A DNA stretch of 40,322 nt from a virus, in the IMG/VR virus record IMGVR_UViG_3300009169_000007, positions 1 through 40,322 of that record. One strand, 5' to 3'. A program made the position numbers and the translations under genes. This document shows, piece by piece, positions 1 to 40,322 of this stretch (position 1 is its first letter; each line of letters begins with the position of its first letter). Below the pieces are notes generated by a model. The model saw nothing but the letters and a program-made list of their open reading frames with translations, ran no database searches and had not been told where the DNA came from.

Positions 1-123
1 CAATTAAAGTAACGTTAAGGTTACTGAAAGTAACGGTAAAGTACCAAAAACCTGTTAACTTAATTTTAAGGTCTTGATATCGCTCAACCCCGCGTACCGA
101 AATCGTACCGAAAAAAAAAAAAG
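1..123. repeat. Left copy of 123-bp terminal direct repeat
   Basis: The first 123 bases are identical to the last 123 (40200-40322), ending inside the long A tract. This is the signature of a circular molecule, or a circularly permuted one, cut open by an assembler. The unique genome is then 40,199 bp and the noncoding region upstream of the 39456-40082 gene continues straight into position 1. True short terminal repeats on linear phage DNA cannot be excluded from sequence alone. Confidence 0.95.
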
Positions 124-206
124 CCCTTTGTAACATCATGATATCATAAAACCCCGCGTACCGAAATCGTTACAAATCCGTACCGAAATCGTACCGAAAA
201 TGTTAC
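6..206. repeat. Iteron cluster, candidate replication origin
   Basis: An 11-bp unit, CGTACCGAAAT or CGTACCGAAAA, occurs at 93-103, 104-114, 157-167, 179-189 and 190-200, with a degenerate copy (CGTTACAAAT) at 168-177. The pairs are head to tail with one helical turn per unit. Each block follows a similar lead-in (GATATC plus an ACCCCG run). A related core lies to the left: AAAGTAACG at 6-14 and 27-35, GGTTACT at 19-25 and AAAGTACC at 38-45. An A tract at 111-122 could ease melting. Iterons beside a putative DNA-binding gene (39456-40082, across the junction) suit a plasmid-type origin with an autoregulated initiator. They could instead be operators only. Confidence 0.6.
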
Positions 207-541
207 TTTTTGGTCAGTAAGCTTTCGGAATAATTCAAAATAGATTGTAAACGCCGCCCCTTATCCTATACTTACCTCTCCGCCCCCCTCAATCGCCGGG
301 GGGCTAGGCTGGATCCGGGCAGTTAATCGGCCGTCAAAAAACGGTGATCTACTCAAAAATCCGGGCGGCCGCTTGGCTCGTCATTTTTTCGCTGCGCTCT
401 AAAATTGACGAGCACCTTTAGAGAACATCGAAAAATTCTGCAAAATTTGGGGGGTTTTAAAGGCGTGAAGATATGAATTTTGAGGAAAATGATACATCGC
501 TAAGGTCAGGTGTATTTTTTTCTCTATAAGCTTAAAAATAG
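207..541. other. Noncoding, relatively GC-rich stretch with inverted repeats
   Basis: No convincing gene is seen here. It separates the end of the virion operon from the iterons and is richer in G and C than its surroundings. An inverted repeat GCTCGTCA (376-383) and TGACGAGC (406-413), with four more A-T pairs inside after one mismatch, encloses TCGCTGCGCTC, which resembles the loops of REP-type bacterial repeats. C and G runs near 284-302 can also pair. ATCCGGGC occurs twice, near 313 and 359. An 18-codon reading frame at 473-529 has an AAAGG upstream but is too short to call. No clear terminator for the leftward operon was found. Confidence 0.5.
492..521 (+). terminator. Weak hairpin with T run (rightward)
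   Basis: ATACATC at 492-498 can pair with GGTGTAT after a 10-base loop, with one G-T wobble, and is followed directly by a run of T. This is a small rho-independent-like structure on the plus strand. Its opposite strand has only a poor U tract. It could stop rightward transcription coming from the origin region into the back of the virion operon. Confidence 0.3.
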
Positions 542-2047
542 TTAATTTTGCGATATGCTTGGTTTTGAAGCAAGGTACATAAGAACTTCGGGATTTATGC
601 CACTTTTTGATGCAAATTGCTTTACAGACATTGGCACTCTACTGGTTATATTATTACCAGTATTAATTCCTTTAGCAATAACCTCTCCTAACTTTCTCCT
701 ACCGAAAGGTGTTAGCAATGATGCTGCTGCAAATGCCCCTGGGCTTACCTGTTGCTGGTTTGCTGAATAAGCGCCAGCACCGGTTGCCCCTACTATACCA
801 CCTAATCCAATCGCTGAATTAAGGCTCTTGTTGTTCAGGTTTTGCAAGGCTTTTCCGACCTGACTTTGCATTGCATAGTCTTTGACAAGCCCTTTGTAGT
901 TGGGGTCTTGAATTTTTGATTCTAAGATTTCATTTAAAGTTTTCTTTATTTTTCCTAGAGCTGCAGCGTCAACTTCGTCCATTCCGGCACGTGCTTTTTT
1001 AATGTTTGAGTTCAAGAATGAAATGGAACGTGCTAAGTCTGTGCCGCTTACATTTTTAAGTTTATCAGATTTACCAAGCAGATTACTCTCTAAGTCTGAA
1101 AGCGCACGAGTGACCGCGGAATTTTCAGGAATGTTTTTTAATTCGTTTGGATTGAATGATTTTTTTACGTTAGCGAGAATTTCAGGAGCACTAAATGGCT
1201 CTGTGACGCTCTCTCTTAACGCTCCAATTTGTTGACCTGTTGTTTTTCGTGAAGCATCCAACATTTTTTGACGAGCCGGTGTTGTCGAAAAAAAATCTGC
1301 ATATTTGTTTTTTAAAATATACTCTGTTAAGTCTTTCTCTTGTTTTTCACGCATCTCCAGTGGCATGTTTTTTGAAATTTTATTGAGTAATCCTTTGTCA
1401 AACCCAACACTTTTTAATGCGTTGTCAGTTTTGATTTTATCAAGAGATTCTCCGATTTTCCCAATACCTTTTCCTGCTAATCCAAAGGCACCGGAAATTG
1501 CGCCACCCGTTGCGGCACCCTTTGCTTGTTGCAACGCATCACCCTCTGCGGCACCAAGTCCTGACAGTGCACCTTGGGCAACCATGGAGGGAATTGTCAC
1601 CAAACTTTTCGCGCCAATAGCGGGTAAACCTGATGCAATCTCGCCGACCATTGATGACCCAGGGTTTGACTGTTGGAGTTGCTGTTGATAAGCGCGCGAA
1701 GCATCTCGATCAACTTTATAACCCGTTTTAAATGCTTTCTTAACACCCTCAAAACCCTCACCCTGGGGTTTGGGTAACATGCCAACAGCTTGTTGCCCTG
1801 CACGCTTAACTCCGCCTAAAACTCCCTCAATCTCATCTAAAAAATTAAAGGTTGCACCGCGCGCAGCACCAATTCCTGCGGCTTCTAATTTTTTTGCAAA
1901 ACTATCATTGTTACTTTTGGGTTGTGCTGTTTGAGTTTCTGATTGTTGTAATTTTTGCATCTCATCATCAGAAATAAAATCTTTTTCCGTTGTATTCCGA
2001 TCGTTTGCTAACAGTTTGTCCATTTCGTCATCAGAAATAAAATCCAT
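542..2047 (-). CDS. Putative internal virion / ejection-type protein
   Basis: A 501-residue protein, last gene of the virion operon. I start it at the ATG at 2047, which has GGAGG eight bases upstream and overlaps the previous stop as TAATG; an upstream TTG at 2062 is also open. The N-terminus carries a tandem motif, DFISDDEMDKL then DFISDDEMQKL. A Gly/Ala-rich central stretch (roughly residues 125-200) resembles the hydrophobic regions of podovirus proteins that leave the capsid with the DNA, and a charged helical part follows. Position downstream of the portal and three similar Gln-rich proteins supports a virion role. The exact function is not recognised. Confidence 0.5.
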   Translation of the reverse strand: MDFISDDEMDKLLANDRNTTEKDFISDDEMQKLQQSETQTAQPKSNNDSFAKKLEAAGIGAARGATFNFLDEIEGVLGGVKRAGQQAVGMLPKPQGEGFEGVKKAFKTGYKVDRDASRAYQQQLQQSNPGSSMVGEIASGLPAIGAKSLVTIPSMVAQGALSGLGAAEGDALQQAKGAATGGAISGAFGLAGKGIGKIGESLDKIKTDNALKSVGFDKGLLNKISKNMPLEMREKQEKDLTEYILKNKYADFFSTTPARQKMLDASRKTTGQQIGALRESVTEPFSAPEILANVKKSFNPNELKNIPENSAVTRALSDLESNLLGKSDKLKNVSGTDLARSISFLNSNIKKARAGMDEVDAAALGKIKKTLNEILESKIQDPNYKGLVKDYAMQSQVGKALQNLNNKSLNSAIGLGGIVGATGAGAYSANQQQVSPGAFAAASLLTPFGRRKLGEVIAKGINTGNNITSRVPMSVKQFASKSGINPEVLMYLASKPSISQN

Positions 2048-3042
2048 TATTGTTTCCTCCAACCGCCTGGAACTTTTTTATATGTTATTCCATTTCTAAC
2101 TACAGTTTCTCCCCCGGCCGTAGGGGATGTTTGGGTATTTATTGAGGGTTTTGGTTCAGGGTAGTAAAATGGGGCTTTCCATTTTCTTAATGTTCCATCG
2201 TTCTCAAAAGCTGCACGTTTTGATTCTTGGTTTGCGATTCGCTTTTCCAACTCTTTAATAATCGCTTCCACTTTTTTAATATTTTCAGTTTCAGGCAGAG
2301 TTTTATCATAAGATGTTTTTAAAATTCGCTCGCCTTCATCTTTTGTAAATGCAGTCCCCAAGACAGCTTTTAAACCTGCTTGTGCTGTCTCTTGGACGTT
2401 TTGTTCCACAACACGAGAGCGTGTAGGTCTCAAGTATTCAGGTAGAGCTCCCACATTCGGTCCTGAAATCATTGGCACGTTTGAGGATGCTTCTTTTTTC
2501 AACAGATTTAAAGATTCTCTCAATTTTTCTAGACTTTTAGCTGCCTGCGCGCGACCAGTTGTTGTCCAATCGTTGTAGTCTTTTGCATAGTCTGCATCTA
2601 ATTTCTTTTGCCCCTCTGTGTAGCTTCCTTTTTCTAATTCTTGATTCAGTTTTGCACGTGTGAACATATCCATATCAGCTTGTCGTGCGGCTGAACGTTC
2701 ACTTGATAGTTTGGCATCTGCCGCACGTTGTGTTTCAAACTCTTTGTTGTAATCGAGATTAAGAGCGTCACGCGCTAACTTCGTTTTTTGTTGTTTTAAA
2801 GCTAAGTCTTGCGCTGCAGAATCGGCAATTTGCGTAAAGTCCATTGGTTTTGCTTGTTGTCCTTGAAATGAACCAGCGCTTGAAACAAGTTGCGACACAG
2901 CATTAGCCAATGTGCTGTATTGTTGCTTTTGCTTCACGTTTTCTAAGTCGTCATCAGACACTTGTGGCAACTCTTTAGCTTTGAGTTGATAATTTTCTAA
3001 AATTTTCTGATATGGATCAGACATTGGCATCATAGTTTTCAT
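2047..3042 (-). CDS. Coiled-coil internal virion-like protein
   Basis: A 331-residue, highly charged, mostly helical protein with long stretches of Lys, Glu, Gln and Ala. Near its N-terminus it has VSDDDLENV, which resembles the SDDEM motif duplicated in the next gene. It overlaps the end of the upstream gene by 26 bases and its own stop overlaps the next start. Several ATGs are possible (3042, or MSDP at 3024); GGGAG sits very close to the first. No enzymatic motif is visible. Composition and position among internal-virion-type genes suggest a protein packed in the capsid or tail, but this is inference. Confidence 0.45.
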   Translation of the reverse strand: MKTMMPMSDPYQKILENYQLKAKELPQVSDDDLENVKQKQQYSTLANAVSQLVSSAGSFQGQQAKPMDFTQIADSAAQDLALKQQKTKLARDALNLDYNKEFETQRAADAKLSSERSAARQADMDMFTRAKLNQELEKGSYTEGQKKLDADYAKDYNDWTTTGRAQAAKSLEKLRESLNLLKKEASSNVPMISGPNVGALPEYLRPTRSRVVEQNVQETAQAGLKAVLGTAFTKDEGERILKTSYDKTLPETENIKKVEAIIKELEKRIANQESKRAAFENDGTLRKWKAPFYYPEPKPSINTQTSPTAGGETVVRNGITYKKVPGGWRKQ

Positions 3043-4048
3043 AACTCCCGCCGGCTTGATAAACAGGTTGAGTGGATTTGTTTGGTTTGTATAAACTACC
3101 CAAAGTTAAGGCAGTGTTTGTCATGCCGCTATAAAGATTGGCTCTATCTCGTGCACTGTTTCTAATATCCTCAATGTTTCCTTGAATTGCGCCCGTTTGT
3201 GCTGACAATTTATTAAGTTGATTTTGATATTGTTGCTGTGCCGTTTGGTTTCTAAAATCTCTTTGCTCGTATTTTGCTTGATTGCGTAACGCCGTGTTGC
3301 GGTCTTGATTAGATTGTTGCGCTGCTAGATTTGTACGCTGTGCATCATTTAAATTTGTTGTATTGAACATGGCTTGGTTGCGGCGACTGTCAGCCATCCG
3401 TTGATTAAATGCGTTAATGATATCCGCGTTGCGACCTTGCAAATTCAAATCATTCGCTTCAATTTGACCGCCCAGGTTTGCGGAATCTTTTAATGCTTGC
3501 AAACGGTTTTGATATGCCGCGAGTGCTGCTTGTGTGCCCGCTTGCGATGCCGATTGATTCGCATTTTGTTGTGAGGAGAGAGCCTGTGCAAACGCTAAAC
3601 CGCTGCCGGGTGCAAAACCACGGCGGCTTGCATTATCTAAAATTCCAGCTTGCTGTCCTTGATTTTGAATTGCTGCGTTGCGCATGGCTTGCTCAACCAT
3701 TGCTTGACTCTGCGCGTCAGCACCTGTGTTTGACAGGTTCCGTAAACGCTGCAGCGAGTTGAGCATCGCGTCTTGGCCTTGCTCGCCAGCTATTGAACGT
3801 TGCACAATTTCGGGTGCTTTTTCTTGAATGAGCGGCAACATTTCGGGATTGAATTGACCCAAAAGTTTGAACTCTTCGGGCGTGATCGTGCTCATATCAA
3901 ATTCAGGGTTTTTAATTGCATCAGCGAGTGCTGCAATCCGTGCGCGTTCTGATGCAACGTCTTTCCGCGCATTTTCGGCGCCGAAATAATTTAATAATCC
4001 GCCGGCGAGTGCTGTGCCGCCAAGAATACCTAAAGTAATTGGTTCCAT
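3017..4048 (-). CDS. Gln/Ala/Asn-rich virion protein with N-terminal hydrophobic helix
   Basis: A 343-residue protein that begins with a glycine-rich hydrophobic helix (about residues 5-22, LGILGGTALAGGLL), then a long region dominated by Gln, Asn, Ala and Arg that should be helical. This build is common in podovirus internal head or ejection proteins encoded next to the portal and tail genes. GAGGT lies upstream of the ATG at 4048. The C-terminus turns Gly/Tyr-rich. No catalytic motif is seen, so it is assigned by composition and context only. Confidence 0.45.
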   Translation of the reverse strand: MEPITLGILGGTALAGGLLNYFGAENARKDVASERARIAALADAIKNPEFDMSTITPEEFKLLGQFNPEMLPLIQEKAPEIVQRSIAGEQGQDAMLNSLQRLRNLSNTGADAQSQAMVEQAMRNAAIQNQGQQAGILDNASRRGFAPGSGLAFAQALSSQQNANQSASQAGTQAALAAYQNRLQALKDSANLGGQIEANDLNLQGRNADIINAFNQRMADSRRNQAMFNTTNLNDAQRTNLAAQQSNQDRNTALRNQAKYEQRDFRNQTAQQQYQNQLNKLSAQTGAIQGNIEDIRNSARDRANLYSGMTNTALTLGSLYKPNKSTQPVYQAGGSYENYDANV

Positions 4049-4063
4049 TTTAATACCTCATAT

Positions 4064-5272
4064 TCAACTAAATAACTTACCAAGTACTGGTATAGGCAAT
4101 CCCCCAAGTATAGCTTGCTCTAGAAAGCTGGGTGCTTCACCAAAATTTGGGGGAGGTGCCGCGGGCACTCGCGATTGTAAGAATCGCAACAAGTCAGGGC
4201 GTGCGCTCTCTTGTAAATTGTTGAGATACTCGTCGCGATTAAACGCAACGTTTGTATCTGCTGGACTTGCAGACGGTGCGATTTGTTCTTCTCCCAGTAA
4301 GCCTGCTAGCTTATTAAATCTCGAATCTAAGAATTGAGATTGGTCAAATGTTCTTTCAGGCGACACATAAAGAGAGGGATCAATGTTTGGAACATATTGA
4401 AATGAAGACCGTTGATTTTGTCCAGGCAAATATTGCGTCAAATTATTTTGTAATGCCACATCTTTAAGCAGATTTTGAATTGTGTTTGCTTGCAATTCGG
4501 GAATTTCATTATTTAATAAATTCTGCCGTGATGTATTAAACGTATTCTGTGCATCGATTGCTTGCTGTTGTGCCGTTGTGCCGAGCTGTTGCTTTAATCC
4601 TTGGACATCACTTCTTACTGTGTTTGCAGTGTTAGCAAGATTTGATTTAGCATTTGCAAGCGCGGCATTTTCATTGTTCAAATAATTTTCACGTGTTGTA
4701 TTAAAATTATTAATATCACTTAAATTTTTATTTAAGGCTTGTCCTGCTTGCCCACTGTTGCGATACAACAGCGCATCAAGTCTTGAACCTCCGGCGGTTG
4801 TGTTGTATTGATTGCGCAATTGGTTTGAGAGACCTTGCACGCTACTTGCTGCTGCTACAGCGCTCGTATCAGGGTTAATAAATTTTGTTGATGATGTTGT
4901 TGTGTCCATGCGCTTTTGCCGCTCTTCCGGACTCAATAACGATTGCAATTTTGAGAATTGGCCATCATCTATTTTGTTCAACTCATCTTTGCCCGCGTAG
5001 GTTTTCTCGTTTTCAATACCTTTTAATTTATCTGTGTACGTTTGCGTACTTTTATCTAAATTTTGTTGAGCGTCTTTGATATTCTGATTTAATCCCGTGT
5101 CTAAGTCGCCTTGCTTTTCGTTGATGTTTGCACTCAACACATCGCTAGGGTTGCGAAATGTGGACGCGTATGGGTTTTGATTATTTTGTGCACCCGACCC
5201 GCCACCTATGGGTGCCGCTTCGTTTTTTGGGTTACTGACTAAATTATCGATTTTTCTGAAAACTATCGGCAT
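4064..5272 (-). CDS. Coiled-coil virion-like protein
   Basis: A 402-residue protein starting at an ATG preceded by AAGGATTTTAAAC. A low-complexity N-terminus with a Gly/Gly/Ser stretch is followed by about 250 residues rich in Asn, Gln, Leu and Ala that should form coiled coils, with TNN or NTTREN-like patches, then a Pro-rich C-terminal part. It is the first of four internal-virion-type genes after the portal, separated from it by a 38-base gap with a perfect palindrome. I do not recognise a specific family. Confidence 0.4.
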   Translation of the reverse strand: MPIVFRKIDNLVSNPKNEAAPIGGGSGAQNNQNPYASTFRNPSDVLSANINEKQGDLDTGLNQNIKDAQQNLDKSTQTYTDKLKGIENEKTYAGKDELNKIDDGQFSKLQSLLSPEERQKRMDTTTSSTKFINPDTSAVAAASSVQGLSNQLRNQYNTTAGGSRLDALLYRNSGQAGQALNKNLSDINNFNTTRENYLNNENAALANAKSNLANTANTVRSDVQGLKQQLGTTAQQQAIDAQNTFNTSRQNLLNNEIPELQANTIQNLLKDVALQNNLTQYLPGQNQRSSFQYVPNIDPSLYVSPERTFDQSQFLDSRFNKLAGLLGEEQIAPSASPADTNVAFNRDEYLNNLQESARPDLLRFLQSRVPAAPPPNFGEAPSFLEQAILGGLPIPVLGKLFS

Positions 5273-5290
5273 GTTTAAAATCCTTTAAAT

Positions 5291-5308
5291 TGATGTGACG
5301 TCACATCA
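5291..5308. promoter_or_regulatory. 18-bp perfect palindrome between portal and next gene
   Basis: TGATGTGACGTCACATCA is perfectly self-complementary and fills most of the 38-base gap between the portal stop and the next start. As RNA it could fold into a 7-bp hairpin with an ACGT loop, a candidate processing or stability element. As DNA it could bind a dimeric regulator. It has no U tract, so it is not a standard terminator. Confidence 0.55.
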
Positions 5309-5310
5309 CG

Positions 5311-7281
5311 TCAAAAGCTAATTTCAGGTTCTGCGGGCATTGCCGGTTTCGATTGCTGTTGACTCTCTTCAATCGCCGCAGGTTCCGGTGTCGGTTCTTG
5401 CTCAATTGGCGGCATTCCATTTTGCTGCGGCGGTTGTCCAGGTTGCATAGGTTGCTGCGGCATCATCGCTTGCTGTTGCTGACTGATAAATTGCTCGTGC
5501 TGTTCCATGTGGTTTAAAATTTCTTGAATATTCCCATTTCTGCGGAATTCCGGATTGCGCAAAATGTCTTTATGTTTCTCAATGTGCAGTGCGTGATTAT
5601 CGGTATACAACACAGGGCACGGGATGCCTTTTGAGAGATCATCATTTTCTTTTTGAATTAAAGCCGACTCATTGAGTTCTGAATTCCATAACCGCTTAGG
5701 CGGTTCACCTTCCAGCACCATAAAGTAATCGCCGATATCTTTAATTAATCCCTTGCTCAACAAAATCTCTGCTTGGTCGCGACGGCCGGCAATTGTAGCC
5801 ATCAGTGGGTTTGTAATTTCAAGCGAGACTCTTTCAAACTCTCTTAAATCTGATGCCTTAAATTCTTTTAAATAAGAAATATTGCCATCAGAAATAACTG
5901 TAAGTTGTTCTTCTGCCCCAAGCATTTTATAGAATTTCACTGCAAGCGTGATGGTCTGCTCGATGCTTGCAAAGATGGATTTTGAAAATGAACTGAAGAA
6001 TTCAATCGAATTTGCAGTCAACGTTGCAATGGCATTTCCCGCTGTCACACCAGGCGGCGGTGTACCCCGCAGCGCACTGTTGATGTTTGCAAGTGTGCCT
6101 AAGTTATCAATGTAAATTTTAATACCGTCCATAATTTCAGGAGCCGAGCGCGTGAGTTGCAAGGGTTCAGGCTTTCCGCCGCCATCATTGCCTTGAGGGG
6201 TGTAGTCAATCCAACGCATCCCATAAATTTCTGTGATATCAATATTAGAGCCTCTCGGATTTAATACAGATTGCACACCAAATGCAGATTGATTCGTTGC
6301 CATTGTGCTAAAATTGATATCAAGCATTTCTTGCAACGGTGCGAGGTTTGAGAATTGTGGATAGCCCAACAAAAAGTCATCTAATTTTTCAGGCATGCAC
6401 GGAATCACCGGCAAACATTCGTAAATGTTTGCGCCGTCATACAACACGCATTTCTCGCTGCACATGATGATCATGCGACCCTGCGGAACTGCAGGGGTTG
6501 GCTTATGATAATAATAATAGACAAGGATCAAATCATCAGTGCGTGTCAGTGTGTCATCAAATGATGCAATGGTTGTCGTAAACCCGTTTAAAATTCGGTT
6601 GAAATTCGGAATTTTTCTAAGCTCATCTTCCATCTCTGGATGTTGCGCAATGAGATCCCAACGGTTCATGCGTTTGGCGACTGTAACACAATGTAAATTA
6701 TTCCAATCTTCTTCGTTCCAGTCGTAGTAGACATACTTTGCACTTGCGACTTGTATATTCACATCACCACTCATCACTGGCGCACTGGGCATCCCATCAG
6801 GCATTCCCTCACTCATGCCATTATCAACACGTCTTCCTGCTTCTGAATCCCAAGTCACGTGCCAAAAACATTGACCGTGCAAATATGTAAGCTCTGCGAG
6901 CCTGTCGATTTTCTCATCAAGTGATTGGTCTTTGACAATTTGATTTGCCAGGGACTCTGCAATCTGTCCGTTGCCAAATGCTGTGTAATCACGCGAGCGC
7001 ATTTTTGCTGCAAATTGCAGCTTCTGTTTTGTAATGATAGAGATCATTTGTCTGACAAGTGATCGAGCTTGCGGCACACTCATACCAATGAGCTCGCCTT
7101 GTTCTCCCGTGAAGTTTAAAATATCAATCAAACTGTTCCGGTAATAAACTTCCGAGTTGCGATTCCACACATTGGCAATCCCAACACTTGAGAACATTTT
7201 TTGCTGTTGAAATCTGACAATCTCCATCACTTTTTGCGATGCTTTTTCGATCGTGTCACTTGCGTAGTAAATTCTATCCAA
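5311..7281 (-). CDS. Portal (head-tail connector) protein
   Basis: A 656-residue protein whose size, N-terminal helical domain, central mixed region and Gln/Pro-rich tail fit podovirus portal proteins, the dodecameric ring through which DNA is packaged and ejected. The region VPQARSLVRQMISI followed by a DQSLDEKIDRLAELTYLHG helix is typical of portals. The start is a TTG at 7281 with AGGAG six bases upstream; no ATG is better placed. The last 60 residues are almost all Gln, Pro, Met and Glu. Unlike most tailed phages, the terminase is not adjacent but about 23 kb away on the other strand. Confidence 0.8.
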   Translation of the reverse strand: MDRIYYASDTIEKASQKVMEIVRFQQQKMFSSVGIANVWNRNSEVYYRNSLIDILNFTGEQGELIGMSVPQARSLVRQMISIITKQKLQFAAKMRSRDYTAFGNGQIAESLANQIVKDQSLDEKIDRLAELTYLHGQCFWHVTWDSEAGRRVDNGMSEGMPDGMPSAPVMSGDVNIQVASAKYVYYDWNEEDWNNLHCVTVAKRMNRWDLIAQHPEMEDELRKIPNFNRILNGFTTTIASFDDTLTRTDDLILVYYYYHKPTPAVPQGRMIIMCSEKCVLYDGANIYECLPVIPCMPEKLDDFLLGYPQFSNLAPLQEMLDINFSTMATNQSAFGVQSVLNPRGSNIDITEIYGMRWIDYTPQGNDGGGKPEPLQLTRSAPEIMDGIKIYIDNLGTLANINSALRGTPPPGVTAGNAIATLTANSIEFFSSFSKSIFASIEQTITLAVKFYKMLGAEEQLTVISDGNISYLKEFKASDLREFERVSLEITNPLMATIAGRRDQAEILLSKGLIKDIGDYFMVLEGEPPKRLWNSELNESALIQKENDDLSKGIPCPVLYTDNHALHIEKHKDILRNPEFRRNGNIQEILNHMEQHEQFISQQQQAMMPQQPMQPGQPPQQNGMPPIEQEPTPEPAAIEESQQQSKPAMPAEPEISF

Positions 7282-7294
7282 GAGGCACTCCTTT

Positions 7295-10288
7295 TTATTT
7301 TGATATGCGCTCTGAAATATTACGCACTTTTAAATTCATGGATTGTAAATTGATAAGCTCTGCCGCTTCACTGTGTCTGAATTTTGGCTTGAGCCAAGTT
7401 GTGATTTGTGTATCGACGGGAATAAAAATGCGCACTGGTTGCGCACTGTATGTTGTGAAATTTAAGTTGATAGTTTCCCCTGCGCCCCAAGGGAAATAGC
7501 CCCATGGGGAAATACCCCAAGCGAGGTTTGCGGTTGTCGCTGACCATTTTTTAAAGACGGTCTCGGCGTTATCAGAGATAAACCCAATCTCTAAATGTGT
7601 GATCGCTGTGTTGCGACAATTTAAGCTCAACTCGGAAAACTGTTTTAAAATTTCTTCATTAAGACCAATTGGCGCCATCGCCCACGTGCTTGTAATGGCG
7701 CGATAGTGAAACGGTAAGTCTGTGTCTGTAAAATTTATCTGACGGACAAAATAATAAATTCCATCTACGATTCTATCAATACGATTGATGGAGCTTTGCC
7801 ACGCGATAACGTCTCCATCACCGATTGGTAACGAGCTAATGATTCTGCATGAGAGCTTGTCTGCGGCAACTTCTAAAATTGCGATGACCTGTGCGCTCTC
7901 ATCGCAAAAATCAAGACGCGTGCTTGTTTTGCGGGCTTTTATCAAATTTTCTGCACTTGAGATGGCATAATGTGTGTTATCCGCAAATCGAATGACACCA
8001 CGCTTATACAGAATTGTTGACGTTGACCATTTGTCAGCGAGAAAATTATAAACGTAAGTGGTTGCGCCCGCATTATTCGGTTGTAGTGTTGTCAAAAAAT
8101 AATGCCTATCTGATGGCACCACAGCAGCAAAAGTCTGATTATAAAAGTTTGAATTCGTAAACACAGCGTGCAACACAGGCTCAATTGGTCTGCTTACGAT
8201 ACTTACAGCTGATTCTGTGATGCGTGCAACACCTGATGTTGTACAAACAAAAATCACATTGTCCGTGTCGACGGCACTTTCCGGTGCGTTACAGAAAATT
8301 GTCAAGTCGATTGGCGTCACCAAAAAATCAGAGCGATTGTTGCCTGACAGTCTGAATACACCATCTTCTTTAATAATAATTAAAGAGTTTTTTAACGGGA
8401 TGATGCGCTGAATTTCCGCGGTCTTTGAGCCCACAAGCAAATAAGACAAAAGTGGGAACGCCTCAAATTCTGACTCTTTGCTAATATAAATACCATTAGG
8501 TAGTTGGGTATTCGTTCCTGTCACTGAATAATCATCTAATGCGTTTGGAATATTCGGGCTAAAGTTTGCACCCACAGTTGCACTACTTGCTTGCAAAACA
8601 AACGTATCATCTATCAATCGACTATAGAAAAACATTTGTCCTACAACGCTTTGAGATGTGCTTGTATAGCTTGCATAAATGTTGCTATAATTATCGCGAT
8701 TAATCACACGACAGAGTGCCCGTGCTGTGGTGTCAATATTCACACTGACAGAGGGACTTGACGTTGATAATGCAAAGTCACCGCCTGCTGCGGTGTTATA
8801 AGAATTGCTTGAGGCTGCCGTGTAGCGGCGAACGGGAATCAGAGCTGCTTGTGCTGTGGTCTCGTCGCCCGTGGAACTTGTGCGCCCGGCGTTTGTCACT
8901 TGAATATAACTTGATGCTTTTGATGTGATGATAAATCTGCCATTGTTTGCAGCATTTACAAACCCCGTAATATCAACATACATCCCAACAATAAAATCAA
9001 TCGTTGAGCTTGTCGTATAACGAACTGTTGTGCCGCTTTGCCATAATGCTGTTGTGCTTAAGTTATTGTTATTGGTTTGCAGTACGTCAACGTAATCACC
9101 GTTAGTAAACGTTGAGCTACTTGAACGAAGTAAAGAAATATCAAGCGTATAATTGCTTGTGGTATTTGCAATAAATAAATGATTTTTAAATAATGCAATA
9201 TCTAACCCAACAGGCGGCGGAAAGTTTGCTTCAGTTTCGCCCTCGCCTGTGTTGGGGTTTGTATACAAATAAGTGCTTTTAAATAAATCATCAACAGTGT
9301 CTGTGTAATTGATATAACCTGTTGCGAGTTGTGCACTTGTTACGTTTGCTTCGTAAATCAATTGTAGCGTGCTCTCATCAGGCTCAACGTCGTTATTGAT
9401 TGACGCGTTGCTCCGGTACACGCGATATAAAAACGCTGTGGAATTTACATCTGCGGGTATTGTAAATTCTAATTGTGGTTGAATGCGTTTGCCAAATTTT
9501 AACGCTGTTGAGTTTGCTGTTGCTGTCAGCACAGCTGCGGTACTAATTGTAAACGTGTTGGTTGTATAACCTGTTACAACGTACTCACCATCGGGCACGG
9601 GAATAGTGCCATTGGCATTTTTAATTGTGACGAAATCATTCGTGACAAGACCATGCGCTGCATACGTTACTGTCACGTTTGACGTGGCAATTGAAATTGA
9701 CGTTGCCGTAATTAATAAATTCGCTGTTTGGGTAAATTCCGAGGGTGCACCTAAAATTAAATTTTGGTTAACATCTTTTCTACCAAATAAAACCCGATAC
9801 CCAATTTGTGTGTCCGGTGCGTGAATTCCTGTATTGACAGCATAACTGGAGCCGGAGCCCAACGGCATGTACAACAAGTCAGGCGCTTTATTCACACCTG
9901 CTTTTAATAATGAGGACGTTGTGTCTTCCAATTTTATAATAAAATTATGACTTGGAATAAATAAATTCCCGCCTGCCTGTGCCGAACGCGGTAAACTAAT
10001 TGTAAATGTTTGGCCAACAAGATTAACAATTGACTGAAAATCGCCCGCAATTGTCTGATCGATTCGTGAAATTGTCGTTGCGGATGTGAGAATTAATTTA
10101 TTTTTGTAATCAATAATATCAACAGGACTTGGCGGTGGTGAACTTAAAAATGTCGCGTAGCCATTTCTTTTTTGAATGATATCGTCCTGTGCAAATATAA
10201 TATTTTCTGCAATTTCTAAAAAGCCCTGCGCGCTATCTTGAAAGCTATTTTGTTGTAAATTTAAACCTTTAAATTGTGTAATTTGCAT
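7295..10288 (-). CDS. Large tail hub / stabilisation-type protein
   Basis: At 997 residues this is the largest protein of the genome. It starts with FKGLN and a KRNGYATFL segment, as seen in podovirus tail-tube or head-stabilisation proteins (T7 gp12 type), and appears all-beta. It contains inserted small beta modules: one near residue 205-265 (SNVTVTYAAHGL to the Ala/Thr-rich end) and one near 410-470 (WQSGTTVRY, FVNAANNGRF, STGDE). The second module recurs in the 29225-29824 protein. AAGGG lies six bases before the ATG. It sits between connector and portal genes. I call it a tail component with good confidence and the exact homologue with less. Confidence 0.65.
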   Translation of the reverse strand: MQITQFKGLNLQQNSFQDSAQGFLEIAENIIFAQDDIIQKRNGYATFLSSPPPSPVDIIDYKNKLILTSATTISRIDQTIAGDFQSIVNLVGQTFTISLPRSAQAGGNLFIPSHNFIIKLEDTTSSLLKAGVNKAPDLLYMPLGSGSSYAVNTGIHAPDTQIGYRVLFGRKDVNQNLILGAPSEFTQTANLLITATSISIATSNVTVTYAAHGLVTNDFVTIKNANGTIPVPDGEYVVTGYTTNTFTISTAAVLTATANSTALKFGKRIQPQLEFTIPADVNSTAFLYRVYRSNASINNDVEPDESTLQLIYEANVTSAQLATGYINYTDTVDDLFKSTYLYTNPNTGEGETEANFPPPVGLDIALFKNHLFIANTTSNYTLDISLLRSSSSTFTNGDYVDVLQTNNNNLSTTALWQSGTTVRYTTSSTIDFIVGMYVDITGFVNAANNGRFIITSKASSYIQVTNAGRTSSTGDETTAQAALIPVRRYTAASSNSYNTAAGGDFALSTSSPSVSVNIDTTARALCRVINRDNYSNIYASYTSTSQSVVGQMFFYSRLIDDTFVLQASSATVGANFSPNIPNALDDYSVTGTNTQLPNGIYISKESEFEAFPLLSYLLVGSKTAEIQRIIPLKNSLIIIKEDGVFRLSGNNRSDFLVTPIDLTIFCNAPESAVDTDNVIFVCTTSGVARITESAVSIVSRPIEPVLHAVFTNSNFYNQTFAAVVPSDRHYFLTTLQPNNAGATTYVYNFLADKWSTSTILYKRGVIRFADNTHYAISSAENLIKARKTSTRLDFCDESAQVIAILEVAADKLSCRIISSLPIGDGDVIAWQSSINRIDRIVDGIYYFVRQINFTDTDLPFHYRAITSTWAMAPIGLNEEILKQFSELSLNCRNTAITHLEIGFISDNAETVFKKWSATTANLAWGISPWGYFPWGAGETINLNFTTYSAQPVRIFIPVDTQITTWLKPKFRHSEAAELINLQSMNLKVRNISERISK

Positions 10289-10297
10289 TTACAACCC

Positions 10298-11251
10298 TTA
10301 TGAAATTGTAATATTCGGCAAAACTTTTCTGCGCATTCTGCGATTTAAAAATCCGTTGCGGTTGATAATAATCTTAGGCTCACCTGTAATTCTCGGTGTT
10401 AAAATATTTTCCATAATTCTGCGCAACTCATTAAGTTGTGGTTTAAACGCAGTGTACGCTTGCAAGTCTTTTTGCGCTTCAATTATTTTTAATTCAATCG
10501 CTTTTGACAAATATTTATAACACTCATCCGGCAATAAAAGCGTGTCAGTTTGACCCGCGAGTGTCACACGGTCACCAGCGACCAATTCATCCGGAATATC
10601 TGCTGGATTAAAGGATAAGACGTGTTCATTAACACCCAAAATTTGTTTATCAAACGATAAAATGCGCGGATTGCAGCGTGGGTTTGCTTGAATAAAGTCA
10701 CAATAAACCGAAGCAGAAAACGTTGCAGGCGGTAAACTTGTAAGTGTCACATCTCCTGCTTCCAAATCTACAGATTGCACAACAGCCACAGCAGAACTCA
10801 ATACCAAACTATTATGTTGAATGGGATATGTGAAATTCAAATACCCATAATTTGAATTTGGAGTTGGCACTAAATTAACAGTGTTACTTGAAAAATAAAA
10901 ACCTAATGGATTTCCTGGTGTCGTAATTTGCACGCCGTATGTATAATCATACAATCTCAAATCACGCGTGAGTGTTGGATTTAATAAATCATCTTGAAAA
11001 AATAATTCGCGCAATTGTCCGCCAATCGCACGATAAGGCATTGTGTATGATTTTTTATTTGCGACGACTTGTTGAACTTCTGTATAAAGAAGTCTGTCAC
11101 TATGCAATCGTAAAATCATGGGAATAATGACGTCTTGGATTTCTTCGTCAGCCATAGCGAGCAAATCCGTGTCATCAAAACGAAATGATGACGCAGCAAT
11201 TGTCTGATTGCGTTTGATAGATGCTAACAATTCCGCAGTTGAGTAACTCAT
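10298..11251 (-). CDS. Tail connector / tail tubular A-like protein
   Basis: A 317-residue protein with an N-terminal helical part (YSTAELLASIKRN, then FDDTDLLAMADEEI), a beta-rich middle, and a C-terminal helix rich in Leu and Glu. This is the build of podovirus head-tail adaptors such as tail tubular protein A, which sit under the portal ring. The start overlaps the stop of its upstream neighbour (ATGA at 11248-11251). It lies directly before the large tail hub gene, a gene pair common in podoviruses. Confidence 0.6.
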   Translation of the reverse strand: MSYSTAELLASIKRNQTIAASSFRFDDTDLLAMADEEIQDVIIPMILRLHSDRLLYTEVQQVVANKKSYTMPYRAIGGQLRELFFQDDLLNPTLTRDLRLYDYTYGVQITTPGNPLGFYFSSNTVNLVPTPNSNYGYLNFTYPIQHNSLVLSSAVAVVQSVDLEAGDVTLTSLPPATFSASVYCDFIQANPRCNPRILSFDKQILGVNEHVLSFNPADIPDELVAGDRVTLAGQTDTLLLPDECYKYLSKAIELKIIEAQKDLQAYTAFKPQLNELRRIMENILTPRITGEPKIIINRNGFLNRRMRRKVLPNITIS

Positions 11252-11577
11252 TTTTTCCCTACAACAAATGGCGTTTTATTGTCAGACTTTTTCTTTGGCG
11301 CCATGGTGATTTGAGTTTTTGAAACAATCATTTGATTTTTCTTTGGCGCAACTTTTTTTTCGTTTTCAGATTGCAACCATTTTTCAAAAATTGATGGAAC
11401 TTTTGGTTCTTCCATCTCATTTTCTTCTTTTTCTTCTTTATCTTCTTTTGCATCTTCTAATGCTTCTTCGATTGCCGCAACAGGTTTTACAGCTTTAGAG
11501 CCAAAACCTTGCGCCATTTTTGCGTGCATCGAATCAATTAATTTTTCTAAAATTTTTTCTGTTGCATCCGCTGCCAT
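11248..11577 (-). CDS. Small Lys/Glu-rich protein of the tail gene cluster
   Basis: A 109-residue hydrophilic protein. Residues 35-60 are a run of Glu, Lys, Asp and Ala, and the C-terminus is strongly basic. It has 4-5 base overlaps with both neighbours (TAATG at its start, ATGA at its end), so it is translationally coupled. No domain is recognised; an assembly helper or small virion protein is possible. Confidence 0.6.
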   Translation of the reverse strand: MAADATEKILEKLIDSMHAKMAQGFGSKAVKPVAAIEEALEDAKEDKEEKEENEMEEPKVPSIFEKWLQSENEKKVAPKKNQMIVSKTQITMAPKKKSDNKTPFVVGKK

Positions 11578-12107
11578 TATACGTAACCCTCAATTAAAAT
11601 GTTGACAGAGCCATTATCAAAAGTATCTGTGCTTGTAGTCGTAATTCTCAAGCGATCAACTGTTGCGGCCGTAGTTTTAACTCCAGAATTAATCGTCATT
11701 TGTGAAGTGGTTTGTCTTGTAACGCCATTTGAAACCCATAAATTTGATCCAAGCGTGATTATTGCTAAATGGCCAGTTGTATTTGTAGTGGAGTTATTAC
11801 TAAATATTACAAACCCATTTGTTGCACTTGTACCTGTTGTAGACGACGATTGAGTTAGGTAAGTGGTTGTAGACAAGTAACCTGTTGTTTCATAACCTGA
11901 CGTCGTTCCCAATTGAATTAAAAGTTGCGCAGAGGCACTTAAAGAAACTTCATTGAACACAACAGTAATTTTTTTTGCCCAACTTGGTATGCCAGTGAAA
12001 TCTATTGACGTGCCACTTGTTGTCGCTTTTGCTGTTTCAAGAAACATCAAACTATTTTTAATACCATCCAATGCAGAACCTGTATTGCCGCTTAAAACTA
12101 ACGTCAT
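11577..12107 (-). CDS. Small fibre/spike-type protein, paralogue of 13103-13693
   Basis: A 176-residue Thr/Ser/Gly-rich, probably all-beta protein. It shares a scaffold with the 13103-13693 product: a TSGTS..DF element, IPSWAKKITV.FN in the middle, a Q.QLGT strand, TGY, a DR.RITT strand and the ending FD.GSVNILIEG. These look like duplicated jelly-roll-like spike or receptor-binding subunits. A GAGG precedes the start, which overlaps the previous stop (TAATG). The receptor is unknown. Confidence 0.6.
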   Translation of the reverse strand: MTLVLSGNTGSALDGIKNSLMFLETAKATTSGTSIDFTGIPSWAKKITVVFNEVSLSASAQLLIQLGTTSGYETTGYLSTTTYLTQSSSTTGTSATNGFVIFSNNSTTNTTGHLAIITLGSNLWVSNGVTRQTTSQMTINSGVKTTAATVDRLRITTTSTDTFDNGSVNILIEGYV

Positions 12108-12601
12108 TAGTCAATCCTCACAATTAAATTTCCTAACGGTATTTTGACTTCTGATTCCGGGGCAACAGGATCCGGAGGTGTTGGTTTTTCTGCTGTTAAT
12201 TCTTTTAATTCGTCTAGTGTCGTTGCGTCGTCTGCAAGTTTTGTAATATCACGCAGACGCTTTTTTTCTTTGATGATTTCTGTTGTATCACCATTAACTT
12301 CTAATGCTTTTAAATATTCCACATCTTGTGCCGCAAGTAATGGTTTGCGTTCTTCACGCAATCGTTGTTTCGTTATTTTTTTCGCTTTGTCAAAATTAAT
12401 GTCGATTTTTTCTTGCACATGTTCCCACGCACTGCGGAATTCTCGGTCTGTGGGAATTTCAGACACATCCACAATTTTATAGTCAGTATTAGGCGGTACA
12501 TCTTTTGCAGCGATTTGTTCAATGGTTAAATCGCTGTCAGGTGAGGGAATTATGACTGAAATTCCGCCTTCAGTGTTTGTATACATAATTCTTTTGTTCA
12601 T
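12107..12601 (-). CDS. Tail-fibre-associated small protein (assembly-type)
   Basis: A 164-residue protein. The N-terminus (MYTNTEGGISVIIP), the phrase YKIVDVSEIPTDREFRSAWE and a basic helix DKAKKITKQRLREERKPLL with DVEYLKAL match a small protein often found beside tail fibre genes in phages of proteobacteria. Its role is unproven and it may help fibre assembly. The C-terminal part is Pro- and Glu-rich. AGGTG precedes the ATG, which follows the 12615-13100 gene by 13 bases. Confidence 0.55.
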   Translation of the reverse strand: MNKRIMYTNTEGGISVIIPSPDSDLTIEQIAAKDVPPNTDYKIVDVSEIPTDREFRSAWEHVQEKIDINFDKAKKITKQRLREERKPLLAAQDVEYLKALEVNGDTTEIIKEKKRLRDITKLADDATTLDELKELTAEKPTPPDPVAPESEVKIPLGNLIVRID

Positions 12602-12614
12602 TTTGTTTCACCTA

Positions 12615-13100
12615 TTAACGAAAAATTGCAACTGAAATTTGGTCGTGGTCTTGTAAAGCACCCCCAGCAGCAGTAGAAGCTACATACCCTACAGTAATCT
12701 GTGCAGTTGTTGTAGTTTTTGTATTGGTAGTGTTTGCGTTTTTAAGACCAAATAGTCCATAGTTTGCACCTGTAATACCACCCATACATGTTCCAACTAT
12801 TGTATAAGTTGTATCAACCATAGCGTTAGTAAAGTTAATAGTATAATCCCCATTTCCATTATCAGTAATGCTCGACACATTCCCACTCGCACGAATTGCA
12901 ACAGTGCCCATGCCATTAAAATTAACCCACGCACGACATCCATACGCCGTTGCTACGGATCCATAGCCGGAATTAAATTGCAAATTGCCGGAATTCACAG
13001 ACAGGGCATCAGTTCCGTTATTTCGTAACGTAACAATTCCTGATGTGTCGGATGCAATTTCTAATCCAGTTGTCGTTGAAGCATTGAGTGTAACTGCCAT
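12615..13100 (-). CDS. Small fibre tip-like beta protein
   Basis: A 161-residue protein with an N-terminal strand pattern (GLEIASDTSGIVTLRNNG) typical of phage fibre shafts and a compact Gly/Thr/Asn-rich C-terminal domain containing CRAWVNFNG. The motif RAWVNFNG, followed by IRASGNVSSITDNG and YTINFT, is common in phage tail fibre tip or host-range proteins. It sits between the two paralogous spike genes and probably belongs to the same adsorption apparatus. GAGGG lies upstream, inside the end of the previous gene. Confidence 0.65.
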   Translation of the reverse strand: MAVTLNASTTTGLEIASDTSGIVTLRNNGTDALSVNSGNLQFNSGYGSVATAYGCRAWVNFNGMGTVAIRASGNVSSITDNGNGDYTINFTNAMVDTTYTIVGTCMGGITGANYGLFGLKNANTTNTKTTTTAQITVGYVASTAAGGALQDHDQISVAIFR

Positions 13101-13102
13101 AA

Positions 13103-13693
13103 TTAGTTGCCCTCAATTAAAATGTTGACAGAGCCAGCGTCGAAAGTATCTGTTCCGTTAACTGTTGTAATTCTGACACGGTCGAGAGTGCCTGAAAGTG
13201 TTTTTATAGATGAGGATAAAGCAGAAACTATGCCCGTTCTATATTGAACGTAAGAAGTTGAAACCCAAGTTGCATTGCCTGCATCCACGAGTGTATATGT
13301 CGCAGTTCCTCTTATTATATCAGAGGCTCCCGCGTTTAGTGTTAGCGTGTGCCCCGTTGTAGCTGTTATGAGTCCTGTACCTGTGGCTTGAACAGAGTAA
13401 GTTTCAGTTGCGTATCCTGTGCTTTGAATACCTCCGGAAGTTCCTAATTGTATTTGAACGATACTTGCTCCATTAGTACTGACACTATTAAACATCACTG
13501 TAATTTTTTTTGCCCACGATGGGATATTTAAAAAATCTTTAGATGTACCACTTGTCGTTGCTTGAGATGTCTCTAGTTTTAATAATTGAATTGTCCCTGT
13601 TGCGGCTGGCAATTCTAAATTATTTGTTCCAGCAATTGCGGGCGTGTCTAGTGTGACCTGTCCGCTTGTTGCACCTTTTAAAATTATTGGCAT
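13103..13693 (-). CDS. Small fibre/spike-type protein, paralogue of 11577-12107
   Basis: A 196-residue Thr/Ser/Gly-rich beta protein with the same framework as the 11577-12107 product (TSGTSKDF, IPSWAKKITVMFN, IQLGT, FDAGSVNILIEGN). It differs in the middle, where a longer surface loop region lies. The N-terminus (ILKGATSGQVTLDTPAIAGTNNLELP) is a fibre-like segment missing from the shorter paralogue and resembles an anchoring repeat. GAGG sits nine bases before the ATG. It is likely part of the adsorption device. Confidence 0.6.
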   Translation of the reverse strand: MPIILKGATSGQVTLDTPAIAGTNNLELPAATGTIQLLKLETSQATTSGTSKDFLNIPSWAKKITVMFNSVSTNGASIVQIQLGTSGGIQSTGYATETYSVQATGTGLITATTGHTLTLNAGASDIIRGTATYTLVDAGNATWVSTSYVQYRTGIVSALSSSIKTLSGTLDRVRITTVNGTDTFDAGSVNILIEGN

Positions 13694-13700
13694 AAATTCC

Positions 13701-15164
13701 TCACAAAATAACCCAACGAGAATTGCTTGGGACAGTAACAGTAATCCCAGAATTAATCGTAATTGTTCCTGTACTCATTGCGTTGTTATTTGTTGTGATT
13801 GTGTAATTTGTTGTCACAGTTTGGCCATTTTCGTAAAATATTGCATCACTGGCACCGCCTGTGGCACCGCCAATTGATGAAAGACTTGTTCCATTATCGA
13901 CAAATAATCTTTTCGCATCCGAGGCAAAAAGAATTGTGCCCTCTTTGCGTGTGAGACTATTTAACGTTGATAAAGAAGCTTTCGGTGTTGTGATGCGTGA
14001 GGTGTCTGATGCGGTGCCGCCATCAATATCTTTATTTGTAATTGTTTGCGAAGTTGTCGTTCCCACAGCTGTAAAATTCGCATCGGGTAACGTAACAGTC
14101 CGTGTTGTGCCTGTTGTAATTCCTGCAACGTTAAATGTTAATTTTTTTGTCGGATCTGAATTGTCCGTGATAAATGTTGTGGATGATTCTAATGATTTAT
14201 TTTGTAATGTTTCTGCATTCGAACGCCCAACAAGTGTGACTGTTGCATCGGGAAGTGTAAATGTTCGTGCGGTTGCTGTGCTGATTTGTGACGCGTCAAA
14301 CTTGGCGACTTTAGTCACGTCAGATTGATTAATGATAGAAGTTGTGCTGTCAACTAAGAGTTTATTTGATAATGTTTGCGTCGCCGTTGTGCCGACAATT
14401 GTTGAGTTGGAATCAGGAAATGCAAACGTGCGCGTGGTTGCAGTTGTAATTCCGCTCACATCAAAAATAACTTTTTTTGTATTATCGGAATTATTAATGA
14501 GACTTGTCGTTGTGTCAACAAGAGATTTATTAGATAATGTTTGGGTTGTCGTTGTGCCAACAACGGTTAAATCCGCGTCAGGAAAAGTCACGACGCGTGT
14601 CGTCTCTGTTGTCAGACCATTTAATTGGAATTGAATTCTCTTAGTGTTGTCTGCATTATTGATAAAATAATTAGCATTATCAACAAGTGATTTATTTGTG
14701 AGAGTGTCCGCAGAAGATGCCGTAATTGGCACATCACCGCTTGCAACTGTGTTACTAATAAACTTCCAATCGCCTTGATAAAAAGCAATAATTATCTTCT
14801 GTTTATTATTAGTAATAACAAAAGAAGAATTACCATTGATAGTGTTAGTTCCATTAGGAAGAAGTGTAATATTATGAGTTGCGGCGTTTCCTGACTCATC
14901 ACCAATAAAGAAAATTTGATTTGCAACCCCCGCGGGTAAGTTAACAGTCGCAGCGCCCGCGTAATTAATTCCGACAATACAATCTGTGGCAGCGCTGACG
15001 ACAGTCGTCGCAACAGTTGAAATGCGCGTCGCCAAGAATTGCTTGTTGGTTGTCTGCGCATTGCTTGCTAAATCAACAAGAAAATCTGTAAGCGACATCC
15101 AACCGGTTTCGCCGGATTCCGGGATGCTATAATTTGTATTGTTCCACGTTCTTTGAATGCTCAC
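13701..15164 (-). CDS. Tail fibre protein with tandem repeats
   Basis: A 487-residue fibre. An N-terminal domain of about 150 residues is followed by four to five repeats of about 45 residues with the pattern T.TLSNKSLVD.TT..INNSDNTK...FD..GITT.TTRT...PD....VGTT. This repeat family is typical of phage tail fibres, where it builds a trimeric shaft. A final segment (about 390-487) is probably the tip. The start is a GTG that overlaps the holin stop (GTGA), with AAGGGG seven bases before it. Codon drift between repeats shows the duplications are old. Confidence 0.8.
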   Translation of the reverse strand: MSIQRTWNNTNYSIPESGETGWMSLTDFLVDLASNAQTTNKQFLATRISTVATTVVSAATDCIVGINYAGAATVNLPAGVANQIFFIGDESGNAATHNITLLPNGTNTINGNSSFVITNNKQKIIIAFYQGDWKFISNTVASGDVPITASSADTLTNKSLVDNANYFINNADNTKRIQFQLNGLTTETTRVVTFPDADLTVVGTTTTQTLSNKSLVDTTTSLINNSDNTKKVIFDVSGITTATTRTFAFPDSNSTIVGTTATQTLSNKLLVDSTTSIINQSDVTKVAKFDASQISTATARTFTLPDATVTLVGRSNAETLQNKSLESSTTFITDNSDPTKKLTFNVAGITTGTTRTVTLPDANFTAVGTTTSQTITNKDIDGGTASDTSRITTPKASLSTLNSLTRKEGTILFASDAKRLFVDNGTSLSSIGGATGGASDAIFYENGQTVTTNYTITTNNNAMSTGTITINSGITVTVPSNSRWVIL

Positions 15165-15550
15165 TTGTTGACCCCTTTTAATTTCTCAAAAGTTCTTAGG
15201 CCGCCAAGGCCAAGCATACCCAAAAGTACCGGCAAAATTTCATCAATTTTAAAAACAGGAAGTGCCGTAATTTGTTTATCAAACAATGTTAGAATAAAAA
15301 TAAACAGCGGCTGCAATAAATAATTATATCCAAAAATCAAGCCACAAATCCACATAATGCATGGACGAGCGCCACTAATAAAGACGTTGTCATTTGTAGC
15401 TTGTACTTGATTAATTTCCAGTTGTTTAAAATCCACTTCTTGCGCAAGTTTTAAAAGTTCCGCCTGTGCCTTTTTCGCATCTTCAGCGTTTGGGAATATT
15501 TTCTCAATAATTGTTGAAATTAACGGGAAAAGCACAGGCGGCAGTGACAT
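15161..15550 (-). CDS. Holin (3-TM, gene-transfer-agent type)
   Basis: A 129-residue protein with an N-terminal amphipathic region, then a membrane part starting at ARPCIMWICGLIFGYNYLL and a hydrophobic C-terminus ending LLGLGGLRTFEKLKG (read as LPVLLGMLGLGGLRTFEK). The RP..MWICGL and GLGGLR..EK signatures match the 3-TM holin family known from alphaproteobacterial gene transfer agents and many phages. It should open the inner membrane for the endolysin. It lies between the capsid and fibre genes, far from the M15 endolysin (34323-34787), so lysis genes are split between the two operons. GAGGTGAGTT precedes the ATG. Confidence 0.8.
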   Translation of the reverse strand: MSLPPVLFPLISTIIEKIFPNAEDAKKAQAELLKLAQEVDFKQLEINQVQATNDNVFISGARPCIMWICGLIFGYNYLLQPLFIFILTLFDKQITALPVFKIDEILPVLLGMLGLGGLRTFEKLKGVNK

Positions 15551-15565
15551 AACTCACCTCAAAAT

Positions 15566-16912
15566 TTAAGTTGATGCTTCGTCGTTGATGCCTTCCAGTA
15601 ACCCATTCTTTGCGGGTGAACGGCACAACAAGTACACGTCGCCGTAAGTGTGGAACACATAGGCGCCTTGATCTTGCAATTGAAAAATGAGTTTTTCTTC
15701 AGGCATGCCTTCAATTTGTGTTGCGATATCTTGCGAACCACTGCACAACCACTCGTCAGTTTTTAGTAACAGCGCGTCACCTTCCATAATGTAACGGTGA
15801 CCAATTATTTCTAAGTCACCCTCTGCATATGCAAAGCGAATTGCCTTGCCGCCATTGACAATTTCTGATTTATTGTACGAGTAGTCGTACTGACGCGCGG
15901 CTAACTCTGATGACACGATGTTATGAAATGTGCGTGGGTTCACATAAACTTTTAAATCACCAGTGAGGCCGCCAGCATTGACCATGTCAGCAACAAATGC
16001 TTCCAATTTTGTAAACGTTAATTTCCCAGTTATTGTGCCGACGTTTCCTTTCCAAAGCGGATACGTTGCAGCATTAATATTAAATAATGTCCCGGTGTTT
16101 TTTAGAATTTTTTTAGCACCGACCATCTCATTTGACAATTCCATGCCCTCGAATGCGAGGATATGAGAGCCAAGAGACGATGCGGCAACTGGCACAAAGT
16201 CCACTTTTAAAATTCCAAGCGCGGAATCTGCTGAGATGAGTTTTCCTTCTGCGACAACGCTTAAATTGCTTGCAAGCAATTGTTTGACTTTGACACCTTG
16301 CATTCCTACCCAAATTCCTGATGCAAAATCTCCTGCATTTAATAAAATGTAGTTGTTGCCACTGCTACTTAACACACCCGCAGTAAATGTAAGCGAGCCG
16401 TAAAGTGAACTTGTGAGCGTGCCGCCGCCATTTGTGAACGATGCGCCGCGATAAGTTGCTGTCATGTAAGCAACGCGGCCTAAAAGTTTGGTTGTGTTTT
16501 GTCCGTGAATTTTCACGATTTCTTGGAAGCGTTTGTGCGAAAGCATATTGTTTCTGACAACGTGTTTCGTTGCTTCAACAAACGCCGAGTCATCGCCGAG
16601 AGATCTACTAATTGATTGCCAAGGAATGACAGAGCGCAACACAGAAATTGATGGCGAAATTTCACTTTGCCGGATTGCTCCTGCAATTGCTGGGTTAATG
16701 TTGAACACTTCACCGCCGGAACCAGCAAATGTGATTCCCACTTCGGAGCCAAGTTGGATTGCTTCGACGTACTTATCACCGACGCGGCCTTTTTTGCTGT
16801 ATGCAATCTCTTTGTTGATTAATAAATCGTCCATCGGCAACGCCGAGGTGTTCATTTGTCCGTAAACTTTTTTAAATATCTGAATGACTGACGAGCTACT
16901 TGTTTGTGACAT
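15566..16912 (-). CDS. Major capsid protein
   Basis: A 448-residue protein located after the scaffold and a small decoration-like protein, in the usual head-gene order. It has an N-terminal helical arm, a GAIRQSEISPSISVLRSVIPWQSISRSL segment like the E-loop and spine helix of HK97-fold capsids, and a C-terminal DEWLCSGSQD region. Length and order fit an N4- or P22-like HK97-fold shell protein. AAAGG precedes the ATG. It is expected to be the most abundant virion protein. Confidence 0.8.
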   Translation of the reverse strand: MSQTSSSSVIQIFKKVYGQMNTSALPMDDLLINKEIAYSKKGRVGDKYVEAIQLGSEVGITFAGSGGEVFNINPAIAGAIRQSEISPSISVLRSVIPWQSISRSLGDDSAFVEATKHVVRNNMLSHKRFQEIVKIHGQNTTKLLGRVAYMTATYRGASFTNGGGTLTSSLYGSLTFTAGVLSSSGNNYILLNAGDFASGIWVGMQGVKVKQLLASNLSVVAEGKLISADSALGILKVDFVPVAASSLGSHILAFEGMELSNEMVGAKKILKNTGTLFNINAATYPLWKGNVGTITGKLTFTKLEAFVADMVNAGGLTGDLKVYVNPRTFHNIVSSELAARQYDYSYNKSEIVNGGKAIRFAYAEGDLEIIGHRYIMEGDALLLKTDEWLCSGSQDIATQIEGMPEEKLIFQLQDQGAYVFHTYGDVYLLCRSPAKNGLLEGINDEAST

Positions 16913-16924
16913 CGTTTAATCCTT

Positions 16925-17434
16925 TTAAGCTTGTATAAAGTCGATTGTAATTAAGATGGTACCAGCAGTCACGGAGTCTAAGTTGCCTGCTGAAAAGCGG
17001 CCGTAAATGTTTCCTGCTGGAGACACAGAAATTTTTGACGTTGCGGCATCGGGTAGCGCTGTGGTTGCAACACCCTCACCAACGACATATGCAAACGAGT
17101 TTGCGTGTGAGCCGCCTGTCGTTTGGATGGTTTCGATTCGTGCGCCAAGAACTGCTTTTGCGCTGTTGTGCGCGATGATAAATCCGAAATAATTTGAGCC
17201 CATCGCAGTTGAACCAAAACTTGTTGCAACGACAACATCATTAGCGGTGCCAAGCATGTTATCTGTTTGCGTCTGATTAAAATCTCCTGCGTCAAAACCA
17301 AACAACACAGGAGCGCCTTGAAGCGCAATCTGTGCCGCGGTTTTTGCAGCTGTAATTGTAAATTTAAAAGTGAGCGTGTCGACTTGGGACTTTTGCAGAC
17401 GCTCGTCAGGAATTACTTTAGTATGCGTAGCCAT
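16925..17434 (-). CDS. Putative head decoration protein
   Basis: A 169-residue, probably beta-rich protein between scaffold and capsid genes, the usual place for small proteins that stabilise the outer shell. It is rich in Ala, Thr and Gly, has no signal peptide and no catalytic motif. The ATG follows the scaffold stop directly and AGAGG lies upstream within the end of that gene. The assignment rests on position and composition. Confidence 0.5.
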   Translation of the reverse strand: MATHTKVIPDERLQKSQVDTLTFKFTITAAKTAAQIALQGAPVLFGFDAGDFNQTQTDNMLGTANDVVVATSFGSTAMGSNYFGFIIAHNSAKAVLGARIETIQTTGGSHANSFAYVVGEGVATTALPDAATSKISVSPAGNIYGRFSAGNLDSVTAGTILITIDFIQA

Positions 17435-18259
17435 TTAATAACCTCTTTTGAAAAATTCTTGTAAATTAGTTGTGAGTTTCTCTTGTCGCGCAGGCGTTTT
17501 TGTCGCATTAATTGCTGGAGTCTTAACGCCTTGTTTTTTTGCAAGGTACGTTTCTACAAACTTTTCTGCGTACTTATCCGGCAACAATTCTAAAAACTTT
17601 TCGGGGTTCTGATCCGTCCATGTTTTAAGACGATTTTGAAATGAGTTTTTGCTACGGTTGATGGCTTCTTTGACAGGTAGTCGTTGTTTCGACGCCTTGT
17701 ATTCAGCGAGCATCTGTTCCGCAACGTCTGCGACCATTTCGACAGTGGGTTTTGTGATTCCCATTTCTGCAAAGGTTGCTGCGAACTCATCGTCTAAAGC
17801 TTTTGCAATCATGGCTTCTTGTTGCGCATATTGCTGTTGCTTTTGTTGTGCTTCGAACTGATCGCGCCATTGCTTAAGTTCTTTTAATTCTTTCGCTTCA
17901 GGCGTGAGCTGTTGCTCCTCTTGTTGTGCACGTATGCGTTCAACAAGTCGCGACTCGTAGTATTCGTAAGGATTGATTCCGAGTTGCTCTAAAAGCAATT
18001 CCGGGTTTTCTTTCACTTGTCCTACGAATTGTTCGATTTGCTTTTTTAATTCTGCTGCTTCTTTAAACCGTTTGTCAGCGCTAACGCCTTTTTGGTAATT
18101 AGCTATTAATTCGGTTTCAGGCACTTCAAGCTCGCTGCCGTCAACTTTTACGCGAAATTTTTTTATTTCTGCGGCTGTTGCGGTTTCTGATGCTGTCTGT
18201 GGGGAATTATCAATTGTATTGCCTGCAGATTCGACCGCTGGCGTTTGTGTCTCAGTCAT
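17435..18259 (-). CDS. Capsid scaffold protein
   Basis: A protein of about 274 residues, first gene of the virion operon. The N-terminus is disordered and Thr/Ala-rich. A KFRVKVDGSELEVPETELI element follows, then a long charged helix and coiled coil full of Gln, Glu and Lys (LKQWRDQFEAQQKQQQYAQQ), and a basic C-terminus. This is the classic layout of podovirus scaffolds, which guide shell assembly and then leave. Two ATGs lie close together; I prefer 18259 because AAGG is then six bases away, while at 18265 it would touch the start. Confidence 0.75.
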   Translation of the reverse strand: MTETQTPAVESAGNTIDNSPQTASETATAAEIKKFRVKVDGSELEVPETELIANYQKGVSADKRFKEAAELKKQIEQFVGQVKENPELLLEQLGINPYEYYESRLVERIRAQQEEQQLTPEAKELKELKQWRDQFEAQQKQQQYAQQEAMIAKALDDEFAATFAEMGITKPTVEMVADVAEQMLAEYKASKQRLPVKEAINRSKNSFQNRLKTWTDQNPEKFLELLPDKYAEKFVETYLAKKQGVKTPAINATKTPARQEKLTTNLQEFFKRGY

Positions 18260-18320
18260 ATTCATCCTTTTTGGGTAGAGAATGGCTTTTGATTTCTATT
18301 GTTACAAAATAGGGAAATTT

Positions 18321-18527
18321 ATGAAAAATTTTGAAGAAGAAGACGTAGAGATAATAACCGCAAGCCTGCCTGCATGGGCTGCTGACCAACTCAATGAAAT
18401 TGCAAAACAGCATTGTGCGCATTTTGAATATGCAGAGCAGGACTACTTGCTGCATTTTAAAAGAGATTTTGTACGTACTGTTATTTTAGAATACTTAAGC
18501 AGTAATTGGCGCAAAAATTTTATTTGA
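18321..18527 (+). CDS. Solo ribbon-helix-helix (BrnA-like) protein
   Basis: A 68-residue protein starting at the ATG at 18321, with AGGGA upstream; an in-frame ATG at 18282 would add 13 residues. Residues 9-60 contain a strand followed by LPAWAADQLNEIAK and later FKRDFVRTVILEYL, matching the ribbon-helix-helix part of the nearby BrnA (FPAWAVHKLDDEAK, ALIRQIVIGFI), but with about 15 extra residues between the helices. It is divergent from the virion operon and 60-odd bases ahead of brnT. It could repress one or both, or be an orphan antitoxin. Confidence 0.6.
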   Translation: MKNFEEEDVEIITASLPAWAADQLNEIAKQHCAHFEYAEQDYLLHFKRDFVRTVILEYLSSNWRKNFI

Positions 18528-18591
18528 CGGAAAATTAAAATAGGTATATTTTTTATATTGCTTGAACTATAATTTCTAAGGACAGGATATT

Positions 18592-18882
18592 ATGTGGGAC
18601 TTTGAATATGATTCTAGTAAAAGTTTAAAAAACAAAGACAAACACGGCATCTGCTTTGAAGAAGCACAACAACTTTGGAGTGATAAGATTAAAATTGAAC
18701 TTTTAGTACAGACAGACCCTGAATTACGATTTGTAAAAATTGCCGCTTATTCTAACAGAGTTTGGACGGCAGTTTTTACAGAAAGAGATCTAAAAATCAG
18801 ACTGATTTCTGTACGAAGAGCAAGAAAAAGTGAGGTAGCAATCTATGACAGAGAAAAAAATGATTACGACAGACGAATTTGA
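18592..18882 (+). CDS. brnT: BrnT-family ribonuclease toxin
   Basis: A 96-residue protein with the BrnT layout: FEYDSSKSLKNKDKHGICFEEAQQLW at the N-terminus (read as FEYD, then N..KHGI.FEEA), a central VKIAAYSNRVWTAVFTER strand pair and a closing IRLISVRRARKSEVAIYD. BrnT folds like RelE and cleaves RNA, blocking growth until bound by BrnA. AAGGA lies upstream, and a TATAAT at about 18568-18573 could be the -10 of a local promoter. The downstream brnA overlaps it by 38 bases, as usual for the family. It may stabilise the phage as an episome or act in abortive infection. Confidence 0.85.
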   Translation: MWDFEYDSSKSLKNKDKHGICFEEAQQLWSDKIKIELLVQTDPELRFVKIAAYSNRVWTAVFTERDLKIRLISVRRARKSEVAIYDREKNDYDRRI

Positions 18883-19159
18883 CAGAATTTTTGATGAAGG
18901 CGAAGAGGATATTTTGCAATACGCGGATCTCTCAACAATGACTAAACGCATCAATCTTGATTTTCCTGCGTGGGCAGTTCATAAGCTCGATGATGAAGCA
19001 AAACGCATCGGCGGAACCCGTCAAGCTCTAATTCGTCAGATTGTAATTGGTTTTATTGATAATCGGGAAAAATTTGAGTTCGAAAAGAGAAAATTTGATG
19101 CGACTCAAAAAGAACAAGAAAAGCCTCAACAGCCCCAACAAGAAAAACAAGCAAGCTAA
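18845..19159 (+). CDS. brnA: BrnA-family antitoxin
   Basis: A 104-residue partner of BrnT. Residues about 36-75 form the ribbon-helix-helix domain (INLDFPAWAVHKLDDEAK, then RQALIRQIVIGFI), which binds DNA as a dimer and represses its own operon. The N-terminal acidic helix should wrap the toxin. The C-terminus is a low-complexity tail of Lys, Glu and Gln. GAGGT lies eight bases before the ATG, inside brnT. Two interleaved inverted repeats follow the stop codon. Confidence 0.85.
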   Translation: MTEKKMITTDEFDRIFDEGEEDILQYADLSTMTKRINLDFPAWAVHKLDDEAKRIGGTRQALIRQIVIGFIDNREKFEFEKRKFDATQKEQEKPQQPQQEKQAS

Positions 19160-19161
19160 AA

Positions 19162-19214
19162 ACACCAGGGCGCGCAGTAGGTAGTTAATTGCCCTGGTGT
19201 CTCTAACTACTTAC
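19162..19214. repeat. Two interleaved inverted repeats after brnA
   Basis: ACACCAGGGC (19162-19171) is complementary to GCCCTGGTGT (19191-19200), a perfect 10-bp pair. GTAGGTAGTTA (19177-19187), inside that loop, is complementary to TAACTACTTAC (19204-19214) with one G-T wobble. The arms alternate, so as RNA they form either a tight pseudoknot or two mutually exclusive hairpins. Loops of only three bases make a full pseudoknot strained. There is no T run, so it is not a standard terminator. Confidence 0.65.
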
Positions 19215-19632
19215 CTCTTCTATTCTTAAAAATCTATTATTATTGATTAATAACGATCAACCAAGCCCAACCCCTCCGTCCTTGGTCGCGCTCACTGTCC
19301 AAGACTCCCCACATGTTCAACAATTGTACTTATGTATTCTTTTATAAAATCTATTATTATTAAATAATAATAAAAATATAAAAGAATATAAGAGTTAAAC
19401 TATTGTAGGAAAAAATTTTTTCTCAAAACCGAGCCGAAAAAATTATTATTAATTAATAATAGATTTTTAGAAGAAAAAGGAAAAATTTTTTTTTCTATGT
19501 TATCATAAGTTGTTACGTTGCCCTATTCCCTCATCACCATTAACAACATTTTAAGACGATTTGAGCAATTATTTTTTTTATAGGTCAAAACTACAGTCAA
19601 TACCTGTAATTTGAACCGCTAGAGGCTTTTAA
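19215..19632. other. AT-rich noncoding region with hairpins and a repeated motif
   Basis: No gene is seen. AAAATCTATTATTATT occurs at 19229-19244 and 19346-19361, and a shorter form lies inverted near 19455-19467. A nested inverted repeat spans 19335-19388: outer arms TATTCTTTTATA and TATAAAAGAATA, inner arms TATTATTATT and AATAATAATA. An 18-bp perfect palindrome, TATTATTAATTAATAATA, lies at 19444-19461. CTTGG and CCAAG near 19280-19306 flank a GCGCTCA. The region could be a cruciform-forming regulatory or replication element; AT richness alone makes some of this structure likely by chance. Confidence 0.45.
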
Positions 19633-19752
19633 ATGTTTTTTAAGACTACTTTTTTACTGTACCCTATCCTGCTAATTGTATTTTGTACACTTAAATGGGT
19701 ATTTTGTTGGCCAGCTGGTCAAATTATCCCTAAAATTTTAAATTTTGCTTAA
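19633..19752 (+). CDS. Small hydrophobic peptide, candidate membrane toxin
   Basis: A 39-residue ORF with AGAGG seven bases before its ATG. After a short basic start (MFFKTT) almost all of it is one hydrophobic helix (FLLYPILLIVFCTLKWVFCW), followed by a polar tail. It ends 32 bases before a Panacea-like fragment that has the same AGAGG signal. Panacea (PanA) antitoxins are known to pair with diverse toxins, including short membrane-depolarising peptides, which makes a PanT-type role plausible. A regulatory peptide or chance ORF remains possible. Confidence 0.4.
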   Translation: MFFKTTFLLYPILLIVFCTLKWVFCWPAGQIIPKILNFA

Positions 19753-19784
19753 AATTGTAGCAGATCAACCCTTAGAGGTCAGAA

Positions 19785-19988
19785 TTGAGAAATTTACAAC
19801 TCGCTTATGAAATACTAAAAATTTATGAAAATTTCAATAAAACTGAAATGACTTTATTAAAACTCCAAAAGCTCGCTTACTACTCGTATGCTATCGCACT
19901 AGCACATGATTATGATGAGGAGTTGGGGTACCGAGCCGCTGAAACGGAAAAAAGGCGGTTTGGCAAATACTATCTAATCGTAGTATGA
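19785..19988 (+). pseudogene. Truncated Panacea (SocA-like) domain ORF
   Basis: A 67-residue ORF starting at a TTG with AGAGGT upstream. Residues 1-45 match the start of the Panacea/DUF4065 domain, notably LLKLQKLAYYSYAIALAHDYDEEL, the conserved K.QKL.YY helix. After that the sequence turns into GYRAAETEKRRFG and soon stops, whereas family members usually run to about 150 residues. I see no continuation in the other frames up to 20115. It is probably the stump of a Panacea antitoxin cut by a past rearrangement. Confidence 0.6.
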
Positions 19989-20114
19989 GTTGGAGGGAAT
20001 TGAATTTGAAATAACATCTCGACTGTTTCGTTCGATATTCTAGAGCTCGCAAATTACTTGAAAACCCAAAACCAATCTGTGTAAACTGCCATTGGGTTGG
20101 GCGTTCCCGGCCGG

Positions 20115-20148
20115 AGCTCACAGACCTTCCACTGTGGGCTTTTTGTTT
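20115..20148 (+). terminator. Rho-independent terminator
   Basis: AGCTCACAG pairs with CTGTGGGCT (nine pairs, one G-T) around an 8-base loop, followed by TTTTTGTTT. It would end rightward transcription from the toxin-antitoxin region. A second imperfect hairpin (CCCAA..CCAAT with ATTGG..TTGGG) lies just upstream. Confidence 0.7.
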
Positions 20149-20174
20149 GGCGCTTTAATAAATACTGCCGATGT

Positions 20175-20251
20175 GTTGAGATGAGTTGAGTTTGAGGTAA
20201 GTTGAGATGAGTTGAGATGAGTTGAGTATGAGTTGGGATGAGTTGGGATGA
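20175..20251 (+). repeat. Tandem GTTGAGATGA decamer repeat without C
   Basis: About seven head-to-tail units of a 10-bp motif: GTTGAGATGA at 20175, 20201 and 20211, variants at 20185 and 20221, and GTTGGGATGA at 20232 and 20242. The plus strand contains no C across the block. It lies between a terminator and the 3' end of the serine recombinase gene. It may be a protein-binding array for resolution or partition, or simple slippage DNA. Confidence 0.75.
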
Positions 20252-20316
20252 GCCAAGGGGTTTAGTTGTATTGTAGCTTGATTATGGGTTCCCTTAAAAA
20301 ACTTTTTTCTTTTTTT

Positions 20317-20928
20317 TTATTTAGTTGGCCGGTCAATTTTATAGCGCTTTACAAATCTAAGTACAGTTGCTCTATCAACTCTCAACATTCTACTAATAGC
20401 AGAGTAGCTCAACTGCAACTCTAATAGCTTACGCACTTGGTCTTCTCTGTCTTCTAATATTAATTTACCATATCCTTTGGGTCTGCCTAACCGTTTGCCA
20501 CTACGCTTTAATGCTCTTAGTGCTTCCTTTGTACGTTGACTGACTAAGTCTCTCTCAATTTCAGCAAATAAACTGAACAAAGTAACAAGCATCTTAGATT
20601 GCAAGTCTAAACTCTCCTGTATTTTTATATTTTCTTTTATTGCGATAAGTTGAATCTTACGCTGTATAAACAGATTTATGAGTTGGATGACTTCAGACAC
20701 TGAACGACCTAGTCTGCTAAGTTCGCTTATAACAATAACATCTCCCGCTTCCAAATCTAATAGTAAATCTGTCTTGCGGTCTTGCAATGATTTTCTCGAT
20801 GAAGCTTGAACTTCGACAAATTTATTAATTGTCAGATTATTCTTATAAGCATAATCGTAAATCGCAACTCTCTGATTGTTGCAATCTTGTGCTTCTGTTG
20901 AAACTCTGACGTATCCGCAAACTGTCAT
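20317..20928 (-). CDS. Small serine recombinase (resolvase/invertase family)
   Basis: A 203-residue protein starting at the ATG at 20928, with AAGGGG upstream; the frame stays open another 23 residues. The N-terminus CGYVRVSTEAQD contains the catalytic Ser (about residue 10), ISELSRLGRSVSEV carries conserved Arg residues, and LVSQRTKEALRALKRSGKRLGRPKG leads to a C-terminal helix-turn-helix (LSYSAISRMLRVDRATVLRFV). This is the size of Tn3/Gin-type enzymes, not large integrases. It could resolve multimers of a circular prophage or invert a segment. No inverted fibre copies are seen, so resolution is more likely. Confidence 0.9.
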   Translation of the reverse strand: MTVCGYVRVSTEAQDCNNQRVAIYDYAYKNNLTINKFVEVQASSRKSLQDRKTDLLLDLEAGDVIVISELSRLGRSVSEVIQLINLFIQRKIQLIAIKENIKIQESLDLQSKMLVTLFSLFAEIERDLVSQRTKEALRALKRSGKRLGRPKGYGKLILEDREDQVRKLLELQLSYSAISRMLRVDRATVLRFVKRYKIDRPTK

Positions 20929-21021
20929 AGAACCCCTTGCTGTGTGTAAACCTCTCAAAACAAATAAATTGCTACAATGATTCAGGCAAAATAACAATAG
21001 AAAATTTCAGCAACTTTAGTA

Positions 21022-21035
21022 GTGCGTATACGAAC
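21022..21035. promoter_or_regulatory. Near-palindrome, possible recombinase core site
   Basis: GTGCGTATACGAAC is palindromic except for one symmetric mismatch pair and centres on TA, as in crossover sites of small serine recombinases. It is about 95 bases upstream of the recombinase start, where resolvase sites usually lie. AACGTT follows directly. It could instead be a simple operator. Confidence 0.35.
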
Positions 21036-21145
21036 GTTTTAATGTAGCAGATTTTGCGAAATTTTAAAAGTTATCCTTATTTTATCAGCATCACATTTTA
21101 GGAATTCAAAATTCTTCAATGATTTCATATTCTTACATGAATTCA

Positions 21146-21159
21146 TTGATTTAAATCAA
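21146..21159. promoter_or_regulatory. Perfect FNR/ANR-type box
   Basis: TTGATTTAAATCAA is a perfect 14-bp palindrome that meets the FNR-family consensus TTGAT-N4-ATCAA at all ten fixed bases. It lies between the recombinase and methyltransferase genes, about 210 bases upstream of the latter. In AT-rich DNA a chance match is quite possible, and no promoter elements at a fitting distance were identified. Confidence 0.35.
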
Positions 21160-21371
21160 GAATTTTTGATATGTTGTTGATATTATTAAATTATTTTTTT
21201 AGATGTATTTTTTACACTTAGGGTCAAAAGCAAAATTTTTGCAAGGGAGCACCTTAACTCTCACCTCTATAGTTTCAAAAGCATCAACAAGGCCTTTTAA
21301 GGCAACAGCTATTAACCGACGTCATTCCATAATTTATAGACAAAGCTCAATAAATGTAATAAGTACACTAA

Positions 21372-22226
21372 ATGGAATTAAACAAAGTTTACTGTGCAGA
21401 CAATTTAAAAATTATGCAATTGATGGCAAGTGAGAGTATTGACCTTATTTATATTGACCCGCCGTTTAACACAGGACGGTTGCAACGAAATAAAAAACAT
21501 GGACACTCATTTTCAGATTGCTTCAAAAATTTAGACGCATACCTCAGTTTTATGCAACCACGCTTACAACAGATGCATCGGTTACTCAAAAAAACAGGCA
21601 GTTTGTTTGTCCATGTTGACTATCGAGTTGTACACTACTTAAAAGTTGAATTAGACAAAATCTTTAGCCCAAAAAATTTTATCAACGAAATCATATGGCA
21701 TTACACCGGCGGAGGCGGTAAGAGTCTAAAAAGTTTTAAAAAAAGACACGATACAATTTTATGGTATGCAAAAAATAAAAATAATTATTATTTTTGTGAC
21801 AGTTACATTCGGTTACCCTACACACCCCATAAACAAAATAGTAGCGGTAAGAATTATGGCGGAACAATGGGACGAGATGCAAACGGTAGAGAGTACGTTG
21901 AAAAATGGGGAACAGGTAAAAAGAAGAAATATAGATATTATATCGATAAAGGGAAAATGCCCGAAGATGTATGGACAGATATACAATCCATCCAATCTGC
22001 AGCCAAAGAACGCACAGGTTACCCAACTCAAAAACCGATAAAATTACTCCAGCGCATCATTTTAGCAACAACACAACCAAATGATATTGTTGCAGATTTT
22101 TTCTGTGGCTCCGGGACGACATGTAAGGCTGCAGAATTATTAAATAGAAAATGGCTAGCCGTTGACGCAAACCCACAAGCAATTGATTTATTTGTAAAAC
22201 ATAATAATTCAAATGTTAGTTATTGA
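21372..22226 (+). CDS. DNA adenine-N6 methyltransferase, beta class
   Basis: A 284-residue methylase. Motif IV, IDPPFNTG (Asp29-Pro-Pro-Phe), lies near the N-terminus and the SAM-binding motif I, DFFCGSGTT, at about 242-250 after GYPTQKP. This order defines the beta group, which includes CcrM/HinfI-type and type III Mod enzymes. No recognisable restriction partner is adjacent, so it is probably solitary and protects phage DNA or times gene expression. The specificity region (about 110-200) is Lys- and Tyr-rich and gives no clue to the site. The ATG has no strong ribosome binding site. A TTGACA overlaps the stop codon. Confidence 0.9.
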   Translation: MELNKVYCADNLKIMQLMASESIDLIYIDPPFNTGRLQRNKKHGHSFSDCFKNLDAYLSFMQPRLQQMHRLLKKTGSLFVHVDYRVVHYLKVELDKIFSPKNFINEIIWHYTGGGGKSLKSFKKRHDTILWYAKNKNNYYFCDSYIRLPYTPHKQNSSGKNYGGTMGRDANGREYVEKWGTGKKKKYRYYIDKGKMPEDVWTDIQSIQSAAKERTGYPTQKPIKLLQRIILATTQPNDIVADFFCGSGTTCKAAELLNRKWLAVDANPQAIDLFVKHNNSNVSY

Positions 22227-22251
22227 CAGCCTTATTAATTTAATTTAGTAG
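22223..22251 (+). promoter_or_regulatory. Candidate promoter for the hairpin array
   Basis: A perfect TTGACA at 22223-22228 overlaps the methyltransferase stop. Seventeen bases later is TAGTAG (22246-22251), a weak -10. Transcription would start near 22258, at the first hairpin repeat. The exact -35 supports it; the poor -10 keeps confidence low. Confidence 0.35.
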
Positions 22252-22254
22252 TCT

Positions 22255-22437
22255 TTTATCCGCTGCATAAGCGGTTGAGAAATTATGGTTATATGTATTA
22301 TAACTGTATTATCCGCTGTATAGCGGTTGAGAATAATTAATTAGTATTCTTTAAAGACATATTTCCGCTGTATAGCGGTTGAGAAATTATGAATATTAAT
22401 TAATTAATTAATATCCGCTGCATAAGCGGTTGAATAA
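22255..22437 (+). repeat. Four-copy CRISPR-repeat-like hairpin array
   Basis: Four near-identical units contain CCGCT, a 4-5 base loop (GCATA or GTAT), AGCGG, then TTGAGAAA. The CCGCT arms start at 22260, 22313, 22365 and 22415, a period of 50-53 bases. Taking five bases upstream, a unit is 27-28 bases, and the last copy is altered at its 3' end (TTGAATAA). Stem, loop and 3' tail closely follow type I-F CRISPR repeats (5-bp stem, GTATA loop, CTAAGAAA tail). The 23-25 base spacers are AT-rich and partly palindromic (GTTATA..TATAAC; a 22-base TTAA-rich palindrome), unlike foreign protospacers. No cas genes are present. A structured or decoy RNA fits better than an adaptive array. Confidence 0.75.
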
Positions 22438-22470
22438 AAGCTAACTAAGTAATTAGTTGGCTTTTTTCTT
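22438..22470 (+). terminator. Rho-independent terminator ending the hairpin array
   Basis: AAGCTAACTA pairs with TAGTTGGCTT (ten pairs, one G-T) around AGTAAT, followed by six T. It lies immediately after the last hairpin repeat, so a transcript of roughly 210 bases from the TTGACA promoter would consist almost only of the four hairpins. Confidence 0.8.
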
Positions 22471-22498
22471 ATTCAAACCAAAAAAAGATGAAATTAAG

Positions 22499-22591
22499 AT
22501 GACACATAAAAACCGTCCCAATGTTACAAATGTTTTTTTACATTTAAATTGGTTCATTGAAATTATTGACAATTTTTTAAGAGTCTTTTAA
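22499..22591 (+). CDS. Possible 30-residue peptide
   Basis: An ATG-started ORF with a basic start (MTHKNRPN) and an amphipathic hydrophobic remainder (VFLHLNWFIEIIDNFLRVF), followed by a strong terminator 25 bases later. It has no good ribosome binding site, and it may only be the 5' part of a small noncoding transcript. Listed because the flanking terminators isolate it as its own unit. Confidence 0.2.
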   Translation: MTHKNRPNVTNVFLHLNWFIEIIDNFLRVF

Positions 22592-22615
22592 GTTATTGTT
22601 ATCTCAATCAAAATT

Positions 22616-22647
22616 GCGGCGGTTTCCTGTTCCCGCCGCTTTTTTTT
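22616..22647 (+). terminator. Strong rho-independent terminator
   Basis: GCGGCGG pairs perfectly with CCGCCGC around a 10-base loop and is followed by eight T. This is the most GC-rich stem in the accessory region. It insulates the 22746-23102 gene from upstream transcription. Confidence 0.9.
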
Positions 22648-22716
22648 GCACTATTTAAAAATTTGCACTATTTTATAGCAATTTCTCTTTACTTTACAAA
22701 CATACTCAAGTATAAT
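22645..22716 (+). promoter_or_regulatory. Promoter with tandem operator-like repeats
   Basis: TTTGCACTATTT is repeated exactly at 22645-22656 and 22662-22673, 17 bases apart. It is followed by TTTACT (22688-22693), a 17-base spacer and a perfect TATAAT (22711-22716). The downstream gene has AGGAGG. This is the clearest promoter in the window, probably controlled by a protein that binds the repeats. Confidence 0.7.
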
Positions 22717-22745
22717 AGAAAAGACCCGATAAAACAGGAGGGGTT

Positions 22746-23102
22746 ATGACTATCTATTTAACATCTAAACGAGCATTGACTAAAGTTCCTGATGCTCACT
22801 TAACAGACTATATGCTGCAATTTAATACGTTTAATTCAGAATATAGAGACGAGATGCGCTGTGATACAAATAACAGCAAAGCAGACTTTGATAAAGTGTA
22901 TGAAGCAGTTATTGAGTTGTTCGATGTTGCAAATTATCAAAACACGACTAGATTTGAAATTACAGCAACAGAAAATAGCGACAATTACACTTATAATATC
23001 GATAAGTTTAATAAAAACAGCAAAGCACATTTAGCAAAAGCTAAAATTATTGCAGAGCGCATCACAGCAGAACTCAACAAAGAGTTCGCAGAAAAAGACT
23101 AA
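22746..23102 (+). CDS. Unknown 118-residue protein with its own promoter and terminator
   Basis: A small, slightly acidic protein with no recognised domain. The N-terminal half has TKVPDAHLTDYMLQFNTFNSEYRDE (read as LTDYML, FNSEYRDE) and the middle FDKVYEAVIELFDVANYQN; the C-terminus is helical and Lys/Glu-rich. The gene has a consensus promoter, AGGAGG four bases before its ATG, and strong terminators on both sides, so it is a self-standing, well expressed unit. Size, isolation and place beside a methylase and an acr-like operon are typical of early counter-defence or host-takeover proteins. Function unknown. Confidence 0.75.
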   Translation: MTIYLTSKRALTKVPDAHLTDYMLQFNTFNSEYRDEMRCDTNNSKADFDKVYEAVIELFDVANYQNTTRFEITATENSDNYTYNIDKFNKNSKAHLAKAKIIAERITAELNKEFAEKD

Positions 23103-23107
23103 CAACT

Positions 23108-23139
23108 GAACCCCCAGGGTTTCCTAGGGGGGTTCTTTT
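23108..23139 (+). terminator. Rho-independent terminator
   Basis: GAACCCCC pairs with GGGGGTTC, and AGG with CCT nearer the loop, followed by TTTT. It begins five bases after the stop of the 118-residue gene and closes that transcription unit. Confidence 0.85.
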
Positions 23140-23203
23140 ATTACTCATTAACAAAAGAGCAAAAAAACGTTATTAAGAAAATCTTTAAGAACAAGGAGGT
23201 TAA

Positions 23204-23854
23204 GTGCTTACTAATAATTTTAATGGTTTAGAATTTGATTTTAAAATTTATCCGACTGATAGTTTTAAAAATTTTAGTCTTGAAAAAGATTTTGAACTAG
23301 GCAAACTTTATTATGACTCGTTAAACAAAAACATAATGCTAATTTATTGGTTCGAAGAACATTTTAAAAAAATGATCGAAGAAGACGCAACGTTTCAATA
23401 TATTACAAGTATTACAGCATCAGACACTTATTTAATTGATAATAAAATTTCTTTCACTACTAAAGACCAAAGAATTAATAAACTTTACGTCCCAAAAGCT
23501 CGAATCGGTTACTTGCAGCGGGATATGTTATCAATGCTTAATCATTTCTTACTTCAAATTAATTTGTTAGATGCAACAGTCCTAAAAAAATTTAAAGAAT
23601 TATTTGAAGAAAACTCACCATCTTTAGCTAAAATTATTTTAATTTTTAGAAATTTAATTGAAAATTTTTCAGATGATTTTAAAATTCAATTTTTTTGTAG
23701 CCGAATGCTTGACCCACAATTGCCACTTATGTATGCACAGCGTGCAGACTTTATGGATAATATCATTAATTCTATTCACAACAAAACAATGAACGCAGAC
23801 TTTATCAAAGTTATTATTAATTACATTGACCACAGAATAAGCGAGAATTTATGA
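23204..23854 (+). CDS. Unknown helical protein, paralogue of the next gene
   Basis: A 216-residue protein starting at a GTG with AAGGAGG four bases upstream. It aligns with the next gene over most of its length: YYDSLNKNIMLIYWFEEHF with IYHDLVEDILFSVDYFEQN, FQYITSI with FRFVLSL, IGYLQRDM with TGYFKSDV, and KIQFFCSRML with DAKFFCFRLH. So the two arose by duplication and diverged strongly. No known family is recognised. It opens a four-gene operon in which every junction is a 4-base ATGA overlap. Confidence 0.75.
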   Translation: MLTNNFNGLEFDFKIYPTDSFKNFSLEKDFELGKLYYDSLNKNIMLIYWFEEHFKKMIEEDATFQYITSITASDTYLIDNKISFTTKDQRINKLYVPKARIGYLQRDMLSMLNHFLLQINLLDATVLKKFKELFEENSPSLAKIILIFRNLIENFSDDFKIQFFCSRMLDPQLPLMYAQRADFMDNIINSIHNKTMNADFIKVIINYIDHRISENL

Positions 23855-24477
23855 CAACAAATAACAAGGACAACATATCTCCAACAGCCTTTATTGCATC
23901 TCTTATTTGTTCTGATGCACTCACAGAATTATTTGAAACAACAGAAACCAAAGAGGCAACATTTATTTACCATGATTTGGTTGAAGATATCCTGTTTTCT
24001 GTGGATTATTTTGAACAAAATAGACTTGAAAATCTCAAACAAAATAAAAATTTTCGTTTTGTTTTATCATTGAATACAATTAATGACAAAAAACTCACAA
24101 CTTTTGGCACAGTTTTTATCGAAAAATTTATTGAATACATAAAAACTTACGATGTGATAACGAATAATATTTATTATTCACCAAAAGAAGCAACAGGTTA
24201 TTTTAAATCTGATGTGGAATGGGTAATCCAACAAATTAAAATTGAGATTGATAATTTAAATAAAGACACACTCAAGTTTTATCAAAGACTTTTAAATTCA
24301 GAAACTTGCAATAAAAATCGTTCTCATCTTATTTTTAAAATATTGCCAACAAACTCATTTCAAAATTTTGACGCCAAATTTTTCTGTTTTCGGTTGCACA
24401 CTGCATTTAAAACTATGTCAGCTTTTAAAATAGAAATTCTCCACGAAATACAAAACTACATAATGGGTAAAATATGA
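23851..24477 (+). CDS. Unknown helical protein, paralogue of the preceding gene
   Basis: A 208-residue protein, translationally coupled to its neighbours at both ends by ATGA overlaps. It shares the FFCxR motif, the central TGY or IGY segment and a C-terminal helix with the 23204-23854 product. Both are rich in Phe, Tyr, Asn and Lys and lack membrane segments. The pair could form a heterodimer. Its position in an operon with a DNA-binding-like protein and a possible AcrVA2 relative suggests a counter-defence role, by association only. Confidence 0.75.
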   Translation: MTTNNKDNISPTAFIASLICSDALTELFETTETKEATFIYHDLVEDILFSVDYFEQNRLENLKQNKNFRFVLSLNTINDKKLTTFGTVFIEKFIEYIKTYDVITNNIYYSPKEATGYFKSDVEWVIQQIKIEIDNLNKDTLKFYQRLLNSETCNKNRSHLIFKILPTNSFQNFDAKFFCFRLHTAFKTMSAFKIEILHEIQNYIMGKI

Positions 24478-24695
24478 ATAAAATCGGAAGACCGCCAGCA
24501 CAATGGCTTTTAGATTTGCCCGATGGCGAATACACAGTAAAAGATTTAATGAAAATTTCAGGAAAAACACACCAAGGCGTCCGTTGGGCGATGTTTAAAT
24601 ACGCCAAAAGCAAACGGTATGAGCAAACTCATGGTCATTTGACTGTTTATTACAAATGGGAAAAGTTTAACTTTAAAAGTTCAGGGCAATCATGA
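24474..24695 (+). CDS. Small HTH-like DNA-binding protein (Aca-like position)
   Basis: A 73-residue basic protein. It begins with GRPPAQWL, then DLPDGEYTVKDLMKISGKTHQGVRWAMFKY, which reads as a helix-turn-helix: TVKDLMKISG as the first helix and THQGVRWAMFKY as the recognition helix, with a wing near HLTVYYKWEKF. Small helix-turn-helix proteins in acr operons (Aca proteins) repress them, and this one lies third of four in an ATGA-coupled operon. It may bind its own promoter or the TTTGCACTATTT repeats. Confidence 0.6.
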   Translation: MNKIGRPPAQWLLDLPDGEYTVKDLMKISGKTHQGVRWAMFKYAKSKRYEQTHGHLTVYYKWEKFNFKSSGQS

Positions 24696-25624
24696 AATTT
24701 TCAAAAAAAATCCAGCATCACATCTATGACAGAGTCTTAGATATAGTAAGTAGTCTAGGGGCAAAAAAATTAATAGAATTTCTACCAAGAAATTTAAATT
24801 TTGATGAGAGATACATCGAAAAATTGTTACTAATTAAAAACAAAGTTGATAAAATATTTATAGAAAAACCGCATTTAAAAAACACGCATGAGTTAAGAGA
24901 TTCAATCCAAAGATTGGAGGATTTAGTATTATTTGTTAAACGTGGTGCAAAAATTTATAAGTTTAATAATGAATTTTTAGACGATTACTTAAGTTACCCT
25001 CTAAACTTTTCGAAATTATTAGAAACTCAAAGTTTAAACTTAGATTTTGGGAGTATTATACTTTATGCTCAGGATATTGGAGAAGTCGAGCATGAGAAAA
25101 CTAAACGTAAATATAGTGTTATAACCTTAACCACACATCAAGACACAAATTTACAAAATTATATCATCTTACAATTGAGCTCCTTGGATCATCCTTATAA
25201 TTTTTTATTTGTTTGCAAAACTACTGAAAAATTCAATCTTATTGAAGCTTATAAAAATGAAGAAAACTGTATAAAAACAGATATAAATCGTAATGAAGTT
25301 GTGAAAAAAATAATCAAACTTTTATTTTACATCAAAAGTAATAATGTTGATTTGAGAGAAATTGTCCCAGAAATTCCAGAAAACAACACAAAAAAAGAAA
25401 AAGACAAAACAGATTTACACAATTCGATGAACGATTCGTTTATTAAATATTTTAAAGTTGGGTATGGCTGGAACAAGTTACCATTATATGTGAAAGACGA
25501 GTGGGAAACGCAAGGGCATTTCAGAATGCAAGCTTGCGGAAAAAATCATCAAGAACATAAAATAGTTTTTATTAATCCACACATCAGAAAAAGAAAAAAA
25601 GGAATAGTTGCCCCGTCAGGCTGA
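24692..25624 (+). CDS. Possible AcrVA2-related protein
   Basis: A 310-residue protein, last of the operon. The N-terminal two thirds are helical and Lys-rich with no recognised domain. The C-terminal 45 residues carry VKDEWETQGHFRMQACGK, HKIVFINPHIR and KRKKG. This H(F/W)R.Q..G then (F/W)I.PH pattern resembles the C-terminus of AcrVA2-type proteins, which reduce Cas12a levels, and of related mobile-element proteins. The match is from memory and covers only one end. The similarity could instead mark a general nucleic-acid-binding tail. A 7-bp GC inverted repeat spans its stop codon. Confidence 0.4.
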   Translation: MKFSKKIQHHIYDRVLDIVSSLGAKKLIEFLPRNLNFDERYIEKLLLIKNKVDKIFIEKPHLKNTHELRDSIQRLEDLVLFVKRGAKIYKFNNEFLDDYLSYPLNFSKLLETQSLNLDFGSIILYAQDIGEVEHEKTKRKYSVITLTTHQDTNLQNYIILQLSSLDHPYNFLFVCKTTEKFNLIEAYKNEENCIKTDINRNEVVKKIIKLLFYIKSNNVDLREIVPEIPENNTKKEKDKTDLHNSMNDSFIKYFKVGYGWNKLPLYVKDEWETQGHFRMQACGKNHQEHKIVFINPHIRKRKKGIVAPSG

Positions 25625-25795
25625 TAGATGCAACGCGACGCACCCGGGGCAGTCACATCATACACTACAAAATTATAAGAAAGCAAATTGAGGAGGGGTT
25701 CAGGCGACTTCTTCCCATTTTTATTGCGTTTTTGTTGTCTTATTACAAAAATTTAGTACGAATAAACACAATACAAGTCAGGAGGGTTGGAGATG
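25625..25795. other. Short gap between convergent genes
   Basis: No gene is called. TGCCCCG (25609-25615) pairs with CGGGGCA (25645-25651) across the end of the previous gene. A GGAGGGG..CTTCTTCC hairpin followed by ATTTTTATT near 25692-25725 could be a weak terminator for the rightward operon. A ribosome-binding-like AGGAGGG occurs near 25780 but leads only to a nine-codon frame. Confidence 0.35.
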
Positions 25796-26758
25796 TTAGC
25801 TCAATTCTTTCACATGATTTAAAATGTGCTCTTGTTCAGCTTCATTTAAATTAAAATGGTCAAATAACATTTTATCAGTCCATAAAATATCTGTAGGTAT
25901 TAAAGGGACAAATTGCCAAAATTCCCTAGTCAAATGTTGGGCAATTTTTCGTATTCCAAGCAAATACCTTGCAAAATTTGTTTGCAGATAACTTTGGAAC
26001 CGTTCAGCTTCTTGTTGTGTTTTAAAGCTACTTACAATTAGATAAGTCTCTGTACAAATTTTTCCGGGAGGAATTATAAAAATTTGATGTTTTTGTAAAG
26101 TGGAATCTCGATCCGCTCTTCCATAATTTGTAGGAATCGCAATTTTAAAAAGGTTGATGAGATTGTGATTTCTTTTAATATCTTGATAATTAGCATACTG
26201 AATTTTACGTGCTTGAGTCAAACATGGCACAGCTCTATTATCCGTTGCACTTACGCTTGAATTTTTTTTAAAATGATCACTATTTAAACCAAACGTATTG
26301 CGTGCGGCCATAACATCTGCAATAGTTTTATAATTAAACGCTTTTATTTTTCTTAATATTGAATGCGATTTTACTTCTCGTAAAATGACGTCAAATTCTT
26401 TTAAGTCTATAAATTCTTGAATGTGATTATTTTGAAATAAGCATAAACCTGAATACATATTTTGATAATGCAAAAAACACAAACCCCCATGCATTTCTAT
26501 ACATGAAAAAATTTGATTTGCTTTTGGAAAATGTCTAATAGCTTTTATTTTGCCACAGTCTTTGATGCGTTGTCGAAATTTTGTCAAACCTTTTCCTTTA
26601 ACAAACCATTTCCCAGGAATTAAAAATAAAAATTCCTCAATCTTAAAATCCATCAATTTTTCAATAAATAAATGGTAAATTGGCCGGGCACTAACTCGAT
26701 GACCGCCGTCCATTTCGTGATATGGCGGATTAGCAATAGCAATAATTTTACGTGTCAT
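25796..26758 (-). CDS. Split N6-adenine methylase, catalytic/target half (NPPY)
   Basis: A 320-residue protein starting at the ATG at 26758, four bases after the stop of the upstream ORF; the frame stays open 11 residues further. It begins KIIAIANPPYHE, the catalytic motif IV of gamma-class adenine methylases, followed by SARPIYHLFIEKL. The C-terminal part (FKTQQEAERFQSYL, FARYLLGIRKIAQHLTREFW) is the target-recognition and C-terminal region seen in Eco57I-type and phage methylases. It lacks the SAM-binding motif I, which is in the upstream ORF. The two must act together, or the gene is broken. Confidence 0.8.
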   Translation of the reverse strand: MTRKIIAIANPPYHEMDGGHRVSARPIYHLFIEKLMDFKIEEFLFLIPGKWFVKGKGLTKFRQRIKDCGKIKAIRHFPKANQIFSCIEMHGGLCFLHYQNMYSGLCLFQNNHIQEFIDLKEFDVILREVKSHSILRKIKAFNYKTIADVMAARNTFGLNSDHFKKNSSVSATDNRAVPCLTQARKIQYANYQDIKRNHNLINLFKIAIPTNYGRADRDSTLQKHQIFIIPPGKICTETYLIVSSFKTQQEAERFQSYLQTNFARYLLGIRKIAQHLTREFWQFVPLIPTDILWTDKMLFDHFNLNEAEQEHILNHVKELS

Positions 26759-26762
26759 AAAT

Positions 26763-27377
26763 TTATAAACTTTCAATAAGTTTAACAGCATTTAAAAAAT
26801 CGGAAAAAGAGGGCTCGGCATCAAAATCAATAGGTTTGTGGCCGTATTTTTCAAACCACACCCCCCCAGCTTTAGTTTTGTAAGCATTTGCTCTTGCAGT
26901 TGCCGCATCACTCAACGATGAAAGCATTTCATTACAGTGAATTTTTAATTGAATATAAGCGACAAGGTGTGCAAAAAAACTTTTGTGAGAATTTATAAAT
27001 TTCAAATTTATCTCTACGTTTAAGTGTTTTTCTAAAAATTCAAACGTGATTTTAAACATACGATATCTACATATTTTAATATTTTCTTCGCAGATATCCA
27101 CTGCGCATAAATTTTTTAAAGAATCGATGACAGAATTAAAAACGGGGTCAAAATTATTTTCTTTTTTATTTTTTTCAAAAAATGCATCGAGCCGTCGCTT
27201 ATAAATTTGTGTGACAATATTCCCGGTACCACAGCATGGGTCGAATAATAATTGCTGGTCATCTGCCCATATTTCGCTGTTGTCTTTTGCTAATAAATTA
27301 AGCATCTCGTCAACCACAGGCAACGGTGTAAAGACTTCACCAAGACTTTTAATACGTTCTTTACTATGATAAAGCAT
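26763..27377 (-). CDS. Split N6-adenine methylase, SAM-binding half
   Basis: A 204-residue protein starting at the ATG at 27377, with AAGGA nine bases upstream. It has the GEVFTP element (motif X, near residue 14) and motif I FDPCCGTGNIV (about residue 46-56), then an AVDICEENIKICRYRM segment (motif II-III). It ends where motif IV would begin; NPPY starts the next ORF, in the +1 frame. The joint lies exactly at a natural domain border and the second ORF has its own ATG, so a two-subunit enzyme is plausible. A recent frameshift is the alternative. Confidence 0.8.
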   Translation of the reverse strand: MLYHSKERIKSLGEVFTPLPVVDEMLNLLAKDNSEIWADDQQLLFDPCCGTGNIVTQIYKRRLDAFFEKNKKENNFDPVFNSVIDSLKNLCAVDICEENIKICRYRMFKITFEFLEKHLNVEINLKFINSHKSFFAHLVAYIQLKIHCNEMLSSLSDAATARANAYKTKAGGVWFEKYGHKPIDFDAEPSFSDFLNAVKLIESL

Positions 27378-27437
27378 CAATCCAAGTCCTTAAAAAAAGT
27401 TGATTCTTATAAAATTTTCGACTAAATTTAATGCTAG

Positions 27438-27519
27438 ATAGCCGAACCCGCCATAAAAAACGTCGTATTACTTTTTATTAAATCACGCCAACACGCCTAC
27501 CTTTTAATAATTCGGCTAT
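27438..27519. promoter_or_regulatory. Spaced 9-bp inverted repeat in the divergent control region
   Basis: ATAGCCGAA (27438-27446) is perfectly complementary to TTCGGCTAT (27511-27519), 64 bases apart. It lies between the leftward methylase genes and the rightward packaging and replication operon, so paired operators or a DNA loop controlling both promoters are possible. Confidence 0.5.
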
Positions 27520-27539
27520 TCTATTCTAATTACAATAAC

Positions 27540-27568
27540 TTGACAAAAATTTTCACATCCTTTATTTT
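27540..27568 (+). promoter_or_regulatory. Promoter of the rightward operon
   Basis: A perfect TTGACA (27540-27545), a 17-base spacer and TATTTT (27563-27568, four of six consensus bases). It lies about 93 bases upstream of the first gene of the long plus-strand operon and is the likely early promoter read by host sigma-70 polymerase. Confidence 0.55.
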
Positions 27569-27608
27569 TAAATTTCCTGGCATCCTATCTTTCTGATTGA
27601 ATATTGCG

Positions 27609-27648
27609 AACACCTCACAAATTATTTTATAGTTTGTGAGTGTTTTAT
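27609..27648 (+). promoter_or_regulatory. Leader hairpin, possible attenuator
   Basis: AACAC-C-TCACAAA pairs with TTTGTGA-GTGTT, twelve base pairs with one bulged C, around an 11-base AT loop. TTATT follows. It sits in the leader between the promoter and the first ATG (27661). It may attenuate the operon, block the ribosome site, or end transcription before the promoter takes over. Confidence 0.55.
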
Positions 27649-27660
27649 TATGGTGACTCT

Positions 27661-27966
27661 ATGAAATGTTTTTTATATATTAAAGAAACTCAAGAAATTA
27701 TCAGCAAGCACTGTTCAATGAAAGCCGCAGAACGCAAAGCTTATGGAATGCCACTTGATGGCAACAAATACCAAATCATCCCACTCTCGGAACTTCCGGT
27801 CTCAACGGTTTATATACTAGCTTATCACATTGACCCAATAGAAACTGAAGAGCTTTACGCTGTTTATTATCACTACCAAGAAGCGTACGAAGCCGCATCT
27901 AAGAACGTAAAAACGCCGCGTTATCTTAGGATGACACCCCGAATTTATTTTAAAACAATTTATTAA
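27661..27966 (+). CDS. Unknown small early protein
   Basis: A 101-residue protein starting at the ATG at 27661, with GGTGA upstream (a GTG at 27640 is also in frame but overlaps the leader hairpin). The N-terminus MKCFLYIKETQEIISKHCSMKAAERKAYG could be one small alpha-beta unit, and a YYHYQEAYEAA helix follows. No family recognised. It is the first gene of the rightward operon, where phages often place small host-takeover proteins. Confidence 0.6.
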   Translation: MKCFLYIKETQEIISKHCSMKAAERKAYGMPLDGNKYQIIPLSELPVSTVYILAYHIDPIETEELYAVYYHYQEAYEAASKNVKTPRYLRMTPRIYFKTIY

Positions 27967-27976
27967 GAGGCTATCG

Positions 27977-28468
27977 ATGCAGCAATACGGATTTAGTATT
28001 TACTTAAAAGATTTTATCCAAGTTTTCTTTAATCTGAATGAGTTTTATTCTAAAGAATCCTCCGCAGTGCTTAATAGCGTGTATGAGACAGAAATACCCG
28101 ATAAAGAGTTGTCAAAATATGTGTCCACAATTTTGAGAATGGACGAAAAAAACCGTGCATTGCTGATGCTTGTTGATAAATTGCATGAGATTAGTAGCAC
28201 AACGTTTATCGAGAGCACAGCCTTTGGGTATCCCAAATATCACAGGGCAATTGAAAGAATCGTCAGAGTTGCTAAGTTATTGCACTCGTTGCGCAATAGT
28301 GAATACGTCAAACCTGAAGCGGAAAAATTGTTAGAAACAGCAATCGAAAACTTTTTAGGTTATGCTCAATCGATGGTTAATGAAATTTATGATAAAGAAA
28401 CAAAAGAAAGCTTAGCAAAAAATGAAGAACTTAATAAATCAGAAAAAGATTCGGTATTCACAGCTTAA
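27977..28468 (+). CDS. Unknown helical early protein
   Basis: A 163-residue, almost entirely helical protein with an acidic, Lys/Glu-rich C-terminus. The region ELSKYVSTILRMDEKNRALLMLVDKLHEI should form long amphipathic helices. It follows its neighbour by ten bases and overlaps the next frame. No enzymatic motif seen; possibly a small regulator or inhibitor. Confidence 0.6.
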   Translation: MQQYGFSIYLKDFIQVFFNLNEFYSKESSAVLNSVYETEIPDKELSKYVSTILRMDEKNRALLMLVDKLHEISSTTFIESTAFGYPKYHRAIERIVRVAKLLHSLRNSEYVKPEAEKLLETAIENFLGYAQSMVNEIYDKETKESLAKNEELNKSEKDSVFTA

Positions 28469-28691
28469 AAAAACTTTAAAATTGACAAATAAAGTAATAA
28501 GATTGTTTACAGAAATCAGCGAGCTAAGGCCAGAGTTGCAAAATGAAAATGAAGTTTACATAAACGCAGTGGGCGCAACGGTTTTTTTCTTAGAAAACAC
28601 CCTCAAGGATTATGCAGACATTGCACTTGAGATACACCAAGCGGAAGAATGCAAAACAAGCACAAATTTAACATCTTTAAAACTGCAATAA
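28422..28691 (+). CDS. Unknown small helical protein
   Basis: An 89-residue ORF overlapping the previous gene by 47 bases and the next by 43. Such long overlaps and the weak ribosome site make the exact start uncertain; a later start is possible. Basic N-terminus, then a helical stretch with ISELRPELQNENEVYINAVG. No family recognised. Confidence 0.5.
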   Translation: MKNLINQKKIRYSQLKKTLKLTNKVIRLFTEISELRPELQNENEVYINAVGATVFFLENTLKDYADIALEIHQAEECKTSTNLTSLKLQ

Positions 28692-28963
28692 GAGGCTACA
28701 AGCAACTTGTCACAGATGACTATCAATACGAAAAAAAATATCTAAAAAGTTTAAGCGCAGCAGATAAAGAGTGGCTGGAGGCGTTTATTTCCGGTTATTA
28801 TTTTCGCAACAGTAAAGACTTTCTCAAGTTGAATTTTACAGTCAAACAACGTCGCGAAAGTTTCAATCGTCACCGCCCAATTTTAAATGATATGTATTCA
28901 AAGTGTAACCGAACATTTCTAAAAGATTTCGGAGATAACAACAATGATAATGACAATTATTGA
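28649..28963 (+). CDS. Unknown small basic protein
   Basis: A 104-residue protein with SAADKEWLEAFISGYYFRN in the middle, a patch reminiscent of small proteins seen near terminase genes in phages, and a basic end followed by an Asn/Asp tail. Overlaps both neighbours. GGAAG lies close upstream of the ATG. Function not recognised. Confidence 0.55.
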   Translation: MQNKHKFNIFKTAIRGYKQLVTDDYQYEKKYLKSLSAADKEWLEAFISGYYFRNSKDFLKLNFTVKQRRESFNRHRPILNDMYSKCNRTFLKDFGDNNNDNDNY

Positions 28964-29228
28964 AGTTTTTAGTCTAGGATTATTGCTCGGAATTATTCCA
29001 ATGGTTGGATATATTGCAAAAAAGAAATTTGATGCAATTACAATTAAATTTGACAATGCACAAATTGAAATGAAAGACTCAACAGAAAAGCTCTGCACTT
29101 TACATCAAAACGCCATGAAAAATTATGATGAACAAAACAAAAAGATTGAAAAATTGCAAACAGAGCTGACACTTCTCAAAACAGCATCGCCGAACATTTC
29201 TCACTTTAAAAAACCTGGTAATTTATGA
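28944..29228 (+). CDS. Membrane-anchored coiled-coil protein (spanin-like build)
   Basis: A 94-residue protein with one N-terminal transmembrane helix (about 5-24, IEVFSLGLLLGIIPMVGYIA), a Lys-rich stop, then a coiled coil to the C-terminus (IEKLQTELTLLK). This is the build of inner-membrane spanins (Rz) and of some phage accessory proteins. No second spanin gene with a lipobox was found in or near it, so lysis involvement is only a suggestion. GGAG lies upstream and the stop overlaps the next ATG. Confidence 0.55.
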   Translation: MIMTIIEVFSLGLLLGIIPMVGYIAKKKFDAITIKFDNAQIEMKDSTEKLCTLHQNAMKNYDEQNKKIEKLQTELTLLKTASPNISHFKKPGNL

Positions 29229-29824
29229 AAATATCCATCTCCAATACGTTTGATATTTCAACGGTTGCAAATACAAAATCATATCAAGAATTACAAAGTT
29301 ATTTTGATTACGCGAATCGGTTTACTTATGAAACTGTGCAAGCGTTAACAAAAAAACTCACACTCAACGACAATTTTAGTTATGCAACGTTGAATCTATC
29401 GGTGAGTCATGGTGAGCCTATTGTTTTAAAAATTACGAGTTACTCGCATATCTTAATCAATTCAATTATTCCAATTTTAACTTACGATATTTCGCAAAAT
29501 TCATTGTCTCAATATGTTTTGACAATCTTTTTTAAACAAACCCAAAACATTTTTGCAAATAGTGCTACCTGGGTTGCAGGGACAATTGTCAAATATTCGG
29601 TGCAAAATATCCAAAATTACAGCATCGGGGATGTGGTCATTTTCTCCGGGTTTCGCAACCAAACCAACAATGGTACGTTTTTAATTGTTGGAATTGATAG
29701 TGATAATAGTTTTGTCTTTGTTCAAAATTACAATAGAGATAATTCGACAGGAGATGAGATTCTCTCAACATTTACAGGAAAATCACTTGTAAAAAATTTC
29801 GTGACAATTGGGGTTATCAATTGA
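29225..29824 (+). CDS. Virion-type protein sharing a module with the tail hub
   Basis: A 199-residue protein. The C-terminal half contains ATWVAGTIVKYSV, FRNQTNNGTFLIVG and NRDNSTGDEI, which matches a module inside the large tail protein (ALWQSGTTVRYTT, FVNAANNGRFIIT, RTSSTGDET). The N-terminal half is different and beta-rich. So a tail-type protein is encoded directly before the terminase, away from the virion operon. It may be a minor tail part or a head-completion protein. Confidence 0.55.
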   Translation: MKISISNTFDISTVANTKSYQELQSYFDYANRFTYETVQALTKKLTLNDNFSYATLNLSVSHGEPIVLKITSYSHILINSIIPILTYDISQNSLSQYVLTIFFKQTQNIFANSATWVAGTIVKYSVQNIQNYSIGDVVIFSGFRNQTNNGTFLIVGIDSDNSFVFVQNYNRDNSTGDEILSTFTGKSLVKNFVTIGVIN

Positions 29825-30063
29825 ACAATCGGGAAAAAATCAGAGCCATTATCGATCAACAAATTCAAAAGCTTTATGAAATTTCAGACACATCCAGTAA
29901 ACCGTTATTTGATAAAGAAATTGACTCACTAGCAAAACTTGCAAAACTTGTTGAGTCCGAAGCATTGCTTGATAACTTAAAAGACAACGCAAAATTTGAT
30001 GAACTCACGGAAGAAGAATTGATGCTACTTTATAAATTCAGACAGAGTAAAAATAATGGATAG
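29821..30063 (+). CDS. Putative small terminase-like protein
   Basis: An 80-residue, charged, helical protein starting at a TTG that overlaps the previous stop. It ends inside the terminase large subunit gene (8-base overlap). Small acidic proteins ending like DELTEEELMLLYKFR are often found directly upstream of large terminase genes and may act as small terminase subunits. It is shorter than usual and a DNA-binding helix-turn-helix is not obvious. Confidence 0.4.
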   Translation: MNNREKIRAIIDQQIQKLYEISDTSSKPLFDKEIDSLAKLAKLVESEALLDNLKDNAKFDELTEEELMLLYKFRQSKNNG

Positions 30064-31453
30064 AATCACCGAGCAATTGTGGCAACGGGGCGAGATGAGT
30101 TTTTTGTTGCATGAAGCGCAACGAGAAGTTTATAATAAAATTTTAAAAAGCCATCAGCAACTGCATCTATTTCTAGGCTCAAGACAATTTGGAAAATCAT
30201 TTCTCTCTCTTGCCTTGGGATTTCAACACGTCGCAAATCCAAACACGGTCAATAAACTTGTCAAAATTGCGGCAGGCACGCTAAAAGCAACAAATGATAT
30301 CGTGAATGACAACATGAAATTTTTTATTGACAGTGCACCGCGTGGGCACATTAGACCCACAAAATCGGACAAACGATTTAAGGTTGGCACGCAGGGAGAA
30401 ATTCGTTTGGGCATGATGGAACGTGCGCATGTGGATTCGTTGCGCGGCGGGAATGCCGGGCTTTATATTTTAGAGGAAGCAGCAGCTGCGGTCTCAAGTG
30501 ATGATTTTGAGTATGCTTATAAAGCCGTTATCATTCCGCAATTGTTGCGCTCCGGCGGTAAAATTGTGATTATCACAACTCCCTCCAAAAACCCGGATCA
30601 TTATGTGCACGCGGTACTACAGCCCCAATGTAAGAAACTCGGCACGCTTTACAAAGCCACAATTTACGACAACCCACAACTCACAACAGACCAAATTCAA
30701 AACGCTATCAATGCCTATGGCGGAGTTGATAGTCTTGATTTTCGCCGTGAGTATCTGTGCGAAATTGTGCGCGATGGTCGCTCGCTAATTATCCCCGCAT
30801 TTTCTGATGTCAAACATTTGACAAATGAGGGCTATGAGAGCGTGTTTACAGCGTGTTGTTGGATTGTTGGAGACACGGGTGGCATACGAGATAAGCACGT
30901 GTTGCAAGTGTGGGGTCACCGCATCACAGATTATAAAAAGATAATTTTAGAAGAAGTTGTCTTTGAATCTAATACAAATACGATCGTACTTGGTGATACA
31001 ATAAAATTGTTACAAACCAAATATCAAGTCAAGTCATATCATATTTTCCTTGATTGCCACGGTCAGACTCAAGTTGACCTAGGGACACTGTGCAATGTTC
31101 ACGTGACACTGCCGCCTAAAGTTGATAGAGACAATGCGATTATGGCGTTGAACTCTGCATTTTTTCAAGAGCAAATCGTCATTAACAATTCTTGCGAGTT
31201 TACGATTAAAAGTCTGCGCTCGTGTATGTTCAACAAGACACGCACAGATTTTGAACGTACAGAGGAATTAGGGCACGCTGACGCTGTGATGTGTGCGGTG
31301 TATGGCCTTAGGGTCGAAAAGTTTATTGAACGCCCTAAAATCATCACCAATGCCTCAAATTTTCATCAGATGAATCACAACACACCACAGACGAATTTAG
31401 AAAAAGTGACAAAAGCTCTCAAGCCTTTTCACAAAAGTTTAATAAATTTTTAA
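30056..31453 (+). CDS. terL: Terminase large subunit
   Basis: A 465-residue packaging motor. Walker A GSRQFGKS at 41-48, Walker B LYILEE at 136-141 followed by a TTPS coupling motif, and a C-terminal RNase H-fold nuclease with acidic residues in GDTGG (Asp273), FLDCHG (Asp333) and GHADAVMCAVYG (Asp409). The ATPase drives DNA into the capsid and the nuclease cuts the concatemer. The gene is on the opposite strand from portal and capsid. Its last 35 bases overlap the convergent 31419-31838 gene. Confidence 0.92.
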   Translation: MDRITEQLWQRGEMSFLLHEAQREVYNKILKSHQQLHLFLGSRQFGKSFLSLALGFQHVANPNTVNKLVKIAAGTLKATNDIVNDNMKFFIDSAPRGHIRPTKSDKRFKVGTQGEIRLGMMERAHVDSLRGGNAGLYILEEAAAAVSSDDFEYAYKAVIIPQLLRSGGKIVIITTPSKNPDHYVHAVLQPQCKKLGTLYKATIYDNPQLTTDQIQNAINAYGGVDSLDFRREYLCEIVRDGRSLIIPAFSDVKHLTNEGYESVFTACCWIVGDTGGIRDKHVLQVWGHRITDYKKIILEEVVFESNTNTIVLGDTIKLLQTKYQVKSYHIFLDCHGQTQVDLGTLCNVHVTLPPKVDRDNAIMALNSAFFQEQIVINNSCEFTIKSLRSCMFNKTRTDFERTEELGHADAVMCAVYGLRVEKFIERPKIITNASNFHQMNHNTPQTNLEKVTKALKPFHKSLINF

Positions 31454-31838
31454 CCACATCCTCTGTAAAAGAATCTAAAACAATTTGTGTAGCGTCTTTA
31501 TCTGAAGTTAATAAATTATCTATTGCAGATTGTATTGTGTCTTTTTTCCAAAATTGAAACCATTTCTTTTTTTGAGTTTCAACTGATTTTTCAAGAACAA
31601 AATTTTTTAATATTGTTCTATCACCAATAACCCACACCATAAATTTAATGGAATAACCATTGACACCATGGTAGCGAAAAAAACAGTTGGAGTATTTAAA
31701 TTGGTCGTCACTGTCTTTTTCACGAAAAGAATTAGTAAAAATTTCAAACGACAAATTCACGAGTCGAGTTTTGATGTGTAAATTATTTATCACAATACAG
31801 GGCGTTTCTAAAATCTTTATAAGCGACGTAGTATCCAT
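31419..31838 (-). CDS. Unknown protein of a minus-strand cassette
   Basis: A 139-residue protein encoded against the surrounding operon. It is mixed alpha-beta, with a FFRYHGVNGYSIKFMVWVIGD core and KKKWFQFWKKD. No known family is recognised. It overlaps the upstream cassette gene by 22 bases, so the two are co-transcribed. Lone antisense cassettes of this kind are often morons, expressed from a prophage or plasmid state to protect the host or modulate infection. No such role is proven. Confidence 0.6.
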   Translation of the reverse strand: MDTTSLIKILETPCIVINNLHIKTRLVNLSFEIFTNSFREKDSDDQFKYSNCFFRYHGVNGYSIKFMVWVIGDRTILKNFVLEKSVETQKKKWFQFWKKDTIQSAIDNLLTSDKDATQIVLDSFTEDVVKNLLNFCEKA

Positions 31839-32260
31839 GAGCCTAACACTTTCTTAGCTTGGTCTTCTTTTAAATAAGGGTGTGCGGCAAGAATCGCAGC
31901 GACAACATGACCCGCTGGCATTCGTGCGTAATCTTGCAACCCAAAATCTTCGGGATGACTGTTACGTAATAAATTATTAAATCTTCGCGTTTTATTTTCT
32001 TCAAGCCTGCGTCGTTTGTCTGCGCCTTCTTTTCGTAAACATTCTGAAATTGTCTTGAGAGACGGGCGAAACTCTGCATACGTGCTAATATCATTAAATA
32101 CAATTTGCCAAATTTCTGAATCCGTTAATTCTGGGTTGTGTTGTTGTAATATTTTTTTAACTGTAGAATATTTTACAACTTTGCCATTTCTTCTTAATTG
32201 CCCGTGGCGCCATTGCACCCCAATATGTTGAAGAACCAATGCTGCATTAAATTTCGTCAT
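31817..32260 (-). CDS. Unknown protein, possible DNA-binding
   Basis: A 147-residue basic protein, first gene of the minus-strand cassette. YSTVKKILQQHNPELTDSEIWQIVFNDI may be a helical DNA-binding region and RRRLEENKTRRFNNLL is strongly basic. It starts at an ATG 39 bases from the divergent rightward frame, in a shared, AT-rich promoter region. A regulator role is inferred from charge and position only. Confidence 0.55.
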   Translation of the reverse strand: MTKFNAALVLQHIGVQWRHGQLRRNGKVVKYSTVKKILQQHNPELTDSEIWQIVFNDISTYAEFRPSLKTISECLRKEGADKRRRLEENKTRRFNNLLRNSHPEDFGLQDYARMPAGHVVAAILAAHPYLKEDQAKKVLGSWILRRL

Positions 32261-32335
32261 CCATATCCTTTTGTTTTAAAATTACATATGTTAATATAGA
32301 TGACGTTACAAAATAAATCAATAAGAGGGCGACGT

Positions 32336-32917
32336 GTGTTAAGTTATTATGATTTGACTCGACAAATACACTATGATCCCAAAACCGGAATTTTTACCTG
32401 GAAAATAAATAAACACAAAATTAGAAAAGGCAGCAACGCGGTTTTTTTTGCGCCGTCTCGCGGCTATTCTTTTGTGCGAATTGGTAAAAAAGACTATGCC
32501 GCTCATCGTCTTGCATGGTTTTATATGACTAAATTATGGCCGCACCAATTTATCAGTTTTCGCAACAAAGACCCAAACGATTTGCGCTTTTTAAATCTCG
32601 TCCACTGCAATAAATATGAATTGCAAGCCCATAGAAAATCATCACAGTATTTAGTTGGCGCAAGTTTTCGCAAAGATAAAAAAACAAAACCTTGGAATGC
32701 TCGAATTTACTACAAAAGTAGAGCAATTAGTCTCGGATATTTTGCAACAGAAAAAGAAGCACACATAGCACATAAAAAAGCAAAAAAGGATATTGAAAGT
32801 GGAATTATCAACTTTGCTGAAAAAGTACCGAGTGAATGGCGAGACCTTTTATCACCACGCAGGACGTTATGCGAATCAACCCGTGGAGAAAAGAAAACTT
32901 ATACAAGAAATCCTTGA
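32336..32917 (+). CDS. AP2/HNH-type protein with degraded HNH motif
   Basis: A protein of about 193 residues starting at a GTG with AGAGGG six bases upstream; an ATG at 32300 has no such signal. The first part follows HNH homing-type proteins (YDPKTGIFTWK, then AAHRLAWFYM..LWP). Where active enzymes read IDH.NGD..DNR..NL this one has ISFRNKDPNDLRFLNL, so the catalytic Asp-His is replaced by Ser-Phe. The AP2 domain (LVGASFRKD, ISLGYFATEKEAHIAH) is intact. It is probably a catalytically dead, DNA-binding remnant. It overlaps the next gene by 125 bases, which suggests insertion at that start. Confidence 0.75.
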   Translation: MLSYYDLTRQIHYDPKTGIFTWKINKHKIRKGSNAVFFAPSRGYSFVRIGKKDYAAHRLAWFYMTKLWPHQFISFRNKDPNDLRFLNLVHCNKYELQAHRKSSQYLVGASFRKDKKTKPWNARIYYKSRAISLGYFATEKEAHIAHKKAKKDIESGIINFAEKVPSEWRDLLSPRRTLCESTRGEKKTYTRNP

Positions 32918-34313
32918 CCTCGGCGCGGAAATTCATGAAGTTGAAAAAATTCTTGAAGTATTAAAAGAGAAATGCCGCGACCGTCAAAATTTTGTTGATC
33001 AATGTTTTGATGAGATGGATCAGGTGATTCACTCGTTTAGTTATGTCATTGATAAATTCCAAATTGTTCTCAATAAAAATAATCCGGAACAGAAACTGAT
33101 TTATTTAATTGATGGCACTCGAGCAAAACTTATTGCTTCGTCGCTCCCAGGTACTGATGAGCTTGTGCGGTTGCTTGCGAATCTTTATCCCGAAGATATG
33201 GCGCTGTTGCATAAAGAAATTCAACAGCGGACGGAGAAAAAGAAACGGCATCATGTGACAATTGAGAGTTGCATCAAACTTTTAGTCAATTCGATTATCA
33301 ACTCACTGTATACAAAAACTCCAATGACAATAGACTATGAAATCAAACCGCTCACACTCTCGACCAGCCAAGAATTCTCTGCGCATAAATTACAGTATGA
33401 CTACAAGGAACACCCACAACTCAATCCACATTTAAAAGAATTACTCGGACGCGTGACAGACAGCGATCGATTGTGTGCGTTACTTTGGATTTGTTTTAAT
33501 GGCCATAAATCGCCGTATGTTATTTATTTGTATGGCGAGGGCGGCGAGGGGAAATCTTCATTTACGGGAATGCTACGACGAAAAATTGGGAAAGATGTTG
33601 TCGCAAGTTTTGATAGCTCAAATCAATTTTCAAATTTTGGCATGTTCAATAAAGCCCTCATTGTTCTTTCTGAAAACAACAACCCACGCGTTCTCCAAAA
33701 AGCAGAAGTGAAACAATTAACCGGAGATAGTATTGTCAGCATTGAACAAAAAGGAAAAGATAGATTCACAGGCACATTGTCGGGTTTGTTGATGATTGAT
33801 TCAAACGTGCTCCCTGAAATTGACGGCGACTCCTACGAATTGCGCAGACTCCGGTTATTTAAATTTGAGCCGTTGAAAGCAACAGAATTTTATTCAAAAG
33901 AAATGTATGAGAATTACTTAGGGCAAAATTTTAACGACTTTATCAATTATTGTAGAATCTGTTATGAAAAAATCGGGCAAAATTGGACAGTGTTACCAAG
34001 TCCCAACCAGCAAGCGCAATTTAAAAGTTTACAAGACAAAGCACAGCTTGTCATGAATCAAGAATTGTGGGCAAAAATTATCCGCTCTGGGGATTTTGTT
34101 TTAGATCCAAATTCAGAAATTGATGAGTCTTTGTTTTATAAATCATTGCAAAGCATGACAAACTTAAAAGAATTTAAAAAGAATTATGGCCTGTCTAATT
34201 TCTTAAAATATTTAAAAAATGAACACAGCATTAAAGCCGAACATGGCCGCATTTATGGTTTAAAAGCGTTGGATAAAAAAGGAGTCTATTATGACCCCTT
34301 TCATACAAATTAA
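32793..34313 (+). CDS. SF3 (D5-type) replicative helicase
   Basis: A 506-residue protein. Walker A is GEGGEGKSS at 248-256; a Walker B-like ALIVLSENNN and a sensor segment NVLPEIDGDSYELRRLRLFKF follow, the pattern of D5/phage-plasmid SF3 helicases. No N-terminal primase domain is visible, and the first 70 residues look like coiled coil, so it may be helicase only or use a separate primase. The start is uncertain: TTG at 32793 with AAAGGA very close, or GTG at 32832. It is the replication helicase working with the downstream polymerase. Confidence 0.8.
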   Translation: MKVELSTLLKKYRVNGETFYHHAGRYANQPVEKRKLIQEILDLGAEIHEVEKILEVLKEKCRDRQNFVDQCFDEMDQVIHSFSYVIDKFQIVLNKNNPEQKLIYLIDGTRAKLIASSLPGTDELVRLLANLYPEDMALLHKEIQQRTEKKKRHHVTIESCIKLLVNSIINSLYTKTPMTIDYEIKPLTLSTSQEFSAHKLQYDYKEHPQLNPHLKELLGRVTDSDRLCALLWICFNGHKSPYVIYLYGEGGEGKSSFTGMLRRKIGKDVVASFDSSNQFSNFGMFNKALIVLSENNNPRVLQKAEVKQLTGDSIVSIEQKGKDRFTGTLSGLLMIDSNVLPEIDGDSYELRRLRLFKFEPLKATEFYSKEMYENYLGQNFNDFINYCRICYEKIGQNWTVLPSPNQQAQFKSLQDKAQLVMNQELWAKIIRSGDFVLDPNSEIDESLFYKSLQSMTNLKEFKKNYGLSNFLKYLKNEHSIKAEHGRIYGLKALDKKGVYYDPFHTN

Positions 34314-34322
34314 AGGTTAAGT

Positions 34323-34787
34323 ATGCCATTAATTACACCGGACGATTATTTAAAACGAAGAGATGTTATATATTATGAAGATTGGAATAAAAAACTTGAA
34401 AAAACAATGATGGCCACACTTGAAAAAATTAATAATTTTTTAAAGGAAATTCACATAAACGATGTGCAAGTGACAAGTGGCTGGAGACCCCAACAATTAA
34501 ATGATAGCATCAAAAACGCAGCAGTTAAAAGTAAACACATCACATGTGAAGCTGTGGATTTGTTGGATATGAAACCCTTTTTATTAATGCATGCAATTTT
34601 AGAAAATTTAATCGCAGCAGAAATTCATGGCGTGTATTTTGAAGACTTTAGATATACGCCCACTTGGGTTCATATTCAAGTGACACCGCCAAAATCAGGA
34701 CAGCGCATTTTTATCCCCTCATCCAATGAACCATTAGCCCCGCAAAAATTTAAAGGATTTGAATTTTATGACAGACAATTTATATAG
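34323..34787 (+). CDS. M15-family peptidase endolysin
   Basis: A 154-residue protein with the zinc peptidase M15 pattern: SGWRP at 52-56, SKH at 70-72, EAVDLLD at 76-82 and WVHIQ at 115-119, giving likely zinc ligands His72, Asp79 and His117. It should cut peptide crosslinks of peptidoglycan at lysis. No signal peptide is present, so release depends on the holin (15161-15550), which lies in the other operon. The usual Gly before Ala in the third motif is Cys-Glu here. Confidence 0.8.
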   Translation: MPLITPDDYLKRRDVIYYEDWNKKLEKTMMATLEKINNFLKEIHINDVQVTSGWRPQQLNDSIKNAAVKSKHITCEAVDLLDMKPFLLMHAILENLIAAEIHGVYFEDFRYTPTWVHIQVTPPKSGQRIFIPSSNEPLAPQKFKGFEFYDRQFI

Positions 34788-35328
34788 AGTTGGCGATAAG
34801 TTTAAAATTATTGAAACGACAAATTCTGAATTTTTAATTGATGATATTTTTAGATTGCAACACATACGCCCAGGGCATTACCCCTACGTCTTTACAAAAA
34901 AATACGGGTCAACTGTTCACGAATTAGAAACAAATGAAAATCTCGTCAGCGTGTCAGGAATTAAACTCTGCCCGTTTAAGAGAAATTTTTCTGATGGAAT
35001 TAGTACAAAAGATGACTTGATTTTAAAAGGACACTACCGCGCAATCAGTCCTCATTTGTTGCATGATATGGCGATGATTTTTAGACAAGGTATCGCAAAG
35101 CATGGTCTCGATTCTCACAGAAATATCACACCAAAACATGCGGGAGATATTTACGATGCGCTGATGAGACACATTGAAAAAGTCAGGCTTGGTGAGTTTT
35201 TTGATTTAGAAAGTAAACAACCACATTTTGCACATGCTGCGTGCAATCTTTCTATTTTAATGAATATCAATGCGAAATATAATGCTGAAGATATTATTAA
35301 ATCAATTAATGGGGAATTGCATGAATGA
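34768..35328 (+). CDS. MazZ-like (DUF5664) nucleotide pyrophosphohydrolase domain protein
   Basis: A 186-residue protein starting at the ATG at 34768, inside the endolysin gene, with AAAGGA eleven bases upstream. The N-terminal 75 residues are a beta-rich domain with no match. Residues about 85-175 fit the all-alpha dATP/dGTP pyrophosphohydrolase family: AISPHLLHDMAMIFRQGIAKHG, DALMRHIEKVRLGE, DLES..PHFAHAACNLSIL. These enzymes hydrolyse deoxynucleoside triphosphates and shape the pool used by phage polymerase. It is directly coupled to the polymerase gene. In Z-genome phages the homologue makes dZTP precursors, but no PurZ is present here. Confidence 0.65.
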   Translation: MTDNLYRVGDKFKIIETTNSEFLIDDIFRLQHIRPGHYPYVFTKKYGSTVHELETNENLVSVSGIKLCPFKRNFSDGISTKDDLILKGHYRAISPHLLHDMAMIFRQGIAKHGLDSHRNITPKHAGDIYDALMRHIEKVRLGEFFDLESKQPHFAHAACNLSILMNINAKYNAEDIIKSINGELHE

Positions 35329-37255
35329 AGCAGTCCTCGACTTTGAATTCTTCGGTGCTAACAATGAACACCCAACTTTAGTCTGTGCTGCTCTTGCGAA
35401 TAAAACCTATTGGCTACTGGATAACTCTGATACAAAAGAATTGATAAATGATTTACAAAAAATACAAAAACTAATCGTCTATTACGGCGTTGCAGAGTCT
35501 CGCTGTTTACTTGCGCTCGGTTGCAACCCGCTTGATTTTGAGTGGGTTGATTTGTACGCCGAGTTTAAAATGCTGCAAAACTCAAATTACCGTTATTTGT
35601 ATGGTTCTTACATTGATCACACAGGGCTTAAAAAATTTTCAGAACCCCCAAAGTTTAGTCAACAGATAAATCAAATAAATAGCGAAGAAGACCACGAAGA
35701 ACTCTTTGAGCATAGCAAAGTACCCTCAAACTTAATTAATGCAGTCTTTAAGACAACGCAACACGTTTTAAGTTCTTCGCAAAAAAACACAATGCGAGAA
35801 ATTATAATTTCAGGGGATAAAGACAATATCACAAACCATAAACACGAAATTATGAATTATTGCTTAAGTGATGTGTCGTTTCTTTATTCTGTGCGAAACA
35901 AAATAGAAGCAGAGTATCACAGGATGGGGTTGAGAAACTTTCATGATTCTATATTAAATCGTGGGTTGTATTCTGCGTGCATTGGAATCTGTGAGCAAAC
36001 AGGATTGCCGATTAACAAACAATTACTTGATAAAATTATGGCAAAGACTCCTGAAATTATTAAAGACGCACGCGATGCGGTAAACAGTTTATCGCCGTTT
36101 GCTATTTATTTGCAAGAAACCCCTGCAACAGAAAGACATTTTAAAAATGGTGCGGTTAAAATTATTAAAGGAAAACCTGAAAAAAGAGACAATAAAGCCA
36201 TTCAAAAATTAATTGAAAGTTTTAATATTTCATCGTGGCCAAAAACAGAAACTGGTTTTTATAAAACAGATAAAGAAACAATCGAAAATTACCGCTCTAT
36301 TCCAGTTATTGAAGAGATTTACAAATGCAACAAAACGGAATCATCTTTAAAATGGTTTAAAGATAAGAACTCTGATGGGTTTTTTTCTGCATATGATTTT
36401 AAAAATGACGTTGTCAGACCCTTTTATGGAATTTACGGCACACAAACTGGGCGTAATGCCGCCAAAGCGAAAACGTACCCATTGGCGATGAGTTCCTGGT
36501 TGCGTGCCATTATTCAACCAAAACCTGGGACTGTCATAGTTGCCGCAGACTTTAGTCAACAAGAAATCGCGGTTGCTGCCTGGCTCTCGCAAGACCCAAA
36601 CTTAATCAATGCCTATAATTCGGGCGATGTGTATTTAGAGTTTGCAAAACAAGCGGGCGCTGTGCCGTGGGATGCAACAAAGAAAACCCACGAGCGCGAG
36701 CGTGACTTGTTCAAATCAACAAAACTAGGTCTACAGTATGGGATGGGTGCGGAAAAGTTGCGCATCAAACTCTCTTACGATTGCAAGCGAGAAGTCACTC
36801 AAGAAGAGACATTAAAACTCATCACTGCGCATAAAACAGTTTACGCGCAATATTGGCGCTGGGTTTATGACGTCAGCACTCGCTACAAGCAAAGAATGCC
36901 ACTCATTACAAGTGATGGTTGGGTACTATGGCCTGACAATCCCATCATGACAAGTGTCCGCAACTTTCTTGTACAAGCCCACAGTGCAAGCATCACGCGT
37001 CAGGCAGTTATTGAGGCGTATCAAGCACAACTTAACGTTGTGTCATCACTTCACGATGCAATTTATATTATTTCAACAGATCCAATAAAAGATATCCCAA
37101 AATTAAAAGAAGTTATGCGGATAGCAACTGAAAAAATCTTGGGTAAAAACTGTATTGAAATCAGAATTGATGATAAAATCATAACGGAATCAGAAATATG
37201 GGTCGAAAAAAAGGGACAAGCAGACTGGCTTAAAATTTCAGAGCATCTTTTATAG
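35321..37255 (+). CDS. polA: Family A DNA polymerase with 3'-5' exonuclease
   Basis: A 644-residue polymerase starting at the ATG at 35321 with GGGGA upstream and overlapping the previous stop. The N-terminus has the DEDD exonuclease motif LDFEFF (Asp-x-Glu), with YCLSDVSFLY as the third motif. Polymerase motif A is AADFSQQEI (Asp410), motif B RDLFKSTKLGLQYG (461-474), motif C SLHDAIYI (His578-Asp579-Ala580). Motif C has Ala where Pol I has Glu, as in a number of phage enzymes. It is the replicative polymerase. Confidence 0.92.
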   Translation: MNEAVLDFEFFGANNEHPTLVCAALANKTYWLLDNSDTKELINDLQKIQKLIVYYGVAESRCLLALGCNPLDFEWVDLYAEFKMLQNSNYRYLYGSYIDHTGLKKFSEPPKFSQQINQINSEEDHEELFEHSKVPSNLINAVFKTTQHVLSSSQKNTMREIIISGDKDNITNHKHEIMNYCLSDVSFLYSVRNKIEAEYHRMGLRNFHDSILNRGLYSACIGICEQTGLPINKQLLDKIMAKTPEIIKDARDAVNSLSPFAIYLQETPATERHFKNGAVKIIKGKPEKRDNKAIQKLIESFNISSWPKTETGFYKTDKETIENYRSIPVIEEIYKCNKTESSLKWFKDKNSDGFFSAYDFKNDVVRPFYGIYGTQTGRNAAKAKTYPLAMSSWLRAIIQPKPGTVIVAADFSQQEIAVAAWLSQDPNLINAYNSGDVYLEFAKQAGAVPWDATKKTHERERDLFKSTKLGLQYGMGAEKLRIKLSYDCKREVTQEETLKLITAHKTVYAQYWRWVYDVSTRYKQRMPLITSDGWVLWPDNPIMTSVRNFLVQAHSASITRQAVIEAYQAQLNVVSSLHDAIYIISTDPIKDIPKLKEVMRIATEKILGKNCIEIRIDDKIITESEIWVEKKGQADWLKISEHLL

Positions 37256-37267
37256 AGAGGTCACTGT

Positions 37268-37621
37268 ATGCAAACAGAATTTGTCAAAACCGAGAGTAAA
37301 ACTATTTTCAAAAAAGCCCCCTCGCTGACTAATAAAACAGTCAATGGCGAATTGTTTAAAGTGAACGAGTGCGTTAAAGGTACAATTTCAAACATTTTCG
37401 AAAATCAAGACGGCAAAATTATTTTTATCAAAACGGATAAAGGCGATGTTGGCGTTCCATTGTACATGGGACTTAAGTTTTTCATGTACTACAAAAAATA
37501 CCGCTACGGCGAAACTGAAAAAGTCGGCAAAGAAAAAGGCGACCCAATTACAATTCATTATCTGGGAACTAAGACAAGTCCAAAATCAAACAGAGCGATG
37601 CACGACTTTTTCGTGGAGTGA
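37268..37621 (+). CDS. Unknown small replication-operon protein
   Basis: A 117-residue basic protein with probable beta strands (VKGTISNIFE, KIIFIKTDKGDVGVPLY, ITIHYLGTK), possibly an OB-like fold. Position between polymerase and a recombination nuclease makes a single-strand-binding or accessory role plausible. There is no acidic C-terminal tail as in classical SSB. GAGAGG precedes the ATG, and the next gene starts at its stop. Confidence 0.55.
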   Translation: MQTEFVKTESKTIFKKAPSLTNKTVNGELFKVNECVKGTISNIFENQDGKIIFIKTDKGDVGVPLYMGLKFFMYYKKYRYGETEKVGKEKGDPITIHYLGTKTSPKSNRAMHDFFVE

Positions 37622-37623
37622 AC

Positions 37624-38409
37624 ATGTCAGATTCTGATTATTATCAAATTGACCGTCTTAGCTTTTCAAAACTGAAACATATTTTAAATTCGCCCCGAAA
37701 ATTTTTACAGCAACAGCAAACACCATTTGCGGGTTCTGCTGCATCAAATTTGGGCAATGCGATTCATTGTTGGCTACAAAACCAAAAAGAGCGCGTGAGT
37801 TTTCTGCCCGACTTGTCACAGATAAAAACAAAAGACGGGCGCGCGGCACGCAACCCACACGCAACCACTGAGGGGAAACAGATAATTGAAAACTATAAAA
37901 AAACTCTGCCGCCGGATAACTTTATTATTCCTATCGATTCTCTCCCTATTCTAACTAACCTTGAGCAAAATTATTTACAGAATGCTGAAATTCAAGGCGT
38001 CATGCATCATGTCACAAATTTTGAGACTCCGTATTTTGCAAAAATTCAAGATTTGGCATTTAAAGGAAAAGTCGATGCAGAAAATCACAAATACATAATT
38101 GATTTTAAAACAACTTATAAAAACGCGTCAAAATTACATATCGCAAAGCACATCATATTTGATGAGTATTATCATATGCAACTTGCACTTTATGGTATGC
38201 TTAAAGCAAAAAATGAAAATAAAAAATTAGAAGATTATGAGTATAAAATTATATTTTTTGAAACCGAGCCGCCTTACGATGTGAAGATGTATCATATTTC
38301 GCAAAATACGCTCTGTGAGGGTTTGCAATTACTTTATAAAGCGATTAATAAATACAAACAACACATTTTAGGAACAAATTATTTATTTGAATTGGGGGAA
38401 ACAATTTGA
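37624..38409 (+). CDS. PD-(D/E)XK exonuclease, RecE/Cas4-like
   Basis: A 261-residue nuclease with ISFSKLKHIL-type start (LSFSKLKHILNSPRKF), LGNAIHCWL, and the core FKGKVDAENHKYIIDFKTT, where Asp, then Asp-Phe-Lys form the catalytic site, followed by QLALYG. This is the arrangement of the RecE C-terminal (DUF3799) and Cas4-like families, which resect double-stranded DNA ends for recombination. The ATG at 37624 has GGAG upstream; a GTG at 37618 is also possible. No matching annealing protein (RecT/Beta) was recognised next to it; the 117-residue neighbour could be one. Confidence 0.75.
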   Translation: MSDSDYYQIDRLSFSKLKHILNSPRKFLQQQQTPFAGSAASNLGNAIHCWLQNQKERVSFLPDLSQIKTKDGRAARNPHATTEGKQIIENYKKTLPPDNFIIPIDSLPILTNLEQNYLQNAEIQGVMHHVTNFETPYFAKIQDLAFKGKVDAENHKYIIDFKTTYKNASKLHIAKHIIFDEYYHMQLALYGMLKAKNENKKLEDYEYKIIFFETEPPYDVKMYHISQNTLCEGLQLLYKAINKYKQHILGTNYLFELGETI

Positions 38410-38888
38410 GGAAAATTCCCACTATTTTAGCGATTGACCCTGCATCAAATAAAGCAGGTGTGGCATTGTATTACAACGAAATTTTACGGTCTGCATTGTT
38501 AACAGGATATGGGAATTGGACGCAAAGAATCACACAGCAACGGCAACAATTAGAATTGTTTTTAAATCATTACTTACCCGAAAATGAAATTATTAATCAT
38601 CTTGTCGTTGAAAATGTAAGTGGATTTAGGAATTCAAAATTGAGTTATTCTGTAGGTGCTCTTTGTTCGTTGCCGTGTATTCAGAGCGACTTAAACCTTG
38701 TATCGCCCGCAGTTTGGAAAAGAATTGTCAGAAAATACGGCGGCGGAAAATCAACAAAAGGTTTTTTAGCGCTGCAATGTGTCCGGCCAGCGTACCCGCA
38801 AGTGTCTGATGATGAGGCTGATGCTATCTTAATGTTACTTGCTTATCTCGAGAAAGGCTTTATTGATGACGACAACTCCGTTGATTAA
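38406..38888 (+). CDS. RuvC-like Holliday junction resolvase
   Basis: A 160-residue RNase H-fold protein starting at a TTG with GGGGGA upstream. Catalytic acids are visible as AIDPAS (Asp11), VVENV (Glu) and SDDEADAILM near the C-terminus. Phages use such resolvases to debranch replicating DNA before packaging. Its stop overlaps the next start by 20 bases. Confidence 0.8.
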   Translation: MRKIPTILAIDPASNKAGVALYYNEILRSALLTGYGNWTQRITQQRQQLELFLNHYLPENEIINHLVVENVSGFRNSKLSYSVGALCSLPCIQSDLNLVSPAVWKRIVRKYGGGKSTKGFLALQCVRPAYPQVSDDEADAILMLLAYLEKGFIDDDNSVD

Positions 38889-39459
38889 TTGTTTGTTTTT
38901 AGATTTAGAAACCACAGGTCTTGAGCCAACACAGAATCACATTTTAGAACTCTCAATTTTGCCAGCCCAATTTTATGGGCAAAAATTTTCCTGTTATCAA
39001 GACAAAATGTTTACGGCAATCGTGAATTTTCCCGTTGATAAGTTGCAGCACAATTGCAATCAAAAAGCGTTTGAGATGCACCAGCAAAATGGCTTGATAG
39101 CAGATATTGTCAATCCCAATATTGACAAATGGGAATTGAAAGAGCTTGAAACAGAATTGATTAAACGTGTGAATTTTTTATTTGGTGACCATTCGATGAA
39201 TATACAATTAGCGGGTAACTCTGTGCATTTTGATTTGGCATTTATCAAACATCACATGCCCACATTTGCAAAACGTTTGAGCTACCGAATCTTAGATATG
39301 ACCACATTCCGCACAATTTATACTTCACTTTATCCCGATGATAGCGAACAACCAAACCCTAAACATCGTGCCCAAGACGATGTGTTGTACTCATATGGAT
39401 TGATGCTAGACTTTATTCAGAAATTAAAGCCTACGGAAACGTGCAGAAGTTTAAATTAA
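38869..39459 (+). CDS. DEDDh exonuclease (oligoribonuclease-like)
   Basis: A 196-residue protein starting at the ATG at 38869, with AAAGG upstream. Exo I FLDLETTG (Asp13, Glu15), Exo II LAGNSVHFDLAFI and Exo III HRAQDDVLYSY give a complete DEDDh set. Overall length and the order LEL, then AGNSVHFD, fit oligoribonuclease, which degrades short RNAs or nanoRNAs; a role in proofreading or in handling RNA primers is also possible. It is the last gene of the operon and its stop overlaps the convergent minus-strand gene. Confidence 0.8.
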   Translation, partial: TTTPLINCLFLDLETTGLEPTQNHILELSILPAQFYGQKFSCYQDKMFTAIVNFPVDKLQHNCNQKAFEMHQQNGLIADIVNPNIDKWELKELETELIKRVNFLFGDHSMNIQLAGNSVHFDLAFIKHHMPTFAKRLSYRILDMTTFRTIYTSLYPDDSEQPNPKHRAQDDVLYSYGLMLDFIQKLKPTETCRSLN

Positions 39460-40082
39460 TTAATAGCACCATTACGTAATACTGGGTTCCTTTCTGATTC
39501 TTCATTGAGTAGTTGAATTGCCCTATGCACATCATGCAAGTTATCTTCCAAAATTTGTTTACGCTCTGGAGTATCCGGTGGTAAAGTTTTCAAGATAATA
39601 GAAGCGGACTGTGTCACTTTTAAATCTAGTTTTTCGACTTTCTCATCCATTGCTTTGTTACGAAGTTTAAGCTCGACTATTTCTTTCTGTAGTTTCTCTA
39701 CTTCTTTCACGTCAGCTTTCGCATCAATTTTGACAAATATGTTATTTTTCATTTCTTCCTCGATATATTTTTTTATTGATGTACCATATTTAAATAAATT
39801 TGCGTTTGGGTTTGCAGATTTTTCTTTTATCTGTGTAATATCTGCTGCACAAATTAAAATTCCTTTTCTGACCATTTCCCAACGCCATTCTGTAAACTTC
39901 TCAATTTGTATGCCGTCATCCTGCAAATCTGCAAGTGAAATTCTCTGATACTGTGTGGGGCGGTGTGCTTGAGCAAAAATACGCAAAAATAACGATACCA
40001 ATTTCCCAGGGTCATTTGTTTTTGTATTCCTGGCCAAGTATTGCTTAAAGGCGTTGTAATTCTTCGTGTATGAAGTTCTCAT
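39456..40082 (-). CDS. Putative replication initiator/regulator next to iterons
   Basis: A 208-residue protein starting at the ATG at 40082 with AGAGGG five bases upstream. The N-terminal 100 residues are basic and helical and may hold a winged helix (PGKLVSLFLRIFAQ, ISLADLQDDGIQ, FTEWRWEMVRKGIL). Residues about 115-170 are a Lys/Glu coiled coil (VEKLQKEIVELKLRNKAMDEK), suited to dimerisation. It faces the iteron cluster across the circle junction and has a palindrome in its upstream region, as autoregulated initiators do. No clear match to a named Rep family is seen, and a repressor is an equal possibility. Confidence 0.5.
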   Translation of the reverse strand: MRTSYTKNYNAFKQYLARNTKTNDPGKLVSLFLRIFAQAHRPTQYQRISLADLQDDGIQIEKFTEWRWEMVRKGILICAADITQIKEKSANPNANLFKYGTSIKKYIEEEMKNNIFVKIDAKADVKEVEKLQKEIVELKLRNKAMDEKVEKLDLKVTQSASIILKTLPPDTPERKQILEDNLHDVHRAIQLLNEESERNPVLRNGAIN

Positions 40083-40181
40083 AATACCCTCTATTTTTTT
40101 TTCGTCATGCATCATGCGTGACAAAATCTTTTTAAAGGCTATCAAAGGAAAAAGTCAAATTTTTGTATTAAAGTATTTTTC

Positions 40182-40200
40182 GTGCTAAAAATTTAAGCAC
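40182..40200. promoter_or_regulatory. Palindromic operator-like site upstream of the initiator gene
   Basis: GTGCTAAAAATTTAAGCAC is a 19-bp palindrome with one mismatch pair and an odd centre. It lies about 100 bases upstream of the 39456-40082 gene and borders the terminal repeat. A TTGACT on the minus strand (40153-40158) with a weak -10 could be the gene's promoter. It is a probable binding site for the gene product or another regulator. Confidence 0.4.
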
Positions 40201-40322
40201 AATTAAAGTAACGTTAAGGTTACTGAAAGTAACGGTAAAGTACCAAAAACCTGTTAACTTAATTTTAAGGTCTTGATATCGCTCAACCCCGCGTACCGAA
40301 ATCGTACCGAAAAAAAAAAAAG
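40200..40322. repeat. Right copy of 123-bp terminal direct repeat
   Basis: Identical to positions 1-123, including the iteron pair and A tract. It marks the circularisation point. The real upstream region of the 39456-40082 gene therefore runs on into position 124 and beyond. Confidence 0.95.

Follow-up and report, generated by a model that had tools for sequence, protein, structure and literature searches.

Positions 22255–22471 (+ strand) of the virus record IMGVR_UViG_3300009169_000007, all 40,322 bases of which make up the window analysed here, carry four 27–28-nt units that resemble the repeats of type I-F CRISPR arrays. The locus is best read as encoding a non-coding small RNA, about 215 nt long, that has four I-F repeat mimics and quite probably acts as a multi-unit RNA anti-CRISPR (a tandem Racr). 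This reading draws on the anatomy of the sequence, its conservation in a sister phage, class membership by model, and the presence of acrIF8 and aca2 beside members of that class. The original prediction, an RNA anti-CRISPR of I-F-like type or else a structured RNA array, is supported: two models (R1 and R2, described below) both select the locus, and the same multi-unit architecture recurs in at least 31 phage records, in some of them behind acrIF8/aca2.

Each unit consists of a 5-bp CCGCT/AGCGG stem, a loop of 4–5 nt (GTAT in two units, GCATA in the other two) and a TTGAGAA-type tail. The first repeat mimic (22255–22282, +; TTTATCCGCTGCATAAGCGGTTGAGAAA) has the loop GCATA and the handle TTGAGAAA; the second (22308–22334, +; ATTATCCGCTGTATAGCGGTTGAGAAT) and third (22360–22386, +; TATTTCCGCTGTATAGCGGTTGAGAAA) have the 4-nt loop GTAT and the handles TTGAGAAT and TTGAGAAA, respectively; and the terminal one (22410–22437, +; AATATCCGCTGCATAAGCGGTTGAATAA) combines an intact stem-loop (GCATA) with a decayed handle (TTGAATAA). 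C6 and G20 are present in all four copies, and under both models the array has the I-F pattern of a 5-bp stem with a C6–G20 pair, a 5-nt loop and an 8-nt handle, departing from it in the 4-nt loops of copies 2 and 3 and the decayed handle of copy 4. The copies follow one another at intervals of 53, 52 and 50 bp and are separated by spacers of 25 nt (22283–22307, +), 25 nt (22335–22359, +) and 23 nt (22387–22409, +). The array is intergenic, and the stretch folds far better than its shuffles (z −7.1). These copies, stems, loops and spacings agree with the original prediction, which was right about the four units, their coordinates and the main description, and also about a degenerate last copy with a terminator directly after it. 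Its description of the spacers as palindromic applies to spacer 1, which forms a significant hairpin by itself, and not to spacers 2 and 3, neither of which does so when folded alone; spacer 3 is a TTAATTAA-rich palindrome, and the 16-bp inverted repeats within the window spacers are low-complexity TTAATTAA.

The intrinsic terminator (22436–22471, +) is a 13-pair hairpin, AAAAGCTAACTAAGTAATTAGTTGGCTTTT, followed by a T tract, and is conserved in the sister phage L027. On the other side of the array lies an upstream segment that may hold a promoter (22223–22254, +), in which TTGACA at 22223–22228, 26 bases 5′ of copy 1 and overlapping the stop codon of a methyltransferase ORF, is followed by AT-rich sequence up to repeat 1. 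The TTGACA predicted right before the array is therefore present, but its role in a promoter is not borne out, because no good −10 box follows it and a promoter scan left it off its list. TTATTGACAG and about 40 further bases are conserved in L027 despite the absence of the methyltransferase there. A second possible small RNA, at 22561–22645 of the window, is composed of TTGACA, an AGTCTTTTA element that also occurs in the upstream segment of the array, and a GC-rich terminator; the surrounding non-coding stretch of well over 100 bases is identical in L027, and the candidate has a weak Rfam PinT score.

To examine the likeness to genuine type I-F repeats, 84,980 species genomes were scanned for the CCGCT/AGCGG stem followed by a loosely defined tail. 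Genuine arrays of 60-bp period with this stem and the GCATA loop occur in Pelistega (repeat GTTCACCGCTGCATAAGCGGCTGAGAAA; the L118 array lies beside Cas6f) and in Gilliamella (repeat ending in TTTAGAAA), with 22 of 23 bases matched from the stem onward. The repeat of Anaerovibrio slackiae, GTTATCCGCTGCATAAGCGGCTTAGAAA, matches copy 1 at 25 of 28 positions, in a genome without a Cas6f match, and no array with exactly this stem plus the TTGAGAAA tail was found in the scan. The A. slackiae array itself (L116:6389–6657) is I-F-like, with five repeats and a 60-bp period, and adjoins ssb and methyltransferase genes, so it may be located in a prophage. Single pattern matches in L036 and L038 were rejected; no second copy accompanies either of them, and they appear to be due to chance.

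Because the scan was seeded with the CCGCT/AGCGG stem, a covariance model (R1) was built from 20 genuine I-F repeats without it, taken mostly from loci around Cas6f genes of Gammaproteobacteria. The best R1 hit in the phage genome is copy 1 (22.1 bits, E 8e-4), with copy 4 at rank three and copy 3 at rank ten; genuine I-F repeats score 34–36 bits, relative to which copies 2–4 score weakly. The Rfam family CRISPR-DR4 (RF01317) aligns to copy 1 over its full 28 positions at 19.9 bits, below its gathering score of 35, and nothing in the window matches Rfam at the gathering threshold. By itself, the evidence from R1 and CRISPR-DR4 for I-F identity is suggestive.

Stronger placement comes from viruses. 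A pattern for I-F repeat pairs with spacers below the normal 32 nt (GGCAGYTNAGAAA-N10-35-CTGCCGNNNNGGCAG) matched 34 other viral stretches, from at least 31 other phage records, and its mirror pattern matched none; two further stems added a few more arrays, including one in L192 with the stem of the window. These arrays hold 2–5 copies, with spacers mostly of 14–26 nt, and 5′ GTTCA is conserved neither in them nor in the window. A at loop position 2 (GAACA, GAATA) is frequent in the class, absent from host repeats (0/24) and seen in L027 and L192. The handle is kept in 51 of 62 internal copies, about one per array being forced by the search pattern, and in only 3 of the 34 last copies, on which the pattern set no such condition; a terminator follows immediately in 16 of the 34 arrays. 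Hairpin spacers are a weak trait of the class (8/55 at p<0.05), and a covariation count on A6 was not used as proof because it is biased by the choice of copies by their pairing.

A second model (R2), for which 44 handle-bearing copies from the class were used and no copy with the stem of the window, has copy 1 as its top hit in the phage genome (25.8 bits, E 1.5e-6), copy 3 second (14.5 bits), copy 4 third (12.6 bits) and copy 2 ninth (8.0 bits), and also detects two L027 copies; thus, by this model, the window array is a member of the class of tandem short-spacer mimics. It likewise has the defining features of the class, with at least two I-F stem-loops, spacers of less than 32 nt and a lost last handle, as well as the terminator that is often present. 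Such pairs with short spacers were rare among 369 gammaproteobacterial genomes: five have them, and four of these five also have Cas6f, within ~13 kb of the pairs on the same contig. One I-F array with irregular, slightly short spacers (G075 contig C3:71717–72602) lies in a genome without a Cas6f match.

Could the array instead have nothing to do with CRISPR and be a structured RNA or DNA element of the phage (iterons of a replication origin, resolvase sites or a sponge for some other RNA-binding protein) whose likeness to I-F repeats arose by chance? The direct repeats near a serine recombinase gene, the weak I-F match of copies 2–4 and the AT-rich flanks would suit such an element, but R2 places all four copies in the top nine of the genome and the handle and terminal-decay pattern fits the class, and we consider this explanation unlikely.

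The RNA anti-CRISPR reading is also consistent with the behaviour of the locus among close relatives. The sister phage (L027/L028), whose TerL is 99% identical to that of the window phage, has a four-unit array at the corresponding position, flanked by the same upstream segment and the same terminator. Stems are intact in all eight copies of the two phages, with one G-C to G-U change, and the loops are GCATA, GTAT, GAATA, GTAA, GATTA and GTATA. Window spacer 1 is a near-copy (23/25) of spacer 3 of L027, the second spacers of the two phages are homologous by alignment, and the others differ; units have therefore been shuffled. L027 has the array and no methyltransferase gene, and the cousins L029 and L031 have the methyltransferase and no array. 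The two thus occur independently of each other, from which the array appears to be an accessory element gained and lost by itself, as counter-defence genes often are. A resolvase site or an origin was rejected, since L029 and L031 retain the recombinase and replication genes without the array.

Known anti-CRISPR genes lie beside several members of the class. Among 118 proteins near class arrays, Pfam matches were found to AcrF8, to Aca2 and, once, to Csy2. When whole records were searched, acrIF8 was present in 4 of 31 class records and 0 of 35 other viral records; it is always placed on the same strand and upstream of the array, either within ~150 bases of it or, in L184, with only aca2 standing between the two. 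L184, with Aca2 beside its array, resembles the acrIF8-aca2 region of Pectobacterium phage ZF40. The genes directly flanking several class arrays have no known anti-CRISPR match. The same is true of the window, where no protein matches a known acr or aca family; the acr-like operon that had been predicted 1 kb from the array consequently has no homology support. ZF40 itself, the classic acrIF8-aca2 phage, has a single handle-less I-F stem-loop, CTGCC-GCACA-GGCAG (L209:1864–1878), ~180 bases downstream of aca2. At L192:11779–13232, a 407-aa ORF with similarity to Csy2 (Cas5f) stands just before about five degenerate I-F hairpins with the stem of the window and then a terminator, possibly protein and RNA Cas mimics side by side.

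The spacers bear on two further alternatives, in both of which the array would act as a guide. In the first, the array is a true CRISPR mini-array derived from the host, and its spacers direct the host I-F Cascade against competing phages, as might be expected from the repeat–spacer layout, the crRNA-like handles and the existence of viral mini-arrays that target relatives (PMC11656645). The spacers are AT-rich and of 23–25 nt rather than 32, are common to the sister phage and moved around in it, and have no protospacers in the 1.6 Mb of loci compared, and the repeats are degenerate instead of exact copies of a host repeat; we regard a mini-array as very improbable. The short spacers and the absence of cas matches among the window proteins, on which the original prediction had argued against an immune array, are both confirmed. 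In the second alternative, the short spacers steer host Cascade by partial pairing to repress a host or phage promoter. Handles combined with short spacers suit partial pairing, and Cas-dependent repression by repeat-like RNAs has been mentioned (PMC10651486), but across the class it is the stem and the handle that are conserved and not the sequences of the spacers; we hold this crRNA-like regulator to be the least probable of the explanations considered. Against both, the class spacers gave no more seed matches next to a CC PAM in their own records than shuffles did; a guide function against own records was rejected for lack of signal. The spacers look like mere linkers, with no above-chance seed matches in own records and no protospacers in the loci compared.

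For a tandem RNA anti-CRISPR, we infer transcription, processing by Cas6f, sequestration and an I-F system in the host. The mimic of RacrIF1, the precedent, is bound and cut by Cas6f and depends on C6 and G20; its upstream cut product carries Cas6f together with a filament of Cas7f, but neither Cas5f nor Cas8f, and its 5′ handle is dispensable (PMC10651486). A non-targeting crRNA also weakens interference (PMC10651486). The tandem form probably yields several truncated, crRNA-like decoys. Host Cas6f would bind each 5-bp stem-loop and cut at the 3′ base of the stem, so that copies 1–3 would release pieces with a 5′ handle (UUGAGAAA or UUGAGAAU) and a spacer of 23–25 nt instead of 32, each ending at its 3′ side in the next stem-loop, retained by Cas6f. 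The last copy would supply a 3′ stem-loop only, leaving its handle free to decay, and the terminator would end the transcript. Such pieces could draw Cas6f and Cas7f away from real crRNAs by competition and, through their handle, probably Cas5f and Cas8f as well; the outcome would be undersized complexes without a useful guide. Across the class, copies with another stem-loop downstream of them retain the handle and those with none have lost it, and from this pattern we infer that internal units give truncated decoys with a handle, a short spacer and a Cas6f-bound end. The handle of RacrIF1 is dispensable, so the handle-dependent part of the mechanism is drawn from conservation. It is conceivable, at somewhat less than even chances, that polymeric Racrs are a separate, widespread type, in which host Cas6f cuts a single transcript into several decoys that retain the 5′ handle, as RacrIF1 does not, and that thereby also trap Cas5f–Cas8f in Cascades of reduced size. 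Fewer Cas7f per decoy complex are hinted at by spacer lengths near 14, 20 and 26 nt, shorter than the natural 32 by multiples of the 6-nt Cas7f footprint; this six-nt periodicity in the class is weak (p about 0.007), was found post hoc and serves as a hint only.

A host with an I-F system is plausible for the window phage, because its nearest named relative is a phage of Silvanigrella aquatica (portal 57%, TerL 40%) and Spirobacillus cienkowskii, of the same order as Silvanigrella, has an I-F system (PMC12321486). The record carries terminase, portal, scaffold and family A polymerase genes; it has no match to named phages at the DNA level, and a portal alignment in genome contigs for a prophage or host found none. 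At 18592–19159 of the window lies a gene for a BrnT-like toxin, with a likely antitoxin gene after it.

The array shares features with several known kinds of element. The genuine I-F arrays of Pelistega and Gilliamella (L046/L118 and L077, respectively) have in common with it the CCGCT/AGCGG stem, the GCATA loop and a near-identical handle, but they differ in their 60-bp period, 32-nt spacers, conserved GTTCA 5′ end and a cas6f in the genome. Measured against a functional I-F array, with near-identical repeats, a 60-bp period and 32-nt spacers, the array falls short in its periods of 53/52/50 and its degenerate copies. Viral CRISPR mini-arrays (reviewed in PMC11656645) similarly place repeats and spacers in a cas-less phage; they have one or two spacers and repeats identical to those of the host and mostly target related viruses, whereas the window has three short, apparently non-targeting spacers and degenerate repeats. 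RacrIF1 and other Racrs (Camara-Wilpert et al., 2023, PMC10651486) are solitary repeat units that, like the window array, are phage I-F mimics outside cas loci, keep the C6–G20 stem base and likely form their own transcription unit, with Racr members near acr genes. The window array differs in its four tandem copies, its 23–25-nt spacers and its handle-less last copy, and with copies 50–53 bp apart it is not solitary in the sense of having no other repeat within 100 bp. The search that defined Racrs discarded full matches less than 100 bp apart and candidates with partial matches in their flanks (PMC10651486), so tandem forms were excluded by design. No report of them was found in a search of the open-access literature. 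The occurrence of the tandem form in at least 31 further phage records, some with acrIF8/aca2 operons, indicates that the known Racr inventory is incomplete. The mechanism is also made testable, first as to whether several decoy guides arise from one phage RNA through the processing enzyme of the host, and second as to whether the conserved handle draws in Cas5f–Cas8f, which RacrIF1 does not.
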